A stretch of 64,000 nt of DNA from NCBI RefSeq assembly GCF_963675165.1, contig NC_087383.1:4804979-4868978 (forward strand). Reading direction: 5' to 3'. How positions within the stretch are numbered: position 1 is the stretch's first letter; every line of letters begins with the position of its first letter. Source of the stretch: Halichondria panicea (lineage: Eukaryota > Porifera > Demospongiae > Suberitida > Halichondriidae). The position numbers and the translations under genes are program-made. Shown one piece after another: positions 1-64,000 of this stretch. The notes under the pieces were generated by a model, which saw only the letters and a list, made by a program, of their open reading frames with translations, was not told where the DNA came from and ran no database searches.

Positions 1-1124
1 TTCCAGTGGAGGTAAACTTGTTAGTCTCATGGTCCGCATGGCTGCACACTTGCAGTACAAATGCAACAACTTGAGCCTCAGGGTCATTCCCGGACACCTC
101 GACTACAATCAGATAAGAGCAAATAATTTGCCTTGTGCAACCAGATTGCAGGCATTGATGTCAAGTAAACTGAGATAGAAAGGTATAGACAGTATAGTCT
201 CGAATACCCGCCTCAACCTAAAAGCTTGAGTCTGGTCAAACTCACATTGTGGTTTGGTTCAAGTGTGTCCAGGAATTTCTTGGACATTTAATTGACCGCA
301 AGTGGGTGTGGAACATGAATAAAATTATAGTCTACATGAATATCATTATAGCTAACCGCCACGGCAGCATGGATTGCTACTAGTAGACAGAATTAGCCCC
401 TGACAGAAGGCGACGTAGGAAAATTCATGGAGAGAGTTGTAAGGATATGATACTAGAACTCTCCAGACTAGCAATAGGACCTTTGGAACACCTTGTCGAA
501 TCTATTAACAGCCTAAATGCTCATTTATGTGAATGTGACCGTCGACCATGGTTTCAAGGCCCTCTAGCTCTGTGCAATGATGGCTTCAAGCTCAGTGTTT
601 TTCTCGTAGGCTTTCAACTCCTAGCCTTAATTGATACACTGTCTGATTGTTCTGTCCCTAACATGCGGTGGCTTGTGGCTTTATCACTATGCTTGTGGGC
701 GTGTAGCCCACTTGACTTTGCTGACTGTGCAGAACAAAGTTCATATGTGAGTTGGACCAGACTCAAGCTTTTAGGTTGAGGCGGGTATTCGAGACTATAG
801 ACAGTAACCCCAAACAAGGCTAAAGAACTCATTTTAATAATTATTATGATTCTAGAGAATTCTAGATCTAGCTAAACATTCGATTCACTCACCATGATAT
901 TTGTGACTTCCAACAGGAGAGCTACGACGTAGTGACACACTAAAAGGGTTATGAACTTTCTTATGACTCTTTCTGAAGGATACCATATCAGCTATTAGAC
1001 TGTCCCTGCACAAAACAATGTCCTCAGCCAGGCAGCTAGAACCAGGAACACTTGCTGTCAATCCTACAAATGCTGGGGACAATGCCAGCAGCAACATCAA
1101 CCACATCATTGTAGCAGCTATCAT
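1..1124 (-). CDS. Secreted protein, 5' part only; possible reeler-like domain
   Basis: Two exons are visible on the minus strand: 893-1124 (start ATG at 1122-1124) and 1-102, which runs out of the window. The first exon ends at a GTGAGT donor in phase 1. The second follows an AG acceptor at 103-104 and supplies the two missing bases, so the frame is continuous. The protein begins with a clear signal peptide (residues about 1-24, ending near VGLTA), then two cysteines, then a beta-rich stretch. The patterns NPFSVSL, YHVEVSG and VVAFVLQV resemble the core of reeler domains, where a GFLLQ-type strand follows a hydrophobic one. That assignment is by eye only; another small extracellular beta-sandwich domain is possible. 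The roughly 790-bp intron holds a foldback transposon. Confidence 0.55.
193..799. mobile_element. Foldback/MITE element with about 54-bp terminal inverted repeats
   Basis: The ends are long inverted repeats that read inward from TATAGTCTCGAATACCCGCC on each side with one mismatch over about 54 bp. GACAG flanks both ends as a possible short target duplication. The interior has no transposase. It sits inside the intron of the secreted-protein gene; an open frame at 447-779 lies inside the element and is not a gene. Confidence 0.7.
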
Positions 1125-2236
1125 CCAACTAAGCTCTATGCATGCAGACTAACAGACTGTATAGACTAGCTAGTAGATCTACTCAGTATTAGCTATAAAC
1201 AACAGATTATATGGGGGTGGACAATTTCAATATTCATAGCATGCATGTGCACCCACATACCAGTCATTTCCTTAGCTGCAATATATAGTTGTTCTAGCTA
1301 CATTTATGTCAGAAAATGTGCACAAACAATCTAAATAGCTACCTGTGCAAACAGTGTGTGTAAAAACAATTGTTCATGCATAACAAACCATGCAATTTCA
1401 CTTTCTTCTGTGCTTGACATGCTTTGAACTCCCCCCCCCCCCCCCCTCACGACTTGAGTATACCTGCATTATTATAAGGTAAACCTTGACGCACTATTAT
1501 TTCAGCAATCACAAAAATAGAAAGCCATCACGTCACAGTAAATTGTTACCATATGAGAACACACAGTCTGTGTGTAGGGGTGTTGCCATCCCTTAGTTCA
1601 CATCCACTCGTTAGCAGATATTGAAGACAGTGGACCTGAGATCAAACACAACTAAAGCTTTCACACTCTGTCACGTGCAAGTTGCAACCTCACTAGCTAA
1701 CCATCACTATTGTCTTATAGAGTGATTAAGCTCGGAGGCTCCTTGTTGGGGAAATCACTTTTTCCTCCACCGCACAAACTTTATTGAATCATCAGCATTA
1801 TAACCAAGTGAGCACGGTTGTTCAGAATACATGTATGTGAGCTCTAATCTCCAGCTAGTGGATAGATTTGATAGTACAGTGAACCTGGGGGAAGGGAGAC
1901 ATATAGTCTATAGATTCTAACAAAATAATAACATTATTTTATGCATAGGTATAAGCATACACATATCACATATCTTATCATATGTAGTGCTGTAGTGCTA
2001 GAAATTAATTAATAATGTGCGCATGATACTATTTATACGAGCAGCTCTACAATTGATTCAAAGCCTGTACAATTCCCATTGAAACCATGGCGTTTAATCG
2101 ATAAACAAGTTACTTGCATAAATAATTATCGCACAATATTTTCGAAAGGAAAACTGATGTTTTCATAATAATGGAACCAAATACACAGTCAACAAATAAT
2201 TTCTTAGCACTGAATACACAGTCAACAAATAATTTC
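1125..2236. other. Intergenic DNA upstream of the secreted-protein gene
   Basis: No coding exon was recognised. It contains the presumed promoter of the minus-strand gene that starts at 1124 and a run of 16 C at 1431-1446. A TTTAAT (ATTAAA on the minus strand) near 2093 could serve as poly(A) signal for the candidate gene ending at 2237. Confidence 0.5.
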
Positions 2237-2246
2237 TTAGCACTGA
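2181..2246. repeat. Exact 33-bp tandem duplication
   Basis: Two adjacent copies of a 33-bp unit beginning ATACACAGTCAACAAATAAT. The second copy overlaps the stop codon of the weak gene candidate at 2237-2903. Confidence 0.85.
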
Positions 2247-2903
2247 AAGGTTACATCAACATCTCTAAGTTTAAAAGAGAGCCATGCACCTTGTGGCCAT
2301 GTACAGGTGCAGGCGTGGACCTACACACAACATCTGATCAGAACGAGTAAGAAGGTGATCCATGCAAATGTGTCTACCCAATCATAATTATAATGCATGT
2401 TATTTATCAGGTACGTACAGGAGGAAGCACTGGCACAACATCTAGTCACATGGGAATATTAATCGAATTAAGGCAGACCATATAAACTTATTAGTTTGAT
2501 CTACTGTTACAGATCAACACATTACATGTGTCACATGAACTTCAATGTGCGTGGCTACCTCAATTGATCTCTTGTGTATATATATGCACCTTGAAAGTTG
2601 AACCAGTCTAACAGGGTGAGTATATGAGTAAGGTATGCGCTTAGTAGCTATCTGTGAGATCAATAAATTTATCAATCTTCACAAGGTCAACTTAACAGTC
2701 GGGTAAATGGATAAAATCAAGCTGTGGACTCACCTTTTCACAGTCTATTCCTTTCTCATTCCTACAAGAAAATGTTCATAATGATATGAAGTTGTTCTAC
2801 TGTACATATAATCCACAGAAATGCTTACCGTGTCTGTGTGAGGACCATGGTGAAAACTGCGTGAAAGCGTAACACTGCGTTCATGTTTGTGGAGGCCACA
2901 GTC
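2237..2903 (-). CDS. Weak candidate gene, three terminal exons, unknown product
   Basis: Three minus-strand segments join in frame: 2829-2903, 2734-2761 and 2237-2320 (TAA at 2237-2239). The donors are GTAAGC and GTGAGT. The acceptors end in TAG, the first behind a long pyrimidine run. The first exon starts in phase 1, so an upstream exon is required and I could not find it. The roughly 61 visible residues have no family signature; the last part is Cys-rich (CTCTW). It could also be spliced non-coding RNA or chance. The matching splice phases are the only support. Confidence 0.3.
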
Positions 2904-3585
2904 CTACAGGGGGGGGGGTAATGAAACTGAATGCTGCATGTAACTCTTAGCTCCAATATTTCCTCTCTCCATCTTACTGGAGAAGCTCTGTGGCCAGGAC
3001 TAAGCATTGCAGCACATACTGTACATGTAGCATACCATCTGAGCCAAGCGATTAAAGCATAGAGAACAATCACATGCATGCTAGCACTAAAAATTGAAGA
3101 TTAAAATAAAAGTTTGAAAATCCACCATCCACAATACAACTAACATAATGTTACAAATCGAACTGAAGAGCTCTTAATGAGAAATAAAGTTGATGTTGGG
3201 TTCTATAGTCGTTTCCTCTCAAAGACTATGATATCAATTGACATTGCATGCTCGCATAGCATTGGATTTCTCTATTGTCAATTTGATGATAGTAACAACT
3301 ATAGAACAAACATTCATGGTACTGCATGTATGCCAGTTTGGGAACAACACGATCAGCATCTATTAAATTAATAACAAAAGTAAAAATACATGGCTTTAAG
3401 GAACAGTTGTAATCGACCTCACCATACACAACGGAAGAAAATAATTATACAACGGAAGAAGCATGCACAATAAATATGAAGTGTTCACAACATTTGTTCG
3501 TATTTGAGTTAGAAGCTAGAAGCTGGGCTGTTCGATAAAAATGTTATGTTACATTAAACTAAGAGTTGAATGAACTCTTGATTAA

Positions 3586-4403
3586 TAGTATGGCTAAGAG
3601 TGCAATATGGGATTACTGAATAGCACGAGTAACAAGCAATGGCAAGGATACTAATTGTATTAACCTTGCCAGTGCTTGTTATGAGTGCTATTAATCCCTT
3701 ATTGCACGAGTAACCATACTAATCGTGATGATGAAGTTCTCTACAGTTTTTATTAACATTTTCGGCCGCGGCTGTTATTCGAAAACATTCTGTTGTCATT
3801 GACAGTGTGCAATTACTTGACAGGTAATTGCACGCTGTCAATGACGACGTGCAACCACTGGACCGGATGTGATACGGGATTAATTGCTGTACACTCTCCA
3901 GTCACTAATAGCACATCATACTATTGATTGTTAATCGTTTGTGATGCAGTTTTAAGCTGCAGTTTCAGTAAAAAATTAGCCGCGGCCGCTATTCAAATGT
4001 GCAATCGTCAAGGCAGTAATTGCACGTCGTTAATGACGACGTGCAATTACTGCCTTGACGACGTGCAATTACTGATACGCGATTAATCACTGCACGAATC
4101 ACAGTGAATAATAGGACAACATGCGATTATATCGTGCAATTACTGCCTTGACGACCGCACGTTCGAATAATGGCCGCGGCTAATTTTTTTTACTGAAACT
4201 GCAGCTAAAAGTGTCCTTAAAACTGCATAACAAAAAACGATTAACAATGAATAGTATGGCTACTCGTGCAATAAGGGATTAATAGCACTCATAACAAGCA
4301 CTGGCAAGGTTAATAGCACTCGGCTGCGCCTCGTGCAATTAGTATCCTTGCCATTGCTTGTTACTCGTGCTATTCATCCCATATTGCACTCTTAGCCATA
4401 CTA
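3586..4403. mobile_element. 818-bp foldback element flanked by TTAA
   Basis: The outer roughly 135 bp at each end are inverted repeats starting TAGTATGGCTAAGAGTGCAA. A second inner pair of inverted repeats (about 3945-4030 and 4135-4230) shares a GC-rich GCCGCGG core and repeated GTGCAATTACTG blocks. TTAA stands directly outside each end (3582-3585 and 4404-4407), as expected for a TTAA-targeting, piggyBac-like non-autonomous element. There is no coding capacity. Confidence 0.7.
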
Positions 4404-4562
4404 TTAATTATACTAATAGTATTATGTATCATTACTGCATTGTAATTCGTACAGTGAAGCAATGCTACGCAATACATCCGGTCCTGTAATTGCACTGGGC
4501 TTGTTTCCGAATAACAGCCACGGCGGAAAAACTGTAGAAAGCTAGCATCATAACAATGCAAT

Positions 4563-4975
4563 CAATAGTATGCAAAAGGGATTAATAGCACTCACAACAA
4601 GCACTAGCAAGGTAAATAGCACTGACTCGACTTCGCCTCGTGCAATTACGTCTTTCTTCTAATTACAGCGCCACTAAAAATTAATTATGATTTTTCAGTG
4701 GTGCACAAATAGAACAATAGAACGTAGAGTACTAGTAGCTGTTTCCACGAGACTATCATATCAGTTCTGTTGTAGGTAGAGCCTCGATTAAAGGCTTCTA
4801 TTTTCCAGAATTTACTTGATGTTCAATTGGAATAAAATAAAAATAATTTTGTGAACTTGGCGCTTCTATTAGATTGGCGCTGTAACTAGAAGAAAGATGG
4901 TAGAGGCCTTGCCATACATTACTTGTTACTCATGCTATAAACCTCACATTGCACTCTTAAACCATACGATTACAA
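4563..4975. mobile_element. Decayed relative of the 3586-4403 foldback element
   Basis: The left part repeats the AGTATG...GGGATTAATAGCACTCA end with small deletions. The right part repeats the CATTGCACTCTTA...CCATAC end. The middle differs from the first element and includes a short inverted pair built on CTTTCTTCTA at about 4650 and its complement at about 4890. Confidence 0.5.
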
Positions 4976-5031
4976 ATCATGACCAATATCATTAAAGAAT
5001 AGTTGGATAATTATAGGGCCAGGGGTTTAAT

Positions 5032-5538
5032 TAGTTGGGCGGAGTCCAACCAACTGCGTGGGGTTGGACACCACTCCAATCTGGGTTTTGTTCCACTGCA
5101 GAAATATTGCAGCCCAATCAGATTGCAGAGTTCAAGTGTGAAGGCGTGGCTCGAGATCGAACGAGTCAGTAACTAGTAATTCAAATCAAAATGCAACAAT
5201 AGTAGACAAGCCAGCTTGATCCAGGAATACGTCAGGTCAGTTAGAGCAGTGGCATGCAAAAGTGACTCCTGCAGTAGCATTCTAACTGAGCTTTGAGGTT
5301 ACCGCCCACTTGGGATTAATCATTCATGCTTAGCCACACCCTAAAGCTAGGTACCAGTGGAACAAAACCCAGATTGAAGTGGTGCCCAACCAGAGGAGGT
5401 ACGACATCCGCGTGTCAAAGGAAACGTTTTAGACACACATTCCTTAGGTCAAAGTTCGGAATGTGTGTTTAAGACACGCGGATGTCGTACCTCCTCTGGT
5501 GCCCAACCCCACGCAGTTGGTTGGACTCCGCCCAACTA
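5032..5538. mobile_element. Mutator-like MITE with TAGTTGGGCG ends and 9-bp target duplication
   Basis: The ends are inverted repeats TAGTTGGGCGGAGTCCAACC and its complement, continuing inward to about 75 bp. GGGTTTAAT is duplicated exactly outside both ends (5023-5031 and 5539-5547). Nine-base duplications are typical of Mutator-superfamily elements. Its right arm is interrupted by a second element at 5392-5497. The element at 20240-20434 has the same terminus. Confidence 0.8.
5392..5497. mobile_element. 106-bp hairpin MITE nested in the 5032-5538 element
   Basis: Perfect 25-bp inverted ends start AGAGGAGGTACGACATCCGC. An internal hairpin (GACACACATTCC and its complement) makes almost the whole insert self-complementary. 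GGTGCCCAACC is duplicated at 5381-5391 and 5498-5508. The undisturbed opposite arm of the host element (5067-5085) shows the empty site, confirming an 11-bp duplication. Confidence 0.8.
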
Positions 5539-5584
5539 GGGTTTAATAACCATGGTCAAAAATCCTCTAACATTCCAACGACTA

Positions 5585-5980
5585 CCATAAGACCTCGATT
5601 TAAGGCGACCCTCCAAATATGCGACACCCTGGAGCTTCAGCAATTTTCTGACCTCTAAAAATAGCGACAGCTGCGTTGACAATTATTTTTTAATGGTCGC
5701 GTTCTAAATGTAGCCACTCCCTAGCCTCGATTGCCCACTGGAAAATCAGTGTTTTTAAGCGGCCTGAAATCGAGGCAAGTAGACTCTGTAAAGTTACCTC
5801 CCATTAGATGCGACCCTCTAAATATGCGACACCAGGACTTCAATATAATTTTTCAACCTCCAAAAGAAGCGACCTCTGGCTTTGAATTATTAAAAAGTGT
5901 CACTTTAAATCGAGATCTTACGGTAGATCTATTAAACTTCGACAAAAACATTGTGCTTAAGAACAGAACCTTGTGATCCA
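5585..5980. repeat. Degenerate repeat with CCTCGATT/AATCGAGG ends
   Basis: Repeated blocks reading CGACCCTC(C/T)AAATATGCGACACC occur at about 5600 and 5810. The flanks carry CCTCGATT and the complementary AATCGAGG. Similar blocks recur at about 14020-14180, 21860-22040 and 25385, so this is a dispersed family. The open frame here (5731-5976) is not supported as a gene. Confidence 0.45.
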
Positions 5981-6421
5981 TGGATCTTGTCTGGTACATA
6001 ACATTCATGTAGATCTCTTCCATCCATTATCCATGGATTGATCTCTTCATTAGACCTACACATGTACTATCATTTTAGATCTAGATCTAGTGATCCTTTA
6101 CCAGACAATCTTCAATCACGTGGAACAGGATGTCGATTTTTAATAACAAACTTGCAAGGGGCTGGCCTACACTGTACTGACACTAGAGACAATATCAAGA
6201 GTGTTGCATTTGCGTTTGCAGCATAATTATACTTACATAACTAGACTACTTTATCAGTGGAGAAGGCTATAAACTGAGGTATGTTCATAATTAATAATAA
6301 TTATAATGGTGTGAATCTGGACTCCTGAACTATACAGCAGCTATATCTAAGTATTGTTATTGTTATCTACACATGGCATATTTAACATGAACATTTCCAC
6401 TACATTGTATCTAGAGTGATC

Positions 6422-9400
6422 ATGTCGGGTGAGCCTGTGGCGATCAACGGTGCTAGTGGAGGTAACCTCCAGTTCTCTAGTGTAGAAAGTCGTGGAGATC
6501 ACCCTCCCAGCTACTCCCTGGAGAGATACCTGGCCTCTGAGTGCGTACAACATACTAGCTCTGTAGACACACATACATAGTATAATTATTGTATACTTGT
6601 GTAGGAGCATGCATGCACTCACTGTGTATTTGAATGAGAGTCCCCCCTCAACCAGAAAAGATTGGTAGTATAATATAGGTAGAATCTGTGCGAGAACCAT
6701 TTATCTCTGAGTGTGTAATGTTGCGTGTAATGTTGTGATCAGGTTTGCAGCCCTTGCATTTCGTAAGTTAGTAGTCGATCATTTTAAATACTAATTAGTT
6801 GGTACTGTGGTTATTTGGAAACTGTGACCATTTCCTGTCCAACCAGTTGACCCAGTATCCTATCTTAATTGCCGACAGCTAAACTCATACTGGTGATTTA
6901 GCTACTCAAGTTTCAGACATCGTTCCATCAAACCTATAGGTTTTGATACACAAGTGCATGTATATATTTTTGGGTACAGCTAGGTAGGTATTGAAAGTGG
7001 TTGGTTCTCTTTTGCATCTTATTTGGTTGTTACCCCCCCCCCACACACAGTGACCAGCCTGATGGACGGTCCAAGGAAGAGAGCCATCGTCGTCTCTCAA
7101 TCAGTTCCGAATCTGATGTCTCCACAATTAACGAGGATTATGATGTGGCCTCCATATCATCGTCCATCGACGATAAACTGACGTGAGTGTGTGTGTGTGT
7201 GTGTTAAGTATATAATTATACAAGAAGTCCATAATAATTATGACCAAGAGTATAAGAAGAGAATTAAGAGTGTAAAACTACTGTACACAAAAACTGTGCA
7301 CAAAGTAACGTGACATCCTGTCAATTGCACGTGAGCTACTAGCTGACAACTGGATATGACGTTTTAGGTGTAGTTTTGCAGGATTGCACTTAAATAAACC
7401 TCGAGGCAGAACTGCAAGTTAGTAATTAGATTTGAGATAGGGACCGCTTGGCTATTTTCTGAAATACAGCTACCTCGCTATTCCGGCCAAGCTGCACTGT
7501 CCCAAGGGTGACCAGATTAACGAGAGTCTGCTATACTATGAATTGATTGATTTAATAGCTATTGCCAAATGTGTATTTTTTCTCGAATGTTGAGTTGTTG
7601 GTTTTGTAATCATGATCTGCCTAGTATTTTATGTGGTAACTAGGCCTAAGAGGTGATTATAGTATCGTCTAGTGTGGGGTACATCCATGCTATTAATTTC
7701 GCCAGGGTTAGTGCTTTACTGTGGTTATAAGGTATTCAGTAGCTATCTACCGTATGTATGGTAACCTTCACCACACCCACACACCCAGGTGGCGAGGTCG
7801 TATGCAGCTGGCCCTGCACAGTCACGTCTTCCACTATACCATTGTGATCCTCGTTGTGTTGGACGCCATCATCGTACTGACTGAGTTCCTTTTGGACATT
7901 GGGGCGTTAGGTATTATCATAAAAATAATGTTCTCTTTTTGTATGTACATGTATACCATTCCCACTGGCAGGGTTGCATCTAGGATTAAAAATTTGGGGG
8001 GGAAGGTTTACGCACGCCGCAAAATGTTTGGTCACTCCCACATTTGTTGACCACGCCCCCTATTACATGGTAGTGCATCACAGTAGATCTAGTTACATAT
8101 TGCACATCATAGACAGCTAGTACTAATGTGACGATGTCATTATTCTATAAACATTTTTGGGGGGAAGGTTCACCCCAGCCCCCCCCCCAACTAGACGAAA
8201 CCCTGACTGGATGTACACCGAGTCATTACCTAACCCCCCCCCACACACATACACAGGCACAATCATATGCAGAGGTGAAAACATAGTTGAAAGACGAGAG
8301 TTTTGTCACTTTGATTCCAACTTTCGCAACATGTGTGGGCCTCCGCCCAACTTTATTCTGGAAGGTCTGGTGCTTCAACCTGAGGGTTCTAACCCGGATC
8401 GTGACCCCTGCACCTGTGCCTTTAGGGGAGGAAAGCGTGTCTGCGTCCCTGACAGCGGTACAGATGTATAGTTTGTGTTGTAGCTTATTGTGCGCCTGCA
8501 TAGTGACTTACACATTTTAGTTCTGGCTGGCTGAGTGAGTGGTTGCCTATTGTTTGTTTCAGGAGATTCTGCACAGAGTTTCTATATTAGGCTGTAGGCG
8601 TGACTTTTTATTAACCTATTATAGAAAGGGAAGTATAGACTATTATAGAAAGGGAAGTATAGAGACCAAATATCTGTAGTTAAGTTGCTACGATTGGCCC
8701 AAACTAAAAAATCGCATGTCAATCCATCACAACTCTATAAGTCATAAGACCAGCATAATTATACACTTTCACTGGGCAAAATTGTTGCAACAAAAGTTTG
8801 TATACCTTCGCTTGTCCATTGCATTCTGTGATGAATGTCATGGAGCCGATAATCAAGAGATAATGTGTGGCAATTCAATGTAAGGGACTGAAATACGGCT
8901 CCCGACTCACTTGTTTAGGTTTTCTTGGCCAATTCAATCCATAAAAATTATTGCAACTTTTGACGTCTATCAATCGATATAATATGTAAGTGAGTTTAAA
9001 TTTGCAGAGGATTCTGTATTGGACCCTGGAGTGAACCCTGGTCTAGTGCTGCACTTCTTCTCTTTGACCATCCTCAGTATCTTCATGTTTGAGGTGAGAT
9101 AATGTAATACACATCTACTGGTTGGTCACATGACTGGGGCTACTAACAAAAACCTGTCGTACTACATATGACGAATGTAGTTTTTTTAACATTGTCTATA
9201 ATTTGATGCACACACAATTTGATGCACTCAGCTGTGAGTATGTTAAATTGTTGTGGCTCTGTTTTAGCAAAAGTATATTATAATAGAGAGAGAGATGTAA
9301 TCTACTTTTTGTCACATGACAGATACAGGAAGTCACGTTATTCTCCGCATACATCTAATGCACAGTATGCCTACTTCTCTCTCTCTCTCTCCATTAATAT

Positions 9401-11826
9401 ACTCTTGGTTTAGCTGTAACGGATGCTAACATGTCGCAGGTTGTACTTAAGATGGTAGCGTTCCGTCTCAAGTACTTCACTCACAAGTTTGAGGTGTTTG
9501 ACGGAATCATTGTCGTCATCTCTTGGACTCTGGACGTTGCTTCAGTGTAAGAGTGCATAATTATTATTTACACGTCTATATTTAAGTATGCCACGATCAT
9601 TATCATAATTAATGCTGCCATACTGTATCCACGGTATAGTATATAGCTCCATTTCCTTGCAACCTAGCTATATAACGTGAATGTTAAGGGTGGTGGTGTT
9701 AGAACATGTAGGTTTTTGTACTACTGCTAATAGATTTACCACAGTTTTAAAATGTGTGTTCACTCTCTTTAGAGTTGAAGAGGAGGCCTTTGAGGTTGCT
9801 GCTCTGTTGATCATCCTCAGACTGTGGCGTATCCTGCGTATTGTCAATGGTGAGTGATCACTCTTGAAGTGGTAGCTACTACTTGGGTTTCACTGATTTG
9901 AACATCCTGTCTGTATGAATAGACATGTTTCCTTGGCTGGGTTTGAAGGTATTCACATCATCCTGGGTCCATTGCAACTACCTGCAAAAAACTACATATA
10001 TACAGTATAGCAGGTATATTTCGAGGTTATTATAAATGTTCACGTTTTCCGCTGATTAATAAGCATGTACCACCAATATTATTTTATACCTTCAGCACCC
10101 TCCTGAGTGAGTCAGTCGTCCTACTGTATTGTGGCTAGGCAAGAGACTCTGCTCTGTAGTCTAGTTGAGCTTGTCATTTAATATATATATATCCAATATC
10201 AGATGCATGTACTGAAAAAAGGCTGCTATTTATTCCGGGAAAATTTTTCTAACTGTCTTTTTGCAAATGTTTATACCCTCGAAATGTACCCACTCAGGAG
10301 TGCATGAATATTCATGCACTCCTGACCCACTATATTGTGCTAAATTTTTAGTCAACTAATTCCCATTCAGACCCCGGCCTAGGTGTTATCATCTGCTCCA
10401 TAAGAGTGCAGCTACATGTAGCTACATTATAGATTGTACCCACTGTCTGGGATAGGTTAACAGAGTGATGCCTCCTATTGCTGTGCCTAGCTTTGTATAT
10501 ACAATGTACTCAGTGGTCTCAACTGAACTGAACATTAGAGTTAAGAAATGTGTTTGATGCAGGCTCCATCTTGGCTGCCAAGGCTAAGTCTGATGAGCAC
10601 CTGAGGGAAGCCAAGAAAGAAGCAAAGCGGATCATACACGCTTTTCATAAAGCCAGAGACAGCAAGGTCTCGTTGGAGGTGAGTGCCTGTCGTCAGTCTG
10701 AGGACGTCTCTGTCTTCTTTAAGCAGTATTATCATGTCAATAGCCGAGGGTTAGCACTCCAGTGCTCTAGTTAAATAATTGTTACCCATGTTTTGTACGT
10801 GTATAGTAATCATGTAATCATGTGTTCTCACAGAAAGAAAACCTTCGCCTTCGGAAGCAGCTAGGAAACTCGGGCTCACAGGACTCTAATTACAACACTG
10901 AAGAGCAACCAGACCTCAATCAGGTGCCTTGTCAAAGCTACATAACATAAAGCTACCGTATAGAGGGACATTTTCGTGTGATGCAAATTTTCGGGTAAAC
11001 TCCCACGCATTGGTAATTTCACATGCAAAGCTATTGGTGGGTGTGGTTTCCTGGCATTGATATTAGAACCCATGAATATTTCTGCTGAGGGCTCTAAAGC
11101 CATATAGCGAACATTTCCCGCTATACGGTACTAGCTATAATTATTGCTAATACACACAGATGTCACAAAGAAACCATACCTTATAATCAGGTACTTGTAC
11201 TACATGTACAAACAAGTACTTTAGTACCGGCAAGAGTGCATAAGAAGAGAAGAGTGTCAAACTACTGATACTTTACACAAACACTGTGCACAAAGTAACA
11301 TGACTCGCACATGATAAAGTATTGTGAACTTACTAGTAATTAATACCTAGTAAATGTTAACTGTGACGTTTCTAGGGGTGGGGTAATCTAATTACAATTC
11401 TAGCTAGTTGTTCGTGTTCAACGTTCATGGAGCTTATGGAGCTGCTCACTGCACACTGATAGGAGACGATCTCTTCACAAAAATCATCTAAATAGAGACA
11501 ATAGTCGAGTTGATCATCTTCACTTGCACTCTTTACTCACTATTAACAACTTTGCGTTGTGTAATTATGCACAAACGTCATCAATTGCGAGTTGCTCACG
11601 TGCAATTGACAGGATGTCACGTTACTTTGTGCACAGTGTTTGTGTAGAAGTATCAGCAGTTCGACACTCTTCTCTTCTTATGCACTCTTGGTACCGGTAT
11701 ATATATACACGCAGCTGTTGCAGGGTCAGGCATAGTGTTGTGCTCGCACCCTGTATAGGATATTTATGTTCACTTCTTTCTTTCATGCAGGTACAGGTAC
11801 CTGTCAGTTCTTCACGTGAAGAGTAG
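6422..11826 (+). CDS. HVCN1: Voltage-gated proton channel (Hv1), 9 exons, 294 aa
   Basis: Exons: 6422-6540, 7051-7182, 7789-7910, 9008-9093, 9440-9546, 9773-9849, 10563-10678, 10834-10923 and 11791-11826 (TAG). The phases agree at every junction, total 885 nt. The protein is a lone voltage-sensor domain that passes protons across membranes during acid extrusion or oxidative burst. S1 has the selectivity aspartate D109 (VVLDAIIVLTEF). S2 ends with E153. S3 has D174 (FDGIIVVISW). S4 reads RLWRILRIVNG, with three arginines at 205, 208 and 211 then N214. A charged C-terminal helix (about 216-283) is the expected dimerising coiled coil. Cytoplasmic residues 1-83 are acidic and Ser-rich. His140 of the known zinc site is present, but the position of the second histidine (human 193) is Glu. 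Length fits the family. Family residue numbers are from general knowledge, aligned by eye. Confidence 0.95.
7241..7380. mobile_element. Truncated relative of the element at 11231-11690
   Basis: In HVCN1 intron 2, about 100 bp match the right half of the 11231-11690 element in reverse (AAGAGTGTAAAACTACTG, GTGCACAAAGTAACGTGACA, TCAATTGCACGTGAG). Only one terminus is present. Confidence 0.5.
10295..10324. mobile_element. 30-bp perfect palindrome flanked by a 7-bp target duplication
   Basis: The sequence is CAGGAGTGCATGAAT followed immediately by its reverse complement, with no interior. ACCCACT stands directly on both sides (10288-10294 and 10325-10331). It lies in HVCN1 intron 6. The same palindrome is at 15458-15487, and a 16-bp version is at 41144-41159. 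Confidence 0.75.
10956..11128. mobile_element. MITE with CCGTATAG ends in HVCN1 intron 8
   Basis: The ends CCGTATAG and CTATACGG are flanked by TA, the pattern of Tc1/mariner-type MITEs. The inner blocks GGTGGGTGTGGTTTCCTGGC and CATGAATATTTCTGCTGAGG are shared with copies at about 26871-27097 and 29180-29398. Confidence 0.65.
11231..11690. mobile_element. 460-bp MITE, CAAGAGTGCATAAGAAGAG ends, 7-bp target duplication
   Basis: Inverted ends of about 80 bp start CAAGAGTGCATAAGAAGAGA. GTACCGG is duplicated at 11224-11230 and 11691-11697. The terminus resembles that of the 24100-24312 element (CAAGGGCGTATAAAAGAAGA), so the two probably belong to one hAT-like group. It has no coding region and lies in HVCN1 intron 8. 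Confidence 0.7.
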
Positions 11827-12468
11827 AGGGCCGGGACTGGATGACTTTTAGCTATCATTATATTTATAATGTATATATACACTGATCAGCACCAATCATC
11901 CTGCATGGCTGAGGGCCGGGGTATGTATATTAATATTTTATGTCAATGAGCAATGTATAGTCATTTGTCATGAATGTCTTGAAAACCAGAGGATCGATAA
12001 TTCTGTATAATGATATGCATGCAAAGTACGCATGCATGTGAATGATACGTACACGATCACCATGCAGCTAGCAATCGCAATTGTTAATAAGATGTATATA
12101 GCTATGTGAATACAAGTAATTTTTTGGTCAGTTGAATTCCGTGCTAAAACTGTAGTCACATCAGTCATGCATGAATACACATGTAATATCATACACTTAA
12201 TTGTCACTTGCAGGACTATTTTTTATACACATCAAAGTTGTGAATGACGTGAGATTGATTGTCATATGCCCCCCCCCGATACTTCTTGCATTCCTTTGGC
12301 TAATCATAGCACTGATTGCAAATGTTTGCGTATATATATTTTCGATGTAGTAGCGTAGAACCAACTGACAATTTTCAGTTTCGTTAGTTCCTCATACGTA
12401 TGCCACACATGTACAATGTAAATGCATATAAAATTCTACGTTGTTATACAGAAAAAAATTATGTACAA
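11827..12468. other. Intergenic region between convergent HVCN1 and CARD-Death gene 1
   Basis: Both genes end towards this stretch. I see no coding exon and no clear AATAAA for HVCN1. The right part, from about 12200, begins the sequence that is duplicated near 20020. Confidence 0.5.
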
Positions 12469-13000
12469 TCAGCTAGAGGCCTGGCCAACACTGGAAAGAT
12501 GGTTTGCAGCAATTTTTCTAGCTAAGGCACAATTGGATCCACCATATGGATGAGCGACTGCCTTTACCAACACCCTCCAGGTCGGTACTCCATGTTTAGA
12601 AATAGCATGATTGTGTTGCAACCATGTTTCTATTACTGCATATAGCCCTGCCTTCGGTTCATCCTTATGCTTGCTCTGGATAATGTCCATATCAGCTTTT
12701 ACAAGACGAAGAGCTTTACCAAGTTGAATGAACCTGACAGCCAAATCGGATACCTCTTCTACCACATCAAAACAATCTTCGTTATCTGAAATAAAGTAAG
12801 TCAGGTAAATCTTGTTGAATCACATGTTCACCGGTAACTCACCCAGCACAGTCGTGTTATCCACTGACAGAAAGTCGTCACTATCACCACCATCAGCATT
12901 GATTGTAGCACCTGTAATATTGTTGTTGTTTTTACGATTGGATCAAAATATTAAATAAGACTGAACATGCAGTAAATGGGGGGGGGGAAGAAAATGAAAG

Positions 13001-13038
<38 letters not shown>

Positions 13039-16000
13039 TATATGCTTGATCAGAGGCTGTGGCTACTAAATGTTTCATTTTGCTGGCAGAGGAGGCTACA
13101 ATTCGAGAGGGGCCTTTAGTAGCCGCTCTCAAAATAATAATAGTGGCCTATGACTCTAGCATTTCTGCACGTGATAACCATATTTACTTGCAGCTAGCTA
13201 TATGTAGCTATAGGTAGCAGCTTATTGTTAGTGCTTCACAAAGACTTTCATGGCAAAATTTGAGTTTTTGTTTAAACGCCGCTTTTGAACAATGCTGGCA
13301 AAGGAGGCTACTATTTGAGTGCGGCCTCTGATCAAGCAAGAACAATTGTCCTTCATTCAGCAATATTTACCAATGCTTGGTTGTGGACTGTAATCGGCAC
13401 CAGTTTCAGACCCAGGACGCTTGTTTTTCCTTTCTTCAACTTCCTTCTCTGAAAAAGTATATTATAATGACCGTAAAGATGTGGATTACTAATTGCATCA
13501 TGCAGTAGGCTACCGGTAGTTATAATGAAAGCACTATGGGTCTGGTGCTCCGCCTGGTGCTCTGCGTCAGTGGAAGCATTATTTAATTTGCAATGCATGC
13601 AGAGAATGGTTCAGCAAAAAGGTTATAGTTAAAAAGCTGCTTCGTGGGTATTCTAGTCACGTACTTCCTTCGGCACCTGCAATCCATGTGGTGGCAAACT
13701 TTAACAAAATTATGCTAACCTCGAGTCAAACATGGCCATTAATGGGGGCATAATGCGTGGGTGAGTTCCCTGAGATTTGATTAAAAGCCGCCTTAGACGT
13801 TATTCTACTCAAGGATAGTAATAGTTTTGTAAATGCTCAGGCGGTGGCGTAAGTATTTATGACGCCAACATTCTTGTGTGAGCGTGAGATGTTTCACGAA
13901 ATGGGACAACTCTCAACACGGCAAAACTAACTGGCCAGTCAGGAGTAGCATCTCTGTGGACCTATTTTAGGTCATAGGATGTTTACATATATGTCTCGTA
14001 TCTTATTAATTTAATTTTAAGGTGACCCTCCAAATATCCTAGGGAAATTTTTGAAGGTACATGTATGACTTCTAACAGTATAGCAACTGCTGTGTTGAAC
14101 ATTTTGTCATGGAAGGTCAAAATGTAGGCCGCTAGAAACAAAGTACTTTTAAGCGGCCTGGAAATGAGGCTAGTAGAGTATAACCTCGACCTGGTTGTGA
14201 CACAATCACTTCATTGTCAACTGCGCCTCTAGCATCGTAATTATTTATAAATGTGTTGCCTTAAATCGAAAAATAACCGCAGCTCAGAATGGCGACGTAT
14301 TGTTAATACCGTATACAGTATATACAACCTTGGACACCTTGGTTCCAGAGGTAAACCACGCCTTGATCCACCCACTTTATTGATAAACAGCAGTGCCACA
14401 TGGTTGCCTGCGCATGCGCAGAAGATAAGCAGGCCTGTCTCCATAGTAACAGCTGCAACGCGTATGCGCATTTAAGGGACACGCCCATTTTCTGAATTAT
14501 TAAAAAGAAAATTCCCAAGCCGGATAATCGAGGTTCTACTGTAGCACGACATTTTTGAGGCATTTAAATATCATGTCTAAAAGATTTCGTTGAATAATTT
14601 TTGTGGATTGAGTGCTTACTGGAAGCCACGCCTAAAATTTTGGCACGTTATAGAAGATAATTCTAATCAGAGATAAAGGAAAGAGGAAACGAAACTACCC
14701 TCGAATGAACATCCTGTCTAAAAGATTTCGTTGAATAATTTTTGTGGGTTGAGTGCTTACTGGAAGCCACGCCTTTAATTTTCGCACGTTATAGCAGATA
14801 ATTCTAATCAGAGATAAAGGAAAGAGGAAACGAAAGTACCCTCGAATGAACATCCACTCTTTCCCGCAGTATAATCGAGGCTGTCTTTAGCAGCTTATCT
14901 GTAAGGGTGCGAGGTAGCCAAGCTAATGCCTATTTCTATACACTAGCTGTGGAGAATCATAGATACAAGAGAGAGGGATTGGAAACGAGTTCACGTGCGC
15001 CAATACTCCTACAGTAAATTGAGCAGCTGATCCGCGTTATATGCACTAACCCTCAAATTGGTAGACTACTGACGAGGTAAGCCAGGCTCCTTAATGCATG
15101 AATCTATCAGTGCTTAATACTATTGTTGTAGGCACTAGATCTGTGTAAACCAGCTTGTATATAGGCACACTAAACTGGAAGAATGGCAGTAGTTACCCTT
15201 GTGGAGGTGTTTTTGGGGTGTATATCTCCCATTGTAGGTCTTGATAACTGCTTGTTTTCAACTCTATTGCTTCAGCTAGTTTTTATGATGAATAATAATG
15301 CTTATATATATTGGTGAGTAAATAGATTGGAATAGGTGGCTTTTTGTGAGAAGGCTGCAGAGCTTGTACTTTTGGAAGTTCTGAACTAGTGGTTTCAATT
15401 CTAAAAAGCTTATTTTATTGCTTCCATGCTTTTTTTGTCCATACAGATCTGTTGGCGCAGGAGTGCATGAATATTCATGCACTCCTGTTGTTGGCGTTAT
15501 GAGGCAAACTTGTGCATGCAGAGAAAGAATACCAACACTAGCTATATATATATGTATTACTACATGTATGTGCCTTATTAGCACCACAAATTCAATGCTA
15601 GTTGATAGTTATAGCATAGATAGTTATTTTTGTGCATTTTGTGTACACTACAATATAAACCACGCCCACCATACTTCCGTTTAACAAAGATTGGAACATG
15701 AAATCGAGTTCACGTGACTTGTATTTATGGAAAAATAAACCACTAGCAAATGTGCTCATTCTGTGCAGCTCACTTCTATTTAAAGATCTAAACCTATTTT
15801 AGAAGTATAACCAGGACGCTTACACATTATAGCAATCAAAGACCCTAAAATAGCGCTTTGAAGCTTATAGCTTTATTTCCATGTCTCTTTTTACTGCATG
15901 GGTGTGGTCAGTCATTAGCTAGTACTACATGTGGTTCACAGCGTGTTATAAATTGCTGAAGGAGATGATGTCGAGGAAACACATTTCGAGCGAGTTACCC

Positions 16001-16929
16001 ATTGGACGAAAAGTGGATCGTTTTCGAGGCCTCTGTGTAGAACTAATATAAAATTAGTGGTCACGTGCACATGCACCACTTCAGTTTCCAATATCTTCCT
16101 TTATCTATGTTATAATCAAAGGTGGAATTAATGTTCGTGTAGGATTACTAATCCACGAAAATAGCGAAAATTTCGCACTATACGTACTCTCTAAATACAA
16201 AAATTTGGACCAGACGAAATTAACCTGCTATATACGGTACATATACAGTACATAGATTCGTATCTATGGTAATAATTTAGACTGGAAACCACTCCCCTTC
16301 TCTCGGGAGAAAGGGACTGGCAAGCTGCCGTGTTGAGAGTTGTCCCAGTGCGTGAAGAATGTCACGCTGCCACAAGAATGTAAACGTCACAAATACTCAT
16401 GTGCCACCGCCCACACGCTAACTATTACTGCACAAAATATTACCGGCCTCGAGTATAAGTACATTCACTGGCGGTCTGTTATCGAGGCTGAACTAATATC
16501 ACCCGCGCATTACGCATTTTGTGGTTTGTTCTAATTGCATTCCAACAGGACAACTCTCAACACGGCAACTTGCCAGTCCCCAGAGCCCAGAGCGAAGGGA
16601 GTGGTTTCCAGTCTAGTAATAATTATTATATATTTAAACGTACCTAACTTGTCCGTCATGAATTTGTACGATGGCTCTTGTTTGAGTACCCCCAAGAAGG
16701 TCCCAAAACAAGCAGAGTCAACGTCTACTCTGTTCTTTATAGCCTGCATGAAGAACATTGCCTTTTGCTCATTAGTGTAGATCATGTGAATGCACTTGGA
16801 GTGTTCTCCAGAGGACAGCAGATGTTGTGACAGTGCTTTAGTGGACATTGATACAATTTCTCCTTGGATCATTGTCTGAAGCTTGTCATAGTACTTGATA
16901 AGAACCAGGCTCTCAACACTGGCGTTCAT
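12469..16929 (-). CDS. CARD-Death adaptor protein, copy 1, 4 exons, 249 aa
   Basis: Exons in coding order: 16644-16929 (ATG at 16927-16929), 13371-13448, 12843-12911 and 12469-12785 (TGA). Total 750 nt, with phases agreeing at each junction. Residues about 5-95 form a CARD-like helical bundle. A charged linker follows (KEVEERKNKRPG, then an acidic stretch). Residues about 153-240 form a Death domain (LAVRFIQLGKALRL...KADMDIIQSKHKDEP...AVIETWL...PTWRVLVKAVAHP). CARD followed by Death is the layout of vertebrate CRADD/RAIDD, which links death-domain platforms to caspases; whether this is an orthologue or a sponge-specific adaptor is open. A cytosolic signalling role is inferred. The first intron (3.2 kb) is full of repeats. 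The paralogue lies 8 kb away on the same strand. Confidence 0.85.
13002..13036. repeat. (TA)n microsatellite
   Basis: About 17 uninterrupted TA units in intron 2 of CARD-Death copy 1, preceded by a run of G at about 12978-12987. Confidence 0.9.
14575..14854. repeat. 140-bp tandem duplication in intron 1 of CARD-Death copy 1
   Basis: Two adjacent units start GTCTAAAAGATTTCGTTGAA and end near TCGAATGAACATCC. The other gene copy has a single unit at about 23276-23418, so the duplication arose after the gene duplicated. Confidence 0.8.
15458..15487. mobile_element. Second copy of the 30-bp palindrome, with target duplication and empty site
   Basis: Same 30 bases as 10295-10324. TGTTGGCG is repeated at 15450-15457 and 15489-15496, with one extra T at 15488. 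The paralogous intron at about 24031-24045 reads GATCTGTTGGCATTATG without the palindrome, so the unit was inserted here. Confidence 0.8.
16278..16615. mobile_element. 338-bp Mutator-like MITE, 9-bp target duplication, empty site in paralogue
   Basis: Inverted ends TAGACTGGAAACCACTCC. GTAATAATT is duplicated exactly at 16269-16277 and 16616-16624. The other gene copy at about 24971-24986 has a single GTAATAATT followed by ATTATA, which is the empty site. The inner arms (GGGACAACTCTCAACACGGC) also occur singly at about 13910 and 21680, so an older relative was already present before the duplication. The insertion lies 19 bp from the first splice donor. Confidence 0.85.
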
Positions 16930-17073
16930 CTTTTAATAGCTAGCTAGCTAGATCTTTAATACTATACACACCATAAATATTAACCCATAATTATACATAA
17001 ACTGCGGTTTAAAAACGACCTTACCTCGAATCTAATGCTACGTCATTTGCTAAACCACACCCAAACGTCATAT

Positions 17074-18838
17074 CTTTTTTTTTTTATTAATAATACTTAT
17101 TGCAAGTGAGAAGACAAAAGACAAAAGACAAAACAAAAAAACAAACCAAGAAAAAACAACAAAAACATGTGACATAATTTTATAAAGTTCCTGGGTGAAA
17201 ACACATGTTTCAGACCGATAGCACCCGGCCTTCTTGAGTTGCTAGGTCAATAGTGCCAGTGTCTAAGGCCTTCCATGGTGTAGTGGTGGTGAATGACTTC
17301 CTAGAGCCTCTGATGCACATAATCTCTGATCTTATGAGGGAGAAATTTAGCCTACACCTCATCCAATTCAGAGTTGTGCTGTATGTTTTGTCCTGTTTCT
17401 CTGCCAGCATTGAAGCTAGTTTCTTGTAGACAATATCTGCAGCCGGACCCATACCTCCAGCAGCAGAGAAAACCAAAGGCGTAAACGATCCAAATGCACT
17501 CTGTCTATCGTTGCTCCAGAAGCTCTGGGCCACAACATCAAGGCGAGCCCCATCCTCGCGGTTGGTTGTCCAGGGGCGGATCCAGGATTTAAGGAAGGGG
17601 GGTTCTTACAGTACTTCTTGTCCCAAAGCGACGAAATTTTTGTGACCACGCCCCTTTTAAAGTACCACGCCCACTAATTAACCCTCATGTTCTCCCTCAT
17701 GATTTATAAACACAGGAGAGATGGTTGTGACTGGAGGAGAGATAGTAGTGGTCCCCAGTGGAAAGACAGACGGTGGTGGCTGGTGAAGAGGAGACTTGGC
17801 TATAGACTTGTAGAACTTGACCATCAATATATTAATGATTATAGCAATTATACATGTAAGTATGCAGTGTCATTCAATATGCAGTGTCATGCACTCTCCC
17901 TTACCTGAAACTTTCCTCTTCTTACACCAGGAGTCAAGGATTCATGGCTAGATATAATAATATTATCGCTTGACCACGGTGCAAATCAATGTGGCTGCAG
18001 TAGCCAGCCCCACCCTCTTGTTATGTAGAGAGAACCAGCCCCACCCTTTTATTATGCAAAGAGAACCAGCCCCACCCTTTTATTAACGACTTTGTCACGA
18101 CAGTACAGTTAGCTAGCTAGCTAATATATACTAGCTGGAAGGGTAGTTCGTACGAACCCAACGAACTACCTCTGGATCCGCCCCTGGTTGTCCTAAGTTG
18201 GAACTGCTCTTCCGTCACAGGCTGTAAGGTTGGTTCAATATCCACATCTGGACATACTTCGCTCATAAGATTTGCTATGATGTTGCGTATTTCATTATGT
18301 CTTATTGTTGGAAATCCTCCCCTAGAGCAGCTGAGTGCATGCTCTACTGTGAAGTGAAGTCCACAGACACAGTGAGAGGGTAGGTTCTGAGGCTGCCAGC
18401 CGTACCTGAGGCAAAGAGCATCTCTGAAGGCTCCCTTGTGTAGCATGAAACCATGCTCTGCGATAGGCAGCGCTGTTATCCAGCTTGAGGTACCTTTCTC
18501 TGAGCATATTCCAACCATTTTTTTCAAATTGTTTGGTAGTTCTTCATTTAGCTCACTTACTGTCCTGGCTTCCATCTGTCGGCGGAATTTTTTGGCATTG
18601 TTCCTCAGTCTGGCTTGCTCTTGCTTCATTGTAGGTTCGTATATATCGGATTGGTCAAGTATCAGGCTGGCTAGTGGTGCTGAGATTGACATGCTCATCG
18701 TGAACTGACCAGGGCTTGTTTCACACGGGTTTGCTATACCAAGTCCCCCATGGCGGGCTGGGAGTGCCATTATCTGTCTTTCCAGATCACCAAAGGCATT
18801 CTGTCCAGTCAATTTTGGCAAATCCGGCCGTAATTATT
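17074..18838 (-). pseudogene. 5'-truncated non-LTR-type retrotransposon, C-terminal part, interrupted
   Basis: On the minus strand, coding sequence runs from about 18835 to 18187 and resumes at about 17563. It reads through a GLGIANP-type reverse-transcriptase tail, a Cys/His cluster (CVCGLHFTVEHALSC...RHNEIRN), then ARLDVVAQSFW and SAFGSFTPLVF. This order matches the C-terminal half of a reverse-transcriptase family common in sponge and cnidarian genomes; the last part resembles an endonuclease-like fold. A 3' tail follows, with TTGTCTTTTGTCT repeats and an A-rich end at 17074-17086. The reverse-transcriptase core is missing, so the copy was 5'-truncated on arrival. The element at 17572-18185 interrupts it. 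Confidence 0.7.
17572..18185. mobile_element. 614-bp hAT-like MITE inserted in the retrotransposon fragment
   Basis: Perfect 14-bp inverted ends AGGGGCGGATCCAG, with an exact 8-bp duplication GGTTGTCC at 17564-17571 and 18186-18193. Removing it and one duplicate rejoins the interrupted reading frame (RTT...NRED). Inside are three tandem copies of a roughly 31-bp unit CCAGCCCCACCCTTTTATTA at about 18002-18085. Open frames in this interval are element noise. Confidence 0.85.
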
Positions 18839-19049
18839 AGAAAACCCAGAGGTTGGAGGGGAGGTACGACATGCGTAACTTTGTACAGTAGGACACAGTT
18901 AACAGAGATTATGAAACAAAAATTGACGGATAGTATATGATTGTCTCTATGATTGCACACAGCCGCCCATTTTCTGGGTAAAAGTAGATGATTAGGTAGT
19001 ATGGAGTGCCGTTTGTATCAAAATCCTTTTTTTAAGGAACATTGTCCAC

Positions 19050-19519
19050 GAGAAGGCGCTATTCCTCGAGCCACGGATATTTACTAAACATTGGTGTTAT
19101 AAAAGCAGTGCAAACAGTAAAAAGCAGTGATATTTTGTAAAAAGCAGTGATGTTTACTAAAAAGCAGTGATATTTAGTAAAAAGCAGTGATGTTTACTAA
19201 AAAGCAGTGATATTTACTAAAAAGCTTAGTAAAAAACAGTAATGTTTAGTAAAAAGCAGTGATATTTAGTAAAAAGCTTAGTAAAAAGCAGTGATGTTTA
19301 GTCCTTCGACCTACTTGTATATTTGACGACCATAACTAAATATCACTGCTTTTTACTAAGCTTTTTAGTAAATATCACTGCTTTTTAGTAAACATCACTG
19401 CTTTTTACTAAGTATCACTGCTTTAGTAAGTATCACTGCTAAATATCACTGCTTTTTACTAAACATCACTGCTTTTTACTAAGTATCACTGCTTTAGTAA
19501 GTAGAATAGCGCCTTTCTC
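19050..19519. mobile_element. Foldback element whose arms are tandem arrays of a 20-bp unit
   Basis: The ends are inverted repeats GAGAAGGCGCTATTC. The left arm (about 19105-19300) is a tandem array of AAAAAGCAGTGATATTTAGT variants. The right arm (about 19335-19500) is the same unit in reverse orientation. About 35 bp of unique sequence (CCTTCGACCTACTTGTATAT...) lies between them. Unit length varies from about 10 to 22 bp. Confidence 0.75.
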
Positions 19520-20239
19520 AGCGGCCTGGAATCGAGGCTAGTCTACACAGAGGTTGGCCACGCGTCATCAATCATGTGACATTCCTAAGGATGCTCACGT
19601 TGCCATAGATACCGAATAAGTAATAAAAAGGTATGGATACTCTTGCTTTGCCGACTTGCAACACCGGACTAGCTGTGTCTGTTGTCTGGCTGGACAAGAT
19701 TAGCTAGACTATAGGGTAGAGTATAGTTCAGCGGTGCTGTATGCAGCTTGCACTGTACTGGCTGGCAAGAATCTAGTAAACACTGTATGCACTGATAACT
19801 CGCCAGAATAGAGGGGATCGGGTTGGTTAATGAAAGTTTTATATCAAAAGAAGCCAGAGAGGCACATAAAGTTTGCCTTCAGTCTCTAATGACTGTGCAA
19901 CATCAGCTAGGTCAATTTTTGTGCCAGCTCAGCAAAAAAGTGGTGCACGTGATCGTGTCCAACCTCCTCTGGTGAAAACCTTGTTGGGACAGCCTAGTAC
20001 ATGTCGTGAATATTAATTGTCACTTGTATTACAACAAACCTGCGAATTAATGGCATGATCGATTGTCATTGCCCCCCTCCCAATACTTTTTAGTGCATTT
20101 CCTGGCCAATCATAGCATTGCAAATGTCTTGCATTTTCGATATAGTGTATGCACACAGGCACTGTGTCTTCCACCTTTTGTTTTCGGTGTTAGAGTTTCA
20201 GGTTTTACCCTGACACAGGTGATCAACCACCATCCAACC

Positions 20240-20434
20240 TAGTTGGGCGTAGCCCGACTGTCCCTGACGGGAGGTCTGGTTGCAAGCTTATCTTAGATTT
20301 ATTCTGCTGCCACGATGGGGTGCCCTACCAGATAGCAGCATTTTTCACGTGGTTGGTTACACTTCCGCAGAACAAATCTCAGATAAGTTTGCAACCCAAC
20401 CTCCCGTCAGGGATGGTCGGGCCACGCCCAACTA
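20240..20434. mobile_element. 195-bp Mutator-like MITE, same terminus as 5032-5538
   Basis: Inverted ends of about 60 bp start TAGTTGGGCGTAGCCCGAC. CATCCAACC is duplicated at 20231-20239 and 20435-20443 (9 bp). The open frame at 20280-20540 lies across it and is not a gene. Confidence 0.8.
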
Positions 20435-20627
20435 CATCCAACCCAACCAAGAACCAACTGACAATTTTCCGTTAGTTCCTCAATACACCACACATGTACG
20501 ATGTACTGTACATTGTATATATATTATATACAATGCATAATTATAAAATGCTACGATAGTTGGGGAGAGCAACTATATCTACCGGTATATCTACAAAAAC
20601 AAAATGGAATTTTAATACACGTACAAA

Positions 20628-25284
<4,657 letters not shown>

Positions 25285-25576
25285 CTTTAATAGCTAGCTA
25301 GATCTTTAATACACACCCATAATTATTCATAAACTGAAAGTGACCAGAGACCACACCCCATTCATAGTTGAACATGCACTCATATATAGCCTCGATTCCA
25401 GGCCGCACTGTTGTGTGAAAGAGGCTAATAATTTATATATACCGGTAGATACGTTAACTGAATACGTGTAAGTCTACTCACAACACACACAGATCTACGA
25501 TAAAAGAATCACATCTACGTATAATTACATAAAAAACACCTACATGTACAGTGTGTATATAAAACACAAACACATG

Positions 25577-27424
25577 CTAACAGTAGTAGCAAATTTTCTG
25601 CTTCTTTTCATCTGATAAACTTTTAATTTGTGTTGCAATGTTAGCTAGGTCAACAGCAGGCAAAGTCAGCACCTCCAAAAGAGCATCCCAAGTGGCCCCA
25701 TCCCTCCGTACCCAAGTGGAGAGCATCTCAGGATAGCAGTCTTCGGCTTTCCCTCTCTTAGAATTATCAATGCTGTCCAAAGAATTCTTGTCAATGCCAA
25801 GTTCAAGTCCTATATGATTCCATTTGTTGCGGGCATCCCATGTTTCATTTACTAAGAACCTCAAGTGATTGATTTCAAGAGTATTGACTGCAATGTGTTA
25901 GAAAAATGTGTCTAAATTATAGTATACCTGACTAATACATTGTTCCCATATATAATTATGTACATAAAGCACCCTGAAACTATCTTTATTTGCTAGGACT
26001 CTACAGAGACATAAGGGAGCACCCTGAAACTTGCTAAAACTCTACAGAGACATAAGGGAGCACCCTGAAACTACCTTTATTTGGTAGAACTCTACAGAGA
26101 CACAAGGGATCATTATGATATGTTTGTACTAAGTCTTGTGTGTATATTTAACTTACCTCCAATGGGTACTAAAGCAGTAGCACCGGCTCCTTCCCTGATG
26201 GTGTTTTGGAGCTTTCTAATAGACTTTCGTCCACCAAACGATAACTTGAAATCTTTCATTTCACCATCACTGTTTCACCATCACTGAGGTCCATAAAACA
26301 ATCGCCAGATACTTCCTGCTCTAAAAATATCCATGATATGAAAACGAGTAAAACACACTAAGTTACATTGTACAATATCAAACTTGAAAATTGACTTCCT
26401 TACCTCGTAGTATATCTGCGTCGCTTTGGGATATACTCTTACTCCTTAGCCAGACAGTGAGAGCATTTTTATCCATTGATTCTGTGAAACCTGTATTGAC
26501 AATCACATTTTGAGAGGCGAAAGTTAAAAAAATCTTAACAACTTGTTTATAGCTACTGTACTTTTTAAGTCACCACTTGTTTTGCAAAACTATGTACAAT
26601 GAATTTATGGTGTTCAAATGTTGCATATTTAGAGGGTCGTCTTAAATTGAATAAGTACTGTACAGTAGATTCAACTTTTTTTATTTTTACATTATACCTG
26701 ATCCACTTTCATCCTGTTCCCCAGTTTCAGTAACACCAGTTTCAGTAGCACCAGTTTCCTGGACTGGAGCTGTGAGATGTTCTTCCTTTGCTTTCGCATT
26801 GTTGAGTTTGGCCACTGCACAGGAAACAGGAAACAGTAAAAAAACAACCTATTAACCTATTAACTTGCTGGTCATATAATGAGAATTTTTCATGAGGCGC
26901 GTTTTCAAGGGTAGAGCAGTTAACGTGAAAATTAAAACTGGGACACACTCCCATGCACTGGTATTTCACATGCAAAACTCTTTGTGGGTGTAGTTTCCTG
27001 GCATTGAACCGCGAATATTACAACCCATGAACGTTTTTCTGAGGACTTGACCTAAATAGCGAAAATTTTCACCTGCTAACATTTCCCGCTATACGGTATT
27101 ATACTTACACAACTCTTGGGCAAACTTTTGAAATGTTCCTTCTTTGCCAAGAACTTTTTCAATGAACACTTCGAGAGTTGACGGATCACTGCTCACTTTG
27201 TTCGATATGTATCGCATAAATTGATTTGCTTGTTCACCACCGGTTAAAGTCATGTGACTACATTTCTCCTGCTCCTCTTTTGTCAGCAGATTAGCCGAGG
27301 TTGCTTTGACAGATAAGTTAATAATGCTTCCACTGATCAGGTCATGGAGTGTGCCTCGTGACTCACGGAGTAATTTGCTCTCCACACTCTCTGCACTCTG
27401 CGTAGCAGCCATTGTTGTGTTCAT
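25577..27424 (-). CDS. CARD-SAM-Death protein, 5 exons, frame broken by a 14-bp duplication
   Basis: Exons in coding order: 27109-27424 (ATG at 27422-27424), 26698-26814, 26404-26490, 26157-26320 and 25577-25887 (TAG). All donors are strong. Residues about 15-105 are CARD-like (LLTKEEQEKC...FMRYISNKV). A linker has ETGATETGVTETG repeats. The third and fourth exons encode a SAM domain (LTVWLRSKSISQSDADIL, then FMDLSDGE and RKSIRKLQNTI). The last exon is a Death domain (WNHIGLELGIDKNSLDSI...TWDALLEVL). In the fourth exon a 14-bp unit TTTCACCATCACTG is tandemly duplicated (26259-26272 and 26273-26286), adding 14 nt and giving a stop soon after. Exon total is 995 nt; minus 14 it is 981, a whole number of codons (326 aa). 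Either this allele is a pseudogene or the duplication is an assembly error. Confidence 0.75.
25968..26108. repeat. Three tandem copies of a roughly 45-60-bp unit
   Basis: Units run CACCCTGAAACT...CTCTACAGAGACATAAGGGA in intron 4 of the CARD-SAM-Death gene. The middle copy lacks CTTTATTTG. Confidence 0.8.
26871..27097. mobile_element. MITE of the CTATACGG family beside a splice donor
   Basis: The right end is CCCGCTATACGG followed by TA; the left end is eroded. It shares the GTGGGTGTAGTTTCCTGGCA block with 10956-11128 and 29180-29398. Its edge lies about 11 bp inside the intron from the first donor of the CARD-SAM-Death gene. Confidence 0.6.
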
Positions 27425-27551
27425 GTACGTTTTGGATCCAGAGGACAGGGTCAGAAGGTCACTAATTACGATTCTTTGCAGGCGCTAGGCTGGGCCGACT
27501 CCACCCACGGAATAGCACTAACTTTCAGTTGGATCATCTGTGCTGTTGGGA
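27425..27551. promoter_or_regulatory. Divergent (bidirectional) promoter region, 127 bp
   Basis: The start codons of the CARD-SAM-Death gene (minus) and the PWWP gene (plus) are only 127 bp apart, so both promoters and 5' UTRs must lie in or overlap this interval. I see no TATA box; it is somewhat GC-richer than its surroundings. Confidence 0.6.
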
Positions 27552-30233
27552 ATGTCAGACTCTTCTGGAGATGAAGGTGCCTTGCAGATTGATATTGGGG
27601 GGAGCAGTGAGGGCATAAAGGGTGGAAGTGGTAAGATTGTTGCAGGGAAGGCCAAGAAAGGATGGAAGTCTGGAGACGTTGTCTGGGCGAAGGTCACTGG
27701 CTTCAACTACTGGCCTGCACAGGTACTCCATGGATAATAAGTAATTAAGATACTGTTAACATTGTAACCCAATACGTGTAGCTTTTTTGTAGGGTCATAA
27801 AATTAATGTACCGTATATCTTCTAATTTATCGGACACTTCTAATTACCCCGGACACTCTTTTGGGTAATTTTCGTTGTTCTAATACAACGGACACTTCAG
27901 TGCTTTAATATTGCTAAATATCCGGACAATACCGTTACATTCATAGACAGCAAGTAAGACATAGAGTGCTGCAGTTAGATAGCTTTGAGTAGCTAGTTTT
28001 AGATAGCTAGTGCAACTATTCATTCACACACTGTTCTATTAAACTTAGCTAGCTCGCATGTATGCAGCTGCTTGCTTGTTCTAATTATTCCGGACACTTC
28101 GCATGCTCTATAAAATTTGTTCCAATTATACCCAGACAATTAATTATTTTTTACTGTCTGATATAATTAGAACATAATAATTATAATTATGGTACTGTAC
28201 TTCATTAATTAAAACATTTCCCCCATAATTATTACAAAGTAGTGTCACCAAGATTTAGATGCTATGAGCTTTTCACAACACATTGAGTTGAGCTTGTGGC
28301 GGAAACTCCACTATTCGTAACGATACATACACCCGTAGGTGTTAGATGCTGTTGACGACCCACTGGTGCCGCACTGGCTGAAACAGCCACCTAGGCCAAC
28401 CTTCATGCTTGTGAGATTTTTTGGAACATACGACATGTGAGTTTCGACATGTGAATAGATGGTGCATGCGTAATTGTAGCGGTGTTATATTTTTGTCGTA
28501 GTTACATAATTATTATGATGTCTGTTTCTGCGCAGGCAATGGGTTAGCTCTAACTCAGCGGAGACTTTTGCAAAAGGGTTAAAAAAGAAATTTCATATAA
28601 AGAGCAAGCGGAAAGTATTCGTTGTGAGTTAAATATAAACAATTGTTTTACACGATTGTATTAAAATTCGGTTTTTCATCATGTTTACCTCCCCCAGAAA
28701 GCCATTAAAGAGGCTCGCTCCTTTCTGGACAATGGTAGTCTCTCAGAGGGCATGACTCTAAGACCCCCTGACCCTGTCGAAGACGATCAACCAGTCTCTG
28801 CTGACGTTCAGCTACCCAAATCCGAACAAGTGAGATGCGTACTTTTACAATATTTTATGCTCATATTATCACCCGGGGTGTGTTCTTTGGAAATTTTCCA
28901 TTGCATGTGCTCAACCTCTAACTTTCACTGTATACCGTATTACTAGAATGTTTTGCGAGAATCAAACATTTGCGAATTTTGCGAGGGTTGATCAATTCGC
29001 AACAATAAAATCTGCTTATTACTAGTAAATACACACGATCCTTGCCAGAACGCAATATAGTTACATCGCAAAGGGTCAAATTTTCTGCTGATTTGGCTCA
29101 TTCGCAAAGGTTTTTCACCCGCAAAATATTCTAGTAATACGGTAGTTAGGAATAATCACATAGTTACTTAGTAACTTGTTACCATAGCGGGAAATTTTCG
29201 TGGGGTGCAAAATTTTGCGTTTTTCGAGGGCAGAGCATTTCACGAAATTAAAAGTGGGAAACTCACACCCCAATAGCTTGCATTCACATACAAGCTACTA
29301 GTGGGTGTGGTTTCCTGGTATTGAAAACCCACGAACATTTCTGCTGAAGGTTCTGTAGTTAAGCGAAAATTTGCACCTGTGAAATTTTTTGCTATACGGT
29401 GCTACAGTGGAACCTATAAAACGGACACCATTGGGGAACAGCCTTTGGCCATTATATCCCTTCCTTGGGAGGTTTCGACTGCCAGCTAGGTATGCTCTTT
29501 GAGTCATTTCTTGCTGCAAATGAATCTTAAAGCTTTGCTAACTGCTTCTTTAGCTCATACAAGCTTTGAAAAGGCTGTAGGGACAAGCTACAGCTAGTTT
29601 TCACATTGGTGCAAAATAATGCTATCTAAGCAATAATTTTCTGCTAATTCTGGGTGTGGCTGTCCGTTCTGGGAGTTTATTTGCCATTACTAAAGCTAAT
29701 TGGGGACCAGAAAGCTGCTTGCTATACGGAGTAGAGAAGTGGCTTCTCCTGAGAGGTTGCTTTACATTGAAGTCATTGTAGTTTCAATCTGGACCTTGAG
29801 CTCTTGGCATCACACTGTAGTGTGTGCATGGTCACTTTTTTGAGGTGGTCGTTAATGAAGGTTCCACTGTACAATTTTTTGTTATAGTGATCGATCACTT
29901 CTCTCCAGATTCAATTTTTTCTTGTCGTGTTGAACTTACTTACCGTTTTTCACGCCCACACAGGACCCACCCACTATTACTGTCGACCCACTCTTGTCGA
30001 ACCACACCAGACACACATGTACGATCCCAACCACTTCTCACACCAACCCCCCTCTCTCTGGATCTCGTCGTAGGAAAGGCTCCACCCCTCGTCGGCTCTC
30101 CTCTAGCTCATCAGCACGCAGCAGTGAGGGAAGGGACACTCCCTCAGAGGTGAAAAAGGCCAAACTAGATGACGACGGAGTGCAAGCATTCACTTGTGCA
30201 CCGTTGCCACTCTCAACGGGTGGTCAGCAGTGA
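27552..30233 (+). CDS. PWWP-domain nuclear protein, 5 exons, 252 aa
   Basis: Exons: 27552-27722, 28339-28436, 28536-28623, 28698-28829 and 29964-30233 (TGA). Total 759 nt, in phase. The ATG at 27552 opens MSDSSGDEG, an acidic start. Residues about 40-135 are a PWWP domain (GDVVWAKVTGFNYWPA, then LVRFFGTYDMQWV), which in this family reads methylated histone lysines on nucleosomes; the core tetrapeptide is NYWPA rather than PWWP. The C-terminal part is Ser/Arg/Pro-rich (SGSRRRKGSTPRRLSSSSS) with a KKAK nuclear-localisation-like patch. Size and domain position recall HDGF/LEDGF relatives, but the N-terminal extension of about 40 residues and the lack of an integrase-binding domain leave the exact subfamily open. 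It shares its promoter region with the gene on its left. Confidence 0.88.
28935..29142. mobile_element. 208-bp TA-flanked MITE, CCGTATTACTAGAA ends
   Basis: Inverted ends CCGTATTACTAGAATGTTTT and its complement, flanked by TA. A near-identical copy is at 47301-47496 in a laminin-gene intron, sharing the core CACACGATCCTTGCCAGAAC. Probably a Tc1/mariner-type MITE. Confidence 0.75.
29180..29398. mobile_element. MITE of the CTATACGG family in PWWP gene intron 4
   Basis: Left CCATAGCGGGAAATTTTCG and right GAAATTTTTTGCTATACGG are inverted repeats. The inner GTGGGTGTGGTTTCCTGG matches 10956-11128 and 26871-27097. Confidence 0.6.
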
Positions 30234-33185
30234 GTGTGTGGGAACACGCGAGCCTGCAGGAATCAAAATCATAATTATCACAAGTCAAGTTTTCCAAGAA
30301 CTCAAACCAATGCTACAAGAACGTCATGATTGTATGTAGTAATATAATAATTATTGTGAATACTGATTTATTTAGCTTACCATAATTATAGCTGTTTATT
30401 TTCAAGGCACTAAAGTTTTCGAGGAGGATTGACTTCACACCTCGAAAATTTAGTGCCTCGAAAATTGGTTTACTTACGATTGAAAGACCTCTCTACTGTA
30501 GAGGTGTGGTCCTTTGAACCTCTGTCCTCGAAAATAAAATCATTTAGTGTGAGCACAATCTGCATCCGCGAAAATATATAACCCGCTACGGTATTAGCTT
30601 GCGTCACTGTACATGATATGCTTACTACGGTGCTGAAGACATGCTTATATGAACTGAATTCTTGTTAAATCCTACACTTTCATACAGACAGACCTCAGTA
30701 GTCAAATACGTGATTTTGTAAATTTGATAGCCTAATCTTAAAACTTTGACTATACTTATAATTATAGTCTGCAAGTCAATTAAATCAATGGCCTTCCATA
30801 CATCCACATGCTGGCATGTCCTCAGGGGGGAGGGGCGATTTAATCTGTCCTTGTTCTTAAAGCCAATTGTGAACAATGAAGTCAATGACGCATTGTACAT
30901 AGGCCCTGGTTTTTGTTCACCCATTATTCTATTCTTGAAAATGTGCCTATTATTCTCATAGAAATCTGATTATTCTCATAAAAATCTGCCAAAAAATGTG
31001 ACATAATTAAGACGTAGACATAAACACAGCACACAACTGACACACGACATAATTAATATAATCATGATTCAGTTTCTCAGTGTTATCTTGCTGACTTGAA
31101 CTGATCCAAAGTATTCACCTTCAGCCATTTTTGCCATGAGAACGTCGTTATGCAAAACTTAATGTAATGATATTTACCAAAAATGAACATTGTAGCCTTA
31201 CAATTATTCTTTAGACACCTTAGTATTAGCATAGATACTCTACTATCTATGGTATTAGGTAGGTAGATGGCAGAAGTAAAGTGTATGCTAAAATTATTCC
31301 GAGCATAATTTATTAGGCCTACATTTGTACATGTACATTAGTATTAGTGCTGTCACATGATATCTAGTAGACCTTGAACCTTTTTTTTTATTATTACAGT
31401 CATACTTTCGCCCATGTACCGATTTACTTTTCTTTTTGCTCAAAATGTCTACCCATTAATTTAGTGTCTTTTTGTACTCATTTGCAAAACTTAATTTGTA
31501 CCCATTTTTCCAGTGTTAAACTCATGTTATGATTGGTTATGATTATACTCTATGATTAAGTATATACACACAGTCGCACGACATGTCACATAAATGGCAT
31601 TTGTGAGCGAAATAATTATATTGACAGACTTCACTAATTTTCCATAATGTACGCATTGCTTCAGAGTGTCTGTTTTCATTATAGATTGATGAAAAGTCAA
31701 GCTCCTGGGGAGAATAAAATATAAAACATTGTGTCCCAAGCGATCTCGTTGAGGATGAGTGTCGACCAGAGCTGGGCTAATTAAAAGGGGATAAGTATAT
31801 ACATGTATATACTTTACCCATAGATTGGGGGGATCTTCAGTTGAACGGGTGAAAATATTTACCTCACATTAAGCACTTAATTGTTTATATCACAAGAGAG
31901 GTAGTCTACATGTAGCAGTTAAGTGACAGTTTCCGAATCGACGAGTCCACTTGTTGTGTTGACACTGAGCACCAGTATATAAGAGTCATTGAGCATTGGG
32001 AACTGTCGTTACGGTAACAGTCACAGGCTCGGCTCCATTAGAATGTTACATCTGAGAACAGGCTCAAGCATAATGATATGGTCGTTTTCAGGATCAATTG
32101 CATATATAATAATTATCATTTCAGCAGGGTTATTGGGTATGCGCTTGGAGAAGGACTGTATGCATGAGAGTTCAAGTTGGAGGGTCAGCTGGACAGTGAT
32201 GCATTTGGACCTGGAGAGAATACATCACATATAAATGTTAATATGCGACGTTGCCATAACATAAAAATAAATCGTTAAATCAAGTATTACTAACAGTTAT
32301 ATAGCTAGCACCATAATTGTATCGTGTAGTAATATAATACTATGCCATTAGTTTGTAGTGTTGCAATCAGTAGTAAATTGCATAATTGCCAAAGAGGTCC
32401 TAGCTTGCACCATGACCAGTTTGTTCCGTAGCTACAAGCTGAAGTTAATAGCCAGCAGCTCTAAATGCAAAACTGATGAAGTGTCCTTGCGAAAATTAAA
32501 CAATTTTAGCCACAAGTCTAATTCCCCGGAGGCTTCTTGGGGGAGAAGGTGACAATTTTCAGTACAGCCCCCCCGCCTCTGATTTTGGCTCCTTTTTTGA
32601 CAGGCGGTGCGTGACAAATAAATTATTTGCTACTAGTGTTTTTTCTAAAGCTTGATCTTGCTGTGTTTACCTTCAAAGGGTACTTAAACAGCGATAGTTC
32701 GGTATCTTCTGGACGAAACTGTTCCAAACGCCTGTCAGTCGAATTCTAGTGGGATCGTCCATCATTTACTTACTTTTGTTGGCTGAAATTTGAGGTAACG
32801 TAAAATGCTTTCCGTGTATTGCCTGTTATCTTTTAGAAGAGCAGCTTTTATGCTAGCTAATCCCCAACAATTCTAATAGAAGCTCGTGGCCATGTCTAAT
32901 AAGAGCACTTCTTTTGTGTTCTATTTAGTGCCTATGACTAGGTAGACATTTTGTGTTAGTTTACGGTTGTAATTTACTAGATTTTTGTGCGATTGAGTTG
33001 CTCCTGCATGCTGTTAATGTTAGCATGCAAGAGCCAATATTTAAATGTTAGGGCAGTCCATGTTATTATGGACTCTTGATGTTAGGGCTTGAGAAAGCAG
33101 CATGTTAATATTAAAGTTTTCAGTATTATTTATGCTTGATTCATGTTCTACTTCCAACCCGCCCCCCTCAATCACAACAGGTTCG
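30234..33185. other. Intergenic and 5' UTR region
   Basis: No coding exon was recognised in about 2.95 kb. At about 30400-30600 lies a repeat built on CGAAAATTTAGTGCCTCGAA that recurs at about 47165-47300. A T-run is at 31381-31389. A GTAACG donor-like site follows GCTGAAATTTGAG near 32793, and the next gene's first coding exon has its acceptor at 33179-33180, so a 5' UTR exon probably ends near 32793. Confidence 0.5.
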
Positions 33186-35775
33186 ATGACTTACACACCT
33201 AACAGTCGCACAACCATTGACCAAGAGGTCTTCAAATGGGTAAAGCAGCAAAAGCAAAAAGACAAGGTTGTTACAGTCAATCTAATACGTCAAAAAGCTT
33301 TCGAACTAGGTCAAGAACTAGATCCAAACTTTAAAGCATCCTTGAATTGGTACAACAATTGGAAAAAGCGCTATAACTACTGTGAATCTCCTGAAGCTGA
33401 GGCTCTGAAACATAAAAAGAGACACTACACAGCAGCTTTCAAGCTTCATGCTGTCCAAAGAGCTGCTGAGATGGAGTCGGCCAGTCAGGCTGCATTGGAG
33501 CTGGATGTATCGAGGAGGTGTCTTCAGAGGTGGACGGAAGAGGTTGAGCTCATCTCCAGCGTGGCCGAACATTCATCCAACGCTGTATACAGGTGAGAAA
33601 GCGTGTCCTTTGCTGAAAGCAAGACTGTTGTGGTTACCACTTAAAGGTATGCATGTGTGATTGTACAATTCCGTAATGAAAGGTAGTTCTATAGATATAC
33701 TGCTCGTTGCCAAGATAGTATACATGTTCATGTTTAGTTTATTTGATAATCATACGTGTGCTCCCACCAGACGCCCGGGTCAGGGTCGGAAGGTTGTTGA
33801 CGAGAATCTGGATAAGGAATTAGTAGAGTGGCTGAAAGAGGCCTGGAAACAAGGGGCAAACATCACTGTGAACATGATTCGAGAGAAAGCAATTGAAATG
33901 TCTCATGCATCTAGCTTTAAAGCCTCTCTGGGATGGTACATGAAATGGCAGAAAAGACATGGCATTGACTTGAAAGAACGCACATGCAACCCACCAGCTA
34001 GTGAGACAGCGTCACCACTCAAGCTACGTCTATTACAAGATGGAGAGGTGTTTTCTTACAGTCCAAGTGCCCCGGCCAGAAAAAAACGCAAGACAAATAA
34101 ATCAAGATTGAGTTATGACGATGAGGCTCTGTTAGAGAATGATGAAGAGTTTGATCGGCAGCTGCTCACCTGGTTGGTCGAAAGATGGGAGGCGGGAGAT
34201 ATAGTGACGGACAAGATGGTGAAGGATCGAGCAATGGAGCTCACCACTAACCCAGACTTCAAGTCCACTAAACCATGGCTGATGGCCTGGAAGAGAAAGT
34301 ACAACATCTCTCTAGAAAATCAGGTACATGTATTGTGCTGCATTTTGTGTGCTACAGCTTAATTGTGTGCATTTACAGTTACATATTAATTATGTATACA
34401 TTGTAAATTAAGTGTTTGTGTTGTAACATTTGAATGACAGCTTGTACCATATTTTAAGTGACCTACATGTTTGTACGTAACGTGTAGATTGTAGCTGCTG
34501 AGTATTTTTATATGCTTATGCTCCGCCCTTCCCCACTTAGACATACGGCAATGAGGGTGATGATGAAGCTGAAGAGATCATTGAAGCAAGTGAGGTGTAC
34601 GACCAACAAGTGTTGCTGGAAGACCAACAGGGACCCTCCACTTCTGGGGCTACTGAAGACCCTCTCACACCCACTAAAGAAGAGGCTGCCACTGCTCTAG
34701 CATCTCTCTCAGCCGAGGATCACGAAGCTACTGGTATCGAAATTGCCGAAGCTCTTCAAAAACTAGCCAATGCTTTTGGAATTGCAACTCAGGATGGAGC
34801 TAAAGAGGCCATGGCCCAATTAACCGCTGCTTATCAAGGGGAAAACCCCGAGTTCCTTCTTGAGGGTGGTGAGCAAGTTGCTGTTGAGGAGGTTATCTCT
34901 GAGGAAGTGGTCACCGATGAGCCTATGGTTGTCATTGAGGAGAGTGCAATACCCAGCACAGAGTCCTTGGTCAGCGAAATCACCACTACCCCTGTGATTA
35001 GTGTCTCAACGAGCTCTACTTCTGGGGACAGTATTGTGATTGAGACCCACACTGCACCTATAGTGAGCATTAGAACCTCAGAGCAAATCCAGGTATGAAT
35101 AATCTTAGAGTACATGTACATGCAATTGACCATGTATTTGTTGTAAAAAAAAGATTTGTCATTCTAATGGGCATACACCATGGTGAACCAAAGTATTGTT
35201 CCAGGTAACATCAACACAACTCCATACATCTATGTGCTCTGAAGAGGTACAAATTCAGCCTGAACAGTTGCACGTATCCAGTGAAAGTATGGTGGTAGCG
35301 ACTAGCTCCTCTGCTGAGGGGTATATCAGTGAGGAGGTGATCATCAGCGAGCCGGCTGAGGACAATGAAGATGTGGAAGTGTTGGTGGAAGAGGACGGAT
35401 CGGGCATCGTGTTTGTGCCAACCACATCACAGGTGAGTGATATACATAATAGGGAGTAGGAAAAGTTGTTTTACGAAAATGTCAAATGAAGTTTGCAATG
35501 AAAATATAAGTGTATTGTGAAGGAGTTACTAAGACAAATTGTGGTTTGGGTGATGAGTGGCACAATTACTGTATGCTAGCGTGTTGTAGTCTACATGTAT
35601 GTTATTCCACCTGTTTGATTTACATTCTAATTATAGGCTGCCTAACCCTTTGAAATAGGTCAGGTACTCACTGTATGCCACCAATTCCCTGTTCAGTTTC
35701 TTGTTCGTGGCTTTGTTATTACTCTCCGCTAACTTCTACTTTACACACGTACTACATATCCTTTCCACACACACG

Positions 35776-35828
<53 letters not shown>

Positions 35829-36715
35829 CACACACACACACAACACACAAATAATTATGCTTAGGAGCAGCCATCTTCAATGTCAGCTATCACTGTCTCA
35901 AGTGACCCCACTATCATCACTGAGGTCGTCACAACTAGTGAAATAACGTCAACTCCTATCGTTAGTGACTTCCACATCCCTGGAAATCAGGTGCCTTTCT
36001 CATACTAAGGACACTACATGTACCGTGTAACAGGAAAATTGGGCGAGTGTTTATCGAATGAGCCATTTGAACCATTGGTGTCTCAAGCGTGGCTACACTA
36101 CGTAGGGCAATGATGTTGCATCCACCTTTTTAATTTGACGAATTTTGGCCAATTTTCCTGTTATAAGGCTCCGTAAATTTCTACTTTTTCGAAAATAAGC
36201 CGATCCCACCTATAGCTGCTGCATAGCATGTACTTTGTTTGGATGGGCGTGATCTCGGTAGAGCACGCCATCCAAACACCAATCCTACTGATTTCTAGGC
36301 CAACAGACTGCATCGTGTGTTTTGGTCCCCATGGCATACACCCTCATTTCGCCCTGAAACTCCTCTAGTAGATGTACAGTTAATCACATGTACATTACTT
36401 CTACTGTCATGTTTAATCTCCCTATAACAGGAGGTGACAATTGAGAATGTATCTCTAGCTACCCTCTCGTCAGCTTCCCCTCGGGAACTAATCGACATCG
36501 TACAAGAGTCCATCACGGGAGTAAACTCAGAAGAAGTAAAAGACATTGCTGTGAAAGTTTACGATGATGACTTCACGCAAAAGGTAGTCGCTCGTGCTAA
36601 GGAATTGGACTCTGTACCTCAAGCAGCTGCTGAATTTTCTTTGCCGCGGAGAGTTGTGGCCAGCTGGCTTGTTGAAAAGACTAAGGCTTCAAAGACAGCA
36701 GAAGGAAAGCGCTAA
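33186..36715 (+). CDS. Multi-HTH protein: CENP-B/Tc5-type and Brinker/Psq-type domains, 716 aa
   Basis: Exons: 33186-33592, 33771-34323, 34541-35092, 35205-35432, 35865-35990 and 36431-36715 (TAA). Total 2151 nt, in phase. I chose the ATG at 33186 because an acceptor (CAATCACAACAG) lies just upstream; an earlier in-frame ATG at 33102 would fall in the 5' intron. Three CENP-B/Tc5-type helix-turn-helix units follow one pattern (W-K, VT-N-IR-KA, F-AS--W---W-KR-): residues about 10-62, 150-202 and 260-312. A Brinker/Psq-type unit follows the first (YTAAFKLHAVQRAAEMES...RRCLQRW) and a second ends the protein (DDFTQKVVARAKELDS...RRVVASW). Between them lie about 300 acidic, Ser/Thr/Val-rich residues typical of activation regions. 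A basic KKRKTNK lies near residue 240. No DDE catalytic domain is seen, so this looks like a transposase-derived DNA-binding regulator. Function unknown. Confidence 0.85.
35768..35850. repeat. (CA)n microsatellite in intron 4
   Basis: Imperfect CA tract ending 14 bp before the acceptor of the fifth exon of the multi-HTH gene. Confidence 0.9.
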
Positions 36716-37132
36716 AAATATTCAAGGACATTATTGATCCGAATAATTATATCACATTTGTTAATTAAGCCGGAATTGTTGCTATTATTTATAAGCATGA
36801 GCTGTTTTTATTATTATTCAGTCATAGTCCATAATTATGTTGCCATTCTTCCAGAGAAAGATATACGCAAACAATTTAGTCCCGCTAGTATATACAGTGC
36901 AAGTATGCATGGGTACAGCACAGCACGTACAGCAACATGTCTCACAAATGTAGAAAAGTGTTGTAAAAGTAAGTAGTAGATTTACATGTATGTAAAATAC
37001 ATACTGTACATGTAATCTACAACCTATATATATAGTTGGCTAACAAAATACCTCGAATTAAAGCCGTGCATAAGCCTTATTCTGCCAGTGATAATCTGCA
37101 GCCGGCCAGTTGACCTATTGCAAAATTAATTA
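36716..37132. other. Short intergenic region before the laminin-like gene
   Basis: 417 bp with no gene. It must hold the 3' UTR of the multi-HTH gene and the promoter of the laminin-like gene. TACATGTATGTAAAATACAT at about 36984 is an imperfect palindrome. Confidence 0.5.
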
Positions 37133-40100
37133 ATGGTGCATGGTAGAACTAAAATGATGGCCAAGGTTCTCGTCATATGTCTGCTGTATTTTGTGGATGC
37201 TCTTCATGCCCAAGAGATTGTCCAGATCCCTGTGACCACTGCTGTAGCCCAAGGACCATGCTGTGCAGAGTGCTCTGGTGGATTGAAAAACTGTATTGAG
37301 CTGTTTCTCCAGGGATTTAGTACTGAACCTTGTACAATGATTATATGCAACTTCAGTGCACCAGAGGTGATTGATGGAAACTCTGAAACAGGACTGGACT
37401 TGAATGCAATCATAGCAATCAATGGAGATGTAGTGGGAATGTCATCTATTGATCTGGAGCTCGGATCTTCTGTGAGACATAGACAATTCTACGTCTATTC
37501 ACCACTGTTACTATTAAAGCACTGTTATCATTATTATTATTATGGTTGACCAATTAACCATTCATGCAGCACTATAATATACTTTATAATAGAGACGTTT
37601 GGAATTTAAAACAGTATGGGAAAGAGTGCATGTATGACTGTGATTGTAAATGTTTGCAGTTGTATGTACTGGATGAAGTACGTATTGAGAGGTCTTCAAA
37701 CATTTCCGTGCTCTTGTCTCTCCAAGTGTCTCAAGATGGGTTAACCTTCACTCAAGTTGCTAAGAGCAGCAGAGAAATAGACGGAGGAGAGGTGGGTTAC
37801 TGATAGCACTATCGCCACTTTACAGATGCTACCCTTTTGTAATTTTTAGTCCCATTCCTTGGTAGTACAGTGAGAGCATACTGAGCACATAACCCAGAGG
37901 CCGATAGATCAAAAATACTCACAATCATAATTATAGTAGTAGCTTGCTAACATGACATGTGCATTATTATTGCAGGTTTTCAACCTTTCGTCAATACAAG
38001 GAGAGGTTTGTTGAGCTCTATATGAATGTCTATTCACATCTGACTTAGGTTAACAACGTAATAGGATCTAAGAGGGAGCATATGGCACCACATTTTCATG
38101 TGTAAACAAACTGCTATTAGAGGCTTCATTGAACCCTCACACACTTAACCACATGAAGAGCTGTGAAACACACACAGCTCCTGATGTGTGTAACTTGCCA
38201 TGCTGATCTCTCTTGCACAGGTTTCTTACATTGCTGCTGATGTAAGGCTGAGTCTGAATGATAATTTGACTAACCCAGTAAGTGGCTGAGAACTGTGTTT
38301 GTACCTCTAAAGTGTGTGTACCTCTAAGGACTACCGCATACACTGCCCATGTGCACATGCAGCAGGGATAGCGGCCACATGCGTGTATCATAAATAATGT
38401 ACTCACCTATATTATTGTATACAGCCCACATAATTTATTATGTATGGATCTGATTCCTTAAACTAAACTAACTTTTTTGAACCTCAGCTCCCTGTTGTCA
38501 CGGAGATAACAGTATTTGGAGTGGAGGTGGGGTGTGGGGTGTGTGTGGACCAGTTGTTGGACTCACTGTCTAACCTCACTGCTCTAATAAACACTGGATT
38601 CGATCTTCTTCCCAGCAGTGGGTCGGTGGAGCTTCTCAGACTAGGGATTGAGGATGTTCAGGTACAGTACGCCACATATTTATTAGTTTAATTGTGTGCA
38701 GGTTACCAAGTAGGTGCTCTTGAACCACAATAATTATGTATACTCCTATCATACATGTATAGCTACACACTCAACATCTGATTCTCCCCACCCCACAGTC
38801 CACTGTAAATCATCTTGAGGGGACGTTACTGGTTCTGGAAGTTGTTCTTGGGAGAAGGGAGCCATTAGAAGAAAACGTAACGCTTGTAAGTGAACGATCA
38901 AGTTGTCAATTATTATAGTTTGAGGCAGTTTCATTAAACACTAACAAGTTTGAAGCAGGAAGTCATAATTTATGTAGTTGTTTTGGTTAGTATATGCACA
39001 GCAGGTGAAAGCGTACTGGGCCTATATTCTGGAATTCGATCAATCGAAGCATATATATCCCCTCTACTTTTATAATTGATCAGTAACTACTAGTAGAACA
39101 TCATCTATATAAGTATCTGTATACATGTGTGTGAAAAAACAAGTGCTGCAGTGCAAGTATCAGTAGCAGAGTGGTGTAGTGGAAGTGTGTTGGGCCAGGT
39201 TGATGGATCAAAACCATACCACCCTCTGCTCTTCAGCCTGTTTCTGTTTCTCACACAGGCTCCGACAGTGCTCCGCTATGACCTGCTGCTTACCCCATCC
39301 ATTCAAGAGAAGCTAGACAACGTGCAATCTCTTCTTGATAACATTTCTTCTGTAAGTGCTGCTAAAATTTTCGTTCGTTTTAAGGCCACGTACAGCCATA
39401 TACGTATAGCTACGCACACTCTGTTTTGGCATGGTAGGAATCATGGGGATCGAGTGTTTTCTATCGCAGAGTTTCCACTGAACTTGTTAACACTTCTGTC
39501 TTTTCCAGGTGGAATTGAACACTGTAGATCTTGCCTTGTCGCTTAGGGGTGTTGAAAATGATGTCAGCAGTGAGCTCACCCGGACTAGGGAACTTAATGA
39601 CAGTATCATGGGTGAGAATAACATGCAATTCATTTTTTAGATACGTATATTACATGTACTCTATGCATTACAAAATATAAATTCGCTACAAAATAGCCTT
39701 AGACTGTGATATTACTTGCATGTAAATATGGCTGTCTTCTCTACACCATGCACATGCATGAACAGATTTTGAATCTACTCTGAACGCGACATTCAATCAG
39801 ATCACTGATGAACTAGCTCTCCTACTTGCGGCCCTCAATGAAACCACCCTTATCCATGCAACCATCACAAGCCGAAACTACTCTGCCATATCCACACAAC
39901 TAGACTCCTACCAAAACCTCGTCAACTCAGCACTGTCGCAGTCTCAATTTCTGCTTTTGCAAGTGGAGGCATTAAATGAAAGAGTAACGGATGTAGTAAC
40001 GAGGTTGGGTGAGCTGGAGAATTTGCTAACTGCAGCTAGGAACAGGGCATTGGAGAGTAGTGAGAGAGCACAGCAGGCACTGAATGAAACACAAGTAGCA

Positions 40101-43100
40101 GAGAATCTGGTTACTCGGATCATTGTGAGCTGGAGATCGATGTGCATCCCCAAAAACCATGCTTTGTAATGTGATTGTAGAAGTTTATAATCAAAATTGA
40201 TTGTGAACTTTGTTCATATGCAGCATACGTAGCTCAAGTTTTGTGAAAAAACAATTAGATCAATATTGTTACAGTACATGTTCTGAGTAACCAGTTTTTG
40301 TTTTAGGTGCTGCTGTCTGAAGTAGAAGAGCTGAATTCCACCATTGACCTTTCGTTGGCTGACATTGTGAACATCCTCACACAAGGAAGAGCTCTGGTGA
40401 TTGAGGCCACTAATTTCTCTGAGGTAGGTCAGTAGCCAAAATAGCGCCCCAGTGGAAAACTGGACTGTTTGTACCAGTGGATATTATTCTCTAACCTATC
40501 ATTAGTGTATGTACGTACACACAATTTACCGTTTCCAAATGTGTATATAAGACTAAAAAACCAAGCCGTTATCAAATTGTACAAGTACGTATCCTTCCCT
40601 CTGATTCATATGCCTGTAAAGATTGAGGCCATCAATTTGAAAAAGTGTCCCTTTTACATTCACCAACAATATGCACACACCTTGTACATGTATATGCGCA
40701 GTCATCGGAAGCTCTATTTCCTCCGCTTTTATCCATCCTCTCTACTCTCCAACGGTTGTTGGACGAGTACAACACCTCCCTGTCTGCTTTTCGCCCTCAA
40801 GAATCATGTGATCCAAGCTCCACCCCCTGCACGAGTGGACAGTTGCACTCCATTAACCTGGCAACAAATGCTTCATTTATTGTCAAGTAAGTACCACTTA
40901 ATTATTACTATACATGTACGTACCGTACCGTGCAGACCTCGAATAGCTAAAAGCCTAAAAATAGCCTAATAATGTGCGCTACAAATGTATCCAACATGAT
41001 AGCCCTCGTATATAGCATTAGTTTATGTCATATCCAGCACTATGTACGGCAATAAACACTGTAGGTATTCAGCCCAAACAACAGGATAATAATAACTCCC
41101 AACTTTGCAAGTATACACATGCAGACATGGTTGTACACGGTGCCAGGAGTGCACTCCTGACTGTGCTTGTAGATCTAGTACATGTCCCATGACTGTGATC
41201 ATGCTCTGATCCCTTATGCAGCTCAACTGAGAGTGTTTCCACACTGATGTATGCTCGAGAGTTTTTGGAGAACATTGACTCTAGTGGGCAGCTGTTCAAC
41301 TATACTGCCATCAACCAGACTGCTCTGAGAGCTCAGGACCTTTCTCAAGCTGCAATTAGCCAGGTACATATAAACAATTAGGATTACAGTTTTTCTTTCC
41401 TCGAGGTTTTGGTGTGATGCACACAGCACTCATTTTGTATATATTTATGATTGCAGGTAGCTATAGTAGACACCTCTTCTCTTCTCTCTCGGTCGACAGT
41501 GGCTCTATCAGCAGCTCAGAATCTCTCTATTCAATCACTCTCACTATTGCAACGAGCTCAAGGTACGCACATGTACATGTACATGTAGTTTAACATAGTC
41601 ATTATGTGTACCTAACTATGCATGCACATGGCAAGCATCGTGATTTACTTTTTTGCTGGATCATAATGTTGTCCATTGTACGGTGTATAATTATCGTATA
41701 TCTACCATGTACATCGTCACTGTATACCCTTCCCAAAATCATGGCTACGCCACTGACACTTTAATAGCAGTGAGTAGCTTTCAAACACAAAACTGACTGT
41801 CTTCCCCCGTCTACAGATGTCGATTCAACAGTGGTGATCAACTCGAATCGTGTGCCAATCATACAAGAGCAACTGGATAGCCTGCAGCTTCAGCTCCCCC
41901 CTATAGTCAATAGAACATCACTCCTCCTCTCTCAAACAGGCCTACGAGATGAAGCTCTGAGAATTCTCCACACAGCACAAGAGGCTCGCAATCGAACCAT
42001 AGAGACAGAGCAGAGGGTGTTTAGGATAGAGGAGGGGCTTGTGGGTGTGGCATCCAATCTAGCAGGGACAGCTGAAAATGTCTTGATGGGAGAAGAGGCT
42101 CTGAGCAATGCAGAGAACGATTGTGAGTACACTGCATGTGTTCAAAAAGAACCTCATGGCCATGTAATGGTTTTGTAGGATGTATAGTGATATCAAGCAC
42201 TTAGCGCCACCATCTATCAATTTCAGTTTATAGCATCTCGACGTTCCTGAATGCAACGAGAGTGGCTAGTGAAGCCTTTGTGGTGAACGTGACTCAGTTT
42301 ATCTCTGATAACGATCGGATTATCGCTGACATCGACACCCTCATTGCTGGATTGGCAGACATCCACAGTAGGATTAACAGGGTATGGAAAAATGGACATA
42401 TCATTATAATAGATAAAGGAGTGGTGCATGTACGTATACAGGTGTTGTACTAAAAGAGTATACCTTTGCCATAGTAGTGCTGCACAAATATTGTACTATG
42501 GGCGGTAAGAAAGTAAATTTTGTTCTGTTCCCCCCCCCCCCTCTCCCCGAGCAGATCAACTCCCCCATCCAACTGGAGAGTGATGATGAAGAAGAATCAT
42601 ACCTCTCCCTGCAAGTTCCCCCGGGTCGCGCTATCGATGACACCATCCAGTTTGAGACGCTGGACATGTACATCTGGACTGGACCAGGCTTCAGGTCTCC
42701 TGCTCTGCTCTTCTATGCTGGTCCCACTTACTTTGAGGGGGAGGATGACATCAGCAGCGCAGAAACAGGCACTGAGGTGAGTATTGCCCAATTAAAAGTA
42801 ACACTGTACCAAACATACTTAGTGTGCTTAGTTGTAGCTACTAATGTGCACTTGAATGGGGCAGGTGCACAGTTATGTAACACAACTTTTGAAGGAGGGT
42901 TGTCCAATAATGTTACTACTACATGTATAACGATAGATATGTGCATGATGCGATCAGTAGAAACAAGCTTAACATGTACAGGACTACTTTGTGGTGACTC
43001 TGGAGGACAGTGACGTGGTATTGCGCTGGCAGATGGGAGGGAGTGGGGGCGTGGCCTCTGCTCCTGCCTTCAGACAGGGACACAGTCAGATATTCATTTC

Positions 43101-46100
43101 CAGGTACCTAATTTGACTTGTGTTCATAATTATAATCAATATGCTCTGAGTCTCTAAGTCCACATAACTGTTGCATGTTGTGTGTTGCAGAGTTGGCTCC
43201 CAGTTTCAGCTGAGGGTTGGAGTCAGTCTCAATGGACTCAATGATGTCACTACCATGGGGAATATTGCCAACAATTCTGCCCTATTTAGGACATCCAATC
43301 GAACGTCTTTCTTCCTAGGAGGCTGGCCAGAGGGAGCACAGGTACTATACGGTCACGGTATGGTCTCAACATCACTCAGTACTATGATCGGATCTGTTTA
43401 TACAGATATTGGATAGATAGTTGGTATTCGTTTTACTAGTCTCGTTGGCGTACATAATTATACATGACTGCATGTATTTAAATAGAGAAAATCATTGTGA
43501 GTAAATCGTATTCTTAAATCATAGTACATGTATGTACTGACTGACATTTTTGTTCAGCTGGGTGTGTCTGGCTCGGTGGTCTCCCTCTCTTCTTTGAACC
43601 CCTTCCAAGGTCAGGTGCAGCTGCTGCTGTTCAATGGGGAGCAGTGGGGACTGTGGAATGTGAGGGGATCCTCAGACACTATGTTCATTGGAAGCTTCTT
43701 AAGGTTAGCGGTAGCTGCGAAGATAGCTAGATCTGTCCAATTTCTAGTCAAGCTTGAAGTCAATGTTGTTAATGCTCACTTTCTTGATTGTACAGTACAT
43801 GTATGTGTGTACATGTATTACATGTAAGAGACCGCATGACAGTCACAATTCCTCCTATATATACAATGTTAATCCCTGCATGACTGTGTGCCTCACTCCT
43901 CACATACAGAAATGAGTTGGCCATCCAGAATACATGGCAAGGTCCACGCGACACCCTGAGCTCAGCAGCCGCCATATCATTTGATGGGAGTGGCTTTCTG
44001 TGGGTGGAACAGCTGGGAAATGTGGTCAACTTTAACACTGGCAGACGTACCTTCAACATCATCTCCCGTCCCAACAGTGAGGAGGATGGGCTTGTGCTGT
44101 ACGCCTACGACCCAGAGGTTGGTACTACTACACTGTACATGTAGCATGATTATAAAACTGCATAATTATAATTTATGTATACCTGCTTTCTATGATCGTA
44201 ATGAATGTTTCAGATTCCAGTGGACATAATAAGTATACGTACAGTCATATATGTATGTTTTCCCTGACTTACGTACATGTAGTTTCTAGCATCCAAATTT
44301 GTTTTTATGTCAAACCAGCTATACGGTGGCCTATTAACATAATAAATTGTTTGCCATCCATGCATATCTTTTATTTTAAAGATCTCCCTGAGTATGGAAG
44401 TGGCCTACCAGAGAGGAACTCTGAGACTTATCTTGAGGGACCCTAATAATTTAGACTCTGAACCTCTCGTAGACTACCAGCAACCCTCCACTCCAAGCAT
44501 TGTGTAAGCACTCACGTACCATACTCTAACACTCAGTTACTGGTACCTACATGTACATTGTAACCATGCAGTGCTTGATTAAAAGCACTAGAATTTCCTG
44601 TGATGTGACTTGTAGACTGACTAAAAGTAAGTGTGATTATCTCCGTGTAGGGCCACTTCTGGACGTGATGGCCGTCTGTTGGAGATCCTCTTCGTGGAGA
44701 ACGTTGGGTTCAGAATCAACAATGCTGTGAATTTCCTCTCTGGCTCAGCGAGCAGGTTCTTTACTGACCTAACCAGAGTGAAGGTGTGGTACGGGGGAGT
44801 CAGGCAGGATAGGATCGAGAGGTACGTCTAATTATGTGCTGTTAATAAGCAAGATGATGTGTGGACCAATAAAAAGGAATTGTTTCTATTTGACTGTGGA
44901 ACTGTACTGAACCACAATCCCCAAGGTTGTAAATGTAAATGTTTCAGTTGAGCCCTCTTGGTTGTGGAATACAGTGTTTGTCATTAGATCTTTCTTGAGT
45001 TCAACTGAATACGAATAATTATTAAGCTTTTGATCATTTTTCTGCCCCTTCCTTCGATCCAGGCCGTTTGCCCCCGAGATTACCAACAGCAGTTACTATG
45101 GCTGCATTGACTTGTTTGTACAAGACAACTTTGACCGCAATATTCTGAGAGGTAGTCATTACACGCAGTACTATCTCAACAGCCCTCTGCAACGGGGCTT
45201 CTCTGGCACATGCCTGCAATCAGTGAGGAGATTTACCATTATTAAGTTTCTTTACTCAATTAATAATAATAATTGTCTCAATTTGAGTCATTGTAAAAGT
45301 ATCCTCAACCACCACCAACTAGCTAGACACTCTAATTCTTGGTGTATATTGTTAGTTGTGTACATCTACCTGAAAGGAATGAGGCTCATAATCCATTATA
45401 ACCTCTTATAGGTGTACACACAAGACGTTGGACTGTCTGGTGCAGAAGGGGGCTACCTCTCGTACCCATACCTAGAGCTGGTGGCAGTCACAAACAGCCC
45501 TGCCTCCCTCTCTGAGGGGATATCCCCTGGTGTAGTCACCATCTCTCTCGCATTCTTCCCTGAAGAGCCCAATGGAATCGTGCTGGCTGCTCGCAGTGGG
45601 GTGAGTTGGAGAATTTGATCTATGAAGTCCCTAAAATAATATGGGAAGCAGGTACCACTAATAATATTGCTAATAGTTGATGTGGTAAACTGATGTGTTC
45701 TGTCACCCTCTGTGTCAGTTCTAGTGGTTATTTTAATTGCATGTCCTTATTTAGTAGTGTTCCAGAAATTTCTCCTGTGGTTTCGTTTTTTGTATAATAA
45801 GCCTGTGTGTATTTTGTGCATCAAAGTTCTTAAGAATATTTCCACGACATCACACTTAAGTACTGATTTAACTTGTAAAGTTGACCTGCTTATACATGTA
45901 CATGCACATGTACATGTACCATAATTATAGTGAATTCGAATTCGGGAAACTGTATATCTACGACATACCAACTACATGTACGCTTATTCTTCACTTCATT
46001 CATGTACTTCTACTATATTGAATCATGCATGTACGCGTACGTTGTACTTCATACAGGACCACCGGGTGTATGCAGTATTACGTGATGGTGTGATAGTGGT

Positions 46101-49100
46101 CGGTGTGATTGGTGGTGGTGGTAGTCATGTGATGCAGGCTGGACTAGAGTTGGTAGCCCTCACACAATGGAACTACATCATCATTCAACTAGAGTGAGAT
46201 ACATGAGCCAGTTGCATGGTACCATTACCATTATCGTGTTCCTTATTATTAAACCCTGTAGTACTTTATTTAAGTACCTGTCACAGTGCTTCTGGTTAGC
46301 CACAGACTAGTAATACGTGTGAGGCTCTCTAACATACATGGCCGTCACGACTTTTGTGCTACCCATGGTTACTACTCATTACCTTTATTCAACAATTACT
46401 GCATGAGTCCCACTAAATCCTCTTTCGTACTTTCTTGCAGACCTGGTCAATTCTCTCTGTACATTGATGGTATATCGCAAGGTCCTAGTATGTCAGTTCC
46501 TGGGTTGAACTTTGAACTAAGCACCAGTCCCACAGCTGGCCCAGGGGTTTTGTATTTGGGCGGTGTTGACCAGGGATTTGTGGCTGAGATTGATGACTTA
46601 CCACCATTCACTGGTTGTATGAGTGACTTTGCATACAATTTTGGGTGAGTGTATCTCCTTGTACGTGTACATGTACATGGGCATATTCTAGTCTTTTTAG
46701 TACGTATATATACTGAGTGTAATACTGAGTAGCTTTAAATTTAGTAACACAGGCAGAACCACCCGGATTCAAACATACTTTGATTTGTTCTTGTTGTAGC
46801 ATACGGAACATGTACAATGGTCATGTAGTTATTTACTGTGATTCATCTGACCAATTGTATACTTCCTCTTTCACACACAGTGCAATTAGTTTCCTGAACC
46901 CATCCATGACCTCATCTCAAGCCCGCTACCCCCCAGGGGTCACATATAATGTCTGTCCCTTCCTCAATGTAACCACTGATCCCTTATTGGCCGTCAGACC
47001 AGACCCCACCCAGCCCGTGTTCTGTTTGTCATCTCCCCCCACAGAATTGGTGGATACTCACGGAGGCTTCCACACTCAGACTACTCTGACAACCAGCAAT
47101 GTGATTGGTCTATTCCAAAAGTAAGGTCTCTTTTTCTAAGGTTGATTGGCAGCCTCAAAATTATGGTTTACTTCCGGTTAAAAGATCTCTCTACTGTAGG
47201 GGTCTACTGTAGGGGTGTGGTCATTTGATCAAAATAAAATCCGCAAAATGTTTAGTTTGAGCAATCCGCGAACATTTAGTGCCTCGAAAATAACCTGCTA
47301 CCGTATTACTAGAATGTTTTGCGAGCATCAAACATTTGCGAACTTTGCGATGGTTGATCAATTGCAATATTACTAGTAAATACACACGATCCTTGCCAGA
47401 ACGCAATAGTTAGATCGCAAAGGATCAAATTTTCTGCTGATTTGGCTCATTCGCAAAGGTTTTTCACCTACAAAATATTCTAGTAATACGTACGGTATAC
47501 TGTACTACGTACGTACTTCTTTTACCATTTCAATCCCCCTCTCTCACCACATTAGTTCATGGGAATTATCATTGGTTCTGAAGCAGACATTGGATGGTCA
47601 TGTGCTGACCATACTAACGACACAAGATCATGTTATTTCACTGATCATCAAGAATTCCACACCCACTCTCTCCCTATCTGGCGGCAGCAGTGATGTAGGA
47701 TCGGGAGGATCAGGAGGATCAGGGGGCGGGCCGATAGAGACAAATGGATTCTTTACCATGATGGAGGAAAATGTGTTCATACCAATTGTGAGTTAGGCCT
47801 ATCAATGATGATAATTATGATTCATGAGTTTCACAGTATAATTTTTATGTGCTTCATAATTTGCAGGAAATATTTTTATTCTTTGTCTCTGTTCCCTTAC
47901 AGTCCATTCAGTGTTCAGTGATGTCGAACACGCTGACATGCTCACTGCTGGTGGACACAGTTGTTGTTGATGAACCTCTACAGGCCTTCTACAATGGAAC
48001 CATCTTTTTCCCTGAGCTGCCAATCACACTCGGAAAAACTGAAGACGCACAAGGAAATATGGTATGAAACTGAAGGAGTACATGTTCCCTTTGTACGTGT
48101 GTGTGTATTGTGCACAGTACGTAGAGTTATTATAATTATTTTTGCAGGTTGACAGTTTTGTTGGTTGCATCAGATCTTTGAGGATAAACAATGATCCTTC
48201 TGGTTTTGTGTAAGTGCTCAGCTACTTATAATAATTATGTATTACATACCTATTCTCTATGCATTCCTCTTGCAGTAATGTTCGAACTGATGTTCCTTGC
48301 TTTAACAACACTGAGTCTGGCCTTGGGTTCACTGGAATAAGTCGTTTAGGTGAAGTCCCTGCTCATCATTGTAACACATACTATAGTGAAAATTATAATC
48401 AGAAGTTCATGAGTTTCTATTTATATCCCATTAGGAACGTCCTTGCCTGTATTTACTGAGGATAAGACATCCCTAGAGATTACAGTGACTTTCAAGCCAT
48501 TACTACAGAACGGCTTGTTGCTATTGGTAACTACAGCCGACCTGTCAGCTTCCCTGTTTACTGCAGGCATGTTCAATGGCCAGGTAAGCTTGCATGCATG
48601 TTTGTACATGTATCTGATCATAGAAACTGGGTACTTATTTTAAGCAGATATTTACTTAACTGCGGCTATTTTTTAGCACTTTTCTGAGTGACCAATTATG
48701 CAACGGATGTGTTAGAGTTGATCGAGCTAGCTAGCTTGTGCCGTGCATGGTATAGCTATATAACTAGCTGGTGTATCTGTCTCCTTGGGTATTCTGTGAT
48801 CATGCTGAAGAGAATGTGATGAGGTGCTTTTTTATGCCTCGGTGCGCATGCGCAAGCAGGGTATACGGTAGTGTGTTTGTGTGTCTGTGTGTGTGTGTGT
48901 AGACTGCTACAGCTGCTCAAGGATGAATCAAGTGCAAGTAAGAGTTTCTATAGGCTTCTAGTCATGTTTACTTGGATTTTAATTCGTGGATTTGCAAAAT
49001 AATGCTTCGTTCTCGAGTTATGCTTAGTTTTGCTTACTTGGAATACCATTGCAGCCTTCTCAGAAGAGCACGTAGCCAAACTTGTTTACCGAATGTTGCT

Positions 49101-50220
49101 ACTCTACTTAGTAGTTAGCTCTGCACTAGAACACTAGCTATTGGTAGCTGCAAGAGTGAGAAGAGAGCTGCAAGGCTCTGCAGACGGCAGCCATTAATTT
49201 TAGACTTGAACTTTTGGCATCGATCGTTTTTAACAACAATCATGGTCGATCATTACCAACTCCTTGAGTTTGCATGCATGATTGATTTATGTTATGTAGC
49301 TCTCCATGGCCACCGAGGCATCAGCACCTGCGGTGCTTTTATTTGTTCCAGTTTCCTGAATTTTCATATTCATCACATTAATTTGATACTCGATCTATAA
49401 ACTGTACCTTAATTCTCTCAGAGTACGGAACTATGACCTGTGAATAGCTTGTCTGACTGTCTATATGCATGCGTGCACACACCTATACAGCTACGAGTGT
49501 CCAACTTTAACCTCTCCTCCCCGGAAGACTTCCTCACATTTGCCTCTCCTTCTACCGTCTGCAACGTCACCTCATCCAGCTTCTACACCCTCTCTCTTGT
49601 TTTCACCGAGTCCTCCATTACTGTGACAACTGTAGAGCTAGGGTCAGCGGGCAGGTCTGAAGTGGTGTTGGACACTCCTGCCACTGTCTTGCCGGGCACA
49701 CGGTTGAGCCTCACTGTTGGAAACACTCCATGTAAGTCGTATAATATGGTTGTGCTTCCTGAGTCAATCAACAGGTTAAATATTATATATCGGTTTTCTT
49801 TTCTTTGAAGGTTAGCTATGGCCTAGTTAAGACATGTTGTGATGCTAGCATTGCAGTCTACTGTAGTGCGTACGTGTGATGTTTTTGTTATGGACACATA
49901 CATGTACATGTACAGAGAAAAATGCAATAATTACTCTAACAGTGTTAGTTAATAATTATAGTAGACCGTTTTTTAAGAAGTAGTACACTGTTCAGTAACC
50001 CAGCACGTACCTCCATATAATTATAGCTGGCTACTCAGTACCGGAAGGCACTGGTCAGTTCCTGTTCCTACTCAGTGAGGACGTGTCAGCTGACAGTGTA
50101 CCCCCAGGACTAGTGGGATGTGTGAGGAATGTTGAAGTTGATGGCGTGCGTGTAGGGGTGGATAATGCTGATTCAGCAGAGCTGATCCTAGTTGACTTGT
50201 GTGCAGCCGAGGATGAGTGA
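37133..50220 (+). CDS. Laminin alpha-related chain without EGF repeats, 34 exons, 1855 aa
   Basis: Exons: 37133-37471, 37660-37791, 37976-38005, 38221-38277, 38488-38661, 38799-38885, 39259-39351, 39509-39611, 39766-40124, 40307-40423, 40702-40886, 41222-41363, 41457-41562, 41817-42122, 42227-42381, 42555-42776, 42982-43103, 43191-43341, 43558-43703, 43910-44117, 44382-44503, 44651-44821, 45063-45222, 45412-45600, 46057-46193, 46441-46644, 46881-47120, 47556-47787, 47903-48061, 48148-48209, 48276-48349, 48435-48583, 49491-49731, 50027-50220. Total 5568 nt, in phase throughout. Signal peptide (about 1-26); a Cys-rich beta-sandwich (27-200) recalling F5/8C or laminin N-terminal domains (LQVSQDGLTFTQVA, ITVFGVEVGC); a long heptad-rich helical region (about 200-795) with many N-glycosylation sites; five laminin G domains (about 800-1855) with closing cysteines (YYGCIDLF, FTGCMSDF, FVGCIRSL, LVGCVRNV). 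Helix plus five LG domains is the C-terminal half of laminin alpha. No LE repeats. Likely secreted basement-membrane-like matrix component. Confidence 0.88.
39165..39230 (+). pseudogene. Initiator tRNA-Met pseudogene lacking the anticodon arm
   Basis: Starts AGCAGAGTGGTGTAGTGGAA, then GTGTGTTGGGCC, then AGGTTGATGGATCAAAACC and ends CCTCTGCT. The acceptor-stem halves, an A-box-like part (TGGTGTAGTGG) and the T-arm match metazoan initiator tRNA-Met. About 10 bases that would include the CAT anticodon are missing and five bases are added before the 3' stem. Compared with the usual gene, most substitutions are C to T or G to A, several at CpG sites. It lies in intron 6 of the laminin-like gene, about 28 bp before the acceptor. 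Confidence 0.75.
41144..41159. mobile_element. 16-bp version of the end-to-end palindrome
   Basis: CAGGAGTG followed by its reverse complement, flanked by ACGGTGC (41137-41143) and ACTGTGC (41160-41166), a 7-bp repeat with one mismatch. It lies in intron 11 of the laminin-like gene. Confidence 0.45.
47121..47300. repeat. Dispersed repeat in laminin-like gene intron 27
   Basis: Blocks GTTTACTTCCGGTTAAAAGA, CTCTCTACTGTAG and AACATTTAGTGCCTCGAAAA match 30400-30600. It directly abuts the MITE at 47301-47496. Confidence 0.6.
47301..47496. mobile_element. TA-flanked MITE, second copy of the 28935-29142 family
   Basis: Starts CCGTATTACTAGAATGTTTT after TA and ends at TAGTAATACGTACGG with a small insertion in the terminus. 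The interior is nearly identical to 28935-29142. Confidence 0.7.
48836..49341. mobile_element. Copy of the GT-array element (DINE/HINE-like) in intron 32
   Basis: Same order as 22092-23173: GCCTCGGTGCGCATGCGCAA, a short TG array (about 35 bp with interruptions), AGACTGCTACAGCTGCTCAA, a core about 90% alike by eye, CACCGAGGC, and the hairpin AGCACC-TGC-GGTGCT. The hairpin loop differs but both stems are kept. Confidence 0.75.
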
Positions 50221-51021
50221 AGTTATAATGTACGATCGAACAACTATGAATATTAGAGTAAAAACTATAAACCGTAACCCTGGTGATAATGTCACATATG
50301 CATAAATTAAACTGTACAATTATTCAAGAATTATTGTTGGCTTGGCACCACCATTCGCTGCATGCATGGATATTGAATCAATTTTGTAATTTGAGACTCT
50401 TCAAACTACATGTACATGTATGCCAATGTACTGTGACGAGTGTCTGGGAACGTGAGGTAATTAGCACTGATAACATTTCTGCATTGATAATTTCTTTCTA
50501 GTCCATGTTCAGTGCAGGTACTAGTATACATATAGTCAAGACTAGTGTCAGTGTACTCGTATAGACTCGATATACACTAAGGAGATTAATTATACAGGAC
50601 TGGTTCTATAATTAACACAGAGCTTGGATGCCTTGACTATTATTGTGCGACATGCGTAGTGTTAGGCACTAAAATTATATATTATATATAATTATAGTTA
50701 GGACTAGTGTCAGTGTACTCAGTATAGACTCAATATACACTAAGGACAGGACTGGTTCTAAAATTAACACTGACAGAAATTACTATATAGAGCTTGGATG
50801 CCATGGCTATTATTGTGCGACATGCGTAGTGTAAGACCCAGGGCCATTACTTGTCTATAGTAGATCTATATAATAATAGAGTTTAGCTTGTTAATAATTG
50901 CAAAATAGGTCTAGTTTGGAAATGTTAATGTAATTACATCATGTAACAGTAACAATAATCCGTTTAGATTATGTAATTTTCATTTAATAACTATAATTTT
51001 ATACTGATGACCATGATTAAC
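50221..51021. other. Intergenic region between convergent genes, with a tandem duplication
   Basis: The laminin-like gene and the DEG/ENaC gene both end towards this 801-bp stretch. A roughly 165-bp tandem duplication (about 50536-50670 and 50699-50835) carries GACTAGTGTCAGTGTACTC and GTGCGACATGCGTAGTGT in each unit. ATTAAA on the minus strand near 50985 may be the channel gene's poly(A) signal. Confidence 0.6.
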
Positions 51022-52458
51022 CTATTTCCTGAATCGTTCTCGGTTGCAAGAGTAGCAACAACATTCATTGAGCAAGGCGAGCACCAACAGCACCACCTCC
51101 CCCACAGTCAGCAGAGTGAAGCCCAGGAACAGTCCTGTATTGCCTCCAATGTCAGAGATCAGGCTCCAAGGAGTGTACGAATCTGTTGTTTCAAGAACAT
51201 CTGTCACAAGTGTCCGATAGAAAACGTTGATTCCTACTCTGTCATTGTGGTCATTAGTTGCGCTACTTGCAGTAATGGTGCGATCAATACGTTCACATTT
51301 CAGTGGGCAGCTACAGTTCTCTTTAAAAGTCTCGAAACTGTTCACTTCACAGCATATGTCCGCCGCAACACAATTTCTCATATTGATGTAAGGGCTTCTA
51401 ACCGGTGTGTAAAATGTCCTCTCCACACATTGGCATTCACTCGCAATGTGTGTGTAAAAACAGTCATTCAAGCAAAGAGAATGTGAGAAAGATGAGTAGT
51501 TGGAGAATGCTAAATTCTGAGACGTGATGTCAGAATTTTTAACACAGTCTTGACCAGAATAAAATCGTGTTTTGTCGGTTGAAATGATTTGTTGCATTCC
51601 TACATACAGGCTGGACGACAAGCCAACTATAATCCCATCACTCTCGGGCCTTGGTGGTTCATCACGATTGTGCACGATGACGTTATAGCCATGGTTATTG
51701 TTCAAGCTAAATGACTGATCTCCGTTTAAGACTTGAATTCTCAGGCCCTGTCGCACACCGGTCCCTTGAACTGTTCGAGGTGTTTTCGTATTCGGCCCAT
51801 TAAATGTAAAGCAGACACCACTTATTGTATCAATTGTCTCCAAGTCATTGATGCAATTTTCACCTTGAAATGAACACGCAACGATTAACTTGCCAGGATC
51901 ATTTCTTGCAGTATCTGAAACGAGATTTCCAAAGCTGATGTTGCGACCAGTTCTATTAGCAATTTCGTTTGCAACAGACACACACTGCGCTAAAGGAGGC
52001 GTGTTGGGGAGTGATGCAGTTTCAAATAGAGTTGATAGTTGTTTTTGTAAATTGTATTGTGGTACTTGATTGTTATCAGTAAACTCTGTTAAAACAGTCG
52101 TGTTAATAAAACTTAAACTGCAGACAGTCACAGCAGGAAACTCCAACTTCGTCTGCCTCATTTCAGTAATAGAGGTCGAGATTGGTTCCTCAATCAACAA
52201 GATGATACTCTGCGCAGTGATGAAGAAAAATCCTGCAATTGCTAAAAGTATAATTGATCCCCAAAGAAGGCGCTTGCAAATCGACTTGCTCTTGAACTCG
52301 TACACTGCAGCACTGAAGGAAGAGTTGTCTCCGAATTTCTGAAGATGGTGAACCCACTTTCTCTTCTCACTTGGAGTGTCAGTGGCGTCACCATTCTCAT
52401 TATTCCTTTTTTCCATTTCAAACATTGGTCTTATAGGACCTGTTATTTCTACTTCCAT
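51022..52458 (-). CDS. DEG/ENaC-family (ASIC-like) cation channel, intronless, 478 aa
   Basis: One open frame from ATG 52456-52458 to TAG. These channels are trimeric sodium channels of the plasma membrane. A cytoplasmic N-terminus leads to TM1 (about 65-88, IILLAIAGFFFITAQSIILL). A large extracellular loop includes the family block LEFPAVTVCS, the post-TM1 block GLRIQVLNGDQ and a Cys-rich section (CLNDCFYTHIASECQCVE...CSCPLKC). TM2 begins at GGNTGLFLGFTLLTVGE (about 438-464), followed by a Cys-rich tail (NECCCYSC). Length is slightly short for the family. Two hallmark spots differ: the His-Gly gating motif before TM1 is not found (the spot reads SSFSAAVYEF), and the GxS selectivity motif reads GFT. 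A single coding exon is unusual here and may indicate retroposition. Ligand unknown. Confidence 0.93.
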   Translation of the reverse strand: MEVEITGPIRPMFEMEKRNNENGDATDTPSEKRKWVHHLQKFGDNSSFSAAVYEFKSKSICKRLLWGSIILLAIAGFFFITAQSIILLIEEPISTSITEMRQTKLEFPAVTVCSLSFINTTVLTEFTDNNQVPQYNLQKQLSTLFETASLPNTPPLAQCVSVANEIANRTGRNISFGNLVSDTARNDPGKLIVACSFQGENCINDLETIDTISGVCFTFNGPNTKTPRTVQGTGVRQGLRIQVLNGDQSFSLNNNHGYNVIVHNRDEPPRPESDGIIVGLSSSLYVGMQQIISTDKTRFYSGQDCVKNSDITSQNLAFSNYSSFSHSLCLNDCFYTHIASECQCVERTFYTPVRSPYINMRNCVAADICCEVNSFETFKENCSCPLKCERIDRTITASSATNDHNDRVGINVFYRTLVTDVLETTDSYTPWSLISDIGGNTGLFLGFTLLTVGEVVLLVLALLNECCCYSCNRERFRK

Positions 52459-53936
52459 TTCTGAATCAATTTCGCGTACCCCGAGAATAAAGTGAAACTG
52501 TTATTACGCACTCATTTTATAGTCACTGCATGTTGACATTGACTGCAGACTTTAAACTAGCTTGTCGTATAGGTTGATGGTTCCTGTAAGAGATTCATGG
52601 ACTTTCTGTTTCCTCAACCTTTAATAGTGTACATTTATATAGGTAATGGTGTTTCTTTGTTTCTGTAAATGGTTATAGGAGCAAACAAACATTGCCTCTT
52701 AGTAGCATTCTATATACCATGCACAGACCAAACAAAGTTTTCCTCTAACCCAATAACTTGCTTGCATATTAGACAGTACAATGTTACAACTCACTCAGCG
52801 TCTGGCAATACCATTGTGCACTATAGCTTTAGTTTATACGGAGGAATTATCAAAGACATGGTGATTTGCCTCTGGCATATTTATACTCTACCTTATAACC
52901 ACATCCTTCCTATTCTCATGATCATGCTCTATTATAGATGTTAGGTGTTCAACACAGTAAACAACACAGTAAACGCTATATATACGGAAAAAAAACAAAC
53001 TCTTGGTGCGTGTCTTAACAATGCATGCACCACAGCTGTTTTGACTCGTCACAGCTTTCAAGTCTGATTTTTCTCTGCATGTATAATTGTCCTTGTTAGT
53101 CGCTGCTATAGGTTTCCATGATCATAAATACTACTGTGCTATATTATATACTAGGTACATGTAGAATGTAGAAAAAAGGCTCCCAATTATAGGATTGGCC
53201 AGCGGGAGCAGCAAAAAGCGTAAACCCGATAGTCAATCAACCTCGTTCATTTACATTTAGTGTCTACACACATTTGCTCTTCCTTTTAACCTTCGTTTAA
53301 ACAGTGGCACATGCATGTGAGTACCTAACAATTACAAGTAGAAGTGTGCTTGGGAATATAATTTATAGGCCTAATTATCCTGTGCGTGCGTAGCATCAGC
53401 TAGGGGTAGAGTGATTGGTTTGTGTGTGTGTGTGTGGACAGCGAACTAGACACTTTCATGGACTCCTCTAACTGCTAATGAGAATGAGACAGTAGTTGAA
53501 AAATAATAGGCTAGTTAGGCCAATGTTAATCAATGTCTTGTTTCTGGTTACCTCCCTCCTCAAATGTCACTGCCTCATCAAAAAACTCATTATTATGACA
53601 TCACTCCATTATTTTCATTAGCCACACCTACTTGTGGGTGTGTCACATGATAAATAGCAGCATAGATTAGGTAAGATTTTCCTTTTTCATATTTGTGGTT
53701 TTATTGTATATATCCAGTGTGGTTATTTTAATTAACAGGAAATGGGGTTTTACAGGAAGTGATGTCACAATAATGAATAATGATAACCTCCCTCCCTCAC
53801 TAGTGGTAAGGTGATTTCCAAACCAGAACATTGACTAACACTGGCCTTATAGTAGGCGATCTTCGAACACGACAAAAAAAAAAGTTTTCTAATCGTTGAT
53901 TTTATAGGATCATTCCCTGATGTTATAATAATTATG

Positions 53937-54340
53937 CCTCGAGTCGTAGCCGCACGAGGGATATGACTGTGTGTGTGTGTGTCTGTGTGTGTATTCCAGC
54001 AGTAACTGCTCAAAGGTTGCAATGCGACGAAAACTAACAGCTTCTATAGGCTTCTAGCCACGTTCTCTTGGATTTTGATTCGTGGATTAGCAAACTAAAG
54101 CTTCTTTCTCGAGTTATGGCTAGTTTGACTCACATTGAAGGCTGTTCAAGTCTCTTCAGAATCTTTCATAGCATCATCTGTCCGCACAAACTTTCTATTC
54201 AACATATGAGTTAGCCTTGCACTAAAGCGCTAGCTTTTTGTTAGCTACAATACTCAGAAAATATCTGTTAAAACAGCTACATGTAGCTAGCTAGCAGTAG
54301 CCATTAATTTTGTGAAATTGATCTCTTTGGACACACCCTT
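53937..54340. mobile_element. Diverged copy of the GT-array element family
   Basis: Starts ATGCCTCGAGTCG, has a short GTGTGT tract, then AGTAACTGCTCAAAGG, GCTTCTATAGGCTTCTAG, TTGGATTTTGATTCGTGGAT and TTCTCGAGTTATGGCTAGTT in the same order as 22092-23173. The 3' hairpin is not recognisable. Confidence 0.6.
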
Positions 54341-55364
54341 TAATTATTCCTGTGGATGTAATGCGCATGCGCGCTCATTCCCCATGTGTGAGAAATAATA
54401 TCCAAGATCCAGCCAGATCCTCCTGGCAGAATCATCTTTGTCTTGAGCGCCTAGTAAGCCACAAAACACTACCATATAAAAATAATTATAGATAACAATA
54501 TGCATGTACACAGCCACAGGTCTTTTCTTCTTAGATATTTATATACACTGAACTCTTGGAAGAATCAATTTTCTTCTTTCTTGAGGTCCTGGTAAGCCAA
54601 TAAATAACAACAATAGATGCATGTAAATAAGTCTTTTCTTCTCAGTGACTTTATATAGATAAACTAACTTCAATATAAAATTTATTATAGAAACTACTCT
54701 AATACTTTTGAGCGAAAGCAAAAACATGGTGAGAGCTAGAGGCATTAGCACAGCGCCAGCTTGAACACTAGTTATTTAAGGTAATTACGGTAAAAGTTTT
54801 GTATCTGTCATGCCGCTGTGCGCGTGTAACTCTTTCCTTGGCAATCTGTTGTAGAAATTACAACAACGGTAACGAATCGTTATGATGAATTAGTATGTGA
54901 GCTCCTCCCTGACAAACAAACTGTAGTCTAGGTAATGGCCTTATCAGTCAAGTAGGCTAAAAATCTGTGTCCTTTGATGTAAGCTTTGATGTCTCTTTGT
55001 GCATATGTAGTTAAAAAAAAAAAAAAAAAAGAAACCTTTGACTAGCTAGGAAGAGTAGCAGTAGTAGTAGGAAGAGTAGCAGTAGTAGTAGCAGTGCAAG
55101 CAGGACTAGACTAGATTAAAAAGTTGGTGGAACGAATAACTGACCATTTGGACGTCACCTGGCTGCCAGACTTTCATCTCGACTCTTCCCCCTGAGTAGC
55201 TGGCCTTTCTCTAAGCCACAAAACTGAGCAAGAAGCTAGAGACATGTACCTAGCCTTGAGAATTGGGAGGCGTGGCTCAACTAGTTAGCCCAGCCCAGAG
55301 GAATTGTTACCGTGGGTACTGAACAACCGTAGAAGTACAGCTACCCCTGGCTTTACTGAATTAA

Positions 55365-55505
55365 CTAGCTGTGTCTGCTGTCTAGTTGGACCAGATTTAG
55401 CTAGATAATGGGGTAGAGAATAGTTGAGCGGTGCTGTGTGTTGTACTGGCTGGCAAGAATCTAGTAAGCACCCTATGCACTGATAACTCGTCAGAATGGA
55501 GGGTA
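55365..55505. repeat. Dispersed repeat shared with 19665-19810
   Basis: Blocks ACTAGCTGTGTCTG, TTGTACTGGCTGGCAAGAAT and GCACTGATAACTCG occur in the same order in both places, about 85% alike by eye. Confidence 0.65.
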
Positions 55506-55976
55506 TGTTCTAGGGATCTGGACAGCTGTACATCCAAAGGAGCCAGGGAGTGCCAATCATCTTCTCCCAATCTCTGACACGCTAAACAAAACGAGCTAGA
55601 ACTGGGAGTCCCAGCTAGAATTGCTAGCCGGATCTAGACTAATAGAATGACATGGAGGCGTGGTGAGGCCGGATCCACACTAATTGATCCACCTAAAGAC
55701 GCTCCTGTTCCAGATTTTCACGAATGGCAAGGAAAGGGGTAATGAAGCTCAACGCACGGCGTGAATGCTCTGTGAGCATCTTGGACCATAATTATCAAAC
55801 TTCATAATGGCCACATGCATGACTGTTGTTGATAGCCACTATTATAGCCATAACATGCATGGCTATAATTATATAGTATTTGTTATTTTTACATGTCACT
55901 GCTCAGCCTAGCTATATCCTCCTTCACACACCCTGCATGCTTTTCTGTTGTCACAATAGTTAAAATACGGGACATA

Positions 55977-56050
55977 TTGGAGGAACAAAGAAAGAAGAGA
56001 CAATTAAGTTTTCTTTGTCGCTACCTTCTTTCTTTCTTTGTTCCTCCAGT
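55977..56050. repeat. Inverted repeat (hairpin)
   Basis: TGGAGGAACAAAGAAAGAAG pairs with CTTTCTTTCTTTGTTCCTCCA across about 30 bp. It lies in the 3' flank of the p66-like gene. Confidence 0.7.
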
Positions 56051-56229
56051 TCCTCTTTTGATTGTGACAAACAGAAAAAGGAGGCTAGCTCAACCCAAAA
56101 TATGACTGTATCAATTATATGCTGACATCACCACAATCCATGGTTAAATGTTAAATGTTAACTTATAAAGGATTATGAACACAGGGTATTAAATGCGTAA
56201 ACAGTAATACATTGAAACACCATTGCTAA

Positions 56230-59200
56230 TCATTCTCCTGTTCCTGATGATGAACTAAGCAGTCTCTTGTGTTTAGGAGTTCCTTTACGTCGATTTTTAC
56301 GTGACTCAAATGAATTCATCTTCTCCATAGAAACAGGTGATGTGGGTGTTGCAACAGCCTCGATAACTGTGTTCACTTTGGGAGATTGCTCGTGCACAAC
56401 TGGTCGTATGTGCTCGTCCAGTTTCCTCTTAATCAAGGTCTCACTAAGCTTGTTCAGAGTTTGATCCAATGCTGAACCAGGTTTGAACGATTTACTGGGT
56501 GGTAGGGCACTGGAGGTTTCCTTACGTTTTCTCGAGCCCTTGATGATCTCATCAATTGGCAATAGTTCAGGTGTGTGGTACCGTTGACCTAGGATACTTG
56601 GAATGACGGGATGTTGTGACTCACTCGAGTTGCCGTTAGCAGCAGCAGCAGTCTTGATGACCATATGTTTCTCAAGAACAGACACTTTGGTACTGTTTTT
56701 GATAACATTAGTAGTGATCACGCGATTAGGGTCCTTTTGTTCACTCATCAATGGGGGTGGCTTGTTGCCAAGAGAAAGGAGTGATTTTTTCTCCAGCTCG
56801 ATAACTTCTTTCTTGGACTTCTCACATTCTTCATTGTGCTGGTCCTCTTCTTTCCTGACACTTTCAAGAAGAGTCTTCAATTGAGTAGAGAGTTTTGAGC
56901 GCTGCAGGATTTTTAGATTCTGAAAGTCACATGATTCGCAAAGAAGAAGCTGTTTAGAGTTTCCCTTTCGTATTTGCCATGCAGAGGCAAAGTCACATTT
57001 GCACTGATTGCACACTGGCTTCACTTTCGGGGGTGCTTTTGGGGCGTGTGATCTTGCGCTAGATTGGAAGTGCTCGACCACACCTTCGAGACCAAAGTTT
57101 GGTATGAAGGATGGATCTTGAACAGGTATTATCGGCCAAACCTGTCGAAATGTCTTGGGGTACGGCGCAACAAGGATCTGTCTTTCAAGCTGCTTACTGA
57201 AGGCTCTACGATTGTGTGTTTGTCTCAGCATGAAGTCTCTGTAGCGCTTTGAGGTTTCCACTGCAAGTTTAACGTACTGCTTATCACTATCATTCATCTC
57301 GGCTTTACTAAGAGCAAGAATTGCAAGGTTTTTACTACCTGTGGTTGAGGAAATTGTTGAGACTTGTATGGACCCACTCTTGGCGGCGGAGAGAAGAGGG
57401 GGAGGTTGGAATCGACTAGGGGTGAATATAGTTACCATCTCGTGAGGGGGTTTTGAAGTTGATTTCGTATATTTGGAACCGGTGGCGATTGTGGTGAGAC
57501 TCGGCACAGGGGGATTATAGGATTTTGTTTTGACCAGAGATGACGCAAGTCGAGAAAGATTTCTGTCAGATGGCAAGGCTTGATCTACTGCTACATTGTC
57601 TACAAGTTGTTGTAACCGCGACGATATACCAGTCCCCATTCCACTGCTGGTAACAGTTGTGACTGTGTTTAAGCTCGGTCTGAGGTTGCCAGGGACAACC
57701 ACAATCTTTGATTGGCTGGAACGTTGACTATGTTCAAATGTGGACATTCTTGATTTAGCACTTGACTTATTTAATGCACTACCCTGTATTGGTACAGTGG
57801 CGATGGAGTGGGTATTAGTGAATGCAGTGACTCGACCGTTTGGTGTTGTAGGTGTGTCTTGTTTCTGTATTTTCTTTAGTGCTTTCAGAACGTTTAGTTT
57901 TTTTTCTTCTTCAAGCAGTTTTTCACGAATAAAATTAGTGTCCACTTTCTTTGGTTGGGCTTTTGTAATGGTTGGTTGTTTAATGGTCGGTTGCTTAATG
58001 GAAGCGGTATTTACAGCTAGTTTGCGTTTGGAGTTAGGTCCATCAGTATCTTCTTCGTCAGAGAGAACAATAATATCACTCGACCTGGAATTGAGTGACA
58101 ATTAATCATAATAACCAAACAGTACTAGTACAACTACAGTACATAGCCGTCAAATAATAATTTCCTGTCGTTGTTGTTTATTATAATTATATAACACACT
58201 GTAATTACGCTTCGTTGTGCACAAAAAAATCCCTGAGTCCGCATTATCTGGAGGTTCAAACAAACTTCTTGCAGCTACAATAGCTAGAGCTCTAGTGTAG
58301 AGTCAACTACTTGAGGATTTGTTACACACGAGTTCGAAGAGACTACAATGGGTAAGCAAAACTATCCAAAGAAGAAACAGTTAGTTTGCAAATCCACGAA
58401 AAAAACAACCGGTAAGAGCCCCCTGCATTGCTGTGGAGCAGTTACAGCAATAACAAACACACACACACAACACAACAAACTAGCGTGTGCCTCTGCCGCA
58501 TGCACGCACACACATAACACTTGAGTCGGCCGGTGCATACATTTATGTGGACTGTGGAGTGTAGCATGCATGCACATGATAATGAGAAGAGGTGGATCTG
58601 TAAAGAGGTCAAAGTTCATAATGGCCACTACAGTGTGCTATTTTTTCCCTCTTGCAACTACCAAATAGCTACATGTAGTTAGCGGCGCTAACTAACTACA
58701 AACATACAGTCATGTATTTTGCTACGCACGATTCTAAAGAGGTTGCAACTCCCTTCAAAGTAGACATAATAAATTATTATAACTCGAGAACAGTTGGCAA
58801 ATCCATCAGAAATAACGTAGCTTGAACCCTATACAGAAGCTCTTAATTGCACTCGTATTGCAACCGTTGAGCAGTTACAGCTGGAATAAACACCCATACG
58901 ACGCTTCACTGTATCTTTCTGCAGCTAATGCCCCAAGGCATAAAAATATGCACATAAGACCAGACAAAGTAAATTACTTGGTTCTCAGACTTGCCCGCTT
59001 CATTTTTTTGATACCGCTGCTCCATTTATGCGATGGGTTACAAAGATCGTCGTAAGTATTGGTCTAAATGGGCTTTGACATTTTTAGGCCTGATGACCGC
59101 ACCTTTTTAATAGTCTATAAAAAAAAAAGGGCAATCGAAGCCGCTTCCTCGCATTAAAAAAAAGGCATGAGAACCAAGTAATTGGCCTAAACAACGAGCA

Positions 59201-59537
59201 AAATTAATGGGGCAGTGCTTACTTTGTGTTGGTAGCGTTGTACCCCACCATGGGCAGAGCAGAGATAGAGTCATAGCTGCTCTTCCCCGCATCCTCAGAA
59301 GTGGACTTCTGGAGAGAAAGATTATTCTGTCACATGACATTGATTATTCATAAAGCCAACGTGTCCAGGGTACTCTATACGCTTAACACAAGGAAGACAC
59401 TTTCAACATGTAGTCTTTAACATTCACAGTAGAGAGTAATCCATAACTGATGTTACCTGACCCATCCTGGCAGTCATGTTCAATTGAGAGACCTGTTTCC
59501 ATCCGGCCACCACGTCCTTATCCACACCACTAGACAT
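56230..59537 (-). CDS. GATAD2: p66/GATAD2-like NuRD subunit, 3 exons, 673 aa
   Basis: Exons in coding order: 59457-59537 (ATG at 59535-59537), 59223-59308 and 56230-58084 (TGA). Total 2022 nt. The big exon has no usable ATG near its start; an acceptor at 58085-58086 joins it in phase to the two upstream exons. p66 proteins are repressor subunits of the nuclear NuRD (Mi-2/HDAC) complex. The motif SSDIIVLSDEED (about residues 56-67) is the conserved p66 segment, which also looks like a SUMO-interacting motif. A charged coiled coil follows (REKLLEEEKKLNVLKALKKIQ, about 109-130), corresponding to CR1, which contacts MBD proteins. A GATA-type zinc finger (CNQC...CESC, C-x2-C-x20-C-x2-C, about 414-442) with a charged helix after it corresponds to CR2. 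The C-terminus is basic. The linker is Ser/Thr-rich. Intron 2 holds two inverted GT-element fragments. Confidence 0.9.
58350..58890 (-). mobile_element. Two inverted fragments of the GT-array element family
   Basis: Read on the minus strand, 58890-58780 has ATTCCAGCTGTAACTGCTCA, GGTTGCAATACGAG, GAGCTTCTGTATAGG and TCTCGAGTTATAAT. 58480-58355 has GTGTGTGTGTTTGTTATTGC, TGTAACTGCTCC and TCGTGGATTTGCAAACTAAC. Both match the core of 53937-54340. They lie in intron 2 of the p66-like gene. Confidence 0.55.
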
Positions 59538-61990
59538 TCCTCTTTGTTAGCATAAGGTATCACTCTTCAAGTCAAAACAGCAGTTAGCTACGGGGACAGA
59601 ATATATTTTTAGTCAGTCATCTCAATAAAATAATGTTATACATATATTTGTCATTCTGTGTAGCTGGAGACTCGGCATGAATGATGCTGACTAGGCACAA
59701 ATTTCATAAAGTGTTTCCTTGCAGTTTGCATTTTTTGGGACATTTGTAATCACTACATAAACAACGCACAAAAATGTATACACCCACTCAAACAGAGTAC
59801 CAGTATGGCTTCAACAGAACCATCCACAATCTATATTCCAGTTCCAATTCAGTTTACAGATATTCATTGATAGACATGGATACGTGATCTTGGCAAAGCC
59901 ACGAAACAGGTTAGGCCATTACAACCAGCTTGAAACAAGGATGCCATAGTGATGCCAAGACAACCACCACACTTGGACACTCCACACTTGGAAGAATGGC
60001 ACACAAATACTAGCCAGGATTATTAGTCTTCTATCAACACAATTATAATTATGTTGTGACTGACCAAACAATAATTATAACCCCCAGAAATGAATACCTA
60101 CGTGTATCACTATTTTGAGATATAATTATAGCACAACTATTTCAACTACTATTTCATAATTATACTTATAATTACTCACTTGTCTCTAAAACTGTCTCAC
60201 GTACGCTACACACATGTGCATGCACGTATTGGTCAGAGAAAGAGAATTGTAGGGGCACATATCATCAAATGACTGATCTCCTGCCTTTCCCTTTAATACA
60301 CCACAAACACCCACAGGCAGTCATTAGGCCTCAGGCCAGTCACCATACAAGTTGACAGAACTATTTGAGAAGGCGCAAAAGGTGAATTTTTAATGCACAT
60401 TACATAATGCTCAGAACCTACCCTTCTAACGTACACAAAGGGTAGACATCAACACACATGAAATACTTCTCAAATGTTACACACATCCTTTAATACATAG
60501 CCTGTGTACGTAGCGAAGCACGGCAACATTACATTTGTTTCAGTTTCAATGTTACAATGGTCAGGGAAAATTACCCTAGGAAAGAAAATCAATCATGAGA
60601 TCATGTCAGCTCTTACATCAGTAATTGGTAATTTTACCAGGGGCTAGGGCTCACCAACTTACCATAATCAATACTTCGTAGGCTTGCTGTACTTAATACA
60701 TACTTAGCCTATGAACGATGATCGATGTACAATATCTCCTTTCACTAAGCAGACGTAAGTATAGGTCGGTTTTACTTTAATATAAATCATGTAGAAATGT
60801 AATGGTCTAACATCACAGTACAGATAACAGTACAAACCCAATGCCTGTGAATCTCTACCAAGAAGCACAAGCCACCCCCTCCCCCCCATGCCCATTGAAT
60901 GTTGTATAAATAAAAGTTCAGCGGTTGGTATATTAAACCTACTAGTCTGCTGGCTATACAACAAACTCTATAAACCAACCTCGAACAAGATGTTTTACTG
61001 ATTCTCTTGTGTGTACGTGTACGTGTACGTGTATCTTGAAATTGCAGTCTCAGTAGCTCACTATTAAAGTCTAAGCCTTTGTAGTCACATTCATAGATTC
61101 TTGCATTCCTTTCAACAATGTGATCCTTCATTGCACGCACATACAGTATTGTATAGCAGTGCACTGCAAAACTGGGAAAACAGGTTTTACAGGTTTTACA
61201 GGTGCTCTCACTATGCTGCACATGTCTGTGTGTATTGGGTCATGTGAGCTACATAATTATATCTTTCCAAATAAGGAAACAGGAAGTAGATAGCCTGAAT
61301 AATTGCAAAACCGGTTAGGTACCGATCCATGAAAACGAGAATTTCATGCCACCCAGAAATGAATCCTCTCCTCTCTCTCTCTCTTTAATATGAAACTGAA
61401 TGTGCTCTATTTCTCTTAATTTAACGAACATATGCACACACACACACACAGAGTTGGTCACTATGGACTAATTGTATTCATAGCTCACAACGCATCTCTA
61501 AAGGTTCTAAGCGGAGCAGCAGCGTATAATTATGGTAAGTACATCATTAGTTTTGGCCAACGAAGGAGCTATACCGAGGGTAAAATCAGTTTGTGTCACA
61601 TGGTGTACTCCACCGACTCTGATTGTACACTTCTTCGTAGAAATTGTACTTCCTGCATGGTGTGGCTTTTCACATTCCAATTTACTATAACAGCATTTCT
61701 CATTATCAAAATTTACAATCATGTATAGGTCTATCAAATAATTATGCCCCTGAACAACTTCTACATGTGTTTACATGATTTATTGACATGAACAAAGTTA
61801 TAAAAACATGGCCGAGTACTGTACATGTAACTGCAAAAATGATAAGAAACATGATAAATTATAGCACCATGCATGCAGGCATAGACACATTAATTTTGTA
61901 TTAATAAAAGAGAATCTTGAAAATGATACATGTAAGATAGAGGACAATGTCAGCAACGATATTAAATGAGTGTTTATGATGATTACAAAA
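59538..61990. other. Intergenic region between the p66-like gene and the Gln-rich gene
   Basis: No coding exon was recognised. It holds the p66-like promoter on the left and the presumed 3' UTR of the Gln-rich gene on the right. A GTGTAC repeat is at about 61013-61032 and a CT repeat at about 61369-61384. Confidence 0.5.
61779..61784 (-). terminator. Candidate poly(A) signal AATAAA
   Basis: AATAAA on the minus strand, about 207 nt past the TGA at 61991-61993. It supports the Gln-rich gene ending in that exon. Confidence 0.4.
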
Positions 61991-63874
61991 TCACCTACCA
62001 GATTGGTGTGGATTGAATGGGAACCGCTGTGAATTCGGAGTCATATACATTCCGCCTTGTGCTGTACCACCAATGTTAGTTCCATTCATTAGCTGCAACT
62101 GCTGAGCATTCTGAGGTCTGTAGGTATGCAGTGCCGGCATTCGAAGTGCTTCGGTGTTTCCAAGTGATGATTGATTTGCTTCTTGTCCTATTCGCTGTAG
62201 CACGTTCATATGTGAGAGTTGCCTATTTACAGGCGGATGTTGGCTGAGCATCTGTTGATGGTAAAGGGCACCCTGCAAACTCTGCTGTGAGAGAGCTGGT
62301 GTGTGTGGAGTGTTACCAATAGGATTATGTTGCCGCAAATTGAGCAAGTGTTGCTGTGAAGCTTGAGCCTGAAGCATCTGTTGTTGTTGTTGAAGCACTC
62401 GTTGCTGAAAAACAGCTTGCTGTTGTGAGGATGAGAGTGACTGCTGGATTGTGGGATGCTGATAAAAACTGTTTATCTGTGACAGAGCTGGTACAGTCCC
62501 CATTTGTTGCTGTTGAATCAACGAAGACCCTGTAGGGAGTGAGACGTTGCTATATTCCTGAGAGGCTTGTCGCACATGGCGCGCCAAGGAACGTGATCCA
62601 TCCTGGACAAGGTGTGTTGTATGGTTACCACCCACATTAGACTGGTGGTGAGGAGACAACATAAGTTGATGTTGAGAGTCCTGTGTATTCTCAGGAGAAT
62701 GATGCAGCGCAAGTCTAGGGCTCTTGTGCGGGGAGAGAGAACTGACATTCAATTGAGGTGACGGCTGTTTAGTTGGATAAATTGGTGGTCCAGTGTGAGG
62801 TGATGGTTGTTTAGTTGGATAGGGTGGTGGTCCAGCGTGAGGTGATGGTTGTTTAGTTGGATAGTTTGGCGGTCCAGCGTGGCTAAGCTGTTGTGGGTGG
62901 GACAGGTGATTCGACATATTGTGAGCAGGATGTGGGACGTGGTGGGACATCGAGTGGGGGGAGGGGGAATGAGTGTGGTGGAACCCAGGTGCTGTTAAAT
63001 TAGAATGAGGTGATGAAGTGTTTCTTTGATGTGGAGTCAGCTGTGCTGTTAAGTTCCGTGGAGATATGTGCTGTTGTGAAATTTGTTGTAAGTCGTTAGA
63101 CGGACCATACCCTGGGGTGAACTGCTGCTGACTGGATCCATATTGCAGTGACTGAGACGGACTATTCCAGTGTTGTCCTGATGTGTGCTCATGAGGCATT
63201 CTTGCTGGTGTGTTCGTGTTATCACCTGTTAATGAAGAAGCGTGCATGCTAGTTTCTTTTTGCGGCGGATTTTGCTTAGGTCTAATCTGTTCCCTTAAAT
63301 GTTCATTACCCGTTCTAGATGGTGTTATGTCGAGCTTTTCAGGATTAGTTCTCATCAAAGAATCTTCTAGAGGGAAATTTCTGTTAGATATGGAAATGTC
63401 AGTGGGAGTAACAACTTTTGCTAAGCGAATCTCAGGCGTTTTAGTTAGAGCTAATGGGCTAGACTTAATACTGGTTGCACTGGACTGGTTGTCATTGCGT
63501 TTTAAAGCGACTCGAGGTGAGTTGACCACATTGTGCAGTTTCAGCTCCATATTCCTAATGCTCTGCGGTGTAAGCTGTTCGGGTTGTGAATACCTCTCAG
63601 CCCTACTTTTTTGTGAACTTCTTTGTGAACTCTCAATCTCCATCTTCTCAACAGTAGCATCTTCTTTCGTTTGCATACTATGGTTGACCCTGCCCGGGAA
63701 ATGCTTAGTATCGATTTCAGCACAGTTAACAATCGGTTGGTGTCTGGTAACGGTTTGACTGTTGGTTCTACTTATTGTTGGTGTCGGATGAGGAGTGTGC
63801 ACATGTCTATGAAAGGCGGGGGCAGGATAAGACAGTTTGGGCATCTTGCTCACAGGCCAGTCTCCAACAGTCCA
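61991..63874 (-). CDS. Gln/His/Pro/Ser-rich protein, last exon, 5' end outside window
   Basis: A long open exon begins after an acceptor (CCTCCTTCCTTAG, at 63875-63876), with a codon for Trp and reading WTVGDWPVSKMPKLSYP. It runs about 627 codons to TGA 61991-61993. An in-frame TAG lies across the acceptor, so upstream coding must be in another exon beyond the window. If this were instead the first exon, the first ATG would be at 63845-63847. The protein is low-complexity: HTP/NSQ-rich early, a triple repeat built on YPTKQPSPHAGPP (about 62755-62890), and long Gln runs (QQQQMLQAQASQQHLL) late, as in transcriptional coactivators. No folded domain is recognised. An alternative end is a GTAGGT donor at 61993-61998 leading to an unseen exon. 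Confidence 0.6.
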   Translation of the reverse strand, partial: WTVGDWPVSKMPKLSYPAPAFHRHVHTPHPTPTISRTNSQTVTRHQPIVNCAEIDTKHFPGRVNHSMQTKEDATVEKMEIESSQRSSQKSRAERYSQPEQLTPQSIRNMELKLHNVVNSPRVALKRNDNQSSATSIKSSPLALTKTPEIRLAKVVTPTDISISNRNFPLEDSLMRTNPEKLDITPSRTGNEHLREQIRPKQNPPQKETSMHASSLTGDNTNTPARMPHEHTSGQHWNSPSQSLQYGSSQQQFTPGYGPSNDLQQISQQHISPRNLTAQLTPHQRNTSSPHSNLTAPGFHHTHSPSPHSMSHHVPHPAHNMSNHLSHPQQLSHAGPPNYPTKQPSPHAGPPPYPTKQPSPHTGPPIYPTKQPSPQLNVSSLSPHKSPRLALHHSPENTQDSQHQLMLSPHHQSNVGGNHTTHLVQDGSRSLARHVRQASQEYSNVSLPTGSSLIQQQQMGTVPALSQINSFYQHPTIQQSLSSSQQQAVFQQRVLQQQQQMLQAQASQQHLLNLRQHNPIGNTPHTPALSQQSLQGALYHQQMLSQHPPVNRQLSHMNVLQRIGQEANQSSLGNTEALRMPALHTYRPQNAQQLQLMNGTNIGGTAQGGMYMTPNSQRFPFNPHQSGR

Positions 63875-64000
63875 CTAAGGAAGGAGGTAGTATGGTATAG
63901 CAAAGGTGAGTACTAAGTAGTGCATGTAGAGTACAGTGTTGCAAGGTACAGGTGATGTACGATGTGTATGCACATTGTACAAATTGTAGTTAATGTTTGC
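63875..64000. other. Right edge of the window, presumed intron
   Basis: Nothing coding was seen. If the acceptor at 63875 is right, this is intron of the Gln-rich gene. Confidence 0.4.

Follow-up and report, generated by a model that had tools for sequence, protein, structure and literature searches.

Short palindromes in the Halichondria panicea genome are very probably excision footprints of a cut-and-paste transposon

We found that short perfect palindromes scattered through the genome of the sponge Halichondria panicea are very probably excision footprints of a cut-and-paste transposon whose inverted repeats span ~38 bp (CAGGAGTGCATGAATAGGAGTATC...) and whose target duplications are 7 bp long. 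We observed transposon ends between target duplications, joined in a few recurrent types, and one intact, non-autonomous element that shares these ends. The kept end is sharply limited to ~16 nt, though the element's inverted repeat reaches ~38 nt. The duplication length and target motif suggest that the element belongs to the P superfamily, in its 1360/Galileo-like branch.

Results

Palindromes and their flanks in the window

Coordinates are positions within the window, the whole 64,000-nt stretch of H. panicea DNA that was analyzed. A perfect 30-bp palindrome at 10295..10324 consists of two 16-nt transposon ends that share a TA, and lies between exact 7-bp copies of the target sequence ACCCACT (10288..10294 and 10325..10331). 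An identical palindrome at 15458..15487 is preceded by GTTGGCG (15451..15457) and followed by the same heptamer at 15490..15496, offset 2 nt from the palindrome. The intervening TT (15488..15489) may be two extra nucleotides or part of an 8-9 bp duplication with one change; the scar model predicts nothing between end and duplication at this position. A paralogous intron holds the corresponding empty site, CAGATCTGTTGGCATTATG, on the forward strand at 24034..24052. The third scar, a 16-bp form at 41144..41159 in which the ends overlap at TGCA, is flanked by ACGGTGC (41137..41143) and ACTGTGC (41160..41166), which differ by one mismatch.

None of 100 shuffles held the exact 30-mer palindrome, and 2 of 100 contained the 16-mer with up to two mismatches allowed. 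An exact 7-bp repeat surrounded random 30-bp window intervals in 73 of 200,000 draws. These results bear out the initial annotation, made from the letters alone, as regards the two exact 30-bp palindromes, the 16-bp form with its one-mismatch 7-bp flanking repeat, and the empty site for the second palindrome. The 7-8-bp direct repeats that it reported at the 30-mers proved to be 7 bp at both, one of them displaced by the TT.

Genome-wide copies and target duplications

The genome-wide search that the initial annotation had suggested, run over 131 Mb in 39 contigs, recovered 41 30-mers with ≤2 mismatches (12 exact) and 43 exact 16-mers, and both controls, the former a reversed pattern, returned 0. 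The half-site CAGGAGTGCATGAAT gave 352 matches (180 forward and 172 reverse; reversed control 0), each full palindrome entering this count twice, and the longer end gave 30. We then scored 138 half-site views, covering the G and A forms and with two-ended copies contributing both views: 56 had an exact 7-bp repeat 12-63 nt downstream, whereas the counts at four control offsets were 2, 2, 1, and 1.

At the 41 30-mers the duplication was exact in 16, within one mismatch in 22, and within two mismatches in 26. The exact repeats were exactly 7 bp long in 15 copies and 8 bp in one other (L037); another 30-mer (L066) had an 8-bp repeat with one mismatch. Among the 43 16-mers, which have 38 distinct flank pairs, 20 showed a repeat at ≤1 mismatch, compared with 1.6% of shuffled pairs, and 14 showed at least three mismatches. 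Many scar copies are thus without a clean duplication, which we counted against the scar model. Forty duplications, paralogs kept in, yielded the symmetrized target motif RTANTAY.

The reading of the palindromes as inverted termini fused head to head with no interior held, with flanking duplications present for most copies and not for all. Its assignment to hAT, for which it cited a CAGG start and 8-bp duplications, was rejected: the target duplications are 7 bp, not 8 bp, and 8-bp repeats occurred at only 2 of the 41 30-mers, one of them inexact. Excision of hAT elements is not known to leave 16-nt remnants of each end.

Length of the kept ends

To describe how much of each end stays behind, we used 45 duplication-bounded entries, in which five loci appear twice, the left end was chosen for a length of about 15 nt or more, and end length is the run to the first mismatch. 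The left end measured 16 nt in 32 entries, 14-15 nt in 9, 17 nt in 2, and 39 nt in 2. The right end, which was unselected, measured 0-16 nt in 43 entries, 14 of these having exactly 16 nt, and 34-39 nt in 2.

Some of the copies read carry one end only, with the 7-bp repeat directly after it. When single-ended sites were compared with the long repeat, 44 of 60 matched at nt 16 and 17 of 44 at nt 17; with six long ends removed, the match at nt 17 fell to 11 of 38. In a strict single-end set, leaving out second-end-like stretches and loci fetched for long ends, the match was 33/47 at nt 16, 11/33 at nt 17, and 2/11 at nt 18. In 13 of these 47 strict one-ended scars, at least 6 nt of the left flank recur on the 3′ side; 500 permutations averaged 0.7 such scars and reached 4 at most. 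The remaining 34 have no repeat of that length. A 17-nt stagger, first predicted from the fly P element, was corrected to 16 nt by these end-length counts.

Joint types and a proposed mechanism

Two identical tails can pair with one another only at self-complementary words, and the shorter palindromes coincide with such words. The TGCA joint, the 16-mer, is the form counted above at 43 copies. The CATG joint, a 20-mer predicted before the search, was found in 14 copies, 11 of them with an exact 7-bp repeat, and the GTAC joint of the A variant, a 14-mer, in 37. The A-form 20-mer was rare (4 copies), a point against the scar model, and a control 18-mer had 0 copies. One-ended and filled copies complete the spectrum.

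We propose that the transposase cuts the ends so that roughly the first 16 nt of each inverted repeat would remain with the donor DNA, most likely in the form of single-stranded 3′ tails. Tails annealed through the terminal TA would produce the 30-mer, those annealed through CATG the 20-mer, and those annealed through TGCA the 16-mer; in the A variant, pairing through GTAC would give the 14-mer. The remaining sites would be blunt joints, filled joints, or joints with one side resected. Repair probably proceeded by alternative end joining. The observed joints are what end-joining of long, identical P-type transposase tails should give.

One site in a host repeat carries different scars in eight copies (L003, L024, L032, L036, L037, L104, L126, and L127), is empty in L128 and L130, and is rearranged in L129. 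The full element was absent from this site in all copies found, which showed only scarred and empty states. Because of this, and because one scar mutated later could yield several variants, the series is only suggestive of independent excisions, and we rejected it as proof.

A full-length element and candidate transposases

We found an intact 366-bp non-autonomous element (L117) with ~38-nt inverted repeats, the same ends as the scars, and a 7-bp target repeat with one mismatch (ACCCCAC/ACCCCAT). Long ends in the genome agree over 30 nt, allowing for 0-5 mismatches. The initial annotation had also suggested looking for longer elements and an autonomous hAT with the same end; longer elements exist, and BLAST with the 366-bp element found relatives and no autonomous copy. 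BLAST with the flank of L067 recovered the host repeat without an insert, not the element.

P-type transposases are present in this genome, with 46 P-domain matches among those listed, 8 of them identically scored. None was linked to the scar ends: in a comparison covering 44 of these 46 places, the closest approach was 26 kb to any of 41 long-end or relative places and 17 kb to any of 57 half-site places on contigs C1 and C2. Because no P-type transposase is linked to these ends, we only infer the superfamily. Two P transposase copies (L115 and L116) were rejected as parents: the stretch that they share terminates on the right in ...ACAGCTA, unlike the scar ends, and the CAGGAGT end is absent from them as far as they were read, short of the left end. 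A 267-aa open frame (L118), judged by eye, was unlike a transposase.

Other explanations

The scars might instead have been left by another enzyme, from a non-P superfamily with undescribed cleavage chemistry. This variant of the excision reading agrees with the spacing of P genes, none of which lay within 16 kb of the ends among the places compared. We nonetheless consider it unlikely, since the 7-bp duplication and RTANTAY fit what is known of Galileo and 1360, both members of the P superfamily, the genome holds the P-domain matches described above, and excerpts of PMC7776569 call the long stagger of the P cut unusual and atypical in length.

The initial annotation had regarded the palindromes as the smallest mobile unit, inserted as such; here the transposase would recognize the 30-bp palindrome and insert it whole with 7-bp duplications. 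Perfect palindromes are indeed identical among 12 G-form and 11 A-form copies, an exact duplication of at least 7 bp borders 7 of the 12 and 8 of the 11, and the paralogous intron is empty, although an empty paralog is no less expected where an element inserted and was then excised. However, the interior is variable rather than a constant inserted sequence, one-ended copies have duplications too, 14-, 16-, and 20-mers coexist where the 18-mer is absent, and a 16-nt limit leaves scant space for an internal transposase-binding sequence. The common perfect palindromes coincide with self-complementary words, which tells against a smallest unit. Variable kept lengths, single ends, the stop at ~16 nt, and the self-complementary joints together argue for end-joined excision rather than whole-unit insertion, which we regard as highly improbable; the initial annotation as a whole is thus partly supported. 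There is also a slim chance that some perfect 30-mers, two 16-nt ends back to back, besides being scars, were occasionally cut and re-inserted themselves. If so, what began as an exit wound would have turned into a mobile unit, within a P-type branch whose stagger is 16 nt and whose duplication is 7 bp.

Internal deletion in situ, by slippage or recombination between self-complementary words in both ends without a transposase cut, is scarcely credible and was rejected on the 16-nt limit: TGCA, CATG, and GTAC recur as direct repeats in the two ends and by sequence logic would yield the same palindromes, but neither the sharp stop at ~16 nt on each side, nor the fillers, nor the single ends abutting a duplication would be explained, and slippage should also have left joints in the part of the 38-nt repeat past nt 16.

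Discussion

Excision footprints of a cut-and-paste transposon thus remain our preferred reading. The scars allow the point at which an unstudied transposase cuts to be inferred almost to the nucleotide, and they offer a natural sample of the joints made when a defined break is repaired. P-element joints in the literature, as far as the excerpts of PMC2895639 go, come from laboratory constructs, and in this one assembly there seem to be hundreds of natural joints: the 352 half-site matches and the 43, 14, and 37 shorter palindromes stand against 30 longer-end matches. They are also a warning for miniature-transposon finders, since a short palindrome between target duplications can mark an exit instead of an insertion. 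Among the open-access matches listed, judged by titles and the starts of abstracts, we recognized no genome-wide catalogue of P-type scars.

The comparisons below draw on excerpts of the cited papers. The hAT element hobo makes 8-bp duplications (PMC3276498), in contrast to the 7 bp of the sponge scars. Galileo and 1360 resemble the scars in their 7-bp duplications (for 1360, PMC3276498), and all three have palindromic targets: GTANTAC for Galileo (PMC4168063), GTTNAAC for 1360, and RTANTAY in the sponge. Galileo differs in its very long inverted repeats, and the comparison with it covers duplication and target. The excerpts on these two elements mention no comparable catalogue of scars.

The closest parallel to the joints is excision of the Drosophila P element P{wa} in flies lacking Rad51, which leaves 17-nt tails (PMC2895639, Tables 1-3) and is repaired by incomplete synthesis followed by end joining (PMC2895639). 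Those joints were recovered from a laboratory cross, whereas the sponge scars come from a genome assembly. The fly staggered cut is 17 nt with 8-bp duplications, and the sponge retention limit, inferred from the scars, is ~16 nt with 7 bp. In both, identical inverted tails lie between target duplications, and blunt, filled, and one-ended joints occur. As in the sponge, a 30-bp perfect palindrome is found in the fly, where it is the most frequent of the short-microhomology joints, with 14 isolates between 8-bp duplications (PMC2895639, Table 1).

Palindromes and their joints

The two 30-bp palindromes in the window (10295-10324 and 15458-15487) are perfect and identical, and the flanking repeats described in the initial annotation are indeed present: ACCCACT, exactly 7 bp, around the first; an exact GTTGGCG around the second, with TT separating the palindrome from the right copy; and ACGGTGC/ACTGTGC around the 16-bp palindrome at 41144-41159. 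The empty site in the paralogous intron was likewise recovered, at 24034-24052. Genome-wide (131 Mb, 39 contigs), we found 41 copies of the 30-mer at ≤2 mismatches, 12 of them exact and 11 corresponding to the doubly changed perfect palindrome CAGGAGTACATGAATATTCATGTACTCCTG; a reversed-pattern control gave 0 matches. The annotation had proposed fused hAT-like ends inserted as such; we consider it very likely that the palindromes are excision scars.

Identical tails could pair only at self-complementary stretches. A 20-mer joined at CATG, written down as a prediction ahead of the search, yielded 14 copies, ten with an exact 7-bp repeat (L151, L152, L154, L155, L156, L157, L158, L159, L162, L164), three with one repeat mismatch (L153, L161, L163) and one with three (L160). 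The 16-mer joined at TGCA had 43 copies (38 distinct flank pairs), 20 with a flanking repeat at ≤1 mismatch, versus 1.6% of shuffled pairs. For the A form, a sequence variant of the transposon end whose use of GTAC had been reasoned ahead of the search, though unrecorded, there were 37 copies of the GTAC 14-mer and four of a 20-mer, both counted by palindrome sequence alone. An 18-mer lacking a self-complementary word, the sole control length, had 0 copies.

One-ended copies and a limit at nucleotide 16

The 15-nt half-site had 352 matches genome-wide (reversed control, 0). Among the matches listed, we read 106 views, covering contigs C1, C2 and C3 to 6.3 Mb plus the listed palindrome places. 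These included two-ended forms with variable joints and copies with one end only, directly followed by the 7-bp repeat: CAGGAGTGCATGAA between TACCTAT repeats (L082), CAGGAGTGCATGAAT between ACTGTAT (L114) and CAGGAGTGCATGAATA between CCTCTAG (L113). An exact 7-bp repeat accompanied 56/138 half-site views (G and A forms), versus 1-2/138 at four control offsets. One locus, L144, carries two 16-bp scars 35 bp apart.

Among 60 single-ended sites, a set still containing some altered second ends, 44 matched the long inverted repeat at nt 16 and 17/44 at nt 17, or 11/38 once six long ends were omitted, three of which (L118, L122, L123) had been fetched because they were long. A stricter recount without fetched long ends and altered second ends left three long ends (L028, L030, L067) and 47 short ones; the short ends matched in 33/47 at nt 16, 11/33 at nt 17 and 2/11 at nt 18. 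No repeat of ≥6 nt was found at 34 of these 47, likely owing to resection through the duplication. In 45 duplication-bounded entries (L002, L028, L035, L037 and L100 are each entered twice, once per orientation), the left end, which had been chosen to be ~15 nt or longer, spanned 14-17 nt in 43 and 39 nt in two. The right end, unselected and scored to the first mismatch, spanned 0-16 nt in 43 and 34-39 nt in two, which are L028 and L030 viewed from the opposite side. Because the long ends show 0-5 mismatches across 30 nt, we read the stop at nt 16 as probably a cut rather than family divergence.

Parent element and related copies

The longer end occurs at L028, L030 and L067, and a search with its inner part returned 30 matches at ≤3 mismatches. 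Locus L117 is an intact non-autonomous element of 366 bp with inverted repeats of ~38 nt and the duplication ACCCCAC/ACCCCAT. At L119, perfect GTCCTAC repeats enclose 46 nt from one end and exactly 16 nt from the other, a pattern expected when end joining follows partial repair synthesis. L123 is a ~360-bp relative of the parent element and, judged by eye, has an apparent nested scar, CAGGAGTGTATGAACACTCAT, in a stretch similar to the L010 scar flank.

In the window, a 460-bp element at 11231-11690, ~900 bp from the first scar, has inverted repeats of ~75 bp that begin with CAAGAGTGCATAAG and is flanked on each side by GTACCGG, a 7-bp duplication without mismatch (11224-11230 and 11691-11697); it is apparently an intact non-autonomous element from a sibling family whose end is similar. 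At 17571-18186, 616 bp bounded by inverted CAGGGGCGGATCCAG-type ends and a 6-bp repeat, GTTGTC, are possibly another DNA transposon.

Different probable scars at one site

Copies of a dispersed host repeat differ in their scar at one shared position: the 30-mer (L036, L037, L003), a 33-mer (L024), a 30-mer variant with the duplication lost (L032), one end alone (L104), a form in which a segment is partly repeated (L126), a shortened form (L127), a rearranged one (L129) and two apparently empty, diverged copies (L128, L130). The full element was absent from this position among 20 matches to the repeat. The series fits independent excisions; later mutation of one scar fits also.

Probable relationship to the P superfamily

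The genome contains at least 46 P-domain matches. Eight of these, P-type transposase matches with identical scores, lie on C1, C2, C3, C4, C9 and C12, five with 570-aa open frames; the eight apparently represent a recently multiplied P-like family with ends unlike those of the scars. One copy, L115, encodes RNase H N, GTP-binding and RNase H C domains across three open frames and shares 99.9% identity with L116 over 3.25 kb. Because no P-type gene lay near the scar ends in the places compared, we can only infer that the element belongs to the P superfamily, which we regard as probable.

The 7-bp duplications give the target motif RTANTAY (from 40 duplications), resembling the GTANTAC target of Galileo, a P-superfamily element (excerpts of PMC4168063, PMC2775673); 1360, of the same superfamily, also makes a 7-bp duplication (excerpt of PMC3276498). 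P transposase is described as cutting 17 nt inside the element and leaving 3' extensions (excerpts of PMC7776569, PMC2895639). In Rad51-lacking flies, P excision joints tabulated in PMC2895639 (Table 1) include fillers, one-ended joints and 14 isolates of CATGATGAAATAAC(AT)GTTATTTCATCATG, a 30-bp palindrome with 8-bp duplications on either side.
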